A stretch of 64,000 nucleotides of DNA, from contig NZ_JAJFZN010000004.1 in assembly GCF_020731145.1 (NCBI RefSeq), positions 124,001 to 188,000 on the forward strand, given 5' to 3'. Shown piece by piece: positions 1 through 64,000 of the stretch. Source of the stretch: Sneathiella sp. HT1-7 (GTDB taxonomy: Bacteria > Pseudomonadota > Alphaproteobacteria > Sneathiellales > Sneathiellaceae). The notes under the pieces are model-generated. The model was not told where the DNA came from and did no database searches. It was given only the letters and a program-made list of their open reading frames with translations. The stretch's first letter is position 1. Each line of letters opens with the position of its first letter. The position numbers were made by a program, and so were the translations under genes.

Positions 1-246
1 GAGCGCCGCTGGGTCGTGTATAAGGGCAAGCCGGAAGCCTCCAAGGTGCCACCGGCGTGGCATATCTGGCTGCATTACACTACGGACAATCTTCCTGATC
101 AGCAGGAACTGCCAAATGCCGACTGGCAGGAAGAGCATCTGCCCAACCTCACGGGAACGGAATTTGCCTATCATCCGGGTGGATCGATTGTAAAGGGTGG
201 CACGCGCCAGAAGACAACCGGCGACTATGAAGCCTGGAAGCCATAG
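1..246 (+). CDS. NDUFA12-family complex I accessory subunit (5' truncated)
   Basis: The reading frame is open from base 1 and ends at a TAG at 244-246, so only the C-terminal 81 residues are present. They carry the family hallmarks: RRWVVYKG near the left edge, VPPAWHIWLHY, and a basic C-terminus (GGTRQKTTGDYEAWKP). The family is the bacterial homologue of mitochondrial NDUFA12 (B17.2), a peripheral subunit of NADH:ubiquinone oxidoreductase. In alphaproteobacteria it is usually a stand-alone gene next to mlaD, as it is here (54-base gap to mlaD). The start codon lies outside the window. Family assignment is secure; the role in this organism is inferred from the family. Confidence 0.9.
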   Translation, partial: ERRWVVYKGKPEASKVPPAWHIWLHYTTDNLPDQQELPNADWQEEHLPNLTGTEFAYHPGGSIVKGGTRQKTTGDYEAWKP

Positions 247-300
247 AATAAGAAGACGAGTTCCTTGCGCCAGTTTTTCGCGCAAGCGGAGGAGGATTAG

Positions 301-762
301 ATGAGCAGTAATATTGTGGAAACCGTCATTGGCGCCGTCGTTCTGGCGTTTGCGACAATTTTCCTTGTCTTTGCCTACCGCACCGCGGATGTAAATACGG
401 GAAGCGGAGGGATTAACCTCTCAGCATCCTTTGACAATGTTGACGGGCTTAGTGTTGGAAGCGATGTCCGAATGAGCGGAATCAAGGTTGGTGCCGTGAC
501 ATCTCAAACGCTCGATCCAAAAAATTACCGCGCCATTTTGAAAATCAGTCTTGAAGAGAATATCGATCTGCCGGATGACAGCTCCGCCAAGATTACATCG
601 AGCAGCCTGCTGGGGAGCAATTATCTACAACTAACTCCCGGTGGTTCGGAAGATATGCTGAAAGATGGCGGCACCATTTCCTATACGCAGGGCGCCGTAA
701 ATATTCAGGATTTGATCGCTCAGGCCATTTTCAGCAGTGGCAGCAGCGACAAGAAGAAATAA
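301..762 (+). CDS. mlaD: MlaD-type MCE-domain lipid transport protein
   Basis: 153 residues. One N-terminal membrane anchor (about residues 9-26) is followed by a single MCE domain (about 38-116) with the characteristic VDGLSVGSDVRMSGIKVG and SSLLGSNYLQL stretches, and a short C-terminal helix-like tail. MlaD forms the periplasmic hexameric ring of the MlaFEDB transporter, which moves phospholipids between inner and outer membranes. A strong Shine-Dalgarno run, GGAGGAGG, lies just upstream of the ATG. It sits between the NDUFA12 gene and a DUF2155 gene, an arrangement I recall as common in alphaproteobacteria. mlaE, mlaF and mlaB are not in the window. A MlaC-like protein is encoded far away at 34062-35405. 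Confidence 0.93.
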   Translation: MSSNIVETVIGAVVLAFATIFLVFAYRTADVNTGSGGINLSASFDNVDGLSVGSDVRMSGIKVGAVTSQTLDPKNYRAILKISLEENIDLPDDSSAKITSSSLLGSNYLQLTPGGSEDMLKDGGTISYTQGAVNIQDLIAQAIFSSGSSDKKK

Positions 763-798
763 TCGAATGCTGTCTTACCTTTCTTGCGTGAATTGACG

Positions 799-1257
799 AT
801 GGTGTTGCCCGTCTCGTTTCGCTGCCTCCGGCAGATTGTTCTTTTGTCGTTCTTTGGCTTTACTGCGATGGGCGCGTTGCCGCTGGTTGCGGTCGCGGCC
901 GAGCCTCAGAAGGCCGATGGGAAAAACCCCGGAGGGGATATTGTTGTTCTCCGTGCACTCGACAAAGTAACGGCCCGCACGAAAGACCTCTTCGTGCCCA
1001 TCGATGAAACAGCAATTTTCGGCAGTATTGCGGTCCGGCCACGCAAATGCCTCAAGCGTCCACCAGAAGAACCGCCGGAAACCTCCGCCTTTCTTGAAAT
1101 TTCCGAAATACATGAAGAGGCAGACAATCTCCCGCTCTTCACTGGATGGATGTTTGCCTCAAGTCCGGCGATCAACGCGCTGGAGCATCCGGTTTATGAT
1201 GTCTGGGTGATCGACTGCAAGATGTCAGAGCCCGTAACGCCCTCTTCCAAGGAATAG
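799..1257 (+). CDS. DUF2155 domain protein, exported
   Basis: About 152 residues from the ATG at 799; an in-frame TTG at 784 is an alternative start. A hydrophobic export signal (roughly residues 12-35, ending near AVAAEP) precedes a DUF2155 domain recognisable from LRALDKVTARTKDLFVPIDE, a CLKRPPEEPPE segment and the terminal FTGWMFASSPAINALEHP...VWVIDC. The two conserved cysteines probably form a periplasmic disulfide. The biochemical function of DUF2155 is unknown. The gene sits between mlaD and aat, its usual alphaproteobacterial position. Its last 64 bases overlap the 3' end of aat on the other strand, so the conserved C-terminal residues lie over aat coding sequence. Confidence 0.85.
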   Translation: MVLPVSFRCLRQIVLLSFFGFTAMGALPLVAVAAEPQKADGKNPGGDIVVLRALDKVTARTKDLFVPIDETAIFGSIAVRPRKCLKRPPEEPPETSAFLEISEIHEEADNLPLFTGWMFASSPAINALEHPVYDVWVIDCKMSEPVTPSSKE

Positions 1258-1844
1258 AAATTCCCTTCGCTTTGCAGGCCTTTTTTAAGACGGGAGAGAT
1301 ACTCCAGCCGACTAATCTCCTGCGCGCCGAAAGTCGCCAGATGTGGATTAATGAACTGCGCATCCAACAGCGTAAAGTCGCCGCGGATTAAACGAGCCAC
1401 CAGATAAACAAGTGCAATTTTGCTGGCATCGGTCACCCGTGTGAACATGCTTTCGCCGCAAAAGACGCTTTCAAACGCAAGACCGTAGAGGCCGCCCGCG
1501 AGTTCATCGCCGTCCCAGCATTCCACGCTATGGGCATAGCCCATATCATGGAGTTCACAATACCGCTCAAGAATGATGTCGTTGATCCAGGTATCGCCGC
1601 CATCCCCCCGCGGTGTGGCGCATTCCTCCATCACTCGTCGAAAGGCTTTATCCACGGTAACCCGGAACGGCATTTGCCGGATTTTCTTCGCCAGTCGTTT
1701 TGGCACATGAAAAGCATCCAGCGGAAAAATCCCGCGCCGTTCAGGCTCGACCCAGTAAAGATCGGGATCTTCCGCGCTATCCGCCATCGGAAAAACCCCG
1801 ATGCGGTAGGCAGCCAGAATTGTCTCAGCAGTAAGTGACGTCAT
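1194..1844 (-). CDS. aat: leucyl/phenylalanyl-tRNA-protein transferase
   Basis: 216 residues, close to the usual length. It transfers Leu or Phe from aminoacyl-tRNA to the N-terminus of proteins with N-terminal Arg or Lys, creating N-degrons for ClpS/ClpAP in the cytoplasm. Family landmarks are seen throughout: YRIGVFPMAD, WVEPERRGIFPLDAFHVPKRLAK, DTWINDIILERYCELHDMG, HSVECWDGDELAGGLYG, FCGESMF and LLDAQFINPHLATFGA. It lies 12 bases downstream of accC's stop region on the same strand and could be transcribed with accB-accC. Its 3' end overlaps the convergent DUF2155 gene by 64 bases. Confidence 0.95.
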   Translation of the reverse strand: MTSLTAETILAAYRIGVFPMADSAEDPDLYWVEPERRGIFPLDAFHVPKRLAKKIRQMPFRVTVDKAFRRVMEECATPRGDGGDTWINDIILERYCELHDMGYAHSVECWDGDELAGGLYGLAFESVFCGESMFTRVTDASKIALVYLVARLIRGDFTLLDAQFINPHLATFGAQEISRLEYLSRLKKGLQSEGNFYSLEEGVTGSDILQSITQTS

Positions 1845-1856
1845 TATTTACGCGAA

Positions 1857-3197
1857 TTAGCGCGCGGCAATGAATTTTTCCAACCAATGGATATCATAAT
1901 GGCCGTCACGGAATTCTTGATTATGGATGATTTCCTGATGTAGCGGCAGGGTCGTCTTGATGCCGCTCACAACGAATTCCTCAAGTGCGCGGTTGATCCG
2001 GAGAAGACATTCTTCGCGTGTCGCCGCATGGATGATCAACTTGGCGATCAGACTGTCGTAATAGGGCGGGATATTATAACCCGTATAGAGCGCACTATCA
2101 ACGCGGACACCCAATCCACCTGGCACATGAAACTCCGTCACAGGGCCCGGACTCGCGGCAAATGTATGCGGATCTTCCGCCGTGATGCGGCATTCGATTG
2201 CATGGCCGGAGAATTTAATATCCTCCTGTTTCAAATCGAGAGGATAACCTGCCGCCACATTAATCTGCGCCTGAACCAGATCGATCCCGGTAATCATTTC
2301 TGTTACCGGGTGCTCGACCTGAAGACGGGTATTCATCTCGATGAAATAGAATTCATCATTCTCGAACAAGAACTCAATTGTACCCACGCCTTCATAGCGC
2401 ATATCGCGAATGGCGTCGGAAACAGTCTTGCCAATTCGGGAGCGAAGTTCATCGGTGATGGCGGGCGAAGGACTCTCTTCGAGTGCCTTCTGATGCCGCC
2501 GCTGGAGCGAGCAATCACGCTCCCCCAAATGCACCACATTCCCTTGGCCATCGGCCAGGATTTGCACCTCGATATGGCGCGGACCGCTCAGGTATTTTTC
2601 CATATAGACCGCGTCATTGCCAAAAGCGAGTTTGGACTCTGAGCGGGCGGAAGAAAAAGCCTCCGATAAGGCTTCCTTATTTACCGCTACCTTCATGCCA
2701 CGTCCGCCGCCACCGGCAGACGCCTTGATGATTACGGGGTAGCCCATTTTGTCGGCCTCGGTTTCCGCATCGGCGAGGGTTTCGACTTCCCCTTCCGATC
2801 CAGGCACGCAGGGAACACCGAGCTTGCGCATGGTTTCCTTGGCCGTAATCTTGTCGCCCATCATGCGGATATGATCAGCAGAAGGGCCAATGAACTTGAT
2901 CCCATGTGCCGTGACGATATCGACAAATTTTGCATTCTCGGACAAAAAGCCATACCCCGGATGAATGGCGTCCGCGTTGGTGACTTCCGCCGCCGCGATA
3001 ATGGACGGAATATTCAAATAGCTCTCTGTGGAGCTAGGCGGGCCGATACAGACGCTCTCATCAGCGAGGCGGACATGCATGGCGTCCGCATCGGCGGAGG
3101 AATGCACCGCCACCGTCTTGATGCCCATCTCGCGGCAGGCGCGATGGATACGAAGGGCGATTTCGCCGCGGTTGGCAATCAGGATTTTTTCAAACAT
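1857..3197 (-). CDS. accC: biotin carboxylase subunit of acetyl-CoA carboxylase
   Basis: 446 residues from the ATG at 3197; a TTG one codon further out would add only one residue. It carboxylates the biotin on AccB using ATP and bicarbonate, the first step of malonyl-CoA and fatty acid synthesis. Visible motifs are [13 protein letters not shown] at the N-terminus, [10 protein letters not shown], the ATP-grasp glycine loop GGGGRGMK, and the catalytic [14 protein letters not shown]. It lies 15 bases downstream of accB on the same strand, the standard accBC operon. The carboxyltransferase subunits accA and accD are not in the window. Confidence 0.97.
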
Positions 3198-3212
3198 CAA
3201 ATGTTCCGCCAG

Positions 3213-3671
3213 TTATTCTAAAATCACAAGCGGCTGGCCGAACTCACACGGCTCTTCATTCGCGACCAGAATCTCGACGACCTTGCCCGCTTTGGGGGAG
3301 GCAATCGGGTTCATGGTTTTCATCGCCTCAACGATAAGGAGGGTCTGTCCTTCCGTGACCATATCGCCGGGCCGCACAAAGGGTGCTGCTGTTGGTTCAG
3401 GGGAGAGATAAACCGTGCCGACCATCGGAGATTTTACAGCGCCGGGATGGCTTTCTGCATCCGATGCAACGGCCGCAGGCGCGACGGCGACAGGCGCCGC
3501 CATTGCGGCGGGAACGAAGGCCTGCGCGGCATCCACTCCGGCGGAGGTAGAGCCACGAGAAACCCGCAGGCGATGATCGCCATTTTCGATTTCAATCTCC
3601 CCAAGGCCGGTTTCGTTCATGATCTCGGCCAGGTCCCGGATCGCCTTTTTATCGATATTGAGTTTATTCAT
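3213..3671 (-). CDS. accB: biotin carboxyl carrier protein of acetyl-CoA carboxylase
   Basis: 152 residues from the ATG at 3671; an upstream in-frame TTG at 3680 is less likely. The architecture is an N-terminal helical segment, an Ala/Pro/Val-rich flexible linker (about residues 50-75), and a C-terminal biotinyl domain with the EAMKTMN motif whose lysine is biotinylated. It carries carboxybiotin from AccC to the carboxyltransferase. It is transcribed directly before accC and directly after aroQ on the minus strand, the common alphaproteobacterial aroQ-accB-accC order. Confidence 0.96.
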   Translation of the reverse strand: MNKLNIDKKAIRDLAEIMNETGLGEIEIENGDHRLRVSRGSTSAGVDAAQAFVPAAMAAPVAVAPAAVASDAESHPGAVKSPMVGTVYLSPEPTAAPFVRPGDMVTEGQTLLIVEAMKTMNPIASPKAGKVVEILVANEEPCEFGQPLVILE

Positions 3672-3692
3672 AATGTCCAAGTCTCGGTTACT

Positions 3693-4130
3693 TTAATCAA
3701 TGATGTCGGCAAGCGCGTCGAGGGCCAGCACATAGCCTTTTGCCCCAAATCCGCAAATAACGCCAGCGGCAACGGGTGAAATATAGCTGTGATGGCGAAA
3801 TTCTTCACGCGAAAAAACGTTTGAAAGGTGAACCTCTATGGTCGGCACACCGGTTGCCTTGATGGCATCCTGAAGGGCGACAGAGGTATGGGTATAGGCC
3901 GCAGCGTTCAGGATAATACCGCCATGATTCCCTGCGGCGCCCTGAATGGCATCCACCAGTTCTCCCTCTTTATTGCTCTGAAAGAAATCAATCTCCAGCC
4001 CCAGCGTTTCGCCATGGGCGCGGGTGAGCGCTTCGATATCCTTCAACGTCACGGCGCCATATATCTCAGGCTCCCGTGTGCCAAGCAGGTTTAAATTCGG
4101 ACCGTTGATAATAATGACTGACTTACCCAT
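3693..4130 (-). CDS. aroQ: type II 3-dehydroquinate dehydratase
   Basis: 145 residues, matching the usual size of about 146. It dehydrates 3-dehydroquinate in the shikimate pathway. Seen motifs: NGPNLNLLG, the catalytic-tyrosine segment [16 protein letters not shown], the substrate loop [15 protein letters not shown] and FRHHSYISP. The ATG at 4130 is chosen because AGAGGT stands just upstream; a longer frame reaching 4172 has no such site. It probably heads the aroQ-accB-accC transcript. Its start region (4124-4142) is nearly duplicated at 5269-5287, in front of an unrelated small membrane gene. Confidence 0.96.
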
Positions 4131-4200
4131 ACATACCTCTAGAGCTTTCCCCGCGAACGACCCATCGGCCAAACTGCCCCCTTATACAGAAGTCTGCGCC

Positions 4201-4240
4201 GAGTTTAAAGCAATCGTGAAAATTAGTCGATGAAGGAGTA
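4201..4240. repeat. 40-base imperfect direct repeat, copy 1
   Basis: Copy 1 lies upstream of aroQ and matches 4796-4835 at 35 of 40 positions in the same orientation. The core TCGTGAAAA...AGTCGATGAAGG is shared. The two copies bracket the unrecognised gene at 4343-4768. It resembles neither a rho-independent terminator nor a tRNA-derived attachment site. Confidence 0.8.
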
Positions 4241-4342
4241 ATGCAACATTTATGCTCAGATGGGAAAACATTCTTCATGTAAACCAAGACATACAACTTA
4301 TGTTTGTTATTATGAGAATTCCTTGGATCGACGGATCAAAAA

Positions 4343-4768
4343 ATGGATGAAGAAATAAAGAAAAAAAATCGCATTTGGCTGTTTTTTCTCTCATTGCTTA
4401 CGTTTTGGCCAATTGTAGTTCCGGCTCTGTTCGCGCTACCGGTATTCATCCTCTTTCCTTTCGTTACACTTGAACTGCCTGATATTGATGGTGCGAAAAT
4501 GCGAAGTATTAAAGAAATAAAGTACGTCACAGAAAGAGTTTGCGGAATAGATGTAGATGTTGAAATTGTCAAATTACGTCTCGAAAGCGAAACCAAAAAC
4601 GACGGAAAAGCAAGCACACACTATAAGGTAAACCAAATCGTTCATTTCAACAATCAAGAGTATGAAGTTATTTCGCTCGTGCTTAAGGATTTAAAATTAT
4701 TGAACTTCGAAATTTTCAATGTGGAGTTGTTTGGCGATGTCCATAAATGCCGAAAATTGAACCCATAA
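4343..4768 (+). CDS. unrecognised small membrane-anchored protein
   Basis: 141 residues that I do not recognise. A charged N-terminus (MDEEIKKKNR) is followed by a long hydrophobic stretch, about residues 11-42, interrupted by prolines and long enough for one or two membrane passes. A mostly soluble C-terminal domain (about 50-141) with mixed charge follows. The topology suggests a small inner-membrane protein whose soluble domain lies on one side. The DNA is clearly more AT-rich than aroQ or hpd. A 40-base direct repeat flanks it (4201-4240 and 4796-4835). No strong ribosome site is visible (ggatcaaaaa precedes the ATG), so coding status is likely but not certain. Confidence 0.55.
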   Translation: MDEEIKKKNRIWLFFLSLLTFWPIVVPALFALPVFILFPFVTLELPDIDGAKMRSIKEIKYVTERVCGIDVDVEIVKLRLESETKNDGKASTHYKVNQIVHFNNQEYEVISLVLKDLKLLNFEIFNVELFGDVHKCRKLNP

Positions 4769-4795
4769 TCAGTCCCGAGGTCAAAAGCCTGAAAC

Positions 4796-4835
4796 GCGTT
4801 TAAAGTACTCGTGAAAAATAGTCGATGAAGGAGTG
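4796..4835. repeat. 40-base imperfect direct repeat, copy 2
   Basis: Second copy of the element at 4201-4240: 35 of 40 identical, with mismatches at repeat positions 2, 11, 13, 23 and 40. It lies immediately after the gene at 4343-4768. Confidence 0.8.
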
Positions 4836-4879
4836 TGGGGAAGGAAGGCGGCGCTATTAATTTGAATGGCTAAATTAAG

Positions 4880-5275
4880 TCATCTCGCCTTTATAAATAG
4901 ATTTCCAAGCAAAAAGAAAATTGCTGAAATACTAGAGCATACAAACGCAAGCTTTACCCTATCGTAAAATGCCGTGGTTCCGATTGCAGATTGATGAAAA
5001 CAATATTCATAGATCAACCAAAGCAGCACGACGATAAGCGGAGACAAAATGGCATATATTTCTATTTTAGGCTGAATTTTTGCGTAGAATAAACTGAATA
5101 GAATATTGGCAAGTGCATAGAGGGGAAGAGAAAAAATTACTGCAAACAATAAAACAATAGGAAAATATCCGAGTTCCAAAAATTTACCGAACGTTGCCAT
5201 TAAAAGAATTCCTCCAAACAAACCTGCTGCGTATGAAGTGAAAAGCAGTAGATTATATTTCTCGGGAGTACCCAT
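4880..5275 (-). CDS. unrecognised four-helix membrane protein
   Basis: 131 residues that I do not recognise. The sequence is almost entirely hydrophobic, with four likely membrane helices at about residues 9-30, 36-64, 72-92 and 106-127, and short charged turns between them. The start is well supported: a CTAGAGGTAT ribosome site stands directly before the ATG. That start region is nearly identical to the start region of aroQ (18 of 19 bases from 5269 to 5287 against 4124-4142), suggesting the translation signal was copied from aroQ. The DNA is AT-rich like its neighbours. Possible roles (antitoxin-like, immunity-like or simple membrane protein) cannot be separated from sequence alone. Confidence 0.6.
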   Translation of the reverse strand: MGTPEKYNLLLFTSYAAGLFGGILLMATFGKFLELGYFPIVLLFAVIFSLPLYALANILFSLFYAKIQPKIEIYAILSPLIVVLLWLIYEYCFHQSAIGTTAFYDRVKLAFVCSSISAIFFLLGNLFIKAR

Positions 5276-5287
5276 AAATACCTCTAG
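5269..5287 (-). repeat. copy of the aroQ translation-start region
   Basis: Read on the plus strand, TACCCATAAATACCTCTAG here matches TACCCATACATACCTCTAG at 4124-4142 with one mismatch. In both places the segment holds the ribosome site and the first codons (ATGGGTA) of a minus-strand gene. The two genes are otherwise unrelated. Confidence 0.8.
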
Positions 5288-5358
5288 CAGATTGATAGAA
5301 TTTCAAAAACTACTTAATGTAGAATCAAAATGATATGTAAGCTTACGCAAATTACAGC

Positions 5359-5766
5359 ATGAGAAAAGTATTAATTCTAATCGTCCTTGCGGCACTCATA
5401 CTCGCGCCGTTCTGGGTCACGATACTGGCAAACAATTTTCAGCTTTGGAGTTTCTCACGGCAATTGTCAAAAGTAGAGAGCCTCCTTCCAAAATACTATG
5501 TAGTTATGGCTGAAGGTTCAGATATCTATAATGAAGATAACAGCGAATATTGTAGTTACCGGGCCATAAAGGTATATCGGATTTTTGCAACGCAAGAAAC
5601 CTTGGATAGCTTGAAGAAAGAAATCGAAAAATTAGTTTTCACGCCTGCACAGAAATCGCAAAATTACTATCCAGCAAAAGTTAATGTAGAAATTGCCGAC
5701 ATTTTACTAATTGTCTCTATTTCAGATGGACCATATGACGCAAACTTCGACATAAGGTGCTGGTGA
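5359..5766 (+). CDS. unrecognised small exported or anchored protein
   Basis: 135 residues that I do not recognise. The N-terminus MRKVLILIVLAALILAPFWV looks like a signal peptide or single membrane anchor. The rest is soluble and polar, rich in Tyr, Lys and Glu, with two cysteines (one in EYCSYR, one two residues from the end) that could form a disulfide outside the cytoplasm. The size and single-anchor layout resemble the product of 4343-4768, although I see no clear sequence match. The codon usage and base composition are AT-rich, unlike the flanking core genes. Confidence 0.55.
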   Translation: MRKVLILIVLAALILAPFWVTILANNFQLWSFSRQLSKVESLLPKYYVVMAEGSDIYNEDNSEYCSYRAIKVYRIFATQETLDSLKKEIEKLVFTPAQKSQNYYPAKVNVEIADILLIVSISDGPYDANFDIRCW

Positions 5767-5826
5767 AAGTCAACTGTGTGAGCAATATAGGAAATAACCA
5801 CTTTCGAATAGTATTGGGCGATAGCA

Positions 5827-5985
5827 ATGGATTTCATTGTTGAAAGTTTTTTAAAGCTGTTGCGGAAAAATTTTTCAAAAAACAAATATCAGCGACTAGC
5901 TGTTATCATTCTAGAAATAGTCGCAATCATTTTCTTGCTTGGCGGAATGTACATTTTAGTTTCAGTACAATTAGACAGGATGTAA
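5827..5985 (+). CDS. very small single-pass membrane protein
   Basis: A 52-codon frame, ATG at 5827 to TAA at 5983-5985. The N-terminal half is basic (LRKNFSKNKYQR). The C-terminal half is one strong membrane helix (about residues 24-47, AVIILEIVAIIFLLGGMYIL). The positive-inside rule would place the N-terminus in the cytoplasm. It lies 60 bases after the preceding small gene, on the same strand. No strong ribosome site is visible (gggcgatagca), so the call rests on the amphipathic-then-hydrophobic design and its fit with the surrounding small membrane genes. A chance AT-rich frame remains possible. Confidence 0.4.
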   Translation: MDFIVESFLKLLRKNFSKNKYQRLAVIILEIVAIIFLLGGMYILVSVQLDRM

Positions 5986-6130
5986 TAAGCAAAACAAAAT
6001 GGTGAGTGCTCGACTTTAGAAGGATCAATCTCCCAGATCCCCTATAAAGATACTTCTCTCAGGATTGATTTTGTGAAAATCGATCTTACCCTTATACTCA
6101 GTTTTTGTGCAGTGCGGAATAAGGGGTGGT

Positions 6131-6907
6131 ATGGCGGCGGTTCGGAAGGTTTTTCTGGTTATACTATGCGCGATCCTGCTCTTTGGGTTGCCACAAATGT
6201 TGTCGGTCGCGGCCGGCACCTCATCGGAGGCATCAAGCTGGTCCTCGGCGCGGCGGGATGCAACCGGGCTATCGCCCTCACCGGAGACCCATAAAGAGGC
6301 CATCATTCAGATCTTCGGCGCGCGCACCTGGGGCTGGCGCGGGAATTTCGCGATCCACACCTGGATTTCAATGAAACGCAAAGACGCGGACAATTACGAC
6401 CGCTATGAGGTCATCGGCTGGCGTGCGCGGAACGGCGGCAATGCGTTGGTTCATAGCCGCAGCGCGCCTGATAATCACTGGTTTGGGAATACGCCTGAAG
6501 TCCTCGCCGTTGTTGAAGGCCCCGAAGCGGAAAAACTCATCGACCGGATCGAGGCAAGCATCGAGAGCTATCCGCACAAATATGAATATCGCGTCTGGCC
6601 CGGTCCCAACTCGAACAGCTTTATCGCCCATATCGGGCGCGAGGTGCCGGAACTCGAACTTGACCTCCCACCCACAGCAATTGGCAAGGATTTCATCTCT
6701 GGCAGCCATCTGTTGGGGAACGCCGTGAGCGGACGCGGTATGCAATTTTCCCTGCTCGGTCTAGGCGGGTTCACTTTAAGCCCGGTTGAGGGGGTAGAAG
6801 TTCACCTGCTCGGGCTTACCCTTGGCCTGGATATAGATGATTTTGCTTTAAAAATCCCGGGTTTTGGCCGACTGGAACCCTTCAGCGAGCAAAATGAATT
6901 ACCCTAA
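6131..6907 (+). CDS. DUF3750 domain protein, exported
   Basis: 258 residues from the ATG at 6131, chosen because AAGGGGTGGT stands right before it; an in-frame GTG at 6107 is the alternative. An N-terminal hydrophobic signal (VRKVFLVILCAILLFGLP) is followed by a segment typical of DUF3750: VQIYAARTWGWRG-like residues (here IQIFGARTWGWRGNFAIHTW), then VIGWRARNGG, WFGN and a YRVWPGPNSN patch. The function of DUF3750 proteins is unknown. The protein is predicted to act in the periplasm or on the membrane. It stands alone on the plus strand and converges with the MarR gene, overlapping it by 9 bases. Confidence 0.82.
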   Translation: MAAVRKVFLVILCAILLFGLPQMLSVAAGTSSEASSWSSARRDATGLSPSPETHKEAIIQIFGARTWGWRGNFAIHTWISMKRKDADNYDRYEVIGWRARNGGNALVHSRSAPDNHWFGNTPEVLAVVEGPEAEKLIDRIEASIESYPHKYEYRVWPGPNSNSFIAHIGREVPELELDLPPTAIGKDFISGSHLLGNAVSGRGMQFSLLGLGGFTLSPVEGVEVHLLGLTLGLDIDDFALKIPGFGRLEPFSEQNELP

Positions 6908-7351
6908 CGCATCGGCCTTTGCATCCAAGCGGTTCAGAAAATTATCGAGTTGCTCTATCTCTTCCGGGCTGAATTCGGCAAGGAGTTGGTTTTCATATTC
7001 TTGTGCGAGCGGAATAATTTCCGCCAGTGTTGTTTGGCCCGCAGCAGTCAGGTAAAGCGCCGCAGAACGGCGATCCCCTTCAAGAATACGCTTTTCAAGG
7101 CGGTCCGACTTTAAAAGTCGTTCAACCGCCCGGCTTATGCTCACCTTATCGAGGGAGGCAAGCGGCGCAATCTCCCGCGCGGTCAGGCCGGGATTGGACC
7201 CCAACAGAGCCACAATACGCCATTCTGCGATAGTCAGATCGAACATCTTTGAGTATTTCGCGGCGAGGCTGCGGCTGATCATCCCCGACAGCTTGGTCAG
7301 ACGATAGGGCAGAAACCGGGGAAGATAGAGACTTCGTTGCATTTCATTCAT
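6899..7351 (-). CDS. MarR-family transcriptional regulator
   Basis: About 150 residues from the ATG at 7351; an upstream in-frame ATG at 7387 would add 12 residues but would put the operator almost on the start codon. A winged helix-turn-helix is evident: LTIAEWRIVALLGSNPGLTAREIA, then recognition-helix residues DKVSISRAVERL and the wing KRILEGDRRSAALYLTAAG. It is divergent from the hydroxyphenylpyruvate dioxygenase gene, and the 87-base gap contains a perfect 16-base inverted repeat at 7400-7415. It most likely represses hpd and itself in response to an aromatic ligand from tyrosine breakdown. The regulator family is certain; target and ligand are inferred from context. Confidence 0.9.
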   Translation of the reverse strand: MNEMQRSLYLPRFLPYRLTKLSGMISRSLAAKYSKMFDLTIAEWRIVALLGSNPGLTAREIAPLASLDKVSISRAVERLLKSDRLEKRILEGDRRSAALYLTAAGQTTLAEIIPLAQEYENQLLAEFSPEEIEQLDNFLNRLDAKADALG

Positions 7352-7399
7352 CGAAACAGCCTTGACTTTATGTATTACCCGATCCATTTTACGGATTAA

Positions 7400-7415
7400 A
7401 GTTTCAAATGAAACT
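7400..7415. promoter_or_regulatory. candidate MarR operator (perfect inverted repeat)
   Basis: AGTTTCAAATGAAACT consists of two 7-base arms around a 2-base centre, a perfect palindrome of the length bound by MarR dimers. It lies between the divergent MarR and hpd starts, 23 bases before the hpd ATG. A weak TTGACT box stands at 7362-7367. Binding is inferred. Confidence 0.65.
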
Positions 7416-7438
7416 ACTTTTTTACCGGAGGGATCAAA

Positions 7439-8497
7439 ATGGCTGATTTATGGGACAATCCGATGGAAACCGACGGCTTCGAGTTTGTCGAATATGCCGC
7501 GCCGGACCCAGAGGCTTTGGGCAATCTTTTTATCTCCATGGGCTTTCGCCCTGTGGCAAAACATCGCTCCAAGGATGTGACACTTTATCGGCAGGGGGAC
7601 GTGAACTTTATTGTAAATGCTGAGCCCGATAGCTTCGCGCAGTCCTTCGCGCGCATCCATGGGCCATGTGCTTGCGCGATGGCATTCCGGGTAAAAGATG
7701 CCGCAAAGGCAATTAAAAAAGCGGAGGAACTCGGCGCTTGGGTCGTGCCGTCAGATGCGGGTCCTATGGAACTCAATATCCCAGCCATTAAAGGGATCGG
7801 GGATTCGCTTATTTATCTCGTGGATCGGTATGGCGATAAAGGCTCAATCTATGATGTTGATTTTTTGCCTATCGAGGGAGAGGAGCGTCATCCTGTGGGG
7901 ACGGGCCTCACCTATATTGATCACCTGACCCACAATGTGCATCGTGGACGAATGAGCGAATGGTCGGAATTCTATGAACGGCTCTTTAATTTCAAGGAAA
8001 TTCGTTATTTTGATATCGAAGGCAAACTCACCGGCCTTAAAAGCAAAGCGATGACGAGCCCCTGTGGCAAGATCCGCATCCCCATCAATGAGAGTTCCGA
8101 TGACAAATCGCAGATCCAGGAATATCTTAACGCCTATCATGGCGAAGGGATCCAACATATCGCACTTGGTACCGATGATATCTATGCAACGGTCAAATCC
8201 ATGCGGGAGACGGGAGCGCAGTTCCAGAGCACGCCCGATACATATTTCGAGCAAATCGAAGAGCGCGTAAAGGATCATGGGGAGGATGTCGCAACGTTAA
8301 AGGAACTGCAAATCCTCGTCGATGGGGCGCCGACCGAAGGGCAGGGGCTGCTTCTGCAAATATTCACCCAGAATGTCATCGGCCCGATTTTCTTCGAGTT
8401 TATCCAGCGAAAAGGCAATGAAGGTTTCGGGGAGGGGAACTTCCAGGCACTTTTCGAATCAATAGAACTCGATCAAATCAGGCGCGGCGTCATTTAG
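7439..8497 (+). CDS. hpd: 4-hydroxyphenylpyruvate dioxygenase
   Basis: 352 residues, usual for bacterial HPPD. It converts 4-hydroxyphenylpyruvate to homogentisate in tyrosine catabolism, using Fe(II) and O2. Two VOC-type halves are present. The three iron ligands can be placed: His in YIDHLTHNV (about residue 161), His in GIQHIAL (about 240) and Glu in FFEFIQR (about 319). The C-terminal GNFQALFESIELDQIRRG is also a family signature. A ribosome site CCGGAGGG precedes the ATG. Homogentisate dioxygenase and later enzymes are not in the window, so the gene is isolated from the rest of the pathway. The adjacent MarR gene and palindrome point to induction by tyrosine metabolites. Confidence 0.95.
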   Translation: MADLWDNPMETDGFEFVEYAAPDPEALGNLFISMGFRPVAKHRSKDVTLYRQGDVNFIVNAEPDSFAQSFARIHGPCACAMAFRVKDAAKAIKKAEELGAWVVPSDAGPMELNIPAIKGIGDSLIYLVDRYGDKGSIYDVDFLPIEGEERHPVGTGLTYIDHLTHNVHRGRMSEWSEFYERLFNFKEIRYFDIEGKLTGLKSKAMTSPCGKIRIPINESSDDKSQIQEYLNAYHGEGIQHIALGTDDIYATVKSMRETGAQFQSTPDTYFEQIEERVKDHGEDVATLKELQILVDGAPTEGQGLLLQIFTQNVIGPIFFEFIQRKGNEGFGEGNFQALFESIELDQIRRGVI

Positions 8498-8507
8498 CGC
8501 GATAAGA

Positions 8508-9293
8508 TCAGGAATCATTTTGGGCGGCGAGAGCAGCCGTTTCCCGCGCCGCCGAAATAAGGGCTTGCATTTGCTCCGTGGAGACAACGCCGGGAATAAA
8601 TTCATCGCCGATGATAAAGGCCGGCGTGCCGCTGATCCCTAACTGCTTGGCGAGAGCATAGTTTTTCTCCACAACCTCGCGTACAGAGTCTTGTTTCATG
8701 TCAGCCTCAAGCTTTTCCACATCAAGGCCCAAATCGCCGGCGATACTACGGATACGCTCAATCGTCACGCCACCTCGACTTTCCATCAACGCTGTATGAA
8801 ATTCGAGATACTTATCCTGCTCTAACGACGCAATGGCCGCCTGGGAGGCAAGGAAAGAATCCGCACCAAGGATCGGAAACTCCTTCAAAACCAGCCGAAC
8901 ATTGCCATCTTCCTCGACAGTTTTCATCAACGTCGGATATGCCTGCTTGCAGTACCCGCAGCGATAATCAAAAAATTCTACAATCGTTACATCACCATCG
9001 GGATTCCCGGCGACAAAGCTATGCCCATCCTCTTGTAAATCCGTTGCGAGCGAAGCAATCAGGCCCTGACGTTCCGTTGTGGCCGCCATCTCTTCTTGTT
9101 TGCTGAGTTCCGCAATTACTTCACGCAGAACCTGCGGGTTGGAGAGGAGATAGGCACGAACCCGGTTTCCAAATTCATCTTCCGACACTTCAGGTTTTGC
9201 CTGCACATAATGATAGGTGCCGAATGCAATCAACCCGACGAGGGCACAAAGTGAAAAAATGCTGAGGCTGCTGAGCTTCGATTTGCCGGACAT
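8508..9293 (-). CDS. DsbA/ScsC-family thiol-disulfide oxidoreductase, exported
   Basis: About 261 residues from the ATG at 9293; a TTG at 9335 is an unlikely upstream alternative. A signal anchor (IFSLCALVGLIAFGTYHYV) is followed by a helical N-terminal extension (about residues 35-90) as in ScsC/Com1-type proteins. The thioredoxin-like domain has the active-site CGYC in FFDYRCGYCKQ and the cis-proline loop GISGTPAF. It is expected to make or isomerise disulfides in periplasmic proteins. It converges with hpd with a 10-base gap. I recall DsbA-type genes close to aroQ in related genomes; here 4.4 kb of other genes intervene. Confidence 0.9.
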   Translation of the reverse strand: MSGKSKLSSLSIFSLCALVGLIAFGTYHYVQAKPEVSEDEFGNRVRAYLLSNPQVLREVIAELSKQEEMAATTERQGLIASLATDLQEDGHSFVAGNPDGDVTIVEFFDYRCGYCKQAYPTLMKTVEEDGNVRLVLKEFPILGADSFLASQAAIASLEQDKYLEFHTALMESRGGVTIERIRSIAGDLGLDVEKLEADMKQDSVREVVEKNYALAKQLGISGTPAFIIGDEFIPGVVSTEQMQALISAARETAALAAQNDS

Positions 9294-9526
9294 GGTATTG
9301 CTTTCATTGGGTTGTTTCTCGTTGAGTATGCGCAAGCGCCTGATAAAATCAAATAAACTTTACTGTGATCATAGTTGCGGAAATAAGATGCAGGACAATC
9401 CCAATGCAGATAAACACGATTGTGGATTTTCCAAACTATATTATAATCAAAAAATGGGAGAACTGCGCAATAACCCGTAAGATTGTAGAAGTATGCGCTT
9501 ATACTTTTGAGAGTTGGGGGTAGTTA

Positions 9527-9946
9527 ATGCTTAAAGAATTTAAAGAATTCGCCATGCGCGGTAATGTTGTCGACATGGCAGTCGGTATCATTATTGGTGC
9601 TGCATTTGGAACAATTGTAAAATCACTCGTTGCCGACGTCATCATGCCGCCAATTGGCATGCTTTTGGGTGGGGTCGATTTTACAGATTTCTTCATCACC
9701 CTCTCCGGCGGGACATATGAAACTCTTGCCGCGGCAAAAGAGGCCGGGGCGGTCACCCTGAATTACGGTGCTTTCATCAACACGGTGTTCAGTTTCATCA
9801 TCGTCGCGTTCGCGGTATTCCTCCTGATCAAGCAGATCAACCGCTTGACCCCGAAAGAAGAAGAGGCCCCAGCCGAACCCGCCGCACCGCCACGTGAAGA
9901 GGTTCTACTCGAAGAAATTCGTGATTTGCTGAAAAGCCAGAAATAA
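9527..9946 (+). CDS. mscL: large-conductance mechanosensitive channel
   Basis: 139 residues, typical MscL size. It opens under membrane tension and releases solutes during hypo-osmotic shock. Landmarks are the N-terminal helix [20 protein letters not shown], the first membrane helix [26 protein letters not shown], a periplasmic loop, the second helix [20 protein letters not shown], and a charged cytoplasmic helix ending in [11 protein letters not shown]. The ribosome site is TTGGGGGT. The gene is monocistronic and converges with the M48 protease gene across a perfect hairpin at 9955-9984. Confidence 0.97.
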
Positions 9947-9954
9947 CCATTCCG

Positions 9955-9984
9955 GGCGTCACGGGTTACTGCTTCCGTGACGCC
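9955..9984. terminator. perfect 10-bp hairpin between convergent mscL and M48 genes
   Basis: GGCGTCACGG (9955-9964) and CCGTGACGCC (9975-9984) pair perfectly around a 10-base loop. The stop codon of the M48 gene lies inside the loop. There is no real T-run on either side, so it may act as a weak bidirectional terminator or as an mRNA 3'-end stabiliser. Confidence 0.55.
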
Positions 9985-11315
9985 TGATTTGCATAGGTGA
10001 TGATATCGTCCAGCCGAAGGTAGGACGGACTGCCAAGCTTAAAGAAATCCTGTGCCCGCTTGGCATAAAATATAGCCTTTTGGTTATTTCCCTCGAGCAA
10101 TGAACGTTCCGCGCTCGCCAGAGACAACATTCCTGTATCACCGGTTCTGCTATAGGCAGTGGCAAGTTGGTCCCAGGTATTCCCATTATTTGGATCGAGT
10201 GAGAGACTGTCGTTTAGAACGATAATGGCCCTCTCTGAATCCCGTAAATCTCCCGTCGCGTTCAGGACAGTCCCATACATTGTCAGGATCAAGGGCTCGT
10301 TCGGCGCGAGAGTAATTGCTGTCTCAAGAGAGGGAAGAGCCCCCAGAATATCTGCATTTTCATAGAGTGCCTGACCCTTTAACTCATGAAAATAAGGATC
10401 AGCAGGATATTCTGCGATCAGACTATCAATCTCCTTCATTGCCTTTGGCAAATCTGGATATTTGAAGAAACCAATGGCCCGCGCATAGCGGGCTTCAACG
10501 CTGTTATCATTCACCGGGTATTTCTTCAATGTCTTGGCAAGCGGACGCGTATAGCCATAGAGCTTTGCCTGCATCTTTTTTAGGGCAATGATGTCGATAT
10601 CACTCGCCGGAATGTTCTTATATGGTGATCCGTCAACGCGCTGGGCGAGCGCGGATACGCGCTCACTGCTGACTGGATGGCTCCGGTAGTAGGAGGAAAT
10701 GGTCGTTTGGGGCTGATATTGATCCTTGCCGATGATTTCCAGAAACTCCACCATGCCGCGGCCCGATTGACCCGTCCGGTTGAGATAGGTGATGGCCGCC
10801 TGATCTGCGGAGCTTTCCTGCGTCCGGCTATAACTAAGGAAGGATTTGGTTGCCGCATCCTGAGAGCCAAGCACCACTGCTGCGCCAGCCTCGCCACCAC
10901 CCGCTACCATGGCAGCAACGCCAAGGATCATACCGACAATGCTCTTTACGTTCGCATTGGCAAGCGCATCACGCGTGCGCGCCAGATGACCACCCGCAAT
11001 ATGGCCCGTTTCATGGGCAATTACGCCTTTAAGCTGGCCTGGAGTTTCAACCCGCTCCAACAGACCGCGATATATGAACAACCGCTGTCCGCCCGCGACA
11101 AAAGCATTGAGATCATCGCTGTTGATGATATAAATTTCCACATCATCGCCATTCAGCCCTGCCGCCTTGAACAGAGGCCTTGCGTAAGCGCGAAGGGTAT
11201 GTTCAATTTCTGCGTCACGAATAAAGGAAGGGGCCGTCTGTTTGGCAGCAGCGCTCCCCAAAGACAGTAACAGGACCAAGAATATGGATACCGGCGTTAA
11301 TATACGTTTGATCAA
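9966..11315 (-). CDS. M48 metalloprotease with TPR tail (BepA-like), exported
   Basis: About 449 residues. No ATG start exists. TTG at 11315 is preferred because AAGGA lies 8 bases upstream; TTG at 11321 is possible. A signal peptide (ILTPVSIFLVLLLSLGSAAA) precedes an M48 peptidase domain with zinc motif HETGH (about residue 100) and a later Glu in ESSADQAA. The C-terminal half carries TPR-like repeats (about 260-430). The architecture matches BepA, a periplasmic protease and chaperone that checks outer-membrane protein assembly, especially LptD. It diverges from the gamma-glutamyltransferase-like gene. Confidence 0.92.
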   Translation of the reverse strand: MIKRILTPVSIFLVLLLSLGSAAAKQTAPSFIRDAEIEHTLRAYARPLFKAAGLNGDDVEIYIINSDDLNAFVAGGQRLFIYRGLLERVETPGQLKGVIAHETGHIAGGHLARTRDALANANVKSIVGMILGVAAMVAGGGEAGAAVVLGSQDAATKSFLSYSRTQESSADQAAITYLNRTGQSGRGMVEFLEIIGKDQYQPQTTISSYYRSHPVSSERVSALAQRVDGSPYKNIPASDIDIIALKKMQAKLYGYTRPLAKTLKKYPVNDNSVEARYARAIGFFKYPDLPKAMKEIDSLIAEYPADPYFHELKGQALYENADILGALPSLETAITLAPNEPLILTMYGTVLNATGDLRDSERAIIVLNDSLSLDPNNGNTWDQLATAYSRTGDTGMLSLASAERSLLEGNNQKAIFYAKRAQDFFKLGSPSYLRLDDIITYANQASRKQ

Positions 11316-12819
11316 GAACAAATTCCTTTTATCACTCCCTAAAACTAGGAACTGGGGAGACGTCCGTCAATGGAAGGTTCGCCTATTATCACTCGCCTGT
11401 CTTGCTCCTCTCACCCTCAGCGCCTGCGGCGGCCCGAGTGTCCCGCTTGGCGAAATTGGTAATGTTGAGGGAAATCTTGGTGGCGCGGCCTCCGATGAAC
11501 CACGCGCGACCCTTGTTGCGGAGGATATCCTTTCCTCTGGCGGCACCGCGGCGGATGCGGCAACTGCGCTTTATTTCACCCTTGCTGTGACCTATCCAAT
11601 TGCTGCATCCCTTGGTGGTGGCGGGGAATGTATTGTCTATGACACCAAAACGAACAAACTTGAAAATCTGCAGTTTTTCAACCGCGCGCCCGCCGAAGGC
11701 GGATCCATCGCCATTCCCGGCAACATCCGTGGCATGGCGGCATTGCAGGCGCGCTACGGAAACCTTGAATGGTCTCAGCTTCTGGCTCCCGCAGAACAGA
11801 TTGCCAATTTCGGCCAACCTCTTTCGCGTGCGCAGCATATGGCGATGGTCCTGAATAAGGATCAACTCCTCCTCGACTATAATATCCAGAGTATTTTCAT
11901 GGATAAAGATGGAGAGTTTGTGGCGGAGGGCACTAAAATTCGACAAATCCGCCTCGCCAGCCTGATATCGGCCCTGCGTAGTGAAGGCGGGGCCTCCTTC
12001 TACAGCGGCAACTGGGCTCGGACATTTAGCGCGGATGCGCTTGAGGCTGGCGGCAAAATTACCCCGTCTGACATGCTGAACTTCAAACCGGTCTGGCAGG
12101 AGGCGCAAAGCTTCCGCGTCGGGAATAACATGGCCGGCGTTTCTGCCAGCCCGTCTGGCGACATATATCGCAAGCTTTGGAAGTTGCTTTTTGACGGCAA
12201 AGGCATTCTTGGGATCGATGTTAAAATTCCCCAGGTCGAGATTGCCAAGGCCACGGCGGCTGTCTTCTCAGAAATTTCTGCCATTTCTCCCTTTATCAAC
12301 CATGGCACCACCTCATTTGTCACAACGGATAACCGTGGCGGGGCAGTAGCATGTGTTGTTGGCCTCGGGCGCCCATTTGGAGGGGGTCAGATGGGCGACA
12401 TAACCGGTATAGTCATGGCCGGGAACCAACCGCCAGAAAACAGGGAGTTTACGGCCTCTCCAATTCTAATTGCAAACATTCCGAACAAGGATTTTTACTA
12501 TGCCGGGGCGGCAACGGGTGGAGCTGCGGCAACGGTTGCCTCCGTTTCTACAGCACTGAATATCTTTGCCCAGGGCGGCAATCTCGAACCTGCAATAGAC
12601 GAAGCGCGCCTTTTCACTATGGGAAACCAGCTTCCGCTCCTGTATGAAACCTCTATGGCGCCGGAAAATATTAACAGCCTAAAGGCCGAATTCCCTGTCA
12701 TGGTGGAGGTTGACCGGCTGGCTGCGGTCAACGCCATCTACTGTCGGGATGGGAAAGTCCCGAATTGCATCTCCCGACATGATCCGCGTGGCTACGGCCT
12801 GTCCCTTATCGAGAACTGA
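11284..12819 (+). CDS. gamma-glutamyltransferase-like lipoprotein; start probably disrupted
   Basis: The core from about 11450 onward resembles the gamma-glutamyltransferase family: SGGTAADAATALYFTLAVTYP, LGGGGECIVYD, PGNIRGMAALQARYG, and an internal HGTTSFVTTD that corresponds to the autoprocessing threonine of this Ntn-hydrolase family. The open frame contains VRLLSLACLAPLTLSACGG, a textbook lipobox, but has no suitable start codon near it. The ATG at 11284 and TTGs at 11242 and 11308 would leave a very long N-region and would run back over the divergent M48 gene. A good ribosome site (GGGGAG, 11354-11359) sits before an ATG at 11370 that is out of frame by one base. Removing the G at 11373 would give MKVRLLSLACLAP in frame. 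Sequence error or real frameshift are both possible. Confidence 0.8.
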   Translation: MDTGVNIRLIKNKFLLSLPKTRNWGDVRQWKVRLLSLACLAPLTLSACGGPSVPLGEIGNVEGNLGGAASDEPRATLVAEDILSSGGTAADAATALYFTLAVTYPIAASLGGGGECIVYDTKTNKLENLQFFNRAPAEGGSIAIPGNIRGMAALQARYGNLEWSQLLAPAEQIANFGQPLSRAQHMAMVLNKDQLLLDYNIQSIFMDKDGEFVAEGTKIRQIRLASLISALRSEGGASFYSGNWARTFSADALEAGGKITPSDMLNFKPVWQEAQSFRVGNNMAGVSASPSGDIYRKLWKLLFDGKGILGIDVKIPQVEIAKATAAVFSEISAISPFINHGTTSFVTTDNRGGAVACVVGLGRPFGGGQMGDITGIVMAGNQPPENREFTASPILIANIPNKDFYYAGAATGGAAATVASVSTALNIFAQGGNLEPAIDEARLFTMGNQLPLLYETSMAPENINSLKAEFPVMVEVDRLAAVNAIYCRDGKVPNCISRHDPRGYGLSLIEN

Positions 12820-12836
12820 TATCCAAAGGAAGAAAC

Positions 12837-13997
12837 ATGTCCAGCAAGACGGGCCGGGAAATCAGCCCTTTTATCGCTATGGAAGTTTTGAAAGCAGCAA
12901 ACCTGCGAGAGCAAAACGGCGGCGAGGTCTTTCATATGGAAGTGGGGCAACCAGGAACGCCCGCGCCATCTAAAGTATTGGCCGCGGCTAAGGACGCCCT
13001 TGATAACAAACAGATCGGCTATACGGATGCTCTCGGCATAGCGCCATTGCGCGAAGCTATTGCGCGGCACTACAAGGATTTCTATGGCGTGAATATCCCG
13101 AAGGAACGGGTTGTCGTCACCACTGGGTCCTCAGGTGGATTTCTATTGTCTTTTCTCTCAGCATTTGAGAAGGGGGACGGCATCGTCCTCGCGGAGCCGG
13201 GTTATCCCGCCTATCGCAATATCCTGACGTCTCTGGATCTCGTGCCGGTCGGCTTGCCCTGTCACTCGGAAACAAATTTTCAGCCAACGCCAGAATTGAT
13301 TGACACAGTGTCGGAGCCGATTGCCGGATTGTTGGTTGCCAGTCCATCAAATCCCACGGGCACCATGATCAAGCGGGATGAATTGGCCGCGCTTGTTGAG
13401 TATTGCGCGAGCCGAGATCTGCAATTTATCTCTGACGAGATATATCACGGCATCACCTATGATACGCCCGCCACGACAGCACTGGAATTGACGGACGAAG
13501 CAATCATCATCAACTCCTTCTCAAAGTATTTTTCCATGACCGGCTGGCGTTTGGGCTGGATGATCGTGCCCGAACGAATGATCAGTACAATAGAAAAGCT
13601 GGCACAGAATATCTTCATCTCACCGCCCGCGCTCAGTCAGTATGCGGCCGTTGCCGCGTTCGACTGTATTGACGAGATGGAGGAGAATGTCCGGGGCTAT
13701 GCCCGTAATCGTGAAATTCTGCTGCGGGAGTTACCTAAACTCGGGCTCACGCGGCTGGCTGCCGCCGATGGTGCGTTCTATGTCTATGCAGACGTGCGTG
13801 ATTACACCAATGATTCCGTGGCGTTCTGTCAAAAAATGCTCGACGAGACGGGAGTTGCGGCAACCCCGGGCCTTGATTTCGACCCGCATCGCGGCAACGG
13901 CTATGTCCGCTTTTCCTTCGCCGGGCCAACCGCCACAATTGAGAAGGTGATAGAGAGCCTTAAAAACTGGTCCGGCATAAAAAAAGGGAGCCATTAA
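12837..13997 (+). CDS. class I/II PLP-dependent aminotransferase
   Basis: 386 residues. Fold-type I aminotransferase motifs are in order: MEVGQPGTPAP near the N-terminus, TTGSSGGFLL, LAEPGYPAYRN, ASPSNPTGT, SDEIYHGITY, and the PLP-lysine segment SFSKYFSMTGWRLGW (Lys near residue 228). The C-terminal NGYVRFSFAG arginine would bind the substrate carboxylate. The substrate cannot be read from sequence; aspartate, alanine or aromatic amino acids are all possible for this subgroup. AAAGGAAG precedes the ATG, 17 bases after the gamma-glutamyltransferase-like gene, so the two are probably co-transcribed. The stop codon sits in the loop of the terminator at 13979-14010. Confidence 0.92.
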   Translation: MSSKTGREISPFIAMEVLKAANLREQNGGEVFHMEVGQPGTPAPSKVLAAAKDALDNKQIGYTDALGIAPLREAIARHYKDFYGVNIPKERVVVTTGSSGGFLLSFLSAFEKGDGIVLAEPGYPAYRNILTSLDLVPVGLPCHSETNFQPTPELIDTVSEPIAGLLVASPSNPTGTMIKRDELAALVEYCASRDLQFISDEIYHGITYDTPATTALELTDEAIIINSFSKYFSMTGWRLGWMIVPERMISTIEKLAQNIFISPPALSQYAAVAAFDCIDEMEENVRGYARNREILLRELPKLGLTRLAAADGAFYVYADVRDYTNDSVAFCQKMLDETGVAATPGLDFDPHRGNGYVRFSFAGPTATIEKVIESLKNWSGIKKGSH

Positions 13998-14010
13998 GCT
14001 CCCTTTTTCT
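13979..14010. terminator. bidirectional rho-independent terminator between aminotransferase and rne
   Basis: AAAAAGGGAGC (13981-13991) pairs perfectly with GCTCCCTTTTT (13998-14008) around a 6-base loop that contains the aminotransferase stop codon. A T-run follows on the plus strand and an A-run precedes it, so it can terminate both the aminotransferase and the converging rne transcript. Confidence 0.92.
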
Positions 14011-14031
14011 TAGTCTATATTTTAATAAAAC

Positions 14032-16644
14032 CTAGCCGCGCCGCCACCAACCGCTGCGCTTGGGCTTCTTTTCCACCACAGCTTCTTCCGATGCCTGCTC
14101 ATTCACCAAAGTAACCGATACCGGCTTTTCGGCAACTTCCGGTTCATGGGTTTCGGTTGGGGCAGGGGCTACGGGTTCAGACGGGGCTTCCATAGCGACG
14201 GCTGCCTCAGTTGGCTCAGCCACAGCTGTTGTTGGTTCTTCATCTTTTTTGGCGGTCCGGCGTCGGCGTACAGGTGCTTTCTTCGGTTTATCCGCCTGTT
14301 CAGAAGTCTCTTCAGAAGACGTTTCCGCAGTCTCGCTTGATGCACTTGCGACTGCTTCGATATCAGCCTTTGGCTTACGACGAGAGCGACGTGGTTTCTT
14401 CTGCGTCTCTTCAGATACTTCCGCCGTGTCTGACTGTGTCGCCATTTCAGCTACATCGGTCGAGTCCGCTGTGGTCTCGTCCGTTACAGTGATTGGAATG
14501 ACAACCGCTTCGGCGCCTTCTGAGTTTGAACTATCTTCGCCCGCACTGTTATCCTGCGTTTGCTGATCATCTGAGGAAGCGTTGCGCGAGCGCCGACGGC
14601 CACCACGTTTACCGCGGCGACGGCGTTTAGGCTCACCACTCTCGCTTTCGTCTTCACCGCCCGTAGGCTGGCTCTCACTTGACTGCTCTTCGGTATTCGC
14701 TTCCTGCGGAGCATTCTCATCGCGCGGCTTCCTCCGACGACGGCGACGACGGCGTTTTGGCGCCGCGCCATCCTCATCCCCATTTGACTCGACTGCGGAT
14801 TGCTCGGTTTCTTCTTCCTCAATGTTGCCTGTGTACGCAGTTGTCACTTCGCGGGTGACAGGCGTCAGATCGCCCGGTTTTCCTTTTTCCCGGTCAATCT
14901 TATAGTCATTCATATTGGATGTCGGGTCGGCGACAATCAGAATTGTCATGCCATAGAGATTTTCAAGTTCCTGAATGACGGCGCGCTTCTGGTTAAGCAG
15001 GAAGATCGCTACATCCGTATGAACAGCAACGGTAATTTTCGCGCTTCTCTCGCGGACACCTTCTTCTTCGAGAGTACGGATAATCAGAAGTGCCGTCGAC
15101 TCGATGGAACGGACAAAACCCGAACCACCGCAGGTGTGGCACATGGTCGTACTGGTTTCCAGGAAGCTCGGACGGAGTCGCTGACGTGACATTTCCATCA
15201 GACCAAAGGGACTGATCCGTCCCACCTGAATTCGTGCACGATCAGATTTAAGGCAATCCTTCATCCGTCGTTCCACCGCACGGTTATTGCGGTTGTCATC
15301 CATGTCGATGAAGTCAATGACGATCAGACCGGCAAGGTCGCGCAGGCGTAATTGCCGAGCGATTTCTTCTGCAGCTTCCAGATTGGTTTTCGTTGCCGTA
15401 TCCTCGACATTGCGCTCCCGCGTGGCCTTGCCGGAGTTGACGTCAATGGAAACAAGCGCTTCCGTCGGATTTATAACAATATAACCGCCGGATTTAAGCT
15501 GTACTTCCGGATGATACATGGAGGCAAACTGCTGTTCCACCTGGAACCGATGAAAGAGGGGAATCTTGTCCTTGTATGGTTGGACCTTCTTTGCATGGCT
15601 CGGCATCAGCTTGCGCATGAAGTCCTTCGCCACCTTATAGCCCTCGTCACCCTCAACCAGAACTTCGCTGACCTCCTTGTCGTACAGGTCACGGATACTC
15701 CGCTTGATCAGGTTCGCTTCTTCATAGACGCAGTAAGGCGCAATGGATTTAAGCGTCAACTCCCGGATATCATCCCAGAGGCGCATCAGGAATTCGTAAT
15801 CGCGCTTGATTTCGACCTTGGTCCGGCTAAGCCCCGCTGTACGGATAATGACGCCAATACCTTCGGGCACTTCGAGTTCGTTCGCGATTTTTTTGAGTCG
15901 CTTACGATCGGCAGGGTTGCTGATCTTGCGGCTGATTCCGCCACCACGACCCGTATTCGGCATCAGCACACTGTATCGACCGGGCAGGGAGATATAAGTC
16001 GTAAGCGCCGCCCCCTTGTTGCCGCGCTCTTCCTTGACCACCTGCACCAGCAGGATCTGTCGACGCTTGATCACTTCCTGAATTTTATAATTGCGGCGCG
16101 GTTTTATAGCACGCCGATCATCGACATCATCCTCACCGCCGAGATTCTCGACAACATCATCGTCATCGTTATCGACAATTTCCAGATCACCGCCCGTGTC
16201 ATCGGCATCGTCGACAACACCTTCTTCATCATCCGGGGCGGAGGCTTCCACCATCGCTTCGGTGTCGTCTCCATCATCTTTGGAGTCGATTGCTGTTGTT
16301 TCATCCGCAGCGGACCCGTCAATCTCTGCATCTTCCAGGTCGCTTGCTTCCCGTTCAGCCGCAGCTTCCTGTTCAATCAGGACCTCGCGGTCAGAAATCG
16401 GCACCTGGTAATAATCGGGATGGATTTCATTGAAGGGGAGGAAGCCGTGGCGATTGCCGCCATATTCGACAAAGGCTGCCTGAAGAGAGGGCTCTACTCT
16501 TGTTACTTTTGCAAGATAGATATTGCCTTTGAGTTGTTTTCTTGACGCCGTCTCGTAATCAAATTCTTCGAGACGGGTACCTCTAACTATTACGACGCGT
16601 GTCTCCTCTTCATGAGACGCGTCGATCAGCATGCGCGTAGCCAT
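14032..16644 (-). CDS. rne: ribonuclease E/G
   Basis: 870 residues. It is the endonuclease that starts mRNA decay and processes rRNA and tRNA, and scaffolds the degradosome. The N-terminus MATRMLIDASHEEETRVVIV leads into an S1 RNA-binding domain (about 37-230) interrupted by a very acidic insert (about 93-180, many Asp/Glu). The DNase-I-like catalytic part has DVNSGK and VIDFIDM, whose aspartates bind the metal. The zinc link is CHTCGG. The C-terminal third (about 580-870) is low-complexity, alternating arginine clusters with acidic runs, and ends in SGWWRRG. A terminal Gly-Trp-Trp is the known PNPase-docking motif in Caulobacter RNase E. GGAG stands before the ATG. Confidence 0.96.
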   Translation of the reverse strand: MATRMLIDASHEEETRVVIVRGTRLEEFDYETASRKQLKGNIYLAKVTRVEPSLQAAFVEYGGNRHGFLPFNEIHPDYYQVPISDREVLIEQEAAAEREASDLEDAEIDGSAADETTAIDSKDDGDDTEAMVEASAPDDEEGVVDDADDTGGDLEIVDNDDDDVVENLGGEDDVDDRRAIKPRRNYKIQEVIKRRQILLVQVVKEERGNKGAALTTYISLPGRYSVLMPNTGRGGGISRKISNPADRKRLKKIANELEVPEGIGVIIRTAGLSRTKVEIKRDYEFLMRLWDDIRELTLKSIAPYCVYEEANLIKRSIRDLYDKEVSEVLVEGDEGYKVAKDFMRKLMPSHAKKVQPYKDKIPLFHRFQVEQQFASMYHPEVQLKSGGYIVINPTEALVSIDVNSGKATRERNVEDTATKTNLEAAEEIARQLRLRDLAGLIVIDFIDMDDNRNNRAVERRMKDCLKSDRARIQVGRISPFGLMEMSRQRLRPSFLETSTTMCHTCGGSGFVRSIESTALLIIRTLEEEGVRERSAKITVAVHTDVAIFLLNQKRAVIQELENLYGMTILIVADPTSNMNDYKIDREKGKPGDLTPVTREVTTAYTGNIEEEETEQSAVESNGDEDGAAPKRRRRRRRRKPRDENAPQEANTEEQSSESQPTGGEDESESGEPKRRRRGKRGGRRRSRNASSDDQQTQDNSAGEDSSNSEGAEAVVIPITVTDETTADSTDVAEMATQSDTAEVSEETQKKPRRSRRKPKADIEAVASASSETAETSSEETSEQADKPKKAPVRRRRTAKKDEEPTTAVAEPTEAAVAMEAPSEPVAPAPTETHEPEVAEKPVSVTLVNEQASEEAVVEKKPKRSGWWRRG

Positions 16645-16873
16645 ACTTAAGCTCCGTGACTGGACACCCTCTCTATGAGAAAAAGAGCATCAGCCTATTT
16701 TTATGGAAATCGTCGGCGCCGCGTTCTTTAAAAAACGTTTTCCAAACCTGCCAACTGGTCCGGCTTGGGTCTTTGGCTGCCATAACCTGCGCTCGACATT
16801 GAGATCAGGAACGATTTCTGTTTCACCTATTTTCTCTGCATTGTCTTAAGCGCTGTCATCAGACGCTCCGGGG

Positions 16874-16889
16874 ATTGAAAATTTTCAAT
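16874..16889. promoter_or_regulatory. perfect 16-base palindrome
   Basis: ATTGAAAATTTTCAAT, complete dyad without spacer, in the rne-amiC intergenic region. Candidate operator; the binding protein is unknown. Confidence 0.45.
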
Positions 16890-16923
16890 GCCTGCAAAAG
16901 CTGTCGATAACGGCGCCGCCCTA

Positions 16924-16939
16924 ACTCATATATATGAGT
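16924..16939. promoter_or_regulatory. perfect 16-base palindrome
   Basis: ACTCATATATATGAGT, a complete dyad beginning 50 bases after the start of the first. The sequence differs from the first palindrome, so two different regulators or an RNA hairpin are possible. Confidence 0.45.
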
Positions 16940-17140
16940 ATGGGACTGACCACAGGAACTCACATCACTATAGTACCTTCAATATGATGGACTTACCAAG
17001 TGAATAATGATGGGGGGATTAAAATTATTATACTATATAAGGCGGCATGCATTGAAAAGAGGGTACGAAGTCGCTAATTTAAGCCGTTCGGCGAATGCAT
17101 AGTCGTCAAAATTGTAGCGTAAAATATATATGATCCGGAT

Positions 17141-18343
17141 ATGGATATGGTCAATCGCTTTTTCCGATATGTTTTTCTGGCCAGCCTGATGGTTGCCGGG
17201 GGGTGTTTGTCGATGCTCGCTAACGCAGCGCCCGCCATCGATGTATCCTCTGCTCGGCTTGGACAGCATACGGACAAGACGCGCTTCGTTCTGGAAATGA
17301 GCGCCGCCCCAAAATATGATGTTTTCCTGCTCGCCGACCCTTATCGGATTGTCATCGACTTACCGGAACTTAACTGGCAAGCGGACGAAAACGCCGGCCG
17401 TAAAAAAGGGCTGGTTGAGAACTATCGTTTCGGTTTGTTCAAGAAAGATACCTCCCGCGTTGTGCTGGATGTCGGCGGACCGGTAAAAATCCTGCGCACA
17501 GTGACCCTGCCGCCATCATCGGGCAAGCCCTATCGCTTCTTTATTGATATTCAGAAAACCGATGAGGCCAGCTTCCAAAAAGAATTGGCCGCGCGCCGTA
17601 ATCAGCAGAAGAGGACCCAGGTCGCGATTGTCGCACCGGAGCCGCCCGTTAAAAGCCGGAAATATACGATCGTCGTTGATGCAGGCCATGGCGGCATCGA
17701 CCCTGGTGCCATCGGCAAGAGCGGTGTCTACGAGAAGAAAATTACTCTTGGTGTCGCCAAACGAATAAATACCATCCTGTCGAAGAACAAAAAGTACAAT
17801 GTCATCATGACCCGAAATGATGACACCTTCCTCAGCCTGCGGGAGCGGGTCTCTGTCGGACGACACGCCGGGGCCGATCTTTTTGTCTCTATCCATGCCG
17901 ATTCGATCAGCCGCCCTGATTTTCGTGGATCAACGGTGTATACTCTCTCCGAAAATGCCTCTGATGACGAAGCGGCGGAACTGGCCAAGAGCGAAAACAA
18001 ATCAGACCTGATTGCTGGTGTGGATATGAGCGTCCAGGACGATACGGTACAGGGCATCCTGATTGATCTCGCACAACGCGAGACCATGAATTTTTCCGTC
18101 AAATTCGCCGAAATGATTATCCCGGAAATATCCAAATCCGGCATGAAAACACGCGGCCGCTCTCACCGCTTCGCAGGATTTCGCGTGCTGAAGGCTCCTG
18201 ACGTTCCCTCTGTCCTTGTGGAACTTGGCTATTTATCGAACCGCGAGGACGAGAAAATTCTAAAATCAGCTACGGGGCAACAACGGCTGGCGCAGGCAAT
18301 TGTCAATGCAATAGACCGATATTTCAAAACCGTTGATCCATAA
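17141..18343 (+). CDS. amiC: N-acetylmuramoyl-L-alanine amidase with AMIN domain
   Basis: 400 residues. A signal peptide (YVFLASLMVAGGCLSMLANAAP) is followed by an AMIN domain (about 30-135, beta-rich, with FVLEMS and RIVIDLPEL) that binds septal murein, and a C-terminal amidase_3 domain (about 172-395). Zinc ligands are visible: His in DAGHGGIDPGA, Glu in YEKKITLG, His in SIHADS. It cleaves the amide bond between MurNAc and the stem peptide during daughter-cell separation. ATGs at 17141 and 17147 are both possible starts. It precedes the PBP1A gene by 111 bases on the same strand, a pairing commonly seen in alphaproteobacteria. Confidence 0.95.
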   Translation: MDMVNRFFRYVFLASLMVAGGCLSMLANAAPAIDVSSARLGQHTDKTRFVLEMSAAPKYDVFLLADPYRIVIDLPELNWQADENAGRKKGLVENYRFGLFKKDTSRVVLDVGGPVKILRTVTLPPSSGKPYRFFIDIQKTDEASFQKELAARRNQQKRTQVAIVAPEPPVKSRKYTIVVDAGHGGIDPGAIGKSGVYEKKITLGVAKRINTILSKNKKYNVIMTRNDDTFLSLRERVSVGRHAGADLFVSIHADSISRPDFRGSTVYTLSENASDDEAAELAKSENKSDLIAGVDMSVQDDTVQGILIDLAQRETMNFSVKFAEMIIPEISKSGMKTRGRSHRFAGFRVLKAPDVPSVLVELGYLSNREDEKILKSATGQQRLAQAIVNAIDRYFKTVDP

Positions 18344-18454
18344 CATTAGAGTTGGCAGGGGCTGGTTTTTCGAAAATTCGTATTTTCTACCTGAAAAAAG
18401 TCTAATCTGCTCTATATTCACAATTTGATTATGTAATTTGAGATTTGTTAGCTT

Positions 18455-20893
18455 ATGAAGCGCTTTGCGAAATTTCTTTTTCTCTGTTTTGCCTTGGTGA
18501 TTTTCTTCGGAGTTATTGCCGTTGGAGCCGTTGGCTATGGCCTTTATCATTTCGGCAAGGGGCTGCCGGAATATGATCAGCTTACCGAGTATGAACCACC
18601 GGTGATGACGCGGGTCCACGCGGCGGACGGAAGCCTGATTGCAGAGTACGCCACGCAGCGACGTCTTTTTGTGCCAATCGAAACTATCCCCGAATTTGTC
18701 AAACAGGCCTTTATTGCAGCGGAAGATCAGAATTATTACGACCATCCGGGCCTGGATTATAAGGGAATTGCCCGCGCGGCTTTCACCAACCTCAAGAATT
18801 TGGGGCAGGGCCGGCGACCAGTCGGTGCCTCCACCATTACGCAGCAGGTGGCGAAAAACATGCTGCTGACGAACGAGGTATCCTACGAACGCAAAGCCAA
18901 AGAAGCCATTCTCGCGCTTCGGATCGACCGCGCACTTACAAAAGATCAGGTGCTGGAGCTATATCTGAATGAAATCTACCTCGGTCATCGCGCCTATGGC
19001 GTGGCGGCGGCGGCCCTCTATTATTTCGACAAACCACTCGATCGCCTGACAATAGCCGAGGCCGCGTATCTCGCGGCGCTGCCCAAGGCGCCCAATAACT
19101 ATAATCCCTTCCGCTACCCAGAACGCGCGGTCCAGCGTCGAAACTATGTCATCGGCCGGCTGCTTGAGGATGAGTATATTACCCAGGAAGAGGCCGATGA
19201 GGCTCTTGCCACGCCACTTCTTGCACGCAAGGGCGGTGATGCCGAGGTGATCCAGGCTGAATGGTTCGTCGAGCAGGTGCGACGCGAACTCTACGATGTA
19301 TATGGCGAGAAGGCGCTCTATGATGGTGGCTTATCCGTCCGAACCACCATGCTGACATCGATGCAGCAGGTTGGTGAGCGTATCCTGCGCGAGGGTCTGC
19401 GCGCCTATGACCGTCGACATGGATGGCGCGGACCGCTTTCCACGATTGAAGTCGGCGAGGACTGGACCGTGAAAATGATCAAGTTCCCCCGTCCGAAAGG
19501 CCTTGGGGACTGGCATATGACGGTCGTGCTGGAACTGGACGACGAGGCGGCAACCATTGGCTTTCCTGACACATCAAAAGGCCGCATCCTGCTTGAAGAT
19601 ATGACTTGGGCGCGGCAATATATCGAGGTGGATAAAAAAGGCCCGGGAATTAAAAAGCCGTCCGATGTCCTGAAAGTCGGCGATGTCATCGCGGTCTCCC
19701 CCAAGGAGGGAGCAAAGGCAACGGAAAAGCTTTTCAGCCTGGAACAGATCCCGAAGGTCTCTGGCGGTCTTGTCGCGATGGATCCGCACACGGGCCGTGT
19801 CTATGCCATTGTTGGCGGCTGGAGCCCGGATTCTTCCGAATTTAACCGCGCCGTTCAGGCATATCGTCAACCTGGATCTGCCTTCAAGCCCTTCGTCTAT
19901 GCCGCCGCGCTCGACAACGGCTTTACACCCGCTGACAAGGTAATGGATGGCCCGTTCGTGCTCACACAGCCGAATGGGGATCGCTGGAAGCCTTCGAACT
20001 ATACGAACCGCTTTTACGGGCCAAGCACGCTCCGCCTCGGGGTGGAAAAATCACGAAACCTGATGACGGTACGGCTTGCCCGTGCCATCGGGATGGAGCC
20101 GATTGTCGATTATGCGCATCGCTTCGGTATTACCGATAACCTGATGCCAACGCTTTCCATGGCCCTCGGTGCAGGGGAGACAACGCTTCTTAAGCTGACA
20201 ACGGCCTATGCGGAACTGGTGAACGGCGGCAAGAGAATTACACCAACCTTGATCGATCGTATTCAGGACCGTCGCGGCAAGACCATCTATCGCCATGACG
20301 AACGCCCGTGCGAAAGCTGCAATGTTGAAGCCTGGGACAATCAAGATGAACCCGAGCTTCCAGATAACAGGGAACAAATATTGCCGGCGACGACTGCCTA
20401 TCAGGTTGTCTCCATGCTTGAAGGCGTCGTCACCCGGGGAACAGGGATACGGATCAAGGCAATCGGAAAGCCACTGGGCGGCAAAACCGGCACGACCAAT
20501 GAAAGTCAGGATACCTGGTTTATGGGTTTCTCACCCGATCTTGCTGTTGGTGTCTATGTCGGCTTCGATACACCGGAGAGCCTTGGCAAGAAGGAAACAG
20601 GTTCCTCCGTTGCTGTGCCAATCTTTCGCGATTTCATGGCCGAAGTCCTAAAAGACAAGCCCGCAACACCCTTCCGCGTGCCAGAGGGCATCCGCCTTGT
20701 CCGGATCAATGGACAGACCGGGGAGCCCGCGAAGCGGGGCGACAAGAATGTCATTCTGGAAGCGTTTAAAACCACGACGAGCACCCTGACCAGCAACGGC
20801 GTCCTCGATGGGTCCGAAACCGGAAATTCCCCCGTTATTAGCGGGACGATCCCGGAAAAGGCTGTTCGCTCCGGCACAGGCGGGCTTTACTGA
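18455..20893 (+). CDS. mrcA: penicillin-binding protein 1A, bifunctional
   Basis: 812 residues. An N-terminal membrane anchor (FLCFALVIFFGVIAVGAVGYG) is followed by a glycosyltransferase-51 domain with the catalytic Glu in AAEDQNYYDHPG and the QQVAKNM and LNEIYLG motifs. The transpeptidase domain carries all three penicillin-binding motifs: SAFK (about residue 475), SRN, and KTGT (about 676). An OB-like insert (about 300-420) separates the two. It polymerises and cross-links peptidoglycan in the periplasm. It follows the amidase gene and precedes prfB by 52 bases, so some readthrough to prfB is plausible. Confidence 0.96.
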   Translation: MKRFAKFLFLCFALVIFFGVIAVGAVGYGLYHFGKGLPEYDQLTEYEPPVMTRVHAADGSLIAEYATQRRLFVPIETIPEFVKQAFIAAEDQNYYDHPGLDYKGIARAAFTNLKNLGQGRRPVGASTITQQVAKNMLLTNEVSYERKAKEAILALRIDRALTKDQVLELYLNEIYLGHRAYGVAAAALYYFDKPLDRLTIAEAAYLAALPKAPNNYNPFRYPERAVQRRNYVIGRLLEDEYITQEEADEALATPLLARKGGDAEVIQAEWFVEQVRRELYDVYGEKALYDGGLSVRTTMLTSMQQVGERILREGLRAYDRRHGWRGPLSTIEVGEDWTVKMIKFPRPKGLGDWHMTVVLELDDEAATIGFPDTSKGRILLEDMTWARQYIEVDKKGPGIKKPSDVLKVGDVIAVSPKEGAKATEKLFSLEQIPKVSGGLVAMDPHTGRVYAIVGGWSPDSSEFNRAVQAYRQPGSAFKPFVYAAALDNGFTPADKVMDGPFVLTQPNGDRWKPSNYTNRFYGPSTLRLGVEKSRNLMTVRLARAIGMEPIVDYAHRFGITDNLMPTLSMALGAGETTLLKLTTAYAELVNGGKRITPTLIDRIQDRRGKTIYRHDERPCESCNVEAWDNQDEPELPDNREQILPATTAYQVVSMLEGVVTRGTGIRIKAIGKPLGGKTGTTNESQDTWFMGFSPDLAVGVYVGFDTPESLGKKETGSSVAVPIFRDFMAEVLKDKPATPFRVPEGIRLVRINGQTGEPAKRGDKNVILEAFKTTTSTLTSNGVLDGSETGNSPVISGTIPEKAVRSGTGGLY

Positions 20894-20945
20894 TCAGAAA
20901 TTTCGGATTACCTTCCGCCAGAATTTTACGTTGTTGGAGTGAAGA

Positions 20946-22062
20946 ATGCGTGCAGAACACCAGTCGCTAGTCGATGAAATCAAGCAGGGCATGGACCTGC
21001 TGAGGAGGTATCTTTGACTGGGAAAATGCAACCCGCCGACTGGATGAGTTGAACGCGCTCGTCGAAGATCCCGATCTTTGGAACGACGCCACCAAGGCAC
21101 AGGCCCTGATGCGCGAAAGAACCTCTCTTGAAGGGGCGCTCAACGCTTATAACCGCGTCAGTCAGGAACTGGACGATAACTGCGAACTCATCGCCCTCGC
21201 CGAGGAAGAAGAGGACGAAGAGACCGTTCTGGAAGCAGAAGAGGGGCTTAAATCCCTGCTGACCGAAGTCAACCGGCGGCGTCTGGAAAGTATGCTGTCG
21301 GGCGAAGTAGATGCCAATGATTGCTATGTGGAAGTTCATTCTGGCGCCGGCGGCACCGAATCGCAGGATTGGACACAGATGGTCCTCCGGATGTATATGC
21401 GTTGGGCCGATCAGCATGGCTACAAGGTCAAAATACTGGAAGAAAGTGCCGGGGAAGAAGCGGGCATTAAATCTGTCACGATTGAGATTTCGGGCGAGAA
21501 TGCCTATGGCTGGCTCAAGACAGAGAGTGGCGTTCATCGGCTGGTTCGGATATCGCCTTTTGATTCCAATGCACGTCGCCATACAAGCTTCTGCTCCGTC
21601 GGGGTTTATCCCGTGATCGATGACAATATTGACGTTGAGATCGATGAAAAAGACCTCCGCATTGATACCTACCGCGCCTCTGGTGCCGGTGGACAGCATG
21701 TGAACCGGACAGAATCCGCAATCCGCATCACCCATATCCCCACGAATGTTGTCGTACAGTGCCAGAACGACCGATCCCAGCATAAAAACCGCGCAGAGGC
21801 GATGAAAATGCTAAAATCCCGCCTCTATGAGTTGGAACTGCAAAAACGTGAAGCAGCCGCGCAGGAAACGCGGGACGGCCAGACGGATATTGGCTGGGGG
21901 CACCAGATTCGCTCCTACGTGCTGCATCCCTACCAGATGGTAAAGGACCTGCGTACCGGAGTGGAGAAGGGCAATGCCCAGGGTGTATTAGATGGCGATC
22001 TTGATGATTATCTCGCGGCAGCACTCGCCCAGAAGGTCGGCGGGGAAGAAGACGCCGCCTGA
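20946..22062 (+). CDS. prfB: peptide chain release factor 2, programmed +1 frameshift
   Basis: RF2 recognises UGA and UAA and triggers peptide release. Translation starts at the ATG at 20946, reads 23 codons to an in-frame TGA at 21015-21017, and must shift +1 to continue with GAC (21016-21018). The full product is about 371 residues. After the shift the RF2 features are complete: the SPF stop-codon anticodon in [11 protein letters not shown] and the catalytic GGQ in [10 protein letters not shown]. The shift makes RF2 synthesis dependent on RF2 shortage. The stop codon abuts the stop of the convergent hydrolase gene. Confidence 0.97.
21003..21018 (+). promoter_or_regulatory. prfB programmed frameshift site
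   Basis: AGGAGG (21003-21008), three bases, then CTT TGA C. This is the canonical internal Shine-Dalgarno plus slippery CUU followed by UGA that drives +1 frameshifting in bacterial prfB. Confidence 0.97.
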
Positions 22063-23088
22063 TCAGTCTTGGTTAAAGACGTGACGAAGTGCGTCCGCTG
22101 CTTGGTGGACGGCTTTGTCGGCCTGCGGCAATAGCGCCGTCATCGACATAAACCCATGCACCATACTCGGAAAACGTACCGTGCCGACAGCAACTCCAGC
22201 CCCTTGCAACGCCTTACCATAGCTTTCCGCTTCATCACGGAGTGGATCAAATCCTGCGGTAATGATAAGCGCCGGAGGAAGGCCGGTGAGGTCTGAATTT
22301 AAAATAGGAGATGCACGGAAATCACCGCGTTCTGACGCATTATTCAGATACATGTCGCGATAATCACGGATGCGGTCGTAGGTTAGGAAATACCCTTCCT
22401 CGAACAGTTGATAGCTTGTCGCAGAGAGATGCGCATCCAATGTTGGGTAAAGCAACATCTGGAATACCGGCTGAGCATCACCTTTGGATTTCGCTTGCTG
22501 CGCCACTGCGGCCGCAAGACATCCACCCGAACTATCGCCGCCAACGGCAACATTTGAAGGATCGAGGCCAAGGCTCGCACCTTGTTCAACGGCCCAGTTA
22601 AAGGCATTTATGGCATCATCGATAGCAGCAGGAAATTTATGTTCCGGAGCAAGACGATACTCAACGGAAAGAACCGCAAAGCCGCCATATTTTGCGAGAC
22701 GAGCACATAGACCATCATGGCTATTCAGCGAACCGCGAATATAGCCGCCGCCATGATAATAAACCAGAACAGGAAGGGAAGGGTTATTGTCGGGCTTATA
22801 GAGCCGAGCCGGGAGTGCGCCGAAATCCGTCGGGATTTCAATATTTTGCACGGACTTTAGCTTTGGCCGTTTTCCCGCCAGAGCACCCGCCAACCGCTCC
22901 ATATTGGCGCGGGTCGTCTCAACCGGAGTTTCCCGGACTGGCGTCGCCGTCTTCCAATCTATATCGCAAAGAAGACGTGCCTTGCTATTAAGCGTCTGGC
23001 CATCAATGACGACCGGCTTCAAACCATAACAGAGACTGAAAAAAGAATCAGGGAGAAGCGCGATAAGGGCAAGAAGCAATCGTTCCAT
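22063..23088 (-). CDS. alpha/beta hydrolase of the hormone-sensitive-lipase family
   Basis: About 341 residues from the ATG at 23088; a GTG at 23109 would add seven. HSL-family esterase motifs are clear: the oxyanion-hole HGGG in VYYHGGGYIRG, the nucleophile GDSSGG, the acid in FDPLRDE and the histidine in MVHGFMSM. The N-terminus has one hydrophobic helix (LLLALIALLPDSFFSLCYG), which may anchor it to the membrane or form a cap. The substrate is likely a small acyl ester and cannot be named. It lies downstream of grxD on the same strand with a 41-base gap, and its stop directly abuts the prfB stop. Confidence 0.9.
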   Translation of the reverse strand: MERLLLALIALLPDSFFSLCYGLKPVVIDGQTLNSKARLLCDIDWKTATPVRETPVETTRANMERLAGALAGKRPKLKSVQNIEIPTDFGALPARLYKPDNNPSLPVLVYYHGGGYIRGSLNSHDGLCARLAKYGGFAVLSVEYRLAPEHKFPAAIDDAINAFNWAVEQGASLGLDPSNVAVGGDSSGGCLAAAVAQQAKSKGDAQPVFQMLLYPTLDAHLSATSYQLFEEGYFLTYDRIRDYRDMYLNNASERGDFRASPILNSDLTGLPPALIITAGFDPLRDEAESYGKALQGAGVAVGTVRFPSMVHGFMSMTALLPQADKAVHQAADALRHVFNQD

Positions 23089-23129
23089 CTTATCGGCTCT
23101 ATATCTCACGGATCACGAAGCGGCGGTGA

Positions 23130-23468
23130 TTATGCCGATGCGCGGGCGACCTGTTTCTGTTCAAAAATTTCCTGTAATTCGCCGGTTTCGAACATTTCAC
23201 GCATGATGTCACACCCACCAACAAATTCGCCTTTGACGTAAAGCTGCGGGATCGTTGGCCACTGGCTGAATTCCTTGATGCCTTCGCGCACACCCGGATC
23301 ACTCAACACATCGACACCTTTGAATTTCACATCCAGATGCGACAGGATTTGTACGGCCGTCGCCGAGAATCCGCACTGCGGAAAAATGGCGGAGCCCTTC
23401 ATAAAAAGCACTACGTCGTTGCCAGAAACTTCCTGGGAAATTCGATCTTTTGTTACTTGATCAAGCAT
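23130..23468 (-). CDS. grxD: monothiol glutaredoxin, Grx4 type
   Basis: 112 residues. The monothiol active site CGFS is seen in [10 protein letters not shown], and [19 protein letters not shown] gives the TIPQ cis-proline loop and glutathione-binding GGCD. Such proteins carry [2Fe-2S] clusters, usually in a heterodimer with BolA, and serve iron-sulfur trafficking and iron sensing. The gene follows bolA at 26 bases on the same strand, a strong functional pairing, within the purQL-bolA-grxD string common in alphaproteobacteria. Confidence 0.96.
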
Positions 23469-23494
23469 TTATCGATCCTTCTTAATGTTAATTC

Positions 23495-23737
23495 TTACGA
23501 TTGTCCATCCGGCACGGAGGTCTGAAGGGCGAGGGCATGGAGAGCCTCTCCCATATTCCCTTGCAGCGCCTCATAAACCATTTGATGCTGACGAACACGC
23601 GGCAGCCCGGCAAAGCTGGCGGAGGTTACCATGGCGGCGTAATGATCACCGTCTCCGCGCAAATCAGTGATCTGCACTACAGCATCGGGGATGCCTTCCT
23701 TGATAAGCCGTTCAATTTCACTCGCATCCATTGCCAT
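23495..23737 (-). CDS. bolA: BolA-family protein
   Basis: 80 residues from the ATG at 23737; an ATG two codons in is possible. The BolA fold is recognisable from the N-terminal helix SEIERLIKEGIPDAVVQITD, the central GDGDHYAAMV, and the C-terminal RVRQHQMVYEALQG helix with its conserved His. BolA-like proteins bind a [2Fe-2S] cluster together with a CGFS glutaredoxin, here encoded next door. It is separated from purL by only 12 bases and is likely part of the same transcript. Confidence 0.95.
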   Translation of the reverse strand: MAMDASEIERLIKEGIPDAVVQITDLRGDGDHYAAMVTSASFAGLPRVRQHQMVYEALQGNMGEALHALALQTSVPDGQS

Positions 23738-23749
23738 GGATCAAAACTC

Positions 23750-25951
23750 CTATTCACTACCCGGACGGGACATAAGGTCCGGCAGCCAATTTGCATGTAC
23801 ATTTTTCAGCCTACTCACGGATATGGTGAGGACGCCGTCTATTTTCAAATCAGTATGACCGATCGTTCCAATTATGTGTAGGGGAATATCTTCAGCAAGC
23901 GCAAATCCCCGCACCATCTCCACATTATCGGGCTTCACTGTAATCACGTAGCAAGCCTGATTTTCCGCAAAGAGAGCGGCATGGGACGGCAACGCAGTAT
24001 CCAACAGGATTTCCGCGCCGACATTCCCGGCAATCGCCATTTCGGCAAGCGCGACGCCAAGGCCACCATCGGAAATATCATGGGCCGCTGTGATAAGACC
24101 CTTTTCAATCATCTCCCGAAGGTAATCGCCATGTTTGCGCTCTTTTTCAAGATCGACAGTTGGCGGCGCGCCATCTTCGCGCCCTTCAATCTCGCGGAGA
24201 TATATTGTTTGCCCTAACTCGCCCGTTAAATCACCGAGCAGCATCACTACATCTCCCTCAGACTTGAAGGCGAGGGTAGTCATTTTAGAATAATCAGCAA
24301 GCAACCCGACACCGCCAATTGCCGGTGTGGGATAGATGCCTGTGCCATTGGTCTCGTTATAGAGGGAGACATTCCCGGAAATCACCGGATAATCGAGGGC
24401 AGTACAGGCGCGGCGCATCCCATTGATACAGCCGACAAACTGCCCCATGATCTCAGGCCGCTGCGGATTTCCGAAATTCATGCAGTCGGTAATAGCGAGC
24501 GGTTTACCGCCGGTTGCGGTGATATTGCGCCATGTCTCGGCCACGGCCTGCGCGCCCCCCATTTCCGGATCGGCGTAGCAATAACGCGGTGTACAATCCG
24601 TTGTTATCGCAAGCGCTTTTTTAGTGCCATGCACACGGACGACCGCCGCATCACCGCCCGGCCGCTGAATCGTATCGCCCATGACCATATGGTCATACTG
24701 CTCCCATATCCATTTGCGACTCGCAATTTCGGAAGACCCCATAAGTTTCAGAAGTACGTCGCCCAGATCATTCGGTTCCGGCACATCCTCTCCTTTGAGG
24801 ATTGTCGGCGGCGGAGTCTTTATCCAGGGACGATCATATTCCGGCGCGGCATCCGCAAGTGGCGCGACGGGAAGGTCCGCAGCAATCTCACCATTCATGG
24901 TGAGGACCATCCGTCCCGTATCAGTCACCTTACCGATGACGGAGAAATCCAGCTCCCATTTCTCAAAAATCTTGCGCGCTTCTTCTTCGCGGCCCGGTTT
25001 CAGGACCATCAGCATCCGTTCCTGACTTTCGGAGAGCATAATTTCATAGGGCGTCATGCCTTCTTCGCGCATCGGTACGTGATCGAGGTTAAGCTCAATT
25101 CCGACGCCACCCTTGTCCGCCATCTCAAACGATGACGAGGTGAGGCCCGCCGCGCCCATATCCTGAATGGCAACAATCGCATCGGTCGCCATCAGTTCAA
25201 GGCAGGCTTCGAGCAGGAGTTTCTCCGTGAACGGATCGCCAACCTGAACCGTGGGGCGTTTTTCCTCGCTGTCGTCATCAAACTCCGCCGACGCCATGGT
25301 CGCCCCGTGGATACCATCGCGCCCAGTTTTTGACCCGACATAGACCACCGGATTACCAATACCGGCAGCAGCGGAATAAAAAATGTTATCCGTATCCGCA
25401 AGGCCCACCGTCATGGCATTGACAAGAATATTCCCGTCATAGGAAGCGTGAAAATTAGTCTCGCCACCAACTGTCGGGACACCCATGCAGTTGCCATAGC
25501 CTGCGATGCCCGCGACCACACCAGAGACGAGATGTCCGGTCTTTGGATGATCCGGACGCCCGAAGCGAAGCGCATTCATATTGGCAATAGGCCGTGCGCC
25601 CATGGTGAAGACGTCACGCATAATGCCGCCAACGCCGGTCGCCGCGCCCTGATAGGGTTCGATAAAGGAGGGGTGGTTATGGCTCTCCATCTTGAAGATA
25701 GCGGCCTGCCCATCACCGATGTCGATAACGCCCGCATTCTCGCCGGGACCGCAAATCACCCATGGCGCTTCTGTGGGAAGAGTTTTCAGCCATTTTTTGG
25801 ACGATTTATAGGAGCAATGCTCACTCCACATCACGGAGAATATACCAAGTTCCGTGAGGTTCGGCGTCCGACCAAGAATTGAGAGGACGTCCGCATATTC
25901 ATCTTCAGTCAGGCCATGCTCGGCAACGATGTCTTTGGTGATTTCAGTCAT
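23750..25951 (-). CDS. purL: phosphoribosylformylglycinamidine synthase, large subunit (short form)
   Basis: 733 residues, the short PurL that needs separate PurQ and PurS, both of which precede it. It forms FGAM from FGAR, glutamine-derived ammonia and ATP in de novo purine synthesis. Seen motifs: [15 protein letters not shown], the phosphate/Mg loop [41 protein letters not shown] and the second-half [17 protein letters not shown]. It lies four bases after purQ and probably depends on translational coupling. Confidence 0.97.
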
Positions 25952-25955
25952 ATTT

Positions 25956-26645
25956 TCAAACGATAGAATTTACAAGATGATCGAAAAAGCGTTTACCGTC
26001 AGTCCCGCCAAGCTCATCAGAGATCAGCCGTTCCGGATGCGGCATCAGGCCCAGTACATTGCCCACTTTGTTATAGATACCGGCGATATTATTCCTGGAC
26101 CCGTTGGGGTTGGCCTCATCAGTCTGTTCCCCGTCTGGCGTGACATAGCGAAAGGCAACCTGGCCTTCTGCCTCCAACTCATTGAGCTTGTCATCATCCG
26201 CGTAAAAATTGCCGTCATGATGAGCGACGGGGAAGCGAACGACTTCACCCTGCTCAAACCCGCCGACAAAGCGTTCATTCTGTGAGGTGATCAGCAAATC
26301 AACATCGCGGCAAACAAACTTTTGCCCTGCATTCCGCAGAAGCGCACCCGGCAGCATGCCAGTTTCCGTTGCTATCTGAAAACCGTTACAAATTGCCAGA
26401 ACAGGCGTGCCAGATTCGGCTTTCTTCACAACTTCGCGCATGATGGGGGAATTCGCGGCCATCGCCCCTGCGCGGAGATAGTCTCCGTAGGAAAATCCAC
26501 CGGGAATCGCGATCAAGTCCGTATCGGGCAACTCGCTATCACCATGCCAGACCATATCCGGCTCCCGGCCCATGGAATGGGTGAGGGCAACTTTCAGGTC
26601 ACGATCACAATTTGAGGCGGGAAATACAATAACAGCGGCCTTCAT
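25956..26645 (-). CDS. purQ: phosphoribosylformylglycinamidine synthase, glutaminase subunit
   Basis: 229 residues. Class I glutamine amidotransferase that supplies ammonia to PurL. The catalytic cysteine is in VLAICNGFQ and the His-Glu pair in LMPHPERL. The N-terminal [10 protein letters not shown] and the [14 protein letters not shown] oxyanion segment are typical. It stands between purS (21 bases upstream) and purL (4 bases downstream). Confidence 0.97.
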
Positions 26646-26666
26646 TGTCCAAAACTCCCTGTCCGG

Positions 26667-26909
26667 TCAATCCAGCATTTCAATGGTATAGTTCTCGATC
26701 ACGGTGTTGGCGAGAAGTTGTTGGCACATTTTTTCCACTTCCGCCTCTGCTGCGTCGCGATCCATATCGGCGAGATCCAGATCAATCGTCTTGCCCTGAC
26801 GGACATCCACAACACTCTTGAAGCCAAGCCCCTGCAGGGAATGGGAAATCGCTTTCCCTTGCGGATCAAGAACCCCGTTTTTCAAGGAAATATAGACACG
26901 TGCTTTCAT
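26667..26909 (-). CDS. purS: phosphoribosylformylglycinamidine synthase, PurS subunit
   Basis: 80 residues, standard PurS size. It bridges PurL and PurQ in the FGAM synthase complex. VYISLKNGVLDPQGKAI and GFKSVVDVRQGK are family signatures. The gene follows the intrinsic terminator after purC, so purS-purQ-purL expression may be lower than, or independent of, purC. Confidence 0.96.
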   Translation of the reverse strand: MKARVYISLKNGVLDPQGKAISHSLQGLGFKSVVDVRQGKTIDLDLADMDRDAAEAEVEKMCQQLLANTVIENYTIEMLD

Positions 26910-26927
26910 CTGGTCCTCTTAAGGTTT

Positions 26928-26954
26928 AAAAAAAGGCGCTAAATATGCGCCTTT
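26928..26954 (-). terminator. intrinsic terminator between purC and purS
   Basis: On the minus strand AAAGGCGC pairs with GCGCCTTT around a 7-base loop and runs into seven Ts. The 5' arm starts in the purC stop codon. This is as strong by eye as any terminator in the window, although purS, purQ and purL follow on the same strand. Confidence 0.85.
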
Positions 26955-27717
26955 ACTGGATTGCGGTTGTCCCTTGCAAGTCTCCGGGGCCACCTTCGGG
27001 AATAATGCCGAGACGGCGCGCAACTTCCTGATACGCATCCTCAACATCACCGAGATCGCGGCGGAACCGGTCCTTGTCGAGTTTCTTGTTTGTCACAACG
27101 TCCCACAGGCGGCAGTTGTCCGGGCTGATTTCATCAGCGAGGATAATCTGCATTTCATCAATTTCGTAATAGCGACCGAACTCCAGTTTGAAATCCACAA
27201 GGCGAATGCCAATTCCAGCAAACAAGCCGAGCAGGAAATCATTCACACGGAGCGACTGACTCATAATGTCGTCCAGTTCCAATGGATTGGCCCAGCCAAA
27301 GGCTGTGATATGCTCTTCTGAGACCAGCGGATCATTGAGTTCATCTGACTTGAAGCAATATTCAATGATCGGACGGGGCAGGGGCGTTCCCTCTGTAATC
27401 CCAAGACGCGAGCAGATCGATCCGGCGGCGACATTGCGTACAATCACCTCAACAGGGATAATCTCCACTTCCTTGATCAACTGCTCACGCATGTTGAGGC
27501 GGCGAATAAAATGATTGTGGATGCCAATTTCGGCAAGTTTCACCATCAAATATTCCGAAATACGGTTATTCAGAACACCCTTACCGGTGACCGTTGCTTT
27601 TTTTTCACCATTGAATGCGGTGGCATCATCCTTGAAATACTGTACTAGTGTGCCCGATTCCGGACCTTCAAAGAGAACTTTTGCCTTGCCTTCGTAGACT
27701 CGTCTACGTCGGGTCAT
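26953..27717 (-). CDS. purC: SAICAR synthase
   Basis: About 254 residues from the ATG at 27717, chosen because GGAG lies about eight bases upstream; an in-frame ATG at 27735 is the alternative. It joins aspartate to CAIR, giving SAICAR in purine synthesis. Motifs seen: [45 protein letters not shown] and [15 protein letters not shown]. It is read towards purS but is separated from it by a terminator. Upstream, a 294-base gap holds divergent promoters shared with the zeta-subunit gene. Confidence 0.96.
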
Positions 27718-28011
27718 GGATAAACTCCAACTCATCGAAAAGGCGGCTATCCGCCGGAGAAATAAACGTCAGACGACCGTCATTCGGAAATAGATTGGCG
27801 CTGTCTGGCCATGTCGGAGAACACTCTCCGTCAAAGCAAGCGGAACATAATGCAGAAATACCGGAAATACAACATTTCCTGTCAGCTAAATGATGTATAA
27901 TCTTCAGAAATTAACTTGCGGGGCTAGGCGGCGCACACCATCTTAGGTATAACGCACTGCCAGAGACCAAATTAGTGATTTGAAACAGGATTTTAAGGAC
28001 TGGAAACGGAT

Positions 28012-28335
28012 ATGTCAGGATTCGACGATCGCAAAAAAGGCCAGGAAGGCAAATTCGCCCATGATCAGGAAATGGAATTCAAGGTCATGGTACGCCGAAA
28101 CAAGTTGTTGGGTGGCTGGGCCGCTGAGCTTCTCGGCAAAACAGGTGCTGACGCCGAGGCCTACGCCAAGGAAGTCATAATCTCCGACATGGAAGAGAAG
28201 GGCGATGAAGACGTCTTTCGCAAAGTCCGGGGAGATCTTGATGCGGCAAATGTGGAAATGTCAGACCATCGCATCCGCCGCCAGATGGAAGAACTGCTGT
28301 CCGTCGCACGCGGACAGATCGCCGCCGGCAAATAG
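28012..28335 (+). CDS. F1-ATPase inhibitor zeta subunit (DUF1476)
   Basis: 107 residues. The family is the alphaproteobacterial F1-ATPase inhibitor known from Paracoccus. The N-terminal MSGFDDRKKGQEGKFAHDQE is the inhibitory, partly disordered segment. A four-helix body follows, with NKLLGGWAAELLG and HRIRRQMEELL. It blocks rotation of the ATP synthase in the hydrolytic direction. The gene is alone on the plus strand between purB and purC and has its own terminator at 28353-28380. Confidence 0.95.
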   Translation: MSGFDDRKKGQEGKFAHDQEMEFKVMVRRNKLLGGWAAELLGKTGADAEAYAKEVIISDMEEKGDEDVFRKVRGDLDAANVEMSDHRIRRQMEELLSVARGQIAAGK

Positions 28336-28352
28336 GTTAATTGCGGTATAAG

Positions 28353-28380
28353 GAGGCGCATGGGAATTGCGCCTCTTTTA
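28353..28380 (+). terminator. rho-independent terminator after the zeta-subunit gene
   Basis: GAGGCGCA (28353-28360) pairs perfectly with TGCGCCTC (28368-28375) around a 7-base loop, followed by TTTTA. It lies in the short gap before the convergent purB stop. Confidence 0.85.
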
Positions 28381-28385
28381 CCAGT

Positions 28386-29681
28386 CTAGTCGCCAAAGAC
28401 CCGGCGGAAAATCGTCTCCACGTGCTTAGTGTGATATTCTAGGTCGAACACGCCTTCGATCTCCTCATCCGACAATGCTTTCGTTACTTCCTCATCGGCT
28501 TTCAGAAGTTCGAGGAAATCCGCGCCCTCCCGCCAGACACGCATCGCGTTGCGCTGCACGAGACGGTATGAATCCTCTCGACTGACACCGGCCTGTGTGA
28601 GAGCAAGAAGAACACGCTGCGAATGGATCAGGCCCCCGAGCTTGTTCATATTCGCCATCATGTTTTCCGGGTAAATCACCAGCTTCTCGATAACGGAGGT
28701 GAGGCGGGCGAGCGCAAAATCGAGCGTGATCGTCGCATCCGGACCAATTCCGCGCTCAACAGAGGAATGGGAGATATCCCGTTCATGCCAGAGGGCGACA
28801 TTTTCCATTGCCGGGATTGTCGCCATCCGAACAAGACGGGCAAGGCCAGTCAGGTTCTCGGTCAGGACCGGGTTGCGCTTATGCGGCATGGCGGAAGAGC
28901 CTTTCTGCCCCGGCGCGAAATATTCTTCCGCCTCCAGCACTTCCGTCCGCTGTAGGTGACGAATTTCAACGGCGAGCCGCTCGATAGAGCTGGCGATCAC
29001 GCCAAGGGTCGCAAAGAACATCGCATGACGGTCGCGCGGGATCACCTGCGTCGAGGCAGGCTCCGGCGTGAGGCCGAGTGATTTCGCCACATGTTCCTCA
29101 ACGAAAGGGTCGATATTCGCAAATGTTCCGACAGCACCGGAAATTGCACAGGTCGCAATATCTTTTCGTGCGTTCACCAACCGTTCGCGGTTGCGATCAA
29201 ATTCCGCATAGGCTTGCGCCATTTTGAGGCCAAAAGTCACCGGCTCCGCATGAATACCATGAGAGCGACCGACACAAACGTCGTCTTTATGAGCGTAGGC
29301 TTTCGCCTTCAACGCCGCGAGTAGTTTGTCCATATCATCGAGAAGGATATCGCAGGCCCTGGTCAGTTGCACCGACAGGCAGGTATCCAGTACGTCCGAT
29401 GACGTCATACCCTGATGCACGAAGCGCGCCTCATCGCCGACATATTCGGCAAGGTTGGTGAGAAACGCGATCACATCATGCTTGGTTTCCCGTTCAATTT
29501 CGTCAATCCGGTCAATATCGAAATTACCGCGCTCCCACACGGCCTTCGCCGCAGCTTCGGGAATAACACCGAGTTTGGCTTGCGCATCACAGGCATGGGC
29601 TTCAATTTCAAACCAGATACGGAATTTGCTTTCCGGCTCCCAGATGGCAGTCATTTCTTCTCGGGCATAACGCGGGATCAT
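28386..29681 (-). CDS. purB: adenylosuccinate lyase
   Basis: 431 residues. It cleaves SAICAR to AICAR and adenylosuccinate to AMP, releasing fumarate. Fumarase/aspartase superfamily motifs are seen: TSSDVLDTCLSVQ, VGRSHGIHAEPVTFG with the catalytic histidine, and the signature loop GSSAMPHKRNP. It is read after radC with a 94-base gap and before purC, with the zeta-subunit gene in between on the other strand, so purB and purC are probably separate transcripts. Confidence 0.97.
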   Translation of the reverse strand: MIPRYAREEMTAIWEPESKFRIWFEIEAHACDAQAKLGVIPEAAAKAVWERGNFDIDRIDEIERETKHDVIAFLTNLAEYVGDEARFVHQGMTSSDVLDTCLSVQLTRACDILLDDMDKLLAALKAKAYAHKDDVCVGRSHGIHAEPVTFGLKMAQAYAEFDRNRERLVNARKDIATCAISGAVGTFANIDPFVEEHVAKSLGLTPEPASTQVIPRDRHAMFFATLGVIASSIERLAVEIRHLQRTEVLEAEEYFAPGQKGSSAMPHKRNPVLTENLTGLARLVRMATIPAMENVALWHERDISHSSVERGIGPDATITLDFALARLTSVIEKLVIYPENMMANMNKLGGLIHSQRVLLALTQAGVSREDSYRLVQRNAMRVWREGADFLELLKADEEVTKALSDEEIEGVFDLEYHTKHVETIFRRVFGD

Positions 29682-29775
29682 GGCGGGTCTTACTTTCTGA
29701 AAACATTTGTTGGAAGAACGGGTGACTAGCAGAGATAACGCAAAATCTCAACCACTTCCGTCGCGCCACAAGCCT

Positions 29776-30555
29776 TTACATCAGGCCCAATGACTTGAAG
29801 CTAGTGCATTTACTGTTGCCCACAATAATATGATCATGAATTCGGATACTGAGGGCAGCGGCGGCGCTCATGATCTCTGACGTCATATCGATATCGGCTT
29901 TTGACGGCGTGGTATCACCGGACGGATGGTTATGAACAAGGATCATTGCCGTTGCACCAAGTTCAAGCGCGCGTTTCACCACTTCACGTGGATAAACTGC
30001 GGTATGGTTGACGGTACCGGTTTGCTGTACCTCGTCAGAAATCAGGTGATTCTTGTTATTGAGAAACAGAATGCGGAAATGCTCGATTCCTCTGTTGCCC
30101 ATTGTGCCTTGACAATATTCGAGCAAAGCCTGCCAGGAGCCGAGTACATTTTTCTTCTCGATCTCCGCGCGAAGCAGTTTCTCGCCAAGGGTTTCAGCAA
30201 CTTTTAAGGTGGCAATCGCCGCATCGCCAACTTTCGGCACCTTGCGTAGCGCCTCCGGTTCCGCCTTCAGAACCTTCGAGAGGCTGCCAAAGGTTGAGAG
30301 AAGGTTCTTCGCGAGTGGTTTTGTATCACCACGCGGGGAGGCGGCGAAGAGCAGCATTTCAAGTATTTGATAATCCGCAAGGCTCCGTGCTCCGGCGCGC
30401 AGCACCCGTTCGCGCATTCTCTCGCGATGGCCGAGGCGATGGTCGTCTTTCTCTTTCATCTTGGGAGGGCTATCTTCAAAACCGAAACCGAAGTCAAGCG
30501 CATCCAATTCATGCAGCTCCGTCTTCGTTGTCGGTTTATCTGCCTCAGACGTCAT
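29776..30555 (-). CDS. radC: RadC-family JAB-domain protein
   Basis: 259 residues from the ATG at 30555; a longer frame to 30600 would overlap map more deeply. The N-terminus is charged and probably disordered, followed by a helix-hairpin-helix-like region (VPKVGDAAIATLK) and a JAB/MPN domain with a metal-binding HNHPSGDTTPSKAD motif. Despite the gene name, a direct repair role is not established for the family. The start overlaps the map stop by 11 bases, which implies coupled translation. Confidence 0.93.
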   Translation of the reverse strand: MTSEADKPTTKTELHELDALDFGFGFEDSPPKMKEKDDHRLGHRERMRERVLRAGARSLADYQILEMLLFAASPRGDTKPLAKNLLSTFGSLSKVLKAEPEALRKVPKVGDAAIATLKVAETLGEKLLRAEIEKKNVLGSWQALLEYCQGTMGNRGIEHFRILFLNNKNHLISDEVQQTGTVNHTAVYPREVVKRALELGATAMILVHNHPSGDTTPSKADIDMTSEIMSAAAALSIRIHDHIIVGNSKCTSFKSLGLM

Positions 30556-31369
30556 AAGGCGGTTTGTCCAGTCCCTTGGGCGAGAGGGTAAAGATTTCAT
30601 ATCCGGTTTCGGTTACACCGAGGGAATGTTCGAACTGAGCGGAGAGGGACCTGTCCTTCGTCACCGCTGTCCAGCCATCATCAAGGATTTTAACCTGCCA
30701 GGTACCGAGATTAATCATCGGTTCGATCGTGAAAATCATGCCTGCGCGCAGCTCGACTCCTTCACCGGGCGTGCCGTAATGGACAATATTCGGCACATCA
30801 TGAAAAACCTGCCCCAAACCATGGCCGCAGAAATCGCGTACCACGGAGCAGCGCTTGCCTTCGGCATAATTCTGAATCGCATAGCCGATATCGCCGGTTG
30901 TTGCACCGGGTTTCACCACCTCAATCCCGCGCATAAGCGATTCATAAGTAATATCAATCAGGCGCGACGCCTTCACACTTGGCTTACCGGCGACGAACAT
31001 ACGGCTGGTATCCCCATGCCAACCATCGACAGTCGGGGTGACGTCGATATTGACAATATCCCCATTCTGGAGCTTTTTCGGACCCGGAATGCCGTGGCAA
31101 ACCACATGATTGATGGAAGTACAGATGGATTTTGGAAAACCGCGATAGTTGAGCGGGGCACAAATGCCGCCACGCTCCGCGATGAACTCCGCACAAAGCG
31201 TGTTCAACTCGTCCGTGGTGACACCCGGCACAACATGCTCGGCGATCATATCCAATGTTTCCGCGGCCAGACGACCTGCTGTCCGCATGCCCTCGAATGC
31301 CTCGGGACCATGCAGCTTGATAACGCCGGTGTTACGATCCGGCATATCTATACTTGTTTCATATCTCAT
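30545..31369 (-). CDS. map: type I methionine aminopeptidase
   Basis: 274 residues. It removes the initiator methionine from nascent proteins. All five metal ligands are recognisable: Asp in VNIDVTPTVDGWHGD, Asp in GDTSRMF, His in FCGHGLGQ, Glu in FTIEPMI and Glu in AQFEHS. An internal ATG at 31345 is a possible shorter start. The order on the minus strand is sfsA-map-radC with a 54-base gap and then an overlap, so the three look like an operon. Confidence 0.97.
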   Translation of the reverse strand: MRYETSIDMPDRNTGVIKLHGPEAFEGMRTAGRLAAETLDMIAEHVVPGVTTDELNTLCAEFIAERGGICAPLNYRGFPKSICTSINHVVCHGIPGPKKLQNGDIVNIDVTPTVDGWHGDTSRMFVAGKPSVKASRLIDITYESLMRGIEVVKPGATTGDIGYAIQNYAEGKRCSVVRDFCGHGLGQVFHDVPNIVHYGTPGEGVELRAGMIFTIEPMINLGTWQVKILDDGWTAVTKDRSLSAQFEHSLGVTETGYEIFTLSPKGLDKPPYDV

Positions 31370-31423
31370 AAGCGCTCAATCATGTTTTCTTTGAATAATA
31401 CCCCATGTCATCCTAAAAAAAAA

Positions 31424-32125
31424 CTAAGGAATAACCGGAATGGCCGACCCGGGGCGAATCTCTTTGGTCGATATGTGGCAGTCATAGCAGATAATTTCAA
31501 CTCCCGCAGCGATTGCCTCTTTAAACGCCACCGCATATACCGGATCTATATCTGCTGCAATCTGAAATTTCGTACAATCGGTTCGCTGGATCAGGTAAAA
31601 CATCACGGCCCGATGGCCTTGCTCGACCATCGAGGCCAGTTCTTTCAAATGCTTGGCGCCGCGCGCCGTCACTGAATCGGGAAATTCCGCCAAGGAATCA
31701 TCGCGTTTCAGGGTTACGTTTTTAACTTCCACATAGCAATCCGGCTTATCATGCCCAGAGAGCAAGATATCAATTCGGGAATTTTCTCCGTATTTCACTT
31801 CCCGCGTCAGGTTTTCATACCCGGCAAGCGCGTCGATTTGCCCACCCTCAATCGCGTCGGCAACGATGCCGTTTGGATGCGCGGTGTTGATCCCGACCAG
31901 AGCGCCGTCCACCTCCACCAATTCCCAGCTATAGGGAAGCTTGCGCTTGGGATTATCAGAAAGGGATAGCCAGACAGTCAACCCTTCGTCCTTCAGCCCC
32001 ATCATCGATCCCGGGTTGGCAACATGGGCCGTAATCATCTCGCCGCTTTCCAGTTCGATATCGGCAAGGAAGCGTTTATACCGCTTGATCAAACGACCTT
32101 TAATAAGGGAAGCAGGAAACTTCAT
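31424..32125 (-). CDS. sfsA: SfsA family DNA-binding/nuclease-fold protein
   Basis: 233 residues, usual length. Family markers include GRLIKRYKRFLADIELESGE, VANPGSMMGL, NTAHPNGIVADAIE, SRIDILLSG with the Asp of a PD-(D/E)xK-like core, and CYVEVKNVTL. The protein was described in E. coli as a sugar fermentation stimulator; the biochemical role is uncertain. First gene of the likely sfsA-map-radC operon. Confidence 0.95.
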   Translation of the reverse strand: MKFPASLIKGRLIKRYKRFLADIELESGEMITAHVANPGSMMGLKDEGLTVWLSLSDNPKRKLPYSWELVEVDGALVGINTAHPNGIVADAIEGGQIDALAGYENLTREVKYGENSRIDILLSGHDKPDCYVEVKNVTLKRDDSLAEFPDSVTARGAKHLKELASMVEQGHRAVMFYLIQRTDCTKFQIAADIDPVYAVAFKEAIAAGVEIICYDCHISTKEIRPGSAIPVIP

Positions 32126-32230
32126 AATTTTACGTCAAACATATTCCGGAGGGTAAAATAGCAGATGCCCTTTGTAATCATTTTGCTATGATAAGAACAA
32201 CCCCAAGTTCAGAAGTTACAGGGAATTTCC

Positions 32231-33004
32231 ATGTCAGACTCGAAATCCGCGCCCGCAAAAATCGTCACAGCCGCAATTCTTATAATCGGAGATGAAATCC
32301 TTTCCGGCCGCACTCAGGATAAAAATATGGCCTGGCTCGCCGGGCGGCTCAACGACATTGGAGTACAATTAAGCGAAGCGCGGGTTGTCCCGGATATCGA
32401 GGCCGAGATTGTTGCAGCCGTCAATGCCCTCCGCGCAAAGTTTGATTATGTCTTCACGACCGGCGGTATCGGCCCAACCCATGACGACATCACGGCTGAT
32501 TCCATCGCCGCGGCTTTCGGGGTCGGTATAGATCATCATCCCGAGGCCATGGCGCTGCTGACCCGCCATTATGAAACCAGCGGGATTGAATTTAACGATG
32601 CCCGCAAAAGAATGGCGCGCATTCCCGATGGAGCCAGCCTGATCAATAATCCGGTCAGCAAGGCGCCAGGCTTCAGGATTGAAAATGTCTATGTCATGGC
32701 TGGCGTACCGACCATCATGCAAGCCATGTTTGAAGAAATCGCACCGGAACTGCATGGCGGCCCGAAGATGTTAAGCCGGACAATCGGCGCGGGACTTCCT
32801 GAAGGGCGGGTGGCCGATAAGCTTGGCGCGTTACAGAAAGCACATCCCGATGTTTCAATGGGATCTTATCCTTATTTCCGCCAGGGCGAGGTGGGGACAA
32901 ATCTTGTCCTGCGCTCGTTTGATAAGGCATCGCTCGATACGGCCTATAGCGAACTTGTGGCATATCTTGAAGGGGAAAGAGTGTCTGTGGTTGAGACGAC
33001 CTGA
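32231..33004 (+). CDS. CinA-like molybdopterin-binding domain protein
   Basis: 257 residues. It comprises only the N-terminal MoCF_biosynth-type domain of CinA: ILIIGDEILSGRTQDKN, the VFTTGGIGPTHDDITADSIA nucleotide-site loop, and YVMAGVPTIMQAMFEEI. The C-terminal nicotinamide-nucleotide amidase domain is absent, which is common for alphaproteobacterial stand-alone versions. The substrate is uncertain; ADP-ribose pyrophosphatase activity is known for full CinA of other bacteria. AGGGAA precedes the ATG. It is divergent from sfsA. Confidence 0.92.
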   Translation: MSDSKSAPAKIVTAAILIIGDEILSGRTQDKNMAWLAGRLNDIGVQLSEARVVPDIEAEIVAAVNALRAKFDYVFTTGGIGPTHDDITADSIAAAFGVGIDHHPEAMALLTRHYETSGIEFNDARKRMARIPDGASLINNPVSKAPGFRIENVYVMAGVPTIMQAMFEEIAPELHGGPKMLSRTIGAGLPEGRVADKLGALQKAHPDVSMGSYPYFRQGEVGTNLVLRSFDKASLDTAYSELVAYLEGERVSVVETT

Positions 33005-33087
33005 TAGCCGGCTTCAATATGTATGTCGTGTGGCTAGCGATTTGAAAAGGGAGAGATTGTTTCAAAACGCCGCCACAACGACAAGAG

Positions 33088-33122
33088 AGGGTCCTCTAAG
33101 GGAGAAAACAGGACCCTTTTTT
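33088..33122 (+). terminator. rho-independent terminator between the CinA-like and fasciclin genes
   Basis: AGGGTCCT (33088-33095) pairs with AGGACCCT (33110-33117) around a 14-base loop, with a run of Ts to 33122. It ends the CinA-like transcript four bases before the convergent fasciclin stop. Confidence 0.85.
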
Positions 33123-33125
33123 CAG

Positions 33126-33647
33126 CTACATTTTCGGCGGCATGATAACCGTATCGATCACATGAATAACGCCGTTGCTTGCCTTAACATCGGCCGTAAT
33201 CACCTTGGCGGACCCATTCAGAATAACGCCATCCATACCGTCAATCATGATCTTGCTGCCTTCAACACTGTCGGCTTCAACAATTTTGCCGACTACTGCA
33301 GAGGCCGGAACCTCCCCGGAGACGACGTGATAGGTAAGGATTTGCACCAGCTTCGCCTTGTTTTCAGGTTTCAGCAAATTCTCAACCGTGCCCGCGGGAA
33401 GCTTGGCAAATGCTGCGTCTGTCGGGGCAAAAACCGTGAAGGGCCCTGGGCTTTGAAGTGTTTCCACAAGACCCGCTGCCTTAACGGCTGCGACAAGGGT
33501 GTTAAAATCATCTGCCTCAACAGCGGTGACCACGATATCTTTTTCTGCAGGCATTGAATTGTGAGCCATCTTTTTGTCCTGCGCACAGGCTGCCGTAAAG
33601 ATGCCAACGAAAGAAACGATAGTGAGTAGTTTAAGAAGTTTTGACAT
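33126..33647 (-). CDS. fasciclin-domain lipoprotein
   Basis: 173 residues. A lipoprotein signal ([15 protein letters not shown], lipobox cysteine about residue 21) is followed by one FAS1 domain: [46 protein letters not shown] and [15 protein letters not shown]1 domains mediate adhesion or protein-protein contacts at the cell surface. The ribosome site GAGGAGGGAAA is strong. The leader region upstream contains two interleaved complementary segments (33714-33761). Confidence 0.93.
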
Positions 33648-33713
33648 TTTCCCTCCTCAGGGGTTTAGAATTATTTTTCAAAACTCAGTCGCGACCTGTG
33701 TTTGATTAGATTT

Positions 33714-33761
33714 ACGGGCTAGGATCAGGGGCGGATCACACAGGAGCCCGTTTTCCTGATC
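33714..33761 (-). promoter_or_regulatory. interleaved complementary segments upstream of the fasciclin gene
   Basis: Two perfect 7-bp pairings cross each other: 33714-33720 with 33745-33751 (ACGGGCT/AGCCCGT), and 33723-33729 with 33755-33761 (GATCAGG/CCTGATC). They could form alternative hairpins or, less likely, a pseudoknot. In the fasciclin transcript they would lie in the 5' leader, if transcription starts that far upstream. No known riboswitch is recognised. Confidence 0.4.
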
Positions 33762-33885
33762 ACCAATTCGTGAAGAAGACGGGGCGTCTCGTCTGGCAAG
33801 GCATCGAAAAGAGCAGTCAAAAATTCGAAATTGCGCCATTATCCCCTTGTTTCCCAACGTTTCATTGGGTAGGTTGCAAATCGCC

Positions 33886-33972
33886 GCCCGCATGGTGAAA
33901 TTGGTAAACACAGTAGACTTAAAATCTGCCGCCCGTAAGGGCTTCCCGGTTCAAGTCCGGGTGCGGGCACCA
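33886..33972 (+). tRNA. tRNA-Leu (anticodon UAA)
   Basis: 87 bases including an encoded CCA. The 5' arm GCCCGCA pairs with TGCGGGC before the A discriminator. The anticodon loop reads CTTAAAA with anticodon TAA. The long variable arm (class II) and the T arm GGTTCAAGTCC are clear. Confidence 0.96.
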
Positions 33973-34061
33973 TCCTCTTCCTGATAAAGCCTTTTGCAAT
34001 TTTCAGCCAAGTCCATACTATATCAAGTGGAATGGCGCGACCGGAGGTTGGGGAAGTAAGG

Positions 34062-35405
34062 ATGGCACTCTTTCGTATAGCGATGCTGGGGGCAGGGCTT
34101 ATCATGGCCCTTGCGGCTGGGCCCTTGATTGCCACTGCCGGGGAACGGGCGACGCGCGCCGAGGCGGTTATCCTTGAGTTATCGCAGCAGGCGCGGGATA
34201 TCCTCTCTCAAACGGATACGCCACTCCGCACGCGGGAGAGCCATCTCGCGGCGCTTATCGGGCGACATTTTCACTTCACGCTGATATCCGAGCTTGTCGT
34301 CGGGCCGGACTGGACCGATATGCCACAGCATCAACGGCAGGAATTTCTCAACCTGTTTCGTGATTTCTACCTATATTCATATGGCAGCCAGCTCGGCGGT
34401 TATCCCGATGATGAGTTTACGATCCTTTCAACCGAGGAAAAAGGCTCCCGTGATACCTTTGTCACCACGCGCCTGACCCGCCCGAAGCGCGAACCCGTGG
34501 TGATTGACTGGCGCCTGCGGGAGGTTCTGGGATCGCCGCTAATCATCGATATCCTCATCAATGGCACCAGCGTCGCCATCAGCCATCGGGAGGGTTTTCA
34601 TCCCGTTTTGGCGAGCGAGGGGATTGGCGGCCTGATTACGCTGTTCCAGATCCGTGCCGAGCGGCTCAATGCAGAAACACGCGGCTTTGCCGCCGGTGAA
34701 TTGTTTGAGCAGGGTCGCTTCGCCGAGGCCGTCGCCATTTGGGAGGAACTTGCGAAAACGGGCGACCCGGAGGCGCAATTTAACCTCTCCATCATGTATG
34801 CGGAAGGACGCGGGATAGAGCCGGACAGCGCCAAGGCTGAATATTGGAACGATCGGGCGCTTAAATCAGACTATCCGCCCGCGCAGCATAATCATGCGCT
34901 GACCCTCTTGGCGCAGAAGAAAGAAAAGGACGCCATTGCACTTCTTGAAGACTCCGCGCGATCCGATTTCGCGCCGTCGCAATATACCCTTGGCAAGTTA
35001 TACAGCTATGGCCTTGGTGTACCAGAGGATCCGGCGCGCGCTTTCGAGTTTATTCGTCTTGCCGCTCATTCCGGCATGGCCGCGGCACAGTATAACCTCG
35101 GCAAAAGCTACCGCGATGGTTATGGCACGGCGGAGGATATAGATGCCTCCTTCACCTGGTTTGAACGGGCGGCTCAGCAAGGCCACGGCAAGGCGCAAGC
35201 CAAGCTCGCGGCGCGCTACGGCGAAGGGGAGGGGGTCGCGCAGGATGATGTTCAGGCACTGAAATGGGCTATCCTCGCCGCGAATGAGGGGGAAGAGGAC
35301 GCAGCCGAATTGCAGAAACTCTATAAAAGCCGCATGGCCGAGGCCGATATCACCCGCGCCGAACTGCTCGCCAAAGAGTTCAAACCCAACCGCGAGGAAC
35401 TCTGA
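34062..35405 (+). CDS. MlaC-domain / Sel1-repeat fusion protein, exported
   Basis: 447 residues from the ATG at 34062, preceded by GGGGAAGTAAGG; an ATG 30 bases upstream is less likely. A signal peptide (about 1-27) leads to a MlaC/Ttg2D-type domain (about 28-200), seen in QRQEFLNLFRDFYLYSYGSQL, the Arg-rich VTTRLTRPKREPVVIDWRLRE and IDILINGTSVAISHR. From about residue 210 to 420 Sel1-like repeats follow (AQFNLSIMYAEGRGIEPD, SQYTLGKLYSYGLGVPED, AQYNLGKSYRDGYGTAED, AQAKLAARYGEGEGVAQD). MlaC carries phospholipids across the periplasm; Sel1 repeats are protein-binding solenoids. The fusion suggests a lipid shuttle with a docking arm. It starts 89 bases after tRNA-Leu and is followed one base later by an NTF2-like gene. 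Confidence 0.88.
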   Translation: MALFRIAMLGAGLIMALAAGPLIATAGERATRAEAVILELSQQARDILSQTDTPLRTRESHLAALIGRHFHFTLISELVVGPDWTDMPQHQRQEFLNLFRDFYLYSYGSQLGGYPDDEFTILSTEEKGSRDTFVTTRLTRPKREPVVIDWRLREVLGSPLIIDILINGTSVAISHREGFHPVLASEGIGGLITLFQIRAERLNAETRGFAAGELFEQGRFAEAVAIWEELAKTGDPEAQFNLSIMYAEGRGIEPDSAKAEYWNDRALKSDYPPAQHNHALTLLAQKKEKDAIALLEDSARSDFAPSQYTLGKLYSYGLGVPEDPARAFEFIRLAAHSGMAAAQYNLGKSYRDGYGTAEDIDASFTWFERAAQQGHGKAQAKLAARYGEGEGVAQDDVQALKWAILAANEGEEDAAELQKLYKSRMAEADITRAELLAKEFKPNREEL

Positions 35406-35406
35406 C

Positions 35407-35823
35407 ATGACAACAGCCACGAAAGAGGAAGTCCTGACTATTGCCCATAAATACTATGCCGCCGTCAATGAGATGTTCACGGGCAAGTTGACCTTGATGG
35501 AAGATGTCTGGTCGAAGGCGGAGGATGCCGTCTATATGGGCCCGGGCGGCGGATATAACATCGGCTGGCCCGCAATCCTGAAGGACTGGCAGGCCCAGGC
35601 CGCGCTGAAACTCGGCGGCACGATCGAGCCGAGCGAGATCAATATCATCCTCGGCGACAATATCGCTATCGTCCATAGCGTCGAGATCGGCCAGAACGCC
35701 AATATCTCAGGCCATGAGGAAGTGGTGAAAATCCGCGCGACCAACGTCTACCGCAAAGAGGCCGATGGCTGGAAGATCCTCAGCTGCCATACCGACGCGA
35801 TCACCTTTTTGCAGGATATGTAA
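35407..35823 (+). CDS. NTF2-like / SnoaL-fold protein
   Basis: 138 residues from the ATG at 35407, one base after the stop of the MlaC-Sel1 gene; GAGGAA inside the end of that gene serves as ribosome site, so translation is coupled. The sequence fits the NTF2-like DUF4440/SgcJ group: an N-terminal helix (TIAHKYYAAVNEMF), VWSKAEDAVYMGPGGGY, then beta strands with NIAIVHSVEIG and ADGWKILSCHTDA near the C-terminus. No signal peptide is visible. The family includes enzymes and simple ligand binders; the ligand here is unknown. Confidence 0.85.
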   Translation: MTTATKEEVLTIAHKYYAAVNEMFTGKLTLMEDVWSKAEDAVYMGPGGGYNIGWPAILKDWQAQAALKLGGTIEPSEINIILGDNIAIVHSVEIGQNANISGHEEVVKIRATNVYRKEADGWKILSCHTDAITFLQDM

Positions 35824-35832
35824 AAAAACCGA

Positions 35833-37407
35833 TCAGATACGGAAACGATTCCTGAGCGCAAGGCCAATCAGGAAGATAAAGGCAACTGCGAGGATGCCTT
35901 CAAAGACCATGGCGAAATCCAGCAGATGGTTGACGTCCGATCGGAATAGCGCCTCACGCGCCTCCAGCATTGCCGTGCGGGATATCGCCGCAAAAGGAAC
36001 AAGCGTCGCAAGGGAGAGTTTCAGGCCATTCCATAACGGCTCAAGCGGTGAGGGGGCATATTTCAGGCCATTCACGCCGTAAAGCAGCCCGAATATCAGC
36101 CATGTCAGACCTAGACAAAGAGCGGGCCGCCAAAGGCTTCGCCCGAAATCACTTGTCCATTCATACAGATAGTTTGGAAGTAAACTGATAAATGCAAGAA
36201 GTGATCGAAAAATCAAAAGGAAACGAAATAAATACCCCAGGTTTTTAGAAATAAACTTTCTCGCCCATTCAGTATTGTAAGGAGGTTTGGCGCTAAATCC
36301 TTCATAAAATCTTTTGGCTTTGAGTTCCTTCGCAAAAAAATCCTGCTCCCGCTCATGATCCCGAGCGTAAACCGCCAGTTCTTTTAACCGGCGGAATTTA
36401 TCAGTATCGATACTGGTCGAAGCTTTCTTGAATATACCCCATATTTTTTTTGGGTGGGTCGTGTATCCAACTTTCATATCGTGCAAGGTAAAATGTGCTG
36501 TCATTGTTGAGCGACGGAAATCAGGCGCTCCTGCAAAACGGCTTCCCTCCAGATCAACAGGACCGCTAAAATTAGCGCCTTGGAAGGTGCTTTGATGCTC
36601 AAAAGTCGCCTCGCGGAAATAAGATTCCTTTTTAAATTCGACTCCTTCAAAATCGGCTTTTCCGCCGCTGAATTCGGCTTCCACAAAAGAGGCATCTCCC
36701 CCGCTGAATTTGGCTGCCGTAAAATTGGCATCTCCCCCGCTGAATTTGGCTGCCGTAAAATTGGCGTCTCCCCCGCTGAATTTGGCACCATAGAAAGAGG
36801 CATTACCCCCGCTGAAGTCGGCAATCCAAAATTCGGCTACTCCCCCGCTGAAGTCGGCTTTAGCAAAAAAGGCATTTCCCCCGCTAAATTCGGCTTCCGA
36901 AAAATAGGCATTACCCCCACTGAATTTGGTTGCCGTAAAATTGGCATTTCCCCCGCTAAATTCGGCTTCCGAAAAATAGGCATTACCCCCACTGAATTTG
37001 GTTGCCGTAAAATAGGCTTGTCCCCCGCTAAATTCGGCTGCAATAAAATTGGCATCTCCCCCGCTGAATTCGGTTGCCGTAAAATTGGCATCTCCCCCGC
37101 TGAATTCGGTTGCCGTAAAATTGGCGTCTCCACTGCTGAATTTTGCTCCATGGAAATTGGCATCTCCCCCGCTAAATTCGGCATTTATAAAGTTAGCGTC
37201 GGCAATTATCGTCTCGGAAAAATCTACGTCTCCCGGAAATTTGAACCCGGCAAAAGAGATATCTTCTTGCGAAAAATCATGCCCCGAGAAATCTACCTTT
37301 ATGCCCGGATTCTCCGCCGCCCATCTATTCCAAGCGTCTTTACCCTTACGGGCGAGGGCGAGGGCTTCTTCCTTGGGAAGGATTTTCTTTTCTTCTTCGT
37401 CGGCCAT
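35833..37407 (-). CDS. 12-residue-repeat (pentapeptide-like) protein with channel-like membrane tail
   Basis: 524 residues from the ATG at 37407 (AGGGGAA upstream). An N-terminal charged segment (1-35) leads to 15 tandem copies of a 12-residue repeat, FSGGDANFTATE-like (residues 78-257), with Phe spaced 7 then 5 apart. Four more pentapeptide-like turns flank it on each side. A soluble linker (about 295-390) precedes a C-terminal membrane domain with hydrophobic segments near 400-422, 430-455, a re-entrant-looking LWNGLKLSLATLVPF, and a last helix DFAMVFEGILAVAFIFLIGLA. The last two resemble the pore helix and inner helix of two-helix potassium channels, but no GYGD filter is present. Cytoplasmic beta-helix plus membrane tail is inferred. 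Confidence 0.85.
   Translation of the reverse strand: MADEEEKKILPKEEALALARKGKDAWNRWAAENPGIKVDFSGHDFSQEDISFAGFKFPGDVDFSETIIADANFINAEFSGGDANFHGAKFSSGDANFTATEFSGGDANFTATEFSGGDANFIAAEFSGGQAYFTATKFSGGNAYFSEAEFSGGNANFTATKFSGGNAYFSEAEFSGGNAFFAKADFSGGVAEFWIADFSGGNASFYGAKFSGGDANFTAAKFSGGDANFTAAKFSGGDASFVEAEFSGGKADFEGVEFKKESYFREATFEHQSTFQGANFSGPVDLEGSRFAGAPDFRRSTMTAHFTLHDMKVGYTTHPKKIWGIFKKASTSIDTDKFRRLKELAVYARDHEREQDFFAKELKAKRFYEGFSAKPPYNTEWARKFISKNLGYLFRFLLIFRSLLAFISLLPNYLYEWTSDFGRSLWRPALCLGLTWLIFGLLYGVNGLKYAPSPLEPLWNGLKLSLATLVPFAAISRTAMLEAREALFRSDVNHLLDFAMVFEGILAVAFIFLIGLALRNRFRI
36637..37176 (-). repeat. 15 x 36-bp in-frame tandem repeat
   Basis: 540 bases encode 15 units of 12 residues with no interruptions. 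Some neighbours are nearly identical: the 72-base pair of units at 36881-36952 is repeated at 36953-37024 with few changes, which implies recent duplication by slippage or unequal recombination. Confidence 0.95.
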
Positions 37408-37555
37408 AAAGTTCCCCTGCTTACTTAAAGTTCTTAAACCCACCACCCCCGCTATTATAACCAATATTCTATTAAATCGCCTGCATAATCCTGTGGGGCG
37501 GAAAGAGTTGTCGGGTGGGGTGGTTTCTGGTAGGACGAGAGGGCATGCTTGGGGC

Positions 37556-38251
37556 ATGCGTACACACTCATATCAAGTGGAAAAAATCGTGAGCGAGTTG
37601 ATCGATCTGGAAACAACCTTTCTGAAATCCCTCGATACGGCGGGCCATACCGATGATCCCTATGATCTCTGGGAGTTGAACGAGGTATTCCCAACCGACG
37701 TGGTCGATGACCTGCTCGCGCTCGATATCGGCCCCTCAAAGATGGATTACCGCATTGGTCGCCGCGAGATCAATAACGACAAGCGTAACTATTTTGATGT
37801 CGGGCGGCAGGCGGAATTCCCGGTCTGCAAAAACGTGGCGGAGATGCTGCAGGCGCCCGCCACCGTCGCCGCGATCGAGAAGAAATTCAACCTCGACCTC
37901 ACCGGCACCTTCCTCCGGATTGAGCTGACGCAGGATACGGATGGTTTCTGGCTGGAGCCGCATACAGATATCGGGGTGAAGAAATTCACCATGCAGATTT
38001 ATCTCTCCCGCGAGGCGGAGGCGGGGACATGGGGCTCCTCCATCTATAAGGACAGCCAGACATTTGTGCGCAATGTGCCGTTCCGGAGCAATTCAGCGAA
38101 TGTCTTCGTGCCGTCGCCGCATACCTGGCACGGGTTCGAGCCACGCCCCATCAACGGCGTCCGCAAGAGCCTGATTGTCAATTATGTGACGGATAAATGG
38201 CGCGCACGGCATGAACTGGCTTTCCCCGAAGCTCCCGTCCGGCTCGCGTAA
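37556..38251 (+). CDS. 2-oxoglutarate/Fe(II) dioxygenase-family protein
   Basis: 231 residues from the ATG at 37556; the frame is open much further upstream only because the repeat array of the opposite gene has no stops in this frame. The double-stranded beta-helix signature is visible: EPHTDIGVKKFTMQIYLS provides the HxD iron ligands, HTWHGFEP the distal histidine and NGVRKSLIVNYV the arginine that binds 2-oxoglutarate. The substrate is unknown; related small proteins hydroxylate amino acids or peptides. Divergent from the repeat protein, with a 148-base gap. Confidence 0.85.
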   Translation: MRTHSYQVEKIVSELIDLETTFLKSLDTAGHTDDPYDLWELNEVFPTDVVDDLLALDIGPSKMDYRIGRREINNDKRNYFDVGRQAEFPVCKNVAEMLQAPATVAAIEKKFNLDLTGTFLRIELTQDTDGFWLEPHTDIGVKKFTMQIYLSREAEAGTWGSSIYKDSQTFVRNVPFRSNSANVFVPSPHTWHGFEPRPINGVRKSLIVNYVTDKWRARHELAFPEAPVRLA

Positions 38252-38256
38252 CCCCC

Positions 38257-38886
38257 TTACTTAGAGAGGGCAGGGATCAGCGCGGCAAGGCCAGAGGTCA
38301 GCATCCCCATTGAGAGCGCGACCAGAACCATCCCCATGATGCGGGTGACAACCGCCATGCCACTTGTTCCAAGCCTCGCGGCGACGGGCTTGGCGAAGGC
38401 GAACAGCAACCCGATCAACAACGAGAGCAGTAGGATGACCACGGAAATCTCAATACGTGCCATGATATCGGGATAACGTTCCGCCCCGACAAGGGCTGTC
38501 GCCATCGTGCCCGGCCCGGCAACGATGGGGATGGCGATGGGCACAATCGCGATGGAGGCACGGTCCTTTGCATCCTCGGTTTCAGCATGGCTTGTTTTGT
38601 GGCCCGCCTTGTTAAACAGCATTTGCAGGCCGATGATCAGGACAATAATTCCGCCCGCAGCACGTAACTCATTCACATCAATGCCGAAAAACTTGAGAAG
38701 CAGACCGCCCGTCCAGACAACGATTAACAGGGTAATCGCCGTGGCAATGGCGCTCCGGATGGCGATCGTGCGGGCCTCGGCGGTGCTGTAATCTTCCGTC
38801 AGTCCGGCAAAAATACCGACATTCCCAATCGGGTTCATCATCGAGAAGAGGGCGGCGACAATCGCCATAAGCTCCGGTTCCGTCAT
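38257..38886 (-). CDS. MarC-family inner membrane protein
   Basis: About 209 residues from the ATG at 38886 (a GTG at 38889 is one codon longer). Six membrane helices are evident, with the family segment SMMNPIGNVGIFAGLT near the N-terminus and IAIPIVAGPGTMATAL in the middle. Despite the historic name, a drug-resistance role was not confirmed; the function is unknown. It converges with the dioxygenase gene across five bases. Confidence 0.93.
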   Translation of the reverse strand: MTEPELMAIVAALFSMMNPIGNVGIFAGLTEDYSTAEARTIAIRSAIATAITLLIVVWTGGLLLKFFGIDVNELRAAGGIIVLIIGLQMLFNKAGHKTSHAETEDAKDRASIAIVPIAIPIVAGPGTMATALVGAERYPDIMARIEISVVILLLSLLIGLLFAFAKPVAARLGTSGMAVVTRIMGMVLVALSMGMLTSGLAALIPALSK

Positions 38887-39019
38887 CACATGCTGCCTCT
38901 GGTATATTTGTTATTTCTAAATCCGGGAATAATCTACAGGCAACAACGCATAAAAATCCATCCCCTTCGCTGAAAGCGCGAAACGGCGACATAATAAAAT
39001 ATTCGGTGAATTGGGGAAA

Positions 39020-39095
39020 TGGTGAGCCCGACAGGATTCGAACCTGTGACCCGCTGATTAAAAGTCAGCTGCTCTACCAACTGAGCTACGGGCCC
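39020..39095 (-). tRNA. tRNA-Lys (anticodon UUU)
   Basis: 76 bases with encoded CCA. Acceptor GGGCCCG pairs with CGGGCTC (one G-U). The D arm GCTCAGTTGGTAGAGC, the anticodon loop CTTTTAA with TTT, and the T arm GGTTCGAATCC are all standard. Confidence 0.97.
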
Positions 39096-39323
39096 ACAAT
39101 TTGCGATGTATATCACGACCTTGACGCCCATAAAAGAGCGCGACAACGTCGCAATGCGGCTGCAACATAGGGTCGTCCCGCCAGATGGTCAAGCATCCAT
39201 TTTGTTTTTTTTGGAGGGCCCGTGAAATTGCGGTTATTTGCCACGCCGGTATTTTAAGGATGGACGCCCCGGTCGCCAGATGGCAGTAAATAAGGCCAAT
39301 CTTGTTAATGAAAGAGGAAACGG

Positions 39324-39887
39324 ATGATTTCGAAATTTCTGTCGCGTGTAAGCGCGGTTATGATGCTGACAGGCCTGCTCGCGCTCCCTGTTACAATGGC
39401 TGAGGCTGCGGATCTGGAAAACACCCTTTACCTTGACCTGCAATATGGGCGCGTTGTAATCGAAATGCGGCCCGATCTTGCCCCTAATCATGTCGCCCGG
39501 ATCAAGGAGCTGACGCGGGAGGGGTTTTATGATGGCCTTAAATTCCATCGGGTCATTCAAGATTTTATGGCGCAAACTGGCGATCCCAAAGGGGATGGTA
39601 CGGGCGGCTCGGGTCGCAAGCTCCGCTCTGAGTTTTCCAACACGCCGCATAAGCGTGGGACCGTCTCCATGGCGCGATCCAGTTCTCCCCACAGCGCCGA
39701 TAGCCAGTTCTTTATCGTGAGTGCGGATTCGCCTTGGCTGGACCGGAAGTATACTGTCTGGGGTGAGGTCGTCGAAGGGATGGAATTCGTTGACCTGATC
39801 AAAAAGGGGGTTGGCAAGAGCGGGATGGTACCGGGCGAACCTGACATTATCGTGAAAATGCAGGTAGCGGCGGACGTAAAGGAATAA
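39324..39887 (+). CDS. cyclophilin-type peptidyl-prolyl isomerase, exported
   Basis: 187 residues. A signal peptide (VSAVMMLTGLLALPVTMAEA) is followed by a compact cyclophilin domain: FYDGLKFHRVIQDFMAQTGDP contains the catalytic arginine and the FMAQTGDP substrate pocket, then GTVSMARSSSPHSADSQFFI and WLDRKYTVWGEVVEGM. It catalyses prolyl isomerisation of exported proteins in the periplasm. Single gene, converging with the SDR gene. Confidence 0.96.
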   Translation: MISKFLSRVSAVMMLTGLLALPVTMAEAADLENTLYLDLQYGRVVIEMRPDLAPNHVARIKELTREGFYDGLKFHRVIQDFMAQTGDPKGDGTGGSGRKLRSEFSNTPHKRGTVSMARSSSPHSADSQFFIVSADSPWLDRKYTVWGEVVEGMEFVDLIKKGVGKSGMVPGEPDIIVKMQVAADVKE

Positions 39888-39905
39888 CGCCCGCCAGTAA
39901 CTAAC

Positions 39906-40661
39906 CTAGATACATCTGCCGCCGTCCACTTCCAGAGCTACGCCGGTGATAAAGGACGCATCGTCAGAGGCCAACCACAGCGCCGCGTGAGCCAGATCAC
40001 GTGGCGTATTTTCCCGGCCAATCGGGATTGACGCGACAAACTTGTCGCGGATTTCCTGAGTATCTACCCCGCCCATGAATTCCACCGCCATCGGCGTATG
40101 GGCGAAAACCGGACACAGCGAATTCACCCGCACTTGCTGCGGTGCCAGTTCAATCGCCATGGATTTCGACATTGTGACCACGGCTCCCTTGCTCGCGTTG
40201 TACCAGGTAAGGCCGGGACGGGGGCTGAGCGCAGCCGTGGACGCGATATTGACTACATTGCCACCATTTTCCAGCATATGTGGAATAATACCCTTCGTGG
40301 TGAGGAAGATGCTTTTAACATTAACCTCGAATATTTTATCGAACGTCTCCACATCCACATCGAACATAGAACCATTGCGCTGTGGCATACCCGCGTTATT
40401 CACAAGAATGTCGATTTTCTGAAAGTTATCGAGGGTCTGCTGCGCCATCGCGGCAATATCATCGGCACTGGTGACATCGCACTCGCAGCTGATGGCCACA
40501 CCGCCAGCATCGACAATATCCTTTGTAACCGCTGCTGCTGCTGCACCATTGACGTCACTGACAACGACTTTCGCCCCTTCGGTGGCGAAAAGTTTCGCCA
40601 TACCTTCACCAAAACCGGAACCTGCGCCCGTTATAATGGCGACCTTATCTTTTAACCGCAT
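39906..40661 (-). CDS. short-chain dehydrogenase/reductase
   Basis: 251 residues. Classical SDR: cofactor loop TGAGSGFGEG, NNAG at about residue 88, catalytic Ser in IASTAAL, YNASK with the catalytic Tyr and Lys, and a C-terminal VDGG. An Asp at the end of the second strand (VVVSDVNG) favours NAD over NADP. The substrate is unknown. No operon partner is visible. Confidence 0.93.
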   Translation of the reverse strand: MRLKDKVAIITGAGSGFGEGMAKLFATEGAKVVVSDVNGAAAAAVTKDIVDAGGVAISCECDVTSADDIAAMAQQTLDNFQKIDILVNNAGMPQRNGSMFDVDVETFDKIFEVNVKSIFLTTKGIIPHMLENGGNVVNIASTAALSPRPGLTWYNASKGAVVTMSKSMAIELAPQQVRVNSLCPVFAHTPMAVEFMGGVDTQEIRDKFVASIPIGRENTPRDLAHAALWLASDDASFITGVALEVDGGRCI

Positions 40662-40762
40662 AAATATCCTCCTTTTAGTTGGCAGGATATTTCACTCTTC
40701 CGATCAGATTGGCAAGAGTGGCCGTAAAATAATTAGAAAATTTTCACCGGCGAACAGCATGA

Positions 40763-42475
40763 TCAGGCAGCTTTTTCGCAGATCCTGTCTCGTGGCAGAT
40801 AGAGGGTGACAACGGTCCCTTCGCCATATTTACTCAATAGCTCCAACCGTCCTTCGTGCATTTCCGCAAGGTTTTTTGAAAGTGGCAAGCCAAGGCCTGT
40901 TCCCTGATATTTCCGGTTTTTCTCGCTGTCCACCTGAACAAACGGGGTTAGCGCCCGCTCTATATCGCCTTCACGAAGTCCGATACCATTATCGCTCACA
41001 CTTATCTTCATACCCTCATTTTCCACCAATTGGACAGAGGTAATAATGCGCCCCCCAGTCGGTGTAAATTTAACGGCATTAGACAACAGGTTGATCAGGA
41101 TTTGCTTGATCATGCGGCGATCCGCAAATATCTGCGGCAGCAGCGGATCAAACTCCAGTTTGATGTTGATATCATTCTCAATCGCGCGTTGCTGGGTGAG
41201 GCGGATGCACTCATTTACCAGAACATCAATCTCAACTTTTTCCTCGTTGATCTTCTGTTCCCCCGCCTCAATTTTGGAGAAATCCAGAATATCGTTGATC
41301 AGTTCAAGAAGATGCAACCCACTCGCATTGATATCGTGGGCATATTCCAAATACTTACCCGATCCGACTGGTCCGAATATCTGGCTTATAATGACCTCTG
41401 AGAAACCAATCACGGCATTGAGCGGCGTGCGCAACTCATGGCTCATATTGGCAAGGAACTTGCCTTTGATCTGCGCGGCATATTCCGCCTCATCCTTGGC
41501 CTGCTTAAGAAAATCCTCAATCTGCATCTGCGCCGAGATATCACGGATCACCAGCTGTAGAATATTATCTTCGCCGTAAAGGAGGACAGTGGCTTCCATC
41601 TCGACATCAGTTTGCCCGCCATCCTCACGGATAACTTTCGACTTCAGAGCAGATAAATTTTTGACAGCTTCGGCATCATCGGCACTTCCGAAATAGGGTG
41701 CGAGTGCCTCTCTATCTGCGTAGGGGAAATAGCTGGAAATTTTTTGACCTATCAAATCATGACGATTTCTCAGCTTGAACAGGGCCAGCGCAGCTTCATT
41801 AACATAAATGATAAATCCGCCTTTATGAGCAACGATCGCATCCGGGGATAGCTCTACCATACTGCGGTAACGATCTTCGTTCTCGCGCAAGGTCTTATCA
41901 GCAAGGCGGGTGGCCGTCACATCCGAAACAGTCAGAATATATCCGCCATCCGGACATACATTAAAGGAAGCCTCAATGATTTTTCCATTCGCAAAATGGC
42001 GATCAATTTTGCCAGAAACACGCTCGTCCAAATATTCAAGTGTATCTGCAATGAAGGCTTCCCGATCATCACCAGCATCAATATAATTGTCAAAATTCCA
42101 GGACAGTATGTCCTGCAAAGTGGTTTGCGGCGTAATTTTTTCTTCTTCGATCTCCATCAGTTCCGCATAGCGTGAATTTAACTCTAACAATCGAAGCTGC
42201 TTATCAAAAACACTGATACCAATCTCGATATTATCAAAGACAACATCCAGTACTGATTCCTTCGCTTGCAACGCATAATAATCTTTTCGCGTCTGTCGCC
42301 CGTGCAAAAAAGCAAACCCCGAACAGACCAACAAACCACCGGCCGCAATAAGACATACAACAGAGCTGAACATACTTTGGGACAGAACAGACAACATCAA
42401 AGCCGCGCCGAGCGAACCCGACAGCAGGGCAACTCCGTTATTTTGCCAAATACTTTTAAGTTTCTTATAATTCAT
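40763..42475 (-). CDS. membrane PAS-domain sensor histidine kinase
   Basis: 570 residues. Two N-terminal membrane helices with almost no periplasmic loop (about 15-55) are followed by a PAS_7-like domain (about 78-200), a second PAS (about 205-325), the HisKA helix with the phospho-acceptor in MSHELRTPLNAVIGFSE (about residue 348), and a HATPase domain with NLLSNAVKFTP, DNGIGL and GTGLGLPLSK. With no extracellular domain it probably senses an internal or membrane signal. No response regulator is adjacent, so the partner is unknown. FSEVIISQIFGPVG after HisKA is common in alphaproteobacterial kinases of the PleC/DivJ type. Confidence 0.93.
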   Translation of the reverse strand: MNYKKLKSIWQNNGVALLSGSLGAALMLSVLSQSMFSSVVCLIAAGGLLVCSGFAFLHGRQTRKDYYALQAKESVLDVVFDNIEIGISVFDKQLRLLELNSRYAELMEIEEEKITPQTTLQDILSWNFDNYIDAGDDREAFIADTLEYLDERVSGKIDRHFANGKIIEASFNVCPDGGYILTVSDVTATRLADKTLRENEDRYRSMVELSPDAIVAHKGGFIIYVNEAALALFKLRNRHDLIGQKISSYFPYADREALAPYFGSADDAEAVKNLSALKSKVIREDGGQTDVEMEATVLLYGEDNILQLVIRDISAQMQIEDFLKQAKDEAEYAAQIKGKFLANMSHELRTPLNAVIGFSEVIISQIFGPVGSGKYLEYAHDINASGLHLLELINDILDFSKIEAGEQKINEEKVEIDVLVNECIRLTQQRAIENDINIKLEFDPLLPQIFADRRMIKQILINLLSNAVKFTPTGGRIITSVQLVENEGMKISVSDNGIGLREGDIERALTPFVQVDSEKNRKYQGTGLGLPLSKNLAEMHEGRLELLSKYGEGTVVTLYLPRDRICEKAA

Positions 42476-42693
42476 TGAGAGTCTTCTGACCTATTAGAGA
42501 CAAACTGCGTTTCCGACAGCTTTGTAAACTAGTAGTAATTGTATCCTATTATTCTTAAGAGGAAGTTTACGCGACAGGGCAGAATTGAAATTTCCAAAGA
42601 CAGCTCCCGGGCTTCATGATAAGGTGCAAAATCGCTCAGGAAATACTGGTAACCCTGTAGAATTTATATTGTTTTAAAATCAGTTGGCGAATA

Positions 42694-43461
42694 ATGTTTA
42701 ACAAATCGACGGACCCTTCTGAAGACGAAGACAAGAAGCCGGTTCTGGTAGAGCCCGCCCCGAAGGTCAGCGCATTGGCGCGGCTTCGCACTTATTTCCT
42801 GACCGGGATTGTTGTGACTGCACCAATTGCGATCACGATTTACCTGACTTATGTCTTTGTCTCCTTTGTCGATGCCAATATCACCCCACTGATACCGGCA
42901 CGGTATAACCCGGAGACATATCTGCCATTCAGTGTGCCGGGCCTTGGCGTTATAATCGCCGCCTTTGCCCTGATCATGATCGGTTTCCTGACCGCAAACT
43001 ATCTCGGCCGCGCCTTTCTGACATTTGGCGAACGTATTGTCGGCCGTATGCCAGTGGTCCGTTCTATCTATCATGCACTCAAACAGATAATGGAGACCGT
43101 CCTTGCGCAATCGAGTTCCTCCTTCCGGGAAGTTGTGCTCCTTGAGTATCCTCGTAAGGGTGTCTGGGCATTGGCCTTTGTGACCAGTACCGCAGAAGGG
43201 GAAGTCGACGGATTGCAAGATGACGATATGATCAGCATCTTCCTCCCAACAACCCCCAATCCGACGTCCGGTTTTCTGCTGTTCGTGCCCAAGAAGGATC
43301 TCAAATATCTCAAAATGTCGGTTGAGGAGGGGGTTAAACTCGTTATTTCCGCCGGCATGATCTGGCCCGAACCACCGCAGCCTGACGAAACCGGTAAGGA
43401 TGAAAAGAAGAAGTTACCGCCGCAATCACCGGACAGAAAATCTCCCCCCTCGTCAGCCTGA
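42694..43461 (+). CDS. DUF502 family membrane protein
   Basis: 255 residues. Two membrane helices (about 29-50 and 80-105) carry the family segments YFLTGIVVTAPIAITIYLTY and GVIIAAFALIMIGFLTANYLGR. A soluble C-terminal domain follows, with VVLLEYPRKGVWALAFVT and IFLPTTPNPTSGFLLFVPKKD. The function is unknown. The tail is Lys/Pro-rich and its last nine bases overlap the recG 3' end. Confidence 0.92.
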   Translation: MFNKSTDPSEDEDKKPVLVEPAPKVSALARLRTYFLTGIVVTAPIAITIYLTYVFVSFVDANITPLIPARYNPETYLPFSVPGLGVIIAAFALIMIGFLTANYLGRAFLTFGERIVGRMPVVRSIYHALKQIMETVLAQSSSSFREVVLLEYPRKGVWALAFVTSTAEGEVDGLQDDDMISIFLPTTPNPTSGFLLFVPKKDLKYLKMSVEEGVKLVISAGMIWPEPPQPDETGKDEKKKLPPQSPDRKSPPSSA

Positions 43462-45543
43462 TAGATATCGTATCGCGCTATCCCGCTCGAAAAGATAGAG
43501 CAATGTTCTAAGTGCGGCCCCACGCTCACTGGCAAGCTTCTGGTCTTTTTCAAGGATCAGGCGCGCGTCATCCCTGGCTATATTCAACAAACGGGAATGG
43601 GCATGCAGGTCGGCAATTTTAAACTCCGGCAGACCACTTTGCCGGGTGCCGAGCAGTTCTCCTGCACCGCGCAACCGCAAATCTTCCTCCGCAATACGAA
43701 AGCCATCCTCTGTATCGCGCAAGATACCGAGGCGCGCTTTTTGCGTCTCGCTAAGCGGTGCCGCATATAGCAACAGGCAGGTTCCTTCCAGCCCGCCACG
43801 CCCGACACGTCCGCGTAGCTGATGCAACTGGGCAAGACCAAAACGCTCCGCATGCTCAATAATCATCACCGTCGCCTCGGGTACATCAACGCCCACCTCA
43901 ATCACTGTGGTGGCGACAAGGATCTTGATCTCCCCGGCCATGAACCGACGCATGCAGGCCTCTTTCTCATCCGCCTTCAACCGACCATGAATTAACCCGA
44001 CCCCATCGCCATAGAGATGCTGCAAATAGGTAAATCGTTCCTCCGCCGCGGCAACATCGAGAACCTGCGATTCTTCCACCAGTGGACACACCCAGTATAT
44101 TCGTTCTCCAGCGGCAAGTTTGCGCTCCAATCCCGCTGCAACGGCATCAAGACGCGCCAGATCAATCGCGCGGGTATCGACAGGTTTTCGGCCCGGCGGT
44201 TTCTCCGCGATGATAGATACATCCATATCTCCATAGGCGGTGAGAGCAAGGGTACGGGGAATTGGTGTCGCCGTCATCACCAGCACATCGACGCCCCCTT
44301 TGCCATCACGGCCTTTAGCGCTCAAGGCGAGCCGCTGATGGACACCAAAACGGTGCTGCTCATCGATGATGGCAAGGCCCAGATCGTGAAATTTCACATC
44401 TTCCTGAAAAAGGGCATGAGTGCCGACCACCAGATCGACTGATCCGCATTCGAGTTTTTCAAGTATTTCTGCGCGTTTTTTGCCCTTAAGCCGTCCGGTA
44501 ATCAGCAGGCATTTAAGGCCTACCTCAGCTGCAAGCAGCTCAATCGCATTAAAATGCTGGTGTGCGAGGATTTCTGTCGGCGCCATAATGGTGGCCTGCG
44601 CCCCGGCCTCGACTGCCTGCGCCATGGCAAGCAGGGCAACTACCGTCTTGCCGCTACCCACATCCCCTTGCAGGAGGCGCAACATTCTATGCGGTCCCGC
44701 CATATCGTCTTCAATCTCTTTTAGAGCGCCATCCTGTGCCGTCGTAAGTTTAAAGGGCAGGGCGGTCCGGATCTTCCCACGTATATCGCCGTCGCCAACC
44801 AGAGAACGGCCTGGTTTTCGCTTCATACTGCGGCGAACCAGCTCCAACGCAAGCTGATTAGATAGTAATTCATCATAGGCAAGACGCGAGCGGGCCGAGG
44901 TGTTGCGATCAAAATCCTCCTCCCTTGTAGGGGAATGCGCCTCGACGAGGCTTTCCTTCCAACTTTTCCATTCTTCACGTGCCATCAGACTGGCATCATT
45001 CCATTCGGGGAGGTCTGGCAACATGGCGAGAAATTGCCGGGCGGCCTTCAGAAAAGTCGCGTTCGTGACTCCCGCCGTCAGCGGATAGACGGCCTCAAAT
45101 GTCGGGATCGTCTCCGCCTTTTCCTTCGTTGTGACATAATCTGGATGGGTGATCTGATAGGCGCCCCCATATTCCTCCAACTTGCCGCTGACGATCCGCT
45201 CCTGCCCTTCGGGGAGTTGCTGACGCAAGTAGCTCTCGCGCCCATTGAAGTAGGTGAGGGTGAGGGGCGAATCGCCCGTCTGACACTGTATCCTGTAGGG
45301 AACGCGACGATTACGGGACGGCTGATGATGCTCTATCCTCAAGGTGACTATCACATTTTGGTCGATGAGGTCGGACGTCAAACTCGTCACCTGTTGCCGC
45401 GTGACAAGTCCCGACGGCAAATGCCAAGCGAGATCGATAATGTTCGGACCGGCCAATTTCTCTATCAGCGCGGTCAGCCGGGGCCCAATACCGGTAAGCT
45501 TGCTGACGGGAGAAAAAAGTTGAAACAGGATTTCTGGGCGCAC
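43453..45543 (-). CDS. recG: ATP-dependent DNA helicase RecG
   Basis: 696 residues. It remodels stalled replication forks and branched DNA. An N-terminal wedge/OB domain (to about 180) precedes a superfamily 2 helicase core: Walker A GDVGSGKT, DEQHRFGV motif, TATPIPRT, and the C-terminal HGRLKADEKE, ATTVIEVGVDVPEA and QLRGRVGRGG. The start is a GTG at 45543 with GAGGGAAG just upstream. It is divergent from sdhE and next to mfd, another fork and transcription repair helicase. Confidence 0.96.
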   Translation of the reverse strand: MRPEILFQLFSPVSKLTGIGPRLTALIEKLAGPNIIDLAWHLPSGLVTRQQVTSLTSDLIDQNVIVTLRIEHHQPSRNRRVPYRIQCQTGDSPLTLTYFNGRESYLRQQLPEGQERIVSGKLEEYGGAYQITHPDYVTTKEKAETIPTFEAVYPLTAGVTNATFLKAARQFLAMLPDLPEWNDASLMAREEWKSWKESLVEAHSPTREEDFDRNTSARSRLAYDELLSNQLALELVRRSMKRKPGRSLVGDGDIRGKIRTALPFKLTTAQDGALKEIEDDMAGPHRMLRLLQGDVGSGKTVVALLAMAQAVEAGAQATIMAPTEILAHQHFNAIELLAAEVGLKCLLITGRLKGKKRAEILEKLECGSVDLVVGTHALFQEDVKFHDLGLAIIDEQHRFGVHQRLALSAKGRDGKGGVDVLVMTATPIPRTLALTAYGDMDVSIIAEKPPGRKPVDTRAIDLARLDAVAAGLERKLAAGERIYWVCPLVEESQVLDVAAAEERFTYLQHLYGDGVGLIHGRLKADEKEACMRRFMAGEIKILVATTVIEVGVDVPEATVMIIEHAERFGLAQLHQLRGRVGRGGLEGTCLLLYAAPLSETQKARLGILRDTEDGFRIAEEDLRLRGAGELLGTRQSGLPEFKIADLHAHSRLLNIARDDARLILEKDQKLASERGAALRTLLYLFERDSAIRYLSG

Positions 45544-45699
45544 CGGCTTCCCTCATAATTTATTTCCGGCTATTGTGCTGCGTGACGGCATATCAGGTCA
45601 ATGGCGCATCCCCATATATCGTCATTCGATGTCACTTCCTGCTGACAGGGCGAACAAGACAGGCTATATCCAAGCCCTATAAAAAATGAGCATGTGACC

Positions 45700-45978
45700 A
45701 TGACTGAAGACATCACCATTCGCCGCAAACGGCTTATCCATCGTTCCCTTTATACCGGCATGAAGGAGACGGACCTGCTGCTCGGAGGTTTTGCCCGCAA
45801 GTATCTCGCGGATTTTTCGAGCGATGACCTCGATATCTATGAGGCTTTACTTGAAGCGGGGGATCCGAACATTTACGTCTGGGCCGTCGGGCGAGAAGAG
45901 GTTCCGCCGGAGTATCAAACCAATGTCATGGCGCTCCTTCAGGAATTCACCCAATTCGAGCAACGCAGCAAAGACTAA
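45700..45978 (+). CDS. sdhE: succinate dehydrogenase assembly factor SdhE
   Basis: 92 residues from the ATG at 45700; a GTG two codons upstream is possible. It helps attach FAD covalently to SdhA. The SdhE/Sdh5 helix bundle is recognisable: RKRLIHRSLYTGMKETDLLLGGFA, then DLDIYEALLEAGDPNIYVW. The usual RGxxE motif is here GMKET, with the family Arg replaced. The gene is directly followed by mfd (6 bases), which is common in alphaproteobacteria. Confidence 0.93.
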   Translation: MTEDITIRRKRLIHRSLYTGMKETDLLLGGFARKYLADFSSDDLDIYEALLEAGDPNIYVWAVGREEVPPEYQTNVMALLQEFTQFEQRSKD

Positions 45979-45984
45979 GCCTGG

Positions 45985-48900
45985 ATGAGTGATACTAAAG
46001 TCAAGCACCTTCGCACCCAGATATTGGAGTTGTCACAGGGCAGCCATACATTTCGCCTAGAATCTGTGCCGGAAGGATACGACGCTTATCTTCTGGGGGA
46101 ACTGCTGCGCGAAAGTGAGCACGACCTTCTTTTCGTGCTGCGTGATGATCTCCGCATGGCGGCGAGTGAGGTGACGCTCGCTTTTTTCCGACCCGACATA
46201 GAAGTCATCAGCTTTCCCGCCTGGGATTGCCTGCCCTATGACCGCGTATCGCCGCATGCCGAAATTGTCGCCCATCGGATGACCAGCCTTGGCCGAATGA
46301 CCGAACAATCCGACCGGCCTCGTATTTTCCTCACCACATTGAACGCGGTGACCCAACGGGTGCCGCCAGTGGAGATGGTGAAAAACAGCCGGCTCAGCAT
46401 TCGGGTTGGCGACAAAATAAACGGACCGGAACTTACTGCCTATCTGGTGGCAAATGGCTATTCCCGGATCGGAACGGTGATGGAACCGGGCGAATTTGCC
46501 GTACGCGGTGGCCTGATAGATATTTACCCGCCGGGTGCGGAAAACCCGGTTCGGTTGGATCTTTTCGGCGATCATGTCGATGGCATTCGCGAGTTCGATG
46601 CACTCACCCAACGTTCAACCGGAAAAATTGACAAACTCGAGTTTACCGCCGCGTCGGAATTCCTGCTCAACGACAGTTCCGTGCCGCTGTTCCGCTCCCG
46701 CTACCGGGAAGAATTCGGTGCGGTCACACAGGATGATCCGCTTTATGAGGCGGTGAGCGAAAAACGCCGCCACGCCGGGATGGAGCATTGGCTGCCACTT
46801 TATCATGAGAAAATGGCGACGGTTTTTGATTATCTTCCCAATGCTGTCCTTTTTCTCGATCATATGCTGGAGGAGGCACTTTCAGCACGTCATGACACCG
46901 TTATAGATTACTACCAGAGCCGGAAGGAGGCCGCGCCCTCAGGCAGCGCTGATTATAAACCGCTTCCCCCGCAATATCTTTATCTCGATCCTGAAGAATG
47001 GCATCAGCACATCGCCAGCCGCGCAGTCGGTCAGTTCTCACCCTTTAAAAGCGGTACAGAAGATGCTGTGACTTTGGATGCGGAAGGGAAGGCCGGTCGC
47101 GACTTCGCGCCGGAACGTGCGCGGCATGAAGCAAATATTTATGATTATCTCAAATCCCATGTTGTCGCGGCACTAGATGATAAAAAGCAGGTCATTCTCG
47201 CCTATTTCACCACTGGTTCCCGCGCGAGAAACAAGACCGTACTCGCCGACCACGGGATCGAACCAGTTCGCGAAATCAATAATTTTCGGGATGTTTCCGG
47301 GCCGAATATTCCCAATCTCGCTATTCTACCGCTCGAAAAGGGGTTTGAAACCCCGGATTTCATCGTCATCGGCGAACAGGATGTGCTCGGCGATCGCTTG
47401 GTGCGACCGCGTAAGTCTTCCAAACGGCATGAAAATTTTATCGCTGAAGCCTCGCAGCTTTCTCCCGGTGACTATGTCGTTCATGTCGATCACGGAATTG
47501 CACAGTATGAGGGGCTGACGACAATTGAAATTTCCGCCGCACCACATGACTGCGTAACGCTGCTCTATGCGGGTGGCGATAAGATCTATCTGCCCGTCGA
47601 AAATATCGAGATGCTCTCCCGTTATGGTGGGAGCGATATGGCGGCGGTACTCGACAAGCTTGGTGGCTCCGGATGGCAGGCCCGCAAGGCGAAACTGAAA
47701 AAACGCGTGATGGAGATGGCCGATCAGTTGATCGGGATCGCTGCCGCCCGTCAACTTCGAAAGGCGGATCGCCTGTCGCCGCCGGACGGGCTTTATGCAG
47801 AATTCTGCGCCGAATTCCCGTTTGAGGAGACGGAGGATCAGCTCAAGGCTATCGAGGACACGCTCACCGATATGGCGAGCGGTCGACCGATGGACCGCCT
47901 GATCTGCGGCGATGTCGGTTTCGGCAAGACGGAGGTGGCCCTTCGCGCCGCCTTCACCGCCGCTATGGCAGGGCAACAGGTCGCCATCGTCACCCCGACA
48001 ACGCTGTTAGCCCGACAACATTATAAGGGCTTTACGGCGCGGTTCGCGGACTTGCCCGTCCGGGTCGCGCAGCTTTCGCGCATGGTGACAACGAAAGAGG
48101 CAAACCAGACAAAGGCGGAACTCGCCAGCGGACAGGTCGACATCGTCATCGGCACCCATGCTCTCCTTGCAAAAACCATTAAATTCAATAACCTGGGACT
48201 TGTTATTGTCGATGAGGAGCAACATTTCGGCGTTGGCCATAAGGAGCGGTTGAAGGAGCTGCGGGCCGATGTCCATGTGCTGACGCTAACGGCAACGCCG
48301 ATCCCGCGTACCCTCCAACAGGCCATGACGGGCATTCGCGATCTCTCTATCATTGCAACGCCGCCGGTCGACCGCCTTGCCATCCGCACCTTTGTCCTGC
48401 CGTTCGACCCGGTGGTACTGCGCGAAGCGCTCCTGCGAGAGCATTACCGCGGCGGGCAAAGCTTTATTGTCTGCCCACGTCTGAAAGACCTGCCTGACGT
48501 GGGCGAGTTTCTGAGGAACCATGTGCCGGAAGTGAAATATGTCACAGCCCATGGCCAGCTTCCCGCCAAAGAACTCGATAGTGTGATGAATGCCTTCTAT
48601 GACGGCGCCTATGACGTTCTGGTGGCGACGAATATCGTCGAATCTGGTCTTGATATTCCGTCCGCCAACACACTGATTACCTATCGCGCCGATATGTTTG
48701 GATTGGCCCAGCTTTATCAGATCAGGGGGCGGATAGGGCGTTCCAAGACGCGTGCCTATGCGTATCTGACGCTCCCACCGCGCAAACGGCTCTCTGATGC
48801 CGCAGAGAAACGCCTCCGTGTCCTGCAATCACTCGATACATTGGGGGCAGGCTTTACGCTTGCGAGCCATGATCTTGATATACGCGGGGCAGGGAACCTT

Positions 48901-49482
48901 CTTGGCGATGAACAATCAGGCCATATCAAGGAGGTCGGGTTTGAGCTGTATCAGGAAATGCTGGAAGAGGCGGTTGCAAATGCCCGAGAGACAGAACTCG
49001 GCCATACGGGTGAGACAGAGGATAAATGGTCGCCGAGCATCAATATCGGCACCTCTGTCCTGATACCGGAACATTATGTCGCCGATCTTTCTCTCCGTAT
49101 GGAGCTGTATCGACGGATCGCGGCGCAGGAAACGGCAGCAGAAATCGATGCTTTCGCCATCGAACTGGTGGATCGTTTCGGGCCGCTACCTGATGAGGTT
49201 TCCCATTTGATCGAGGTGATGACGATCAAGCATTTCTGCCGGGCGACGAATATCGAAAAGATCGAGGCAGGCCCAAAAGGCGCGGTGCTGACATTTCGCG
49301 AAAACAAGTTCGACAACCCGGGCGGGCTGGTAGAGTTTATCTCCCGCGCGCCCGGCTCAACGAAGCTGCGCGGTGATCACAAGCTGGTGCACAGCCGCAG
49401 CTGGCAGCATCCGGAGGATCGATTAAAAGGAGTTCTCTGGCTGGCGCAAAATCTCGCGAAGATCGCCAAAGCCACCAACTGA
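45985..49482 (+). CDS. mfd: transcription-repair coupling factor
   Basis: 1165 residues. It removes RNA polymerase stalled at lesions and recruits UvrA. The UvrB-homology module (about 10-330), the polymerase-interaction domain (about 490-560, with GDYVVHVDHGIAQYEGL), the translocase core with GDVGFGKTEVALRAAF, DEEQHFGVGHKE, TATPIPRTLQQA, and the TRG region (TNIVESGLDIPSANT, QIRGRIGRS) are all present, followed by the C-terminal D7 domain. Ends one base before the convergent frnE-like gene. Confidence 0.97.
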   Translation: MSDTKVKHLRTQILELSQGSHTFRLESVPEGYDAYLLGELLRESEHDLLFVLRDDLRMAASEVTLAFFRPDIEVISFPAWDCLPYDRVSPHAEIVAHRMTSLGRMTEQSDRPRIFLTTLNAVTQRVPPVEMVKNSRLSIRVGDKINGPELTAYLVANGYSRIGTVMEPGEFAVRGGLIDIYPPGAENPVRLDLFGDHVDGIREFDALTQRSTGKIDKLEFTAASEFLLNDSSVPLFRSRYREEFGAVTQDDPLYEAVSEKRRHAGMEHWLPLYHEKMATVFDYLPNAVLFLDHMLEEALSARHDTVIDYYQSRKEAAPSGSADYKPLPPQYLYLDPEEWHQHIASRAVGQFSPFKSGTEDAVTLDAEGKAGRDFAPERARHEANIYDYLKSHVVAALDDKKQVILAYFTTGSRARNKTVLADHGIEPVREINNFRDVSGPNIPNLAILPLEKGFETPDFIVIGEQDVLGDRLVRPRKSSKRHENFIAEASQLSPGDYVVHVDHGIAQYEGLTTIEISAAPHDCVTLLYAGGDKIYLPVENIEMLSRYGGSDMAAVLDKLGGSGWQARKAKLKKRVMEMADQLIGIAAARQLRKADRLSPPDGLYAEFCAEFPFEETEDQLKAIEDTLTDMASGRPMDRLICGDVGFGKTEVALRAAFTAAMAGQQVAIVTPTTLLARQHYKGFTARFADLPVRVAQLSRMVTTKEANQTKAELASGQVDIVIGTHALLAKTIKFNNLGLVIVDEEQHFGVGHKERLKELRADVHVLTLTATPIPRTLQQAMTGIRDLSIIATPPVDRLAIRTFVLPFDPVVLREALLREHYRGGQSFIVCPRLKDLPDVGEFLRNHVPEVKYVTAHGQLPAKELDSVMNAFYDGAYDVLVATNIVESGLDIPSANTLITYRADMFGLAQLYQIRGRIGRSKTRAYAYLTLPPRKRLSDAAEKRLRVLQSLDTLGAGFTLASHDLDIRGAGNLLGDEQSGHIKEVGFELYQEMLEEAVANARETELGHTGETEDKWSPSINIGTSVLIPEHYVADLSLRMELYRRIAAQETAAEIDAFAIELVDRFGPLPDEVSHLIEVMTIKHFCRATNIEKIEAGPKGAVLTFRENKFDNPGGLVEFISRAPGSTKLRGDHKLVHSRSWQHPEDRLKGVLWLAQNLAKIAKATN

Positions 49483-49483
49483 G

Positions 49484-50137
49484 TTATTCAGGCGCATCCG
49501 AAGAGTTTTCGGCTTCATCTGCGATTTTGTCAAACGCGGCGAGAAAGGCCGCAGGATCCTGAGCCCCCGAGACAGCATATTTGTCATTTAGGATAAAGAA
49601 GGGGACACCAGACACACCCATCTGGCGGGCTCGCATATCCTCTTGACTTACCAACTCACGATCAGCGCCATTTTCAAGCAGCTCCGCGACCAATGTCTTG
49701 TCCATGCCGGCCTCTTCCGCGGCGTCAATCAAAACAGCATGGTCCCCGATGTCTTCGCCATCGATAAAAAATCGGCGGAACAGAATTTCAACAAGCGCAT
49801 CCTGACATCCGGCAGAACTCGCCCAGCGGATCAACCGATGCGAGTCGAGCGTGTTCGGGCTTCGTTCAATTTTTGAAAAATTAAAAGGAATATCAACATC
49901 TTGTCCCGCGACCTTTATGTTTTCATAAAGCTCCTTTGCACGTTCGGGGCTTCCAAATTTTCGGGCGGTGAATTCTTTCCGGTCCGCACCACCTTCGGGC
50001 ATGTCGGGATGGAGCTGAAAGGGGTGCCAATTGATCTCCGCCTCAAGATCGGGACGTGCAGCAAGGGCGGCTTCTAGTTTCCGTTTGCCGATAAAACACC
50101 AAGGGCACACGGTATCGGAGACAATATCTATTTTCAT
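49484..50137 (-). CDS. FrnE-like DsbA-family oxidoreductase (cytoplasmic)
   Basis: 217 residues from the ATG at 50137 (CAGGGT upstream); no signal peptide. The thioredoxin-fold start MKIDIVSDTVCPWCFIGKRKL carries the CPWC active site. WHPFQLHPDMP and the cis-proline segment GVSGVPFFIL are typical of the FrnE group, thought to act as cytoplasmic disulfide oxidoreductases in oxidative or metal stress. Converges with mfd. Confidence 0.92.
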   Translation of the reverse strand: MKIDIVSDTVCPWCFIGKRKLEAALAARPDLEAEINWHPFQLHPDMPEGGADRKEFTARKFGSPERAKELYENIKVAGQDVDIPFNFSKIERSPNTLDSHRLIRWASSAGCQDALVEILFRRFFIDGEDIGDHAVLIDAAEEAGMDKTLVAELLENGADRELVSQEDMRARQMGVSGVPFFILNDKYAVSGAQDPAAFLAAFDKIADEAENSSDAPE

Positions 50138-50207
50138 ACCCTGACTATAGGGCGACCGATAGGTCCATTCAAGGGGCAATTGGAACGATCGGTCCAATAT
50201 GTGGATA

Positions 50208-51518
50208 TTACGCGGCTTTTTCCTCGCTTAGGCCCGCGGACAATCCACGCTCAACGACATCTTCTATATTGTCGTTGGGCATAACTTCTGCAAGCCCAAC
50301 ACGCGTTTCCACGCGGATCGGATTCGTGAGCTGCGGGAGCGCAAATTCAGTCGCACGCAGCACTCCTTCCACTCGCTTGAGGGCGATAAGGGCCTCTACC
50401 TTCCGGGTACCGGGAAGGGCAACCAAGAAATGTCCGGGTCGGAGATGACTACAAAAGTCCTCTCCCCTGACAAGATTGGAAAGGGCCGATCCGATCTGCC
50501 GAAGAAGCTGATCCGCGGAAGGATATCCATGCTGCTCCCTTACGCCATCAAGGTTCTCAATCATGATGGTCGCCACGCTCAGGACTTTGTGCTGAGCCGC
50601 ATGATCCTGAAACATAACAGGCAGATGCGTCCGCATAAAACCACTGGAATAGAGGTCTGTCGGGCCATCCGCGACGGGATGTGGCTTGGCGACCCTGAAT
50701 AATTTCTGGATGGCAAACCGATACCGATATTGTTGTATTTGCAGAGCGACCCTGTTAATCAACGCATCCATTTCCGTCTCATGAAGGATAACGTCTGACA
50801 CGCCGTGAACAAAGGCGGCGCGGCGGTTCTCTGCTTCCTCCAGAACCATCAATACAGGCAGGTTATAAAGCTTTGTGTCCGCCCGAATATCATTGCACAG
50901 CCGGAGATTACTATCCCCATGACCAACACCGGAGAGGATAACGGCGTCAAAATTCTTTGACCGGAGATCCTCAATCGCCATTTCCGGATTTTTACAGATA
51001 TGGATATTGGTTCGCGTATCGAGCCGCAGGAGAATATTACCCAACACAACCGTTTTGTTGCCGACGATCAGGATGTTGGCCTCTCCGATATCCGTTTCAG
51101 GGGCAGTAACGGTCGATAGATCAACGCCATAACTTTCAGTGATCGCAAAACGCCGCGCAAGTTCCTGCTCCATCGTTTCCAGCCGCACAAGAGAGGCCAC
51201 ACGTTTGATCAATTCAAGATCGCAAAAGCCCGGAGAGATGGTCTGTATCCGGCATTTAAAGTCCGCAGGTCCAATCAATAAGGTAGGAAAAGAGTTTTCG
51301 ACCGCCATTTTGGCAATATCCCTCACATTCACGTTGGCGGCATTGTTTTCACCATCGATCAGAATAAGGTCAAACGATTGATCTCCAAATTCCTGCTCAA
51401 ACATCTCCAAAAATGACAGACGTGTAATGCGGTACCCTGCCTCAATCAGGCAGGGTTCTATGTTATTTGCCGAGCTGTCTGAGACAACCAGAAGATTTGC
51501 GGCGTAACGCATACTCAT
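50208..51518 (-). CDS. PleD-like protein with degenerate receiver and GGDEF domains
   Basis: 436 residues from the ATG at 51518 (GGAG upstream). Two receiver-like domains (about 5-120 and 150-270) are followed by a GGDEF-type domain (about 295-430). The first receiver keeps an Asp at the expected acceptor strand (DLILIDGEN), the second has lost it (DAVILSGVG). The GGDEF signature position reads RPGHF in SHLRPGHFLVALPGT, so the active-site loop is gone. Diguanylate cyclase activity is not expected; a role as a c-di-GMP or partner-binding scaffold is inferred. It is divergent from the SDR at 51711, with an 11-base inverted repeat between them. Confidence 0.85.
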   Translation of the reverse strand: MSMRYAANLLVVSDSSANNIEPCLIEAGYRITRLSFLEMFEQEFGDQSFDLILIDGENNAANVNVRDIAKMAVENSFPTLLIGPADFKCRIQTISPGFCDLELIKRVASLVRLETMEQELARRFAITESYGVDLSTVTAPETDIGEANILIVGNKTVVLGNILLRLDTRTNIHICKNPEMAIEDLRSKNFDAVILSGVGHGDSNLRLCNDIRADTKLYNLPVLMVLEEAENRRAAFVHGVSDVILHETEMDALINRVALQIQQYRYRFAIQKLFRVAKPHPVADGPTDLYSSGFMRTHLPVMFQDHAAQHKVLSVATIMIENLDGVREQHGYPSADQLLRQIGSALSNLVRGEDFCSHLRPGHFLVALPGTRKVEALIALKRVEGVLRATEFALPQLTNPIRVETRVGLAEVMPNDNIEDVVERGLSAGLSEEKAA

Positions 51519-51574
51519 TTTCTCCAAAAAATACGAGCGGACAGTTTGACACGAAATTTCTTAAAATAACGTGA

Positions 51575-51676
51575 GTTTCCCCCAAATTCCGCCAACCCCG
51601 CCGGATGCACCGCCAGATAAGCAAATGGAACCTTGATTTTGCGCTTGGGACGGGAAATCATATGGTTGGGGGAAAC
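51575..51676. promoter_or_regulatory. long-spaced inverted repeat in divergent promoter region
   Basis: GTTTCCCCCAA (51575-51585) and TTGGGGGAAAC (51666-51676) are exact reverse complements 80 bases apart. One lies 57 bases before the PleD-like start and the other 35 bases before the SDR start, so each promoter has one copy in the same orientation relative to its gene. Candidate operator pair. Confidence 0.5.
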
Positions 51677-51710
51677 AAAAAGAACAAATGCAAATCAGGA
51701 GATATTTTGT

Positions 51711-52478
51711 ATGACATCGCCGCATAATCTTGAAGGGAAGCACGCGCTTGTAACAGGCGCTTCGTCCGGCCTGGGCCGACAGTTTGCGCTAACGCTTGCA
51801 CAGGCTGGCGCAAAAGTGACTGTTGCCGCCCGACGGACAGAGAGGCTGGAAGCGCTGGCGGCGGAAATTGCGGCGTTTGATGGGCGGGCATTGCCGGTGC
51901 GGATGGATGTGACCGATGTCGCGAGCATACAGGAGGCCATTCATGTTGCGGAAACAGAACTCGGCCCCCTAGATATTCTCGTAAATAATTCCGGTGTCAG
52001 CGCTCAGTGTCGGGCCGAAAATGTCACCGAGGAAGATTTTGATTATGTCATGGATACCAATGGGAAAGGGGCTTTCTTTGTCGCGCAGGCCGTTGGGCAA
52101 AGCATGATCCGTCATGGTCAGGGTGGCAAGATCATCAACATCGCCTCGGTCGCCGCCTCAAGAGTGCTCAAACAGAGCGTCACCTATTGTATGTCTAAGG
52201 CGGCGGTGGCCCATATGACCCGCGCGCTTGCCGATGAATGGGGCCGATATAAAATCCAGGTCAATTGCCTGAACCCGGGTTATATTGTGACGGAACTTAA
52301 CCGCGATTATTGGGAAACAGAGTCGGGCAAGCGCCTCACTTCCAAGCTGCCGGGACGCCGGGTCGGCAATCCGGCCGACCTTGACGGGGCGCTATTGCTG
52401 CTTGCCGGGGCCGGTTCCGATTTTATGACAGGCTCTGTAATCGCTGTGGACGATGGCATGACCGCACAAGGCTTCTAG
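51711..52478 (+). CDS. short-chain dehydrogenase/reductase
   Basis: 255 residues from the ATG at 51711, with AGGAGA upstream. Classical SDR features: TGASSGLGR, AARRTERL (basic residues favour NADPH), NNSGVSAQ in place of NNAG, IASVAAS with the catalytic Ser, YCMSKAA with Tyr and Lys, and a VDDGMTAQGF end. It is followed nine bases later by a flavin monooxygenase gene, so the two probably act on one substrate path. The substrate is unknown. Confidence 0.92.
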   Translation: MTSPHNLEGKHALVTGASSGLGRQFALTLAQAGAKVTVAARRTERLEALAAEIAAFDGRALPVRMDVTDVASIQEAIHVAETELGPLDILVNNSGVSAQCRAENVTEEDFDYVMDTNGKGAFFVAQAVGQSMIRHGQGGKIINIASVAASRVLKQSVTYCMSKAAVAHMTRALADEWGRYKIQVNCLNPGYIVTELNRDYWETESGKRLTSKLPGRRVGNPADLDGALLLLAGAGSDFMTGSVIAVDDGMTAQGF

Positions 52479-52487
52479 GAAGACTGT

Positions 52488-53741
52488 ATGACGGAATTCA
52501 GCGGAATAATCGCCGGAGGAGGGCTGGTCGGATTGACCCTTGCGCTTGCCCTTCATCAAAAGGGAATAAAGGCGCGCGTTTTTGAGGCTGTAAAAGAAAT
52601 CAAACCTTTAGGGGTCGGAGTTAATCTCCTGCCTCACTCCGTTCAGAATCTCGTAAATCTGGGGCTGCTGGACGAGATCGAGAAAGTTGCCATCAAAACA
52701 TCAAGCCTCGCCTATTATACGCAGGACGGAAAAACCATCTGGCGCGAAGCTCGCGGGCTGAATGCGGGCTATGACGTCCCGCAATTCTCCATTCATCGCG
52801 GCGATTTTCATATGATTCTGCTTAACGCAGTACGGGAACGTCTGGGCCCAGAAAATGTCATCACGGGACATCACTTTACTCATTTCGAGCAGGACGGGGA
52901 GGGTGTCACCGCCCATTTCACCGACCGCCATACGAGAGACGAGGTCGGCTGTGCCCAAGGTGATTTCCTCGTCGGCGCGGACGGCATCAATTCCCGTTTG
53001 CGCGAGATATTCTATCCCAATGAGGGCCCGCCAAAATATTCCGGGCAGATGCTCTGGCGCGGCGTGACGGAGATGGAACCCTTTCTCGACGGGCGCTCCA
53101 TGTTCATGGCCGGACATAATGATCTCAAGCTGGTGGCCTATCCGATCCGCGCGGAAAGTGCCACACGCGGCAAATCCTATATCAACTGGATCGCGGAACG
53201 GCTTATCCCCTCCGATCTGGCCGCACGCGCCGCAGACTGGAACGAGAGAGGCCGGCTTGAAGACTTCAAACCTTATTTCGCGGACTGGAATCTCGGCTGG
53301 CTGGATATCGACAAGCTGTTTGAGAACGCCCTTTCGATCCATAAATTTCCGATGGTTGACCGCGACCCGCTCCCTAAATGGTCCTTTGGCCGGGTGACCC
53401 TGATGGGGGATGCCGCCCACGCCATGTATCCAAACGGCTCCAATGGCGTCTCTCAGGGGGTGCTGGATGCAATGACGTTCGCCGACTTGCTCGCGAAGGC
53501 ATCAGACGTAGAAACGGCGCTCACCGCCTATGAAGAGGCGCGGCGGGAGGCAACCGCGAAAATCTCCCTCGCCAATCGCCAAACAGGACCGGAATTGGTC
53601 ATGCAGATGGTCAAGGATCAATGTCCGGGCAGTTGCGGGGCGACCCATAGCTGCATTCCAAAGGAAATACTGGAAGAAGTTGCAACCGCCTATAAAAAGC
53701 TCGCAGGATTTGACAAGCAAACCCTGAAAGCCACGAAGTAG
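52488..53741 (+). CDS. flavin-dependent monooxygenase (PhzS/UbiH-like)
   Basis: 417 residues. FAD-binding GGGLVGLTLALALHQKG, the middle GADGINS (DG motif) and LMGDAAHAMYPNGSNG (GD motif) define a class A flavoprotein monooxygenase. The closest group I recognise is the flavin-dependent oxidoreductases around PhzS and salicylate-type hydroxylases. It lacks a membrane segment. Near the C-terminus a CPGSC and a nearby further Cys are unusual for the group. It is in an operon with the preceding SDR. Confidence 0.9.
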   Translation: MTEFSGIIAGGGLVGLTLALALHQKGIKARVFEAVKEIKPLGVGVNLLPHSVQNLVNLGLLDEIEKVAIKTSSLAYYTQDGKTIWREARGLNAGYDVPQFSIHRGDFHMILLNAVRERLGPENVITGHHFTHFEQDGEGVTAHFTDRHTRDEVGCAQGDFLVGADGINSRLREIFYPNEGPPKYSGQMLWRGVTEMEPFLDGRSMFMAGHNDLKLVAYPIRAESATRGKSYINWIAERLIPSDLAARAADWNERGRLEDFKPYFADWNLGWLDIDKLFENALSIHKFPMVDRDPLPKWSFGRVTLMGDAAHAMYPNGSNGVSQGVLDAMTFADLLAKASDVETALTAYEEARREATAKISLANRQTGPELVMQMVKDQCPGSCGATHSCIPKEILEEVATAYKKLAGFDKQTLKATK

Positions 53742-53744
53742 CGT

Positions 53745-54356
53745 TTACATCCCGTTCTTGTAGAGCTTTAGGTTCTGTACCTTCTCACGGACCGGCTGTA
53801 TCGCTTGTGCTGTTTCAATCAGAAATTCCAGTCCGTAGTTGAGACGCGCGGTAAGGATCTCATCCAACGCACTCGGCGGAGTGCTCATAAACAATCCCTC
53901 CACCTGACGGAGGATCATGTGATCAGGCATCCACCAGAGGAAATTGTTCTTGTAACCACTCATGCGAAGCTCAGCGACAGGGTAGGCACCGCCCATGCCC
54001 GAGCTCACCCCGATGAGTTGCGCGGGTTTATGAGCCAATTCCCCGCCATCACACATAAGGAGAAAATTCTTGAGGTGCGGCGGCACCATGCCCGCCCATT
54101 CCGGACTGATGACGACAAATCCATGGCATGATTTCAGGCGGTCAGAAATAGGCTTCCAGAACGCCTTGAGATCGCTACCACTTTCCCATTTTTCCTCACT
54201 CCAGAGCGGAATATCAAGATCGCGCAGCGAAAAATACTCAACTTCTATATTTGCATTAAAATTATCAACCAGAGAATTGATATATTTACCAATTCTTCCA
54301 GATTCTGATTTCTTTCGGATGCTGCCGACAATGATACCTATTTTTACTTCCGACAT
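53745..54356 (-). CDS. NAD(P)H-dependent FMN reductase-like protein
   Basis: 203 residues. A flavodoxin-like fold: IIVGSIRKKSESGRIGKYI binds the FMN phosphate, and SPEWAGMVPPHLKNFL matches the PEYN-type flavin loop. It lies 171 bases downstream of acr3 on the same strand. ArsH of arsenic operons belongs to the same superfamily, so a role in arsenic redox is possible, but the length and sequence are not clearly ArsH. Confidence 0.85.
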   Translation of the reverse strand: MSEVKIGIIVGSIRKKSESGRIGKYINSLVDNFNANIEVEYFSLRDLDIPLWSEEKWESGSDLKAFWKPISDRLKSCHGFVVISPEWAGMVPPHLKNFLLMCDGGELAHKPAQLIGVSSGMGGAYPVAELRMSGYKNNFLWWMPDHMILRQVEGLFMSTPPSALDEILTARLNYGLEFLIETAQAIQPVREKVQNLKLYKNGM

Positions 54357-54527
54357 AAGTTATCATTCCTTAAAACATCTGGTATTGCATTTCATCATTT
54401 TCCCACCGGAGGGTCACCTTGGGCCGAAGGGCACGAGCCAGTTCCAAAGCTCCCGTCCAATATAAATGTTACAATGCAAAGTTTTTACCGGCAATAGATG
54501 ATCCTCAACCGAGAGTAAACCGCGCGC

Positions 54528-55622
54528 CTAATCCGAACTGGAGAAAAGACCGCGTGTCCGGTTTGCAAAAGCGACGAGGGATAGCATCACCGGCACTTCC
54601 ACCAGAACCCCGACGACGGTCGCAAGCGCCGCACCGGAATTCAAGCCGAAAAGACTGATGGCCACGGCAACGGCAAGTTCAAAGAAATTCGACGTTCCGA
54701 TGAGAGCGCAAGGCGCTGCGACATTAAACGGAACACGCCACACCCAGGCGGCACCATAGGCGAGGGCGAAAATGCCATAGGATTGAATGACCAGTGGCAC
54801 CGCAATTAACAGGATCAGGAGGGGCCGCTCCAATATAACCTGCCCTTGGAACCCAAACAATAGAACCACCGTCGCCAACAATCCTAAAACCGAAAATGGT
54901 TTCACCTTTGCCGTAAACTGATCAACCCGCGTCGAGGCCGTGGGAGACGATTTCGATCCGGTCAACAGATGTCGCGTGATAGCCCCTGCAAGTAGCGGGA
55001 TCACCACATAGAGCGCGACGGAAAGGATCAACGTCTGCCAAGGCACAACGATATCGGTAATGCCGAGCAAAAAGGCGACTATCGGCGCAAAAGCAAAAAT
55101 CATGATCACATCATTAACGGAGACCTGCACAAGAGTGTAGGTCGCATCGCCCTTTGTGAGTTGGGACCAAACGAACACCATGGCCGTGCAGGGCGCCGCA
55201 CCGAGAAGGATCAGGCCCGCAATATAGCCCTGCGCATCTTCTGGTGCGATCAAGTCTGCAAATACATACTCAAAAAAAAGCACACCAAGCGCCGCCATGG
55301 TGAAAGGCTTGATCAGCCAGTTGACCACTATCGTCAGGATTAATCCTTTAGGACGGTCGCCAATATGTTTCAGGCTGGCGAAATCCACTCCGACCATCAT
55401 CGGATAGACCATAGCCCAGATCAGGACGGCAACGACAAAGTTGACGGACGCATATTCAAACAAGGCAATGGTCTCAAACAGGGCCGGGAACAGGTTCCCC
55501 AAAAGCAGACCGGAAATTATACAGAGAGCAACCCAAATGGAGAGCCATTTTTCAAAAAACCCGATGCTAGCTTCTACCGTTTTGTCCTTGCTGAGGTGTT
55601 CTTCTAAATTTTCTTGGGACAA
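54528..55622 (-). CDS. acr3: Acr3-family arsenite efflux transporter
   Basis: 364 residues with about ten membrane helices. The start is a TTG at 55622 with AAGGAAG eight bases upstream; no ATG is available in the first 65 codons. Acr3 signature regions are seen: [10 protein letters not shown], a helix with [21 protein letters not shown], the conserved [20 protein letters not shown] with the essential cysteine, and the [24 protein letters not shown] segment. It exports As(III) using the proton motive force. Part of arsR-arsC-acr3. Confidence 0.95.
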
Positions 55623-55660
55623 GTATTACTTCCTTAAAATAATAGGTTGGGAACTATAAC

Positions 55661-56173
55661 TTAAGAATCCACTTTATCGGTCTGCGTTCCAATCACATCA
55701 AGATGTTTCTGTAGAGACAACCGGTCAAGACTTGCAATCGGCAGGCTAGTGAAGATCGATATTCTGTTGTTTAGCATCCGGTAAGTGTCCATAAGGGCGA
55801 GGTTAATCTCCGCCTCGGTTCCATTGGCCGCCTTTGGATCGGGCACCCCCCAATGGGCCGACATCGGCTGACCCGGCCAGACAGGGCAAACCTCTCCAGC
55901 TGCGTTATCACAAACTGTAAAGACGAAATCCATTTCCGGCGCATCAAGACCTGCAAATTCATCCCAGGATTTTGATCTCGCAATGCCCGTATCGTGGTTG
56001 AGCTGTTTCAACAGCGCAATTGTACGGGGATTCACTCGTCCCTTCGGCGTGGAGCCCGCCGAGAATGCCTTGAATTTTCCCTGTCCGATCCGGTTCATAA
56101 TGGCTTCCGCGATTATGGACCGTGTAGAATTGCCGGTGCAGAGAAACAAAACGTTGTAAACCGCTTCAGTCAT
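55661..56173 (-). CDS. arsC: arsenate reductase, low-molecular-weight phosphatase type
   Basis: 170 residues from the ATG at 56173 (AGGTG upstream). The phosphatase loop CTGNSTRS (C-x5-R) is near residue 12. Two further cysteines in TVCDNAAGEVCPVW match the thioredoxin-coupled type's second and third redox cysteines. It reduces arsenate to arsenite for export by Acr3. It lies between arsR and acr3, with short gaps of 15 and 38 bases. Confidence 0.94.
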   Translation of the reverse strand: MTEAVYNVLFLCTGNSTRSIIAEAIMNRIGQGKFKAFSAGSTPKGRVNPRTIALLKQLNHDTGIARSKSWDEFAGLDAPEMDFVFTVCDNAAGEVCPVWPGQPMSAHWGVPDPKAANGTEAEINLALMDTYRMLNNRISIFTSLPIASLDRLSLQKHLDVIGTQTDKVDS

Positions 56174-56188
56174 TATAATCACCTAATG

Positions 56189-56518
56189 TTATGAACAGCT
56201 TATTTCATCAAATACACCTTCACAGATTTCCGGCCGCCCGTTACAGCAGTCATCCATCAGAAAGGAAAGCAATCCGCGCATGGCATCATAATCCGCAAAA
56301 TACCGGACCGTTCTGCCCTGACGTTCATTCTTGATCAATCCGGCATTCATCAGGATCGACAGGTTCGTCGACATTGTGTTCTGCCGAACATTAAGGCTTT
56401 CACCGATTTCACCCGCGAGCATCCCTTCGAACCCCGCCTTGACGAGCAGGCGGAAGACATCAAGCCGTGTTTTCTGGCTTAAAGCCGCGAGGGCGCGTAA
56501 TGTAGTATTTTCATCCAT
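56189..56518 (-). CDS. arsR: ArsR-family arsenite-responsive repressor
   Basis: 109 residues. Winged helix-turn-helix with LAGEIGESLNVRQNTMSTNLSIL as the recognition region. The usual N-terminal CVC metal site is missing from that helix. Instead Cys91, Cys92 and Cys99 cluster near the C-terminus (DDCCNGRPEIC), similar in layout to the C-terminal As(III) site described for Acidithiobacillus ArsR. It heads the arsR-arsC-acr3 operon and has an inverted repeat directly upstream. Confidence 0.93.
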   Translation of the reverse strand: MDENTTLRALAALSQKTRLDVFRLLVKAGFEGMLAGEIGESLNVRQNTMSTNLSILMNAGLIKNERQGRTVRYFADYDAMRGLLSFLMDDCCNGRPEICEGVFDEISCS

Positions 56519-56538
56519 ATATCTTGAATACTAGATAT
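56519..56538. promoter_or_regulatory. candidate ArsR operator
   Basis: ATATCT (56519-56524) and AGATAT (56533-56538) are inverted around eight bases, immediately upstream of the arsR ATG. Binding by ArsR and autoregulation are inferred from position. Confidence 0.5.
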
Positions 56539-56678
56539 TTTTTATTCGCGCAAGGTAATTTTTGTTACATTTCTGGGTAACCAGAATTCGATTGCATTTC
56601 AGTTAGCCACTTTGCAAAATTTCCAGCAACTCTATATTGAATTATAGGGCAAATAAATTCTGTGATAGGGATAGAGCC

Positions 56679-57359
56679 ATGGTGGACAACGACGATATCA
56701 AGACGGGCTTTGCATCACCTCCCTGCTATGCGCATGAGCTTGAGCTATATGACAACGGATATATGGGTATTGATACGCAGGCGGCCCTTGATGTCGCGCG
56801 CTGGCGCAAGGCCAAGCGCGAAGAACTGATTGCCGCCCGTTTAAAATTTTCCGTAAAAGACCGCCGCGCATTGGCTGAGGACATTACCGAAGAACTAGAA
56901 AGGATTATTTCCCCAAAAGCCGGCATGATCATCAGTCTGTACTGGCCGATGAAGGCGGAGTTTGACCTACGCGGCCAAATGAAGAAATGGGTGGAGCAGG
57001 GGGTCCGCATCGCCCTTCCCGTTGTAACAGTCAAGGCGCAGCCGATGATTTTCCGCGAATGGACGCCGGACGCTGAGATGGAGCCCGGAATCTGGCAAAT
57101 CCCGACCCCTGTCAATACAGACGAGGTGACACCTCATGTGGTTATTGCGCCGCTGGTGGGGTTCGATAAGGACTGTTACCGGCTCGGTTATGGCGGCGGA
57201 TATTTCGACCGGACCTTGGCGGCGCTAAAGCCGCGCCCTAGGGTGATCGGCATCGGTTACCCGGACAGCCAGCTATCTAGCATATTCCCTCAGCCATATG
57301 ATATCCCGATGGATATGATTGTGACAGGGCGGGGCGAAGTGATGAGCTGCGAACACTAA
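56679..57359 (+). CDS. 5-formyltetrahydrofolate cyclo-ligase
   Basis: 226 residues from the ATG at 56679 (AGGG upstream). The N-terminal 45 residues are an extension; the catalytic domain starts near ARWRKAKREELIAARLKF. It converts 5-formyl-THF to 5,10-methenyl-THF. The signature RLGYGGGYFDRTLA near residue 180 and VVIAPLVGFDKD are clear. It is divergent from arsR and overlaps the convergent hydrolase gene by four bases. Confidence 0.93.
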   Translation: MVDNDDIKTGFASPPCYAHELELYDNGYMGIDTQAALDVARWRKAKREELIAARLKFSVKDRRALAEDITEELERIISPKAGMIISLYWPMKAEFDLRGQMKKWVEQGVRIALPVVTVKAQPMIFREWTPDAEMEPGIWQIPTPVNTDEVTPHVVIAPLVGFDKDCYRLGYGGGYFDRTLAALKPRPRVIGIGYPDSQLSSIFPQPYDIPMDMIVTGRGEVMSCEH

Positions 57360-58399
57360 GCTGAAGTACCATTGGGCCAAGCACCCGGCACTGACGTTGC
57401 CAGCCAATGAGTCAGGGCGGCATTGACCTGCCTTGGTTTTTCCTGCGCCATCCAGTGACCGCATTTGATATTCCGGATGGTGAGGTCGCTGCAATATTTC
57501 TTCATTGGCTCCGTCAAGGGCGAGCGGACGCATTCACATGTATAGTCATATTCCGCGAGGAGGAAGAGCGTCGGCAAATCGATATACCCCTCGTTCAATG
57601 CCGTCGCGGCATAGTCGGCGTTTGCCACATTATTCATATAGTAAGAATCAGGACCGAAAAAACCATTACGAACAAGGCCTTCTGCATAGATCTTGAGTTC
57701 CTCTTCGCTCAATACATCGTCATCGCGCGGGAGGTCGGGTGCTTCCTCCGCACCGCCATACCATCCGCCTTGTTTTCTCACAAACGCGGTGAGGGAAGGT
57801 TTATCGGTAAATCCGGGTTTGCCTTTACGCAAAAGAGCCTTCATCGAGTTATAAGGATTGGCATCGAAGACAGCGCAGGCACGAGCAAAATTCTCTTCAT
57901 AGAAACGGATATACTCCCATTGCCCTGCCGGAAATTCCTCCTCCGGATAGAGTTCCCGGTCAATCATGGGAAGGATGGCATCCCAGCCCCTCTCCAGGCA
58001 TCCATAAGGAACGCATAGATTGGCAACCGCGTGGCATCTATCCGGATGATGGCTCGCAATATTCCATACCGTCGGGCTTCCCCAGTCATGGCCCACCCAG
58101 ACCGCCTTTTCATGGCCGAGGTTATCCAGTAACTCAATCATATCCGTGACGACCTCTTCCTGCGCATAGGCGCCGTGCTCATCATAAATGCCGGAACGGC
58201 CATAGCCCCGCATATCCGGCGCGATTCCCCGGAACCCAAGGCTTGCCATTGCGGGCAGTTGATGCCGCCAACTCAACGATAATTCCGGCCAGCCATGTAC
58301 AAAAATGATAAGGGGCCCATCCTCTGGTCCGGCAGAAAGGTAAAACGTCGTATGCCGTGCGGTCTTGATGGCGTTTTCGGTGATTGTCATGATATTCAT
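57356..58399 (-). CDS. epoxide-hydrolase-like alpha/beta hydrolase
   Basis: 347 residues from the ATG at 58399 (GGGGAAA upstream). HGWPE oxyanion loop, GYGRSG, nucleophile in VGHDWGSP (Asp, as in epoxide hydrolases and dehalogenases), and the C-terminal catalytic His in IKCGHWMAQEKP. The lid region contains two candidate tyrosines that activate epoxides. The physiological epoxide is unknown. It stands alone. Confidence 0.9.
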   Translation of the reverse strand: MNIMTITENAIKTARHTTFYLSAGPEDGPLIIFVHGWPELSLSWRHQLPAMASLGFRGIAPDMRGYGRSGIYDEHGAYAQEEVVTDMIELLDNLGHEKAVWVGHDWGSPTVWNIASHHPDRCHAVANLCVPYGCLERGWDAILPMIDRELYPEEEFPAGQWEYIRFYEENFARACAVFDANPYNSMKALLRKGKPGFTDKPSLTAFVRKQGGWYGGAEEAPDLPRDDDVLSEEELKIYAEGLVRNGFFGPDSYYMNNVANADYAATALNEGYIDLPTLFLLAEYDYTCECVRSPLTEPMKKYCSDLTIRNIKCGHWMAQEKPRQVNAALTHWLATSVPGAWPNGTSA

Positions 58400-58589
58400 G
58401 GATTTCCCCAAATAGTAAGCTCGACGCGAATATTAAGTCTGATCCTACCACCCGCGAGACACCACCTGTCAACGACCCTCTCTGCCCGACTTAGGATCCA
58501 TGGCTTTTTCCCACCTTGACCGCACTCGGATGATGTGAAAAAGTCTTTGAAACATACTTAAAAATGACAATAAGGTGAGGGGTATCTAT

Positions 58590-59315
58590 ATGTGCGATTT
58601 TCCGAGGAAACCTTCACCTGGAATTACCTTCACTCGGCGCCACCTCCTGAAGGCTGGCGCCTTTGCGGCCATAACGCCTTTCAGTATGTCGCACGCCTTC
58701 GCGGCAGGGGACGTTCCCGCGGCCAACGCCATTCCGCCGTCACTCGCTTTATCACGACTTGTGGAAGGCAATATCCGATATGCAGAGAACAGGCCGAATG
58801 AGCGAGATTTCTCCGCGGGACGCGCCACGCGGGCAAAATCGCAATTCCCGATTGCCGCCATCCTGAGTTGCGCAGATTCACGCGTCGCACCGGAGCTTCT
58901 CTTCGATCAGAATCCAGGCGATCTTTTCGTCATGCGGGTTGCGGGGAACGTCATGAGCACCAACTTGCTGGCCTCCCTTGAATATGGCGTCAAGTTTCTG
59001 GGCACACCGTTGGTTATGGTGCTCGGGCATTCCAATTGTGGGGCGGTCAGCGCCGCAATTAACGTCCTCAGGGATAATGCGGAGCTTCCGGGCCATTTAC
59101 CAGAATTGATCTCGTCTATCAAACCGGCGGTTGCCGAAGCCAAAACAAAAAAACCGGATGACCTGCTGAAAAGTGCCATTGCGGAAAATGTCCGGATGCA
59201 GGTGGCCCAACTTAAAAAATCAACACCTATTGTCGACAGATACTACGCGGACCGGAAAATCGATATCGTCGGAGCCGTTTATGATCTAAAGACGGGACAA
59301 ATTGGCCTTATCTAG
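58590..59315 (+). CDS. beta-carbonic anhydrase, Tat-exported
   Basis: About 241 residues from the ATG at 58590, preceded by AGGGG; an upstream GTG at 58575 is possible. A twin-arginine signal (FTRRHLLKAGAFAAITPFSMSHAFA) indicates folded export. Zinc ligands of the beta family: Cys and Asp in LSCADSRV, and His and Cys in GHSNCGAV. It interconverts CO2 and bicarbonate in the periplasm. It is followed by an AraC gene on the same strand. Confidence 0.93.
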   Translation: MCDFPRKPSPGITFTRRHLLKAGAFAAITPFSMSHAFAAGDVPAANAIPPSLALSRLVEGNIRYAENRPNERDFSAGRATRAKSQFPIAAILSCADSRVAPELLFDQNPGDLFVMRVAGNVMSTNLLASLEYGVKFLGTPLVMVLGHSNCGAVSAAINVLRDNAELPGHLPELISSIKPAVAEAKTKKPDDLLKSAIAENVRMQVAQLKKSTPIVDRYYADRKIDIVGAVYDLKTGQIGLI

Positions 59316-59404
59316 TAATCGGCCGAATGCGCAGTTTCTGTTATTGAGGCCGAAGCTGATATAAAATAGCTTTGCTTTGCTGGATTGGAGGTTGTAATCG
59401 GACC

Positions 59405-60226
59405 ATGATGCTCAGTCGACCGCCCAGGCCCAACCTGACGCCGTTCGTAGATCTTCTATGGGCATCAGATGACGCCGTCCCGTCCAATCCAAAGGCATCC
59501 GCGAAAGAAATTGTACTTCCGACCGGCGCGACCCATATAGTTTTTCGCCTCGGGGAGACGCCACTGCAACTCTATGCTGCTCCTGATGATACAACGGCTC
59601 AGGATATCGGAAATGCCCTGATCGGTGGCCCGCGCGCAGGCTCCTACATCAAGGCCACCTCAAACCGCGAGCCCACGGTCGGCATCATGCTGCGACCCGG
59701 CGCGGCAGAGCTTATGCTGGGTGTCTCGGCCCTTGATCTCGCAGAACGGCATACAAGGATAGACGATATCTGGTCGCACGCGCAGATTGATGAAATCCGG
59801 ACCCGGTTGCAGGAAACGCTAAATCTCGAAGAGCGCCTGTCAATTATTGAGGGATATCTCTTGATCCGCCTGCCGCGGATGCAAGGCATTCATCCGCTAA
59901 TTATGCATTCGCTGGAGCAATTCCGCCTGTCATCCCCAGTTGGGAAGGTTGTTGAGAAAAGTGGCTTCAGCCATCGTTATTTTACCAAGCTCTTTACAGA
60001 GACGGTAGGCCTCCGGCCCAAAACATACTGTCGCGTCTTGCGTTTTGGCCGCATCCTGGATCGAATACAGTCAGAACCCAACATCGGCTGGGCCGCTCTC
60101 GCCATTGACGAGGGATATGCCGATCAAGCGCATTTGAACCGGGATTTTCAGGCATTTACCTCCCTCACGCCGGGCGCCTATCGCAAAGCCGCCCCAACGG
60201 CTCCCCGCCATATTCCCTTGCCCTGA
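59405..60226 (+). CDS. AraC-family transcriptional regulator
   Basis: About 273 residues from the ATG at 59405; a frame open to a TTG at 59372 gives a longer option. The N-terminal sensor half (VLPTGATHIVFRLG, IGGPRAGSY, VGIMLRPGAAELML) resembles the cupin-like domain of AraC relatives. The C-terminal half has two helix-turn-helix motifs: VGKVVEKSGFSHRYFTKLFTE and WAALAIDEGYADQAHLNRDF. The target may be the VOC-type gene next to it; this is inferred from position. Confidence 0.9.
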   Translation: MMLSRPPRPNLTPFVDLLWASDDAVPSNPKASAKEIVLPTGATHIVFRLGETPLQLYAAPDDTTAQDIGNALIGGPRAGSYIKATSNREPTVGIMLRPGAAELMLGVSALDLAERHTRIDDIWSHAQIDEIRTRLQETLNLEERLSIIEGYLLIRLPRMQGIHPLIMHSLEQFRLSSPVGKVVEKSGFSHRYFTKLFTETVGLRPKTYCRVLRFGRILDRIQSEPNIGWAALAIDEGYADQAHLNRDFQAFTSLTPGAYRKAAPTAPRHIPLP

Positions 60227-60320
60227 CGGAGCGCCGTAGGCAGGTCAAAAATATTCAATACTGCGAAACCTACTTACAGCATAGTTGGCAGGAAAATTAC
60301 AGAAAGTCAGGAGGCCCCTT

Positions 60321-60758
60321 ATGTCAATTCATGAAGTCTATATCTACCTGCGCGCCAGGAATGCCGAAAAAGCTATTGCCTTTTACAAAGATGTTTTCGG
60401 CGCAACCGAGAAATTCCGCCTTGTTGAGCCGGGCGGACGGATCGGCCATATCGAGTTATCGCTCGGCAATACAGTGATTATGCTGTCCGACGAATTTCCC
60501 GAATTCGATATCCATGCACCAAGCACGGAGGCGCCGAACGGTGTATCGATACATCTTCATGTCGATGATGCGGACGCGCTTATCTCTAAATGCGCCGCCG
60601 CAGGTGCAACTGTGATCCGCGAGGCCGCAGACGCCTTTTATGGGGAGCGTTCCGGCACGATCCGGGATCCCTTCGGCCATAACTGGATTATCGGTCATTC
60701 AATTGAAGAGGTTGAACCGGAAGAAATGCAGCGCCGCTATGATGCGATGGGGGGCTAG
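60321..60758 (+). CDS. VOC-superfamily protein (glyoxalase-like)
   Basis: 145 residues from the ATG at 60321, with AGGAGG upstream. PhnB/glyoxalase-like fold: YIYLRARNAEKAIAFYKDVFGA, GRIGHIELSLGNTVIMLSDEF, VSIHLHVDDADAL and the C-terminal RDPFGHNWIIG. Possible metal ligands are His in GHIEL, His in IHLHVDD and Glu in YGERSG. The substrate is unknown. It is on the same strand as the AraC gene, 94 bases downstream. Confidence 0.9.
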   Translation: MSIHEVYIYLRARNAEKAIAFYKDVFGATEKFRLVEPGGRIGHIELSLGNTVIMLSDEFPEFDIHAPSTEAPNGVSIHLHVDDADALISKCAAAGATVIREAADAFYGERSGTIRDPFGHNWIIGHSIEEVEPEEMQRRYDAMGG

Positions 60759-60773
60759 GCGCCGCAAGCTTGG

Positions 60774-61121
60774 CTAATCCGCGTGTTTTGCCTTGCTGTC
60801 TAACGGGACCTGATCCCGATCATTCATACCATAGTCGCGAATGACACTGGCAATACGTATTCGATAGTCCTTGAATACCTCTGCGCGTCCTATGGTCTGG
60901 GCATTGCGATGCGCCGATATGTTACGCCATTGCTCTATTGCCGCTTCATCGCGAAAGAAAGAGATGGAAAGAATTTTTGACTCATCCGTCAGGCTTTGAA
61001 ATCGCTCGACCGAGATAAAGCCGTCTATTTCTTCCAGCGTCGGGCGCAGGCTTGCCGCAATATCCAGGTACTGCTGTTTATGCTCTTTATGCGGATACAC
61101 TTCAAATATGACAGCAATCAT
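60774..61121 (-). CDS. antibiotic biosynthesis monooxygenase-like (ABM) protein
   Basis: 115 residues from the ATG at 61121 (AAAGG upstream); the frame is open to 61178 without a ribosome site. A dimeric alpha-beta barrel small protein: MIAVIFEVYPHKEHKQQYLD, PTLEEIDGFISVERFQS, SISFFRDEAAIEQWRNISAHRN. Members include haem-degrading and quinol monooxygenases; no function can be assigned here. It converges with the VOC gene. Confidence 0.85.
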   Translation of the reverse strand: MIAVIFEVYPHKEHKQQYLDIAASLRPTLEEIDGFISVERFQSLTDESKILSISFFRDEAAIEQWRNISAHRNAQTIGRAEVFKDYRIRIASVIRDYGMNDRDQVPLDSKAKHAD

Positions 61122-61346
61122 AATTCGCAACCTTTCTAAGACTAATGCAGAATACGAAACCACTGTGAGAGGGCGCAAGTCATAAAAAATAACCTCAAAA
61201 CGGGTTAGCCCGAAAATACTTCCTAATAGGGAAACAGGATGCGAGTATTTTAAGTGATATTCGCTTCATCCTTCGACAAAACATTAGTTTGGCGAAAGGG
61301 TTACTGGTATGAAAGCAATATATTCGAATAAAATGGAAAATAGAAC

Positions 61347-61931
61347 ATGAGTGAACAACCTGTCAGCCGGCTCGCCCCCCTTCAACCCGAAGAAATGACA
61401 CCGCAGCAAAAAGTCGTTTATGAGGATATAATGGCGGGCCCCAGAGGGAGCATGAAGGGGCCATTCAATGCATGGCTGCGTAGTCCTGCTCTCATCGATC
61501 CAGCACAGAAGCTGGGTGAGTTTTGCCGCTTCAGGACCAGCCTTGGTGCCCGTCTTTCAGAAATTGCAATCCTTGTTACCGCTCGAAAATTCAAATGCCA
61601 GGTCGAATGGTTCCTTCATGCAAGGCTCGCAATTGAGGCAGGACACAGCCAAGCGACCATTGATACGCTAAAGGCAGGAAACCGTCCTGATTTTTCATCG
61701 GTGCCCGGCGGCGATACAGACAAGGAAAACATGGTCTATGACTATTCCGTCGCTTTGGTTAGGGATGGCCGAGTCGACGACGAAACTCATACCCGTGCTA
61801 TTAATCTATTTGGAGAGCAAGGGGTAGTCGAACTCGTGGGGATTATCGGTTATTATCATCTTGTATCCCTGACCCTCAACGCGTTTAACGTCCCGCTGCC
61901 TGAAACTGGCGAACTGCCTTTTCCAGAATAG
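61347..61931 (+). CDS. carboxymuconolactone decarboxylase family protein
   Basis: 194 residues. The CMD/AhpD-like helical domain is recognisable: GPFNAWLRSPALIDPAQKLGEF, LSEIAILVTARKFKCQVEWFLHARLAIEAG. The catalytic CxxC of AhpD peroxidase homologues is not present: the position reads KCQVEW. A decarboxylase or unknown role is possible. The 225-base gap before it holds only weak promoter-like sequence. Confidence 0.88.
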   Translation: MSEQPVSRLAPLQPEEMTPQQKVVYEDIMAGPRGSMKGPFNAWLRSPALIDPAQKLGEFCRFRTSLGARLSEIAILVTARKFKCQVEWFLHARLAIEAGHSQATIDTLKAGNRPDFSSVPGGDTDKENMVYDYSVALVRDGRVDDETHTRAINLFGEQGVVELVGIIGYYHLVSLTLNAFNVPLPETGELPFPE

Positions 61932-62004
61932 CAGGGTACACAATTAACCTAGCGTTGGAAACTTGGTGTCGAGCCGCACTTGGTAGACGTTAAATTTACT
62001 CTTG

Positions 62005-62370
62005 TTACCTTACCAAATCAGAAACTGTTGTTATGAGTTGTTTTATATCCAAGGGTTTCGCAAGGGACGCGTCCGCTCCAAGTTTATTCGCCATTTCCAG
62101 AAAAGAATTTTCTAAAAATTCACCACTCCCCGATATTACCAGAACCTTTATATCGGGGCAGGATTTTTTTAACTCCATCAAGGTTTCCAGGCCGTCTTTA
62201 TCCGGCATCAAAATGTCTGTAATCACGACATCAACATGTTCTGTTTGAGCAATTTCAACACCCTCCACACCCGACGGAGCCGAAACAACGTCAAAGCCGC
62301 TTTCAGTAAGCGCGTCCTCCAAAAGCAATCTAACCGCGTCATCATCATCGATAATTAATATAGCAGGCAT
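62005..62370 (-). CDS. single-domain response regulator
   Basis: 121 residues, receiver only. The acid pocket is DDDD at 8-11, the phospho-acceptor Asp52 in VVITDILMP, and the conserved Lys in LAKPLD. No output domain is present, so it acts by protein contacts like CheY or as a phosphorelay step. It is divergent from the histidine kinase gene at 62586, with a 215-base gap, and the two may form a pair. Confidence 0.93.
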   Translation of the reverse strand: MPAILIIDDDDAVRLLLEDALTESGFDVVSAPSGVEGVEIAQTEHVDVVITDILMPDKDGLETLMELKKSCPDIKVLVISGSGEFLENSFLEMANKLGADASLAKPLDIKQLITTVSDLVR

Positions 62371-62540
62371 TCAGTCCCCCTGTATCGTGCCGCTCATTCT
62401 ACTCGACTATCCTGATTGGATAATATGCTATTTCCTACATAAAGGGTATTTGAAATGTGCTTGCTGGAATACCTCAAGACAATATTAACCAACTGAATTG
62501 ATAATGCAGAGTTCGAATGGGCAAAAGCTAGATAGATACC

Positions 62541-62555
62541 CGGTCAACCTGACCG
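62541..62555. promoter_or_regulatory. inverted repeat upstream of the sensor kinase
   Basis: CGGTCA and TGACCG around three bases, 30 bases before the kinase start. A small operator candidate in a divergent promoter region. Confidence 0.35.
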
Positions 62556-62585
62556 CAACATTTATAAAATGAGTAAGGCCGCAAA

Positions 62586-64000
62586 ATGACGATATTTGCG
62601 AATAAGCATGAAGAAGAGTCAGAGCGCCTTAAAACGCTAAGGCGTTTTGCCATTCTCGATACCCAGCCTGAAAAATGTTTTGACGATATTACCAAATTGG
62701 CCGCAAAGCAGTTTCAAGTCCCTGTTGCTCTTGTTTCACTCGTTGACGAAAACCGTCAATGGTTTAAGTCCAGAATTGGGCTCCAGGAGACAGAGGCAGA
62801 AATCGATCGTGATGTTGCGTTTTGTGGACATGCCGTATTGCAGGAAGATGTTTTGGTTATTCCAAACGCTTTCGAAGACGAGCGTTTTCGTGATAACCCA
62901 CTTGTTGTCGATGAACCAAAAATAAGGTTTTATGCCGGCGCCCCGTTAAAGGCTGCGAATGGCCACAAGATAGGGACTTTATGTCTTCTTGATTATAAGC
63001 CGAGGCCGCCTCTCACTGATCAGGAAAAGACACTCCTTCAGGGACTCGCTGATATCGTTATCGGCGCGTTTGAGATGCGACTAGCCACAGGTGTCGTAAA
63101 ATCCGAGATAGAAAGCAGGGTCAATGCTGAAATAAAACTCGAAGCCACTCAGAAGCAGATGCAGCTATTTATTGAACATGCCCCGGCGGCAATCGCAATG
63201 GTTGACAAGGATATGAGTTACATCATGGCCAGCCAGAGATGGTCCAGTATCTACGATCTCGAAGAAGAGACAATCATTGGCAAATCTCACTATGACGTTA
63301 TTCCAGACGTACCAGATTTCTGGAAGGAAGATCATCGGCGGTGCCTTGCGGGAGAAATCATCAAGCATGAAGACGACTGTTTTAAACGTAAGGACGGATC
63401 AATAGAATGGACGCGACGGGAATTGCATCCCTGGCATAATTCAGAGGGAGAAATTGGCGGCATCATCCTGTTTAATGAAGTGATCACTGAACAGAAAAAA
63501 ACAGCGGATATACTTCAGCGCAATACTACTTTCCTCGATACTGTTCTTGAGAATATTCAAGAGGGTATAGTGGCCTGTGACGCCGACGGCTATCTTTCAC
63601 TATTCAATTCGGCCGCGCGAAGTTTCCATGGCTTGGATAAAAAATCGATACCGCCTGAAGAATGGGGTGAACATTATGATCTCTTCCAGGCAGATGGAGA
63701 GACGCCCCTTGAAAAAGAACAAATCCCTTTGTTTCGCGCATTTAATGGTGAGCGTGTAGAAAACGCCGAGATGGTTATTGCGCCAAAAGGCCTGTTGCCA
63801 CGACATATAGTCGCGAAAGGTCAGGCCCTGTTTGATGATAACAATAACAAGCTGGGAGCTGTGGTGTCGATGCAGGATGTTACCCAGCAACGGATTGCTG
63901 AAGCTCAATTCAGACAGGCGCAAAAAATGGAAGCCGTTGGACAACTGACCGGAGGATTGGCTCATGATTTTAATAATCTGCTCACAGTCATTCTGGGCAA
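62586..64000 (+). CDS. GAF/PAS sensor histidine kinase (3' truncated)
   Basis: 471 complete codons from the ATG at 62586 to the window end; the frame stays open. No membrane segment is visible. An N-terminal GAF domain (about 10-165, with [45 protein letters not shown]) is followed by two PAS domains (about 193-300 and 310-445), and the beginning of HisKA with [23 protein letters not shown] (phospho-acceptor His). The HisKA type with AHDFNN is common in hybrid kinases with a C-terminal receiver, which would be outside the window. Divergent from the receiver-only gene at 62005. Confidence 0.9.

What the first reader, a model, noticed from the sequence alone, without database searches (positions are those of the whole stretch)
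35833..37407. Repeat protein with 15 x 12-residue units and a filter-less channel-like membrane tail
The repeat FSGGDANFTATE has Phe spacing 7 and 5 rather than the strict five of pentapeptide proteins, so the coil geometry may differ. The C-terminal membrane part has a pore-helix-like and an inner-helix-like segment but no GYGD selectivity filter. A beta-solenoid attached to a modified pore could be a new sensor or channel layout.
Basis: inference. Interest (0 to 1): 0.5.

Follow-up and report, generated by a model that had tools for sequence, protein, structure and literature searches.

The report
Solenoid-fused filterless channel, prophage-carried family
The gene encodes a repeat-protein rod joined to what is predicted to be a potassium-channel-shaped membrane pore without the potassium filter; it belongs to an unstudied protein family, some of whose members ride on bacterial viruses, and may be a one-gene relative of a known anti-phage channel.

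Summary
The - strand gene 37407..35833 (524 aa) has 15 units of 12 residues with Phe spacing 5/7, a linker, and a tail of TM1, pore helix and TM2 without GYGD. AlphaFold models it confidently (pLDDT 91). The tail aligns to Kir2.2 (Z 10.1, 2.4 A, 90 residues); of the 50 rows shown, only HalA, the Hailong anti-phage channel, spans the whole tail (Z 9.3, 3.9 A, 159 residues).

The protein fails the HalA test (21.9 bits, cut-off 250) and no HalB was found nearby. It matches phrog_25690 (unknown function), apparently a stand-alone family. Ion_trans_2 does not match the gene. A 5/7 or 5/6 array goes with this tail (38 of 38); 25 of 26 other Pentapeptide_3 loci are strict fives. Five distant homologues keep GYGD.

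All four IMG/VR contigs found with a relative hold phage head or packaging genes. In Sneathiella the site is occupied in 4 genomes and empty in 3, and the solenoid diverges faster than the pore. Best guess: a self-contained sensor-channel for phage exclusion. Function, tetramer and conduction are inferred, not shown.

The parts
35833..37407 (-). whole gene, 524 aa, matches phrog_25690
   Evidence: PHROGs E 2.3e-40, best stretch 15-196
37228..37407 (-). N-terminal cap, residues 1-60 (two helices 12-32)
36637..37176 (-). 15 x 12-residue solenoid array, residues 78-257, Phe spacing 5/7
36298..36528 (-). end of solenoid and helical linker, residues 294-370 (FRRLKELAVYARDHEREQDFFAKELKAKR)
36190..36297 (-). 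in-frame insertion of about 36 residues (371-406), only in the window protein among 69 tails
36058..36147 (-). FGRSLWRP motif and TM1, residues 421-450
35977..36045 (-). pore helix and place of the lost filter, residues 455-477 (LEPLWNGLKLSLATL VPFAAISR)
35839..35928 (-). TM2, residues 494-523
34032..35405 (+). flanking MlaC-Sel1 gene, one border of the presence/absence site
37553..38251 (+). flanking 2OG-Fe(II) oxygenase-like gene (Pfam match below its cut-off), the other border

Best explanation
It is a membrane protein with a right-handed beta-solenoid (about 24 residues per turn instead of 20), a helical linker, and a two-TM pore of the potassium-channel fold whose GYGD filter is replaced by Pro-Phe and a longer outer loop. 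It most likely sits with the solenoid in the cytosol and assembles as a tetramer, as K+ channels do. The variable solenoid and the linker act as a built-in sensor and gate. When the solenoid meets its trigger, probably a phage-derived molecule, the pore opens without K+ selectivity, the membrane depolarises, and the infected cell stops supporting the phage. Shown here: sequence layout, predicted fold, profile relation to a GYGD channel branch, no shared partner gene found, carriage by some prophages, presence/absence in Sneathiella, solenoid diverging faster than pore. Inferred: topology, tetramer, conduction, gating, anti-phage role.
For: Full-length model pLDDT 91.2, pTM 0.83; tail model 91.0, pTM 0.77. 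Tail against PDB: Kir2.2 3spg Z 10.1, 2.4 A, 90 residues; HalA 9nyi Z 9.3, 3.9 A, 159 residues, the only one of 50 rows shown that spans the whole tail. Foldseek, full model: HalA rank 2, E 1.7e-4, prob 1.00. Profile of 69 tails against 5 GYGD-bearing pentapeptide channels: hhalign prob 95.4, score 55.1; 22 reversed or shuffled controls score at most 16.5. Phage carriage: 4 of 4 IMG/VR contigs with a relative hold terminase, portal or head-protease genes. In two phages whose MTase, endolysin and TerL are 97.7, 99.3 and 92.3% identical, the channel protein in the same slot is 52% over 324 C-terminal residues and 31% over 136 N-terminal ones. Site occupied in 4 and empty in 3 Sneathiella genomes. 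Pore dN/dS 0.073, 0.074 and 0.272 against three orthologues; solenoid dN 5.8, 4.2 and 1.6 times the pore's. Two other relatives sit next to listed defence genes (HerA, PD-Lambda-2_B).
Against: No functional datum of any kind. Ion_trans_2 is not found at this gene in G000 nor at the family gene of 7 other same-genus carriers, though it finds other channels in 7 of those 8 genomes. With the linker and YG motif removed, the membrane part alone does not match the GYGD branch (score 15.1). HalA by sequence is weak (hhalign prob 3.5, E 0.012). Foldseek with the tail alone gives no match at E 0.001: KcsA prob 0.96 but E 1.2, HalA prob 0.90 but E 1.3; the full-model HalA alignment has TM 0.24/0.35 and rmsd 11.8. 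VIA warns that Z under about 13 for helical proteins can mean only a common arrangement. In the most distant orthologue (L033) the pore is less conserved than the linker, 0.53 against 0.65. Only 2 of 98 immediate neighbours were traced to strong PADLOC hits, and no background rate was measured. The window copy lies in an ordinary chromosomal neighbourhood. 0 of 50,697 named phages match.
Confidence: 0.5

Rival explanations
1. A stress- or ligand-gated ion channel of the host (osmotic, pH or ion sensing) with no link to phages; phage copies are passengers.
For: The window copy and three Sneathiella orthologues sit in a conserved chromosomal neighbourhood; no neighbour family pointing to defence is shared across lineages; the GYGD-bearing relative L120 also stands alone.
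Against: Empty site in 3 genomes of the genus, phage genes around 4 of 4 IMG/VR copies, solenoid diverging faster than pore.
Confidence: 0.25
2. A Hailong effector: the pore is held shut by DNA made by a HalB-type nucleotidyltransferase acting in trans.
For: Same domain order as HalA and the only whole-tail structural match shown; weak HalA model hit over residues 209-448.
Against: 21.9 bits against cut-off 250; no HalB among 754 ORFs around 64 of the 71 loci; 0 of 38 carrier genomes over the HalB cut-off, 1 weak partial hit, none in G000.
Confidence: 0.08
3. A non-conducting membrane anchor: the pore has degenerated and the solenoid is a scaffold or DNA mimic shown at the membrane.
For: Filter absent; window solenoid is acidic (net -19 over 233 residues) and 33 of 38 members are net negative, as in gyrase-binding pentapeptide proteins (recalled).
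Against: In 2 of 3 orthologue comparisons the pore is the best conserved part; over 69 tails G422 69, P428 69, S424 65, P471 57, F472 51, R/K477 60.
Confidence: 0.15
4. In the phages, a lysis protein (holin-like), since it lies near the endolysin gene in two of them.
For: L204 and L052: channel gene, MTase, endolysin in a row.
Against: In L206 it lies between head genes in the opposite orientation and in L205 some 2 kb before the terminase; the window copy has no endolysin beside it.
Confidence: 0.05

Closest known systems
HalA, effector of the Hailong anti-phage system (PDB 9nyi; NCBIfam NF051894; Tan et al. 2025, cited in PMC13275509; the paper itself is not held)
   Same: Pentapeptide repeats, helical linker, a [WYF]-G-x-S motif before TM1, two-TM channel-like pore; four chains in the entry; whole tail superposes.
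   Different: HalA is encoded next to HalB (seen in L127), has a shorter repeat region and a GYT where a filter would be (L127 and 9nyi; that this is the filter is my reading); the window protein has a long 12-residue array, VPFA there and no HalB.
Pentapeptide-repeat channels with intact filter (L120, L186-L189)
   Same: Repeats, linker, GYG motif, TM1, pore helix, TM2 in the same order; profile match prob 95.4.
   Different: They keep TLGYGD and L120 matches Ion_trans_2 and Pentapeptide in Pfam (the other four were not run); their profile finds Shaker and other K+ channels in the PDB. The window family has no GYGD and its profile finds no channel there.
phrog_25690 (PHROGs, unknown function)
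   Same: The window protein and two phage-borne relatives match it, L204 over nearly its full length.
   Different: No function is given there; this report supplies an architecture.
HetL, Np275/276, MfpA, QnrB1 (pentapeptide repeat proteins)
   Same: Quadrilateral right-handed beta-helix; HetL Z 21.2, 2.6 A over 223 residues; the others by Foldseek.
   Different: Those have about 5 residues per face; here 6 in the model, and they have no pore.
KcsA and Kir channels
   Same: Predicted fold of the tail.
   Different: No GYG filter; no Ion_trans_2 match.

Membership tests
Pfam Pentapeptide_3 (PF13576) | score over the gathering cut-off of 27 bits | tested here: met
   85.5 bits
Strict pentapeptide repeat fold (Rfr) | four consecutive five-residue repeats per coil (review PMC8145042, abstract and passages seen) | tested here: not met
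   Phe spacing 5/7, strand every 6 residues in the model
Strict pentapeptide repeat fold (Rfr) | right-handed quadrilateral beta-helix | tested here: met
   predicted model aligns to HetL, Z 21.2, 2.6 A, 223 residues; prediction only, and other beta-helix proteins follow at Z 17-20
HalA (NF051894) | score over the curated cut-off of 250 bits | tested here: not met
   21.9 bits
HalA / Hailong | adjacent HalB nucleotidyltransferase | tested here: not met
   no HalB match in the window's own genome at E 0.001; none among 754 ORFs around 64 related loci
HalA / Hailong | domain order and fold of linker plus pore | tested here: met
   9nyi Z 9.3, 3.9 A, 159 residues over tail 1..191; predicted model, Z below the tool's caution level
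HalA / Hailong | bound DNA keeps the channel closed | not testable with these tools
   needs biochemistry
K+ channel (Ion_trans_2, PF07885) | Pfam match | tested here: not met
   no match at this gene in G000 nor at the family gene in 7 other same-genus carriers; window tail shows only two unrelated weak families; for the 69 tails 25 of 33 matched families were shown, none a channel family
K+ channel | GYG filter | tested here: not met
   VPFA in its place; 0 of 69 tails contain GYG[DEN]; one GFGD in L035 lies before the pore helix
K+ channel | tetrameric pore | not testable with these tools
   only monomers could be modelled
phrog_25690 | profile match | tested here: met
   E 2.3e-40, three stretches, best 15-196

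The most novel reading that the evidence does not exclude
A previously undescribed, prophage-mobile class of single-gene phage-exclusion channels: a hypervariable wide-coil solenoid senses an invading phage directly, without any nucleotide messenger, and opens a potassium-channel-derived pore that has been stripped of its selectivity filter.
Probability: 0.35. Interest if true: 0.8.

Novelty: new variant of a known kind. Interest (0 to 1): 0.55.

Why it matters
HalA is the only pentapeptide-repeat channel with a solved structure that turned up here. A family with the same layout but no HalB beside it, spread over Pseudomonadota and carried by some prophages, would show that the solenoid-pore unit is a recurring device rather than a Hailong peculiarity, and gives a set of genes to test for phage exclusion. 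The GYGD-bearing and filterless branches, joined by one linker, also give a natural series for asking how a channel loses selectivity. The wide coil is a structural question that one crystal would settle.

Tried and rejected
Literature: the Hailong paper (PMC12360457) is not held; what I say of Hailong comes from passages in PMC13275509 and PMC12483538, PDB titles, NCBIfam names and recall. Searches for pentapeptide repeat with ion channel, phage defence, beta-helix, prophage/superinfection exclusion, potassium channel and nucleotidyltransferase and for Hailong listed no paper that I recognised as describing this family. Only the listings were seen, and some were capped (15 of 98, 15 of 123, 15 of 86), except passages of PMC8145042 ('ion channel' 0 occurrences, 'transmembrane' 1) and PMC8022706 (not relevant). 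One search was swamped by name matches.

Conserved partner gene: all-against-all BLAST of 754 ORFs around 64 of 71 loci gave, across lineages, only clusters that look like large paralogous families (ABC ATPases 12 loci, LysR regulators 12 loci of which 7 Thalassospira, chemotaxis-receptor-like 6). Pfam and PADLOC scans of 98 immediate neighbours from 52 loci (I left out 12 neighbourhoods I judged near-duplicate; 4 loci had no recognised target and 3 no tail match) gave scattered hits (10 proteins looked at singly). Whether that is above background was not measured.

The HalA NCBIfam hit was first taken as a pointer; run over 398 genomes the model rings in 104, in the listed rows mostly on the repeat part alone, so that hit is not evidence of kinship. 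Profile search of the PDB with the tails found nothing credible, and the viral structure library nothing at E 0.001.

The first spacing control picked wrong frames and was discarded; one search replaces it. In one search some long frames are cut by the locus ends, so a tail further out could be missed among the 26. The source of the insertion was not found in the window or in the loci held.

Selection bias: the genome contigs and viral-contig scans used the peptide pattern FLIGL[AG]LRN, so the invariance of that motif in A3 is by construction; rows over 85% alike were dropped. A4 uses 37 of the 58 full-length relatives listed.

Full report
Observation. The gene is on the - strand, 37407..35833, 524 aa. 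Residues 78-257 are fifteen 12-residue units, FSGGDANFTATE-like, with Phe spacing alternating 5 and 7; the DNA array is 14.8 x 36 bp. Unit DNA identity averages 76% here, against 50% for ten units picked by the same spacing in the syntenic orthologue L030, which suggests recent expansion or homogenisation. In the model the C-terminal part has TM1 (426-450), a pore helix (455-469), a helix (474-488) and TM2 (494-523); there is no GYGD.

Solenoid geometry. The AlphaFold model (38 sequences, pLDDT 91.2, pTM 0.83) puts a short strand every 6 residues through the array. It aligns to HetL at 2.6 A over 223 residues, model 39..313 against HetL 0..236; with 20 residues per turn in HetL (general knowledge of the fold) this implies about 23-24 here. 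In 38 members with this tail (A4) the commonest spacing was 5/7 in 23 and 5/6 in 15. Of 29 Pentapeptide_3 loci drawn from 120 genomes, 3 carried the tail (all 5/6) and 26 did not (25 strict 5, 1 5/6). So a wide coil goes with this tail, with the caveat that some of the 26 frames are cut by the locus ends.

The tail. Modelled alone with 69 sequences it has pLDDT 91.0, pTM 0.77. In the VIA second look, 48 of the 50 rows shown are channels; the other two are HalA and 9ma5, titled only a transmembrane protein. Kir2.2 3spg: Z 10.1, 2.4 A, 90 residues; KcsA rows Z about 8.5-8.8; NaK has Z 10.4 but rmsd 13 A and is not relied on. HalA 9nyi spans the whole tail, Z 9.3, 3.9 A, 159 residues. The tool warns that such Z values can be generic for helical proteins. 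Foldseek itself is less decided: with the tail alone no match reaches E 0.001, KcsA has prob 0.96 and E 1.2, HalA prob 0.90 and E 1.3, and unrelated helical proteins have similar E but low prob; with the full model HalA ranks second, E 1.7e-4, prob 1.00, but TM 0.24/0.35, and KcsA has prob 0.97 at E 1.0. Ion_trans_2 matches neither the window gene nor the family gene of 7 other same-genus carriers, while finding other channels in 7 of those 8 genomes.

Homologues with an intact filter. A weak hit of the tail profile (E 5.4e-4) led to L120, a pentapeptide protein with TLGYGD and Ion_trans_2 at 1.8e-13; L186-L189 are relatives with the same TLGYGD. These five tails (A6) match the 69-tail profile over linker, YG motif, TM1 and the start of the pore helix: hhalign prob 95.4, E 2e-8, score 55.1, 103 columns. 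Two reversed and 20 column-shuffled controls gave at most 16.5. The match stops where the filter begins; by register VPFAAISR stands where TTLGYGD stands. The membrane part alone is not significant (score 15.1), so the homology of the membrane part rests on the joint match and the predicted fold. L194 is a further variant without GYGD.

Relation to HalA. A HalA-HalB pair, L127, was found; NCBIfam scores are 230.6 (cut-off 250) and 162.8 (cut-off 190), and PDB 9nyi matches its HalA at 1.6e-26. The window protein scores 21.9 bits. Sequence comparison of the tails with L127 is weak (prob 3.5, E 0.012) but falls on the GWGGS/DFGRS motif and TM1. No HalB lies among 754 ORFs around 64 of the 71 loci by single-sequence phmmer; 0 of 38 carrier genomes exceed the HalB cut-off, with one weak partial hit. 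It resembles HalA in layout; by the tests made it is not a Hailong member.

Distribution. One scan gave 71 named-genome loci, by their titles almost all Proteobacteria, with one Ca. Uhrbacteria and one Nitrospina MAG. The profile matched 20 of 398 genomes of the phylum, the window's own and the GYGD-type L120 included. The genus is Sneathiella: the same-genus genome G019 and the named locus L030 share contig length and gene. Of 60 relatives 14 had a match to the whole protein, own genome included and some of them to repeats only.

Mobility. The four IMG/VR contigs with a relative hold phage genes: L204 (O-like replication protein, NinB, endolysin, TerL), L205 (TerL, portal), L206 (head protease, portal, TerL), and L203, which shares its sequence with L052 (integrase, endolysin, MTase, TerL, portal). 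In L206 the gene lies between head genes in the opposite orientation, like a moron. In L204 and L052 it has the same slot: MTase, endolysin and TerL are 97.7, 99.3 and 92.3% identical, the channel protein 52% over 324 residues plus 31% over 136, its last 190 residues 64%, and the small upstream gene 70%. Ordinary phage mosaicism could also give this. One plasmid of 72,556 carries a relative, annotated pentapeptide repeat-containing protein. No named phage matched. How many of the 71 chromosomal loci lie in prophages was not measured; 2 of the 98 neighbours scanned are phage-type integrases.

Presence and absence in Sneathiella. The gene lies between a MlaC-Sel1 gene and a 2OG-oxygenase-like gene in 4 genomes (G000, G007, G015, G019). 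In 3 others (G002, G017, G021) these two genes are about 80-130 bp apart with no such gene between; in the remaining 4 of 11 genomes with the oxygenase, neither the MlaC-Sel1 gene nor this gene was found in the fetched flank.

Selection. Window against L030, L031 and L033: pore identity 0.91, 0.76, 0.53 and dN/dS 0.073, 0.074, 0.272; solenoid identity 0.49, 0.34, 0.34, with dN 0.434, 0.735, 0.715 and dS saturated. The pore is under purifying selection and the solenoid changes faster (5.8, 4.2 and 1.6 times the pore's dN). Against L033 the linker (0.65) is better conserved than the pore.

Mechanism. Tested: layout, predicted fold, partner absence, mobility, selection. Inferred: cytosolic solenoid (by eye no signal peptide, and positive residues before TM1 and after TM2), tetramer, loss of K+ selectivity, gating by the solenoid, anti-phage role. 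I put the channel fold at about 0.85 and the phage-exclusion role at about 0.45.

Unresolved. The ~36-residue insertion before TM1 is in the window protein alone among 69 tails and is modelled with low confidence (pLDDT 58-79). If it spans the membrane, the topology of this one protein would change.

Noticed in passing
window 35404-35823: A SnoaL/DUF4440-like gene stands between MlaC-Sel1 and the channel gene in the window; in L002, L003 and L004 the MlaC-Sel1 frame directly follows the channel gene.
   Followed up: partly
window 36190-36297: About 36 extra codons in frame before TM1, in none of 68 other tails; source unknown.
   Followed up: partly
window 36580-37428 (+): A 282-aa antisense ORF runs across the array, probably a by-product of the 36-bp repeat.
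   Followed up: no
L057, L059, L073, L081, L085, G003:C194: Two or three copies of the family close together in Pseudoalteromonas, a Shewanellaceae MAG and a same-genus genome.
   Followed up: no
L062 4179-7787: A 1203-residue frame rich in Phe (144 in the 1207-residue open frame), either a giant solenoid or fused copies of the family.
   Followed up: no
L120, L186-L189: Pentapeptide proteins with an intact GYGD channel pore; no paper on them was recognised in the listings.
   Followed up: partly
L141 (G336): A HalA-like C-terminal part on a long N-terminal half in which no pentapeptide array is evident by eye; similar 575-584 aa frames match in G288 and G321.
   Followed up: no
G099, G162, G255, G308, G320, G362: Frames of 1086-1114 aa match only the middle of the HalA model, within positions 162-281.
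   Followed up: no
L080, L043: Relatives next to a HerA-type and a PD-Lambda-2_B-type gene.
   Followed up: partly
window 34032-35405: MlaC domain and Sel1 repeats in one protein.
   Followed up: no
window 33886-33972 and 39020-39095: tRNA-Leu and tRNA-Lys genes on either side of the region.
   Followed up: no
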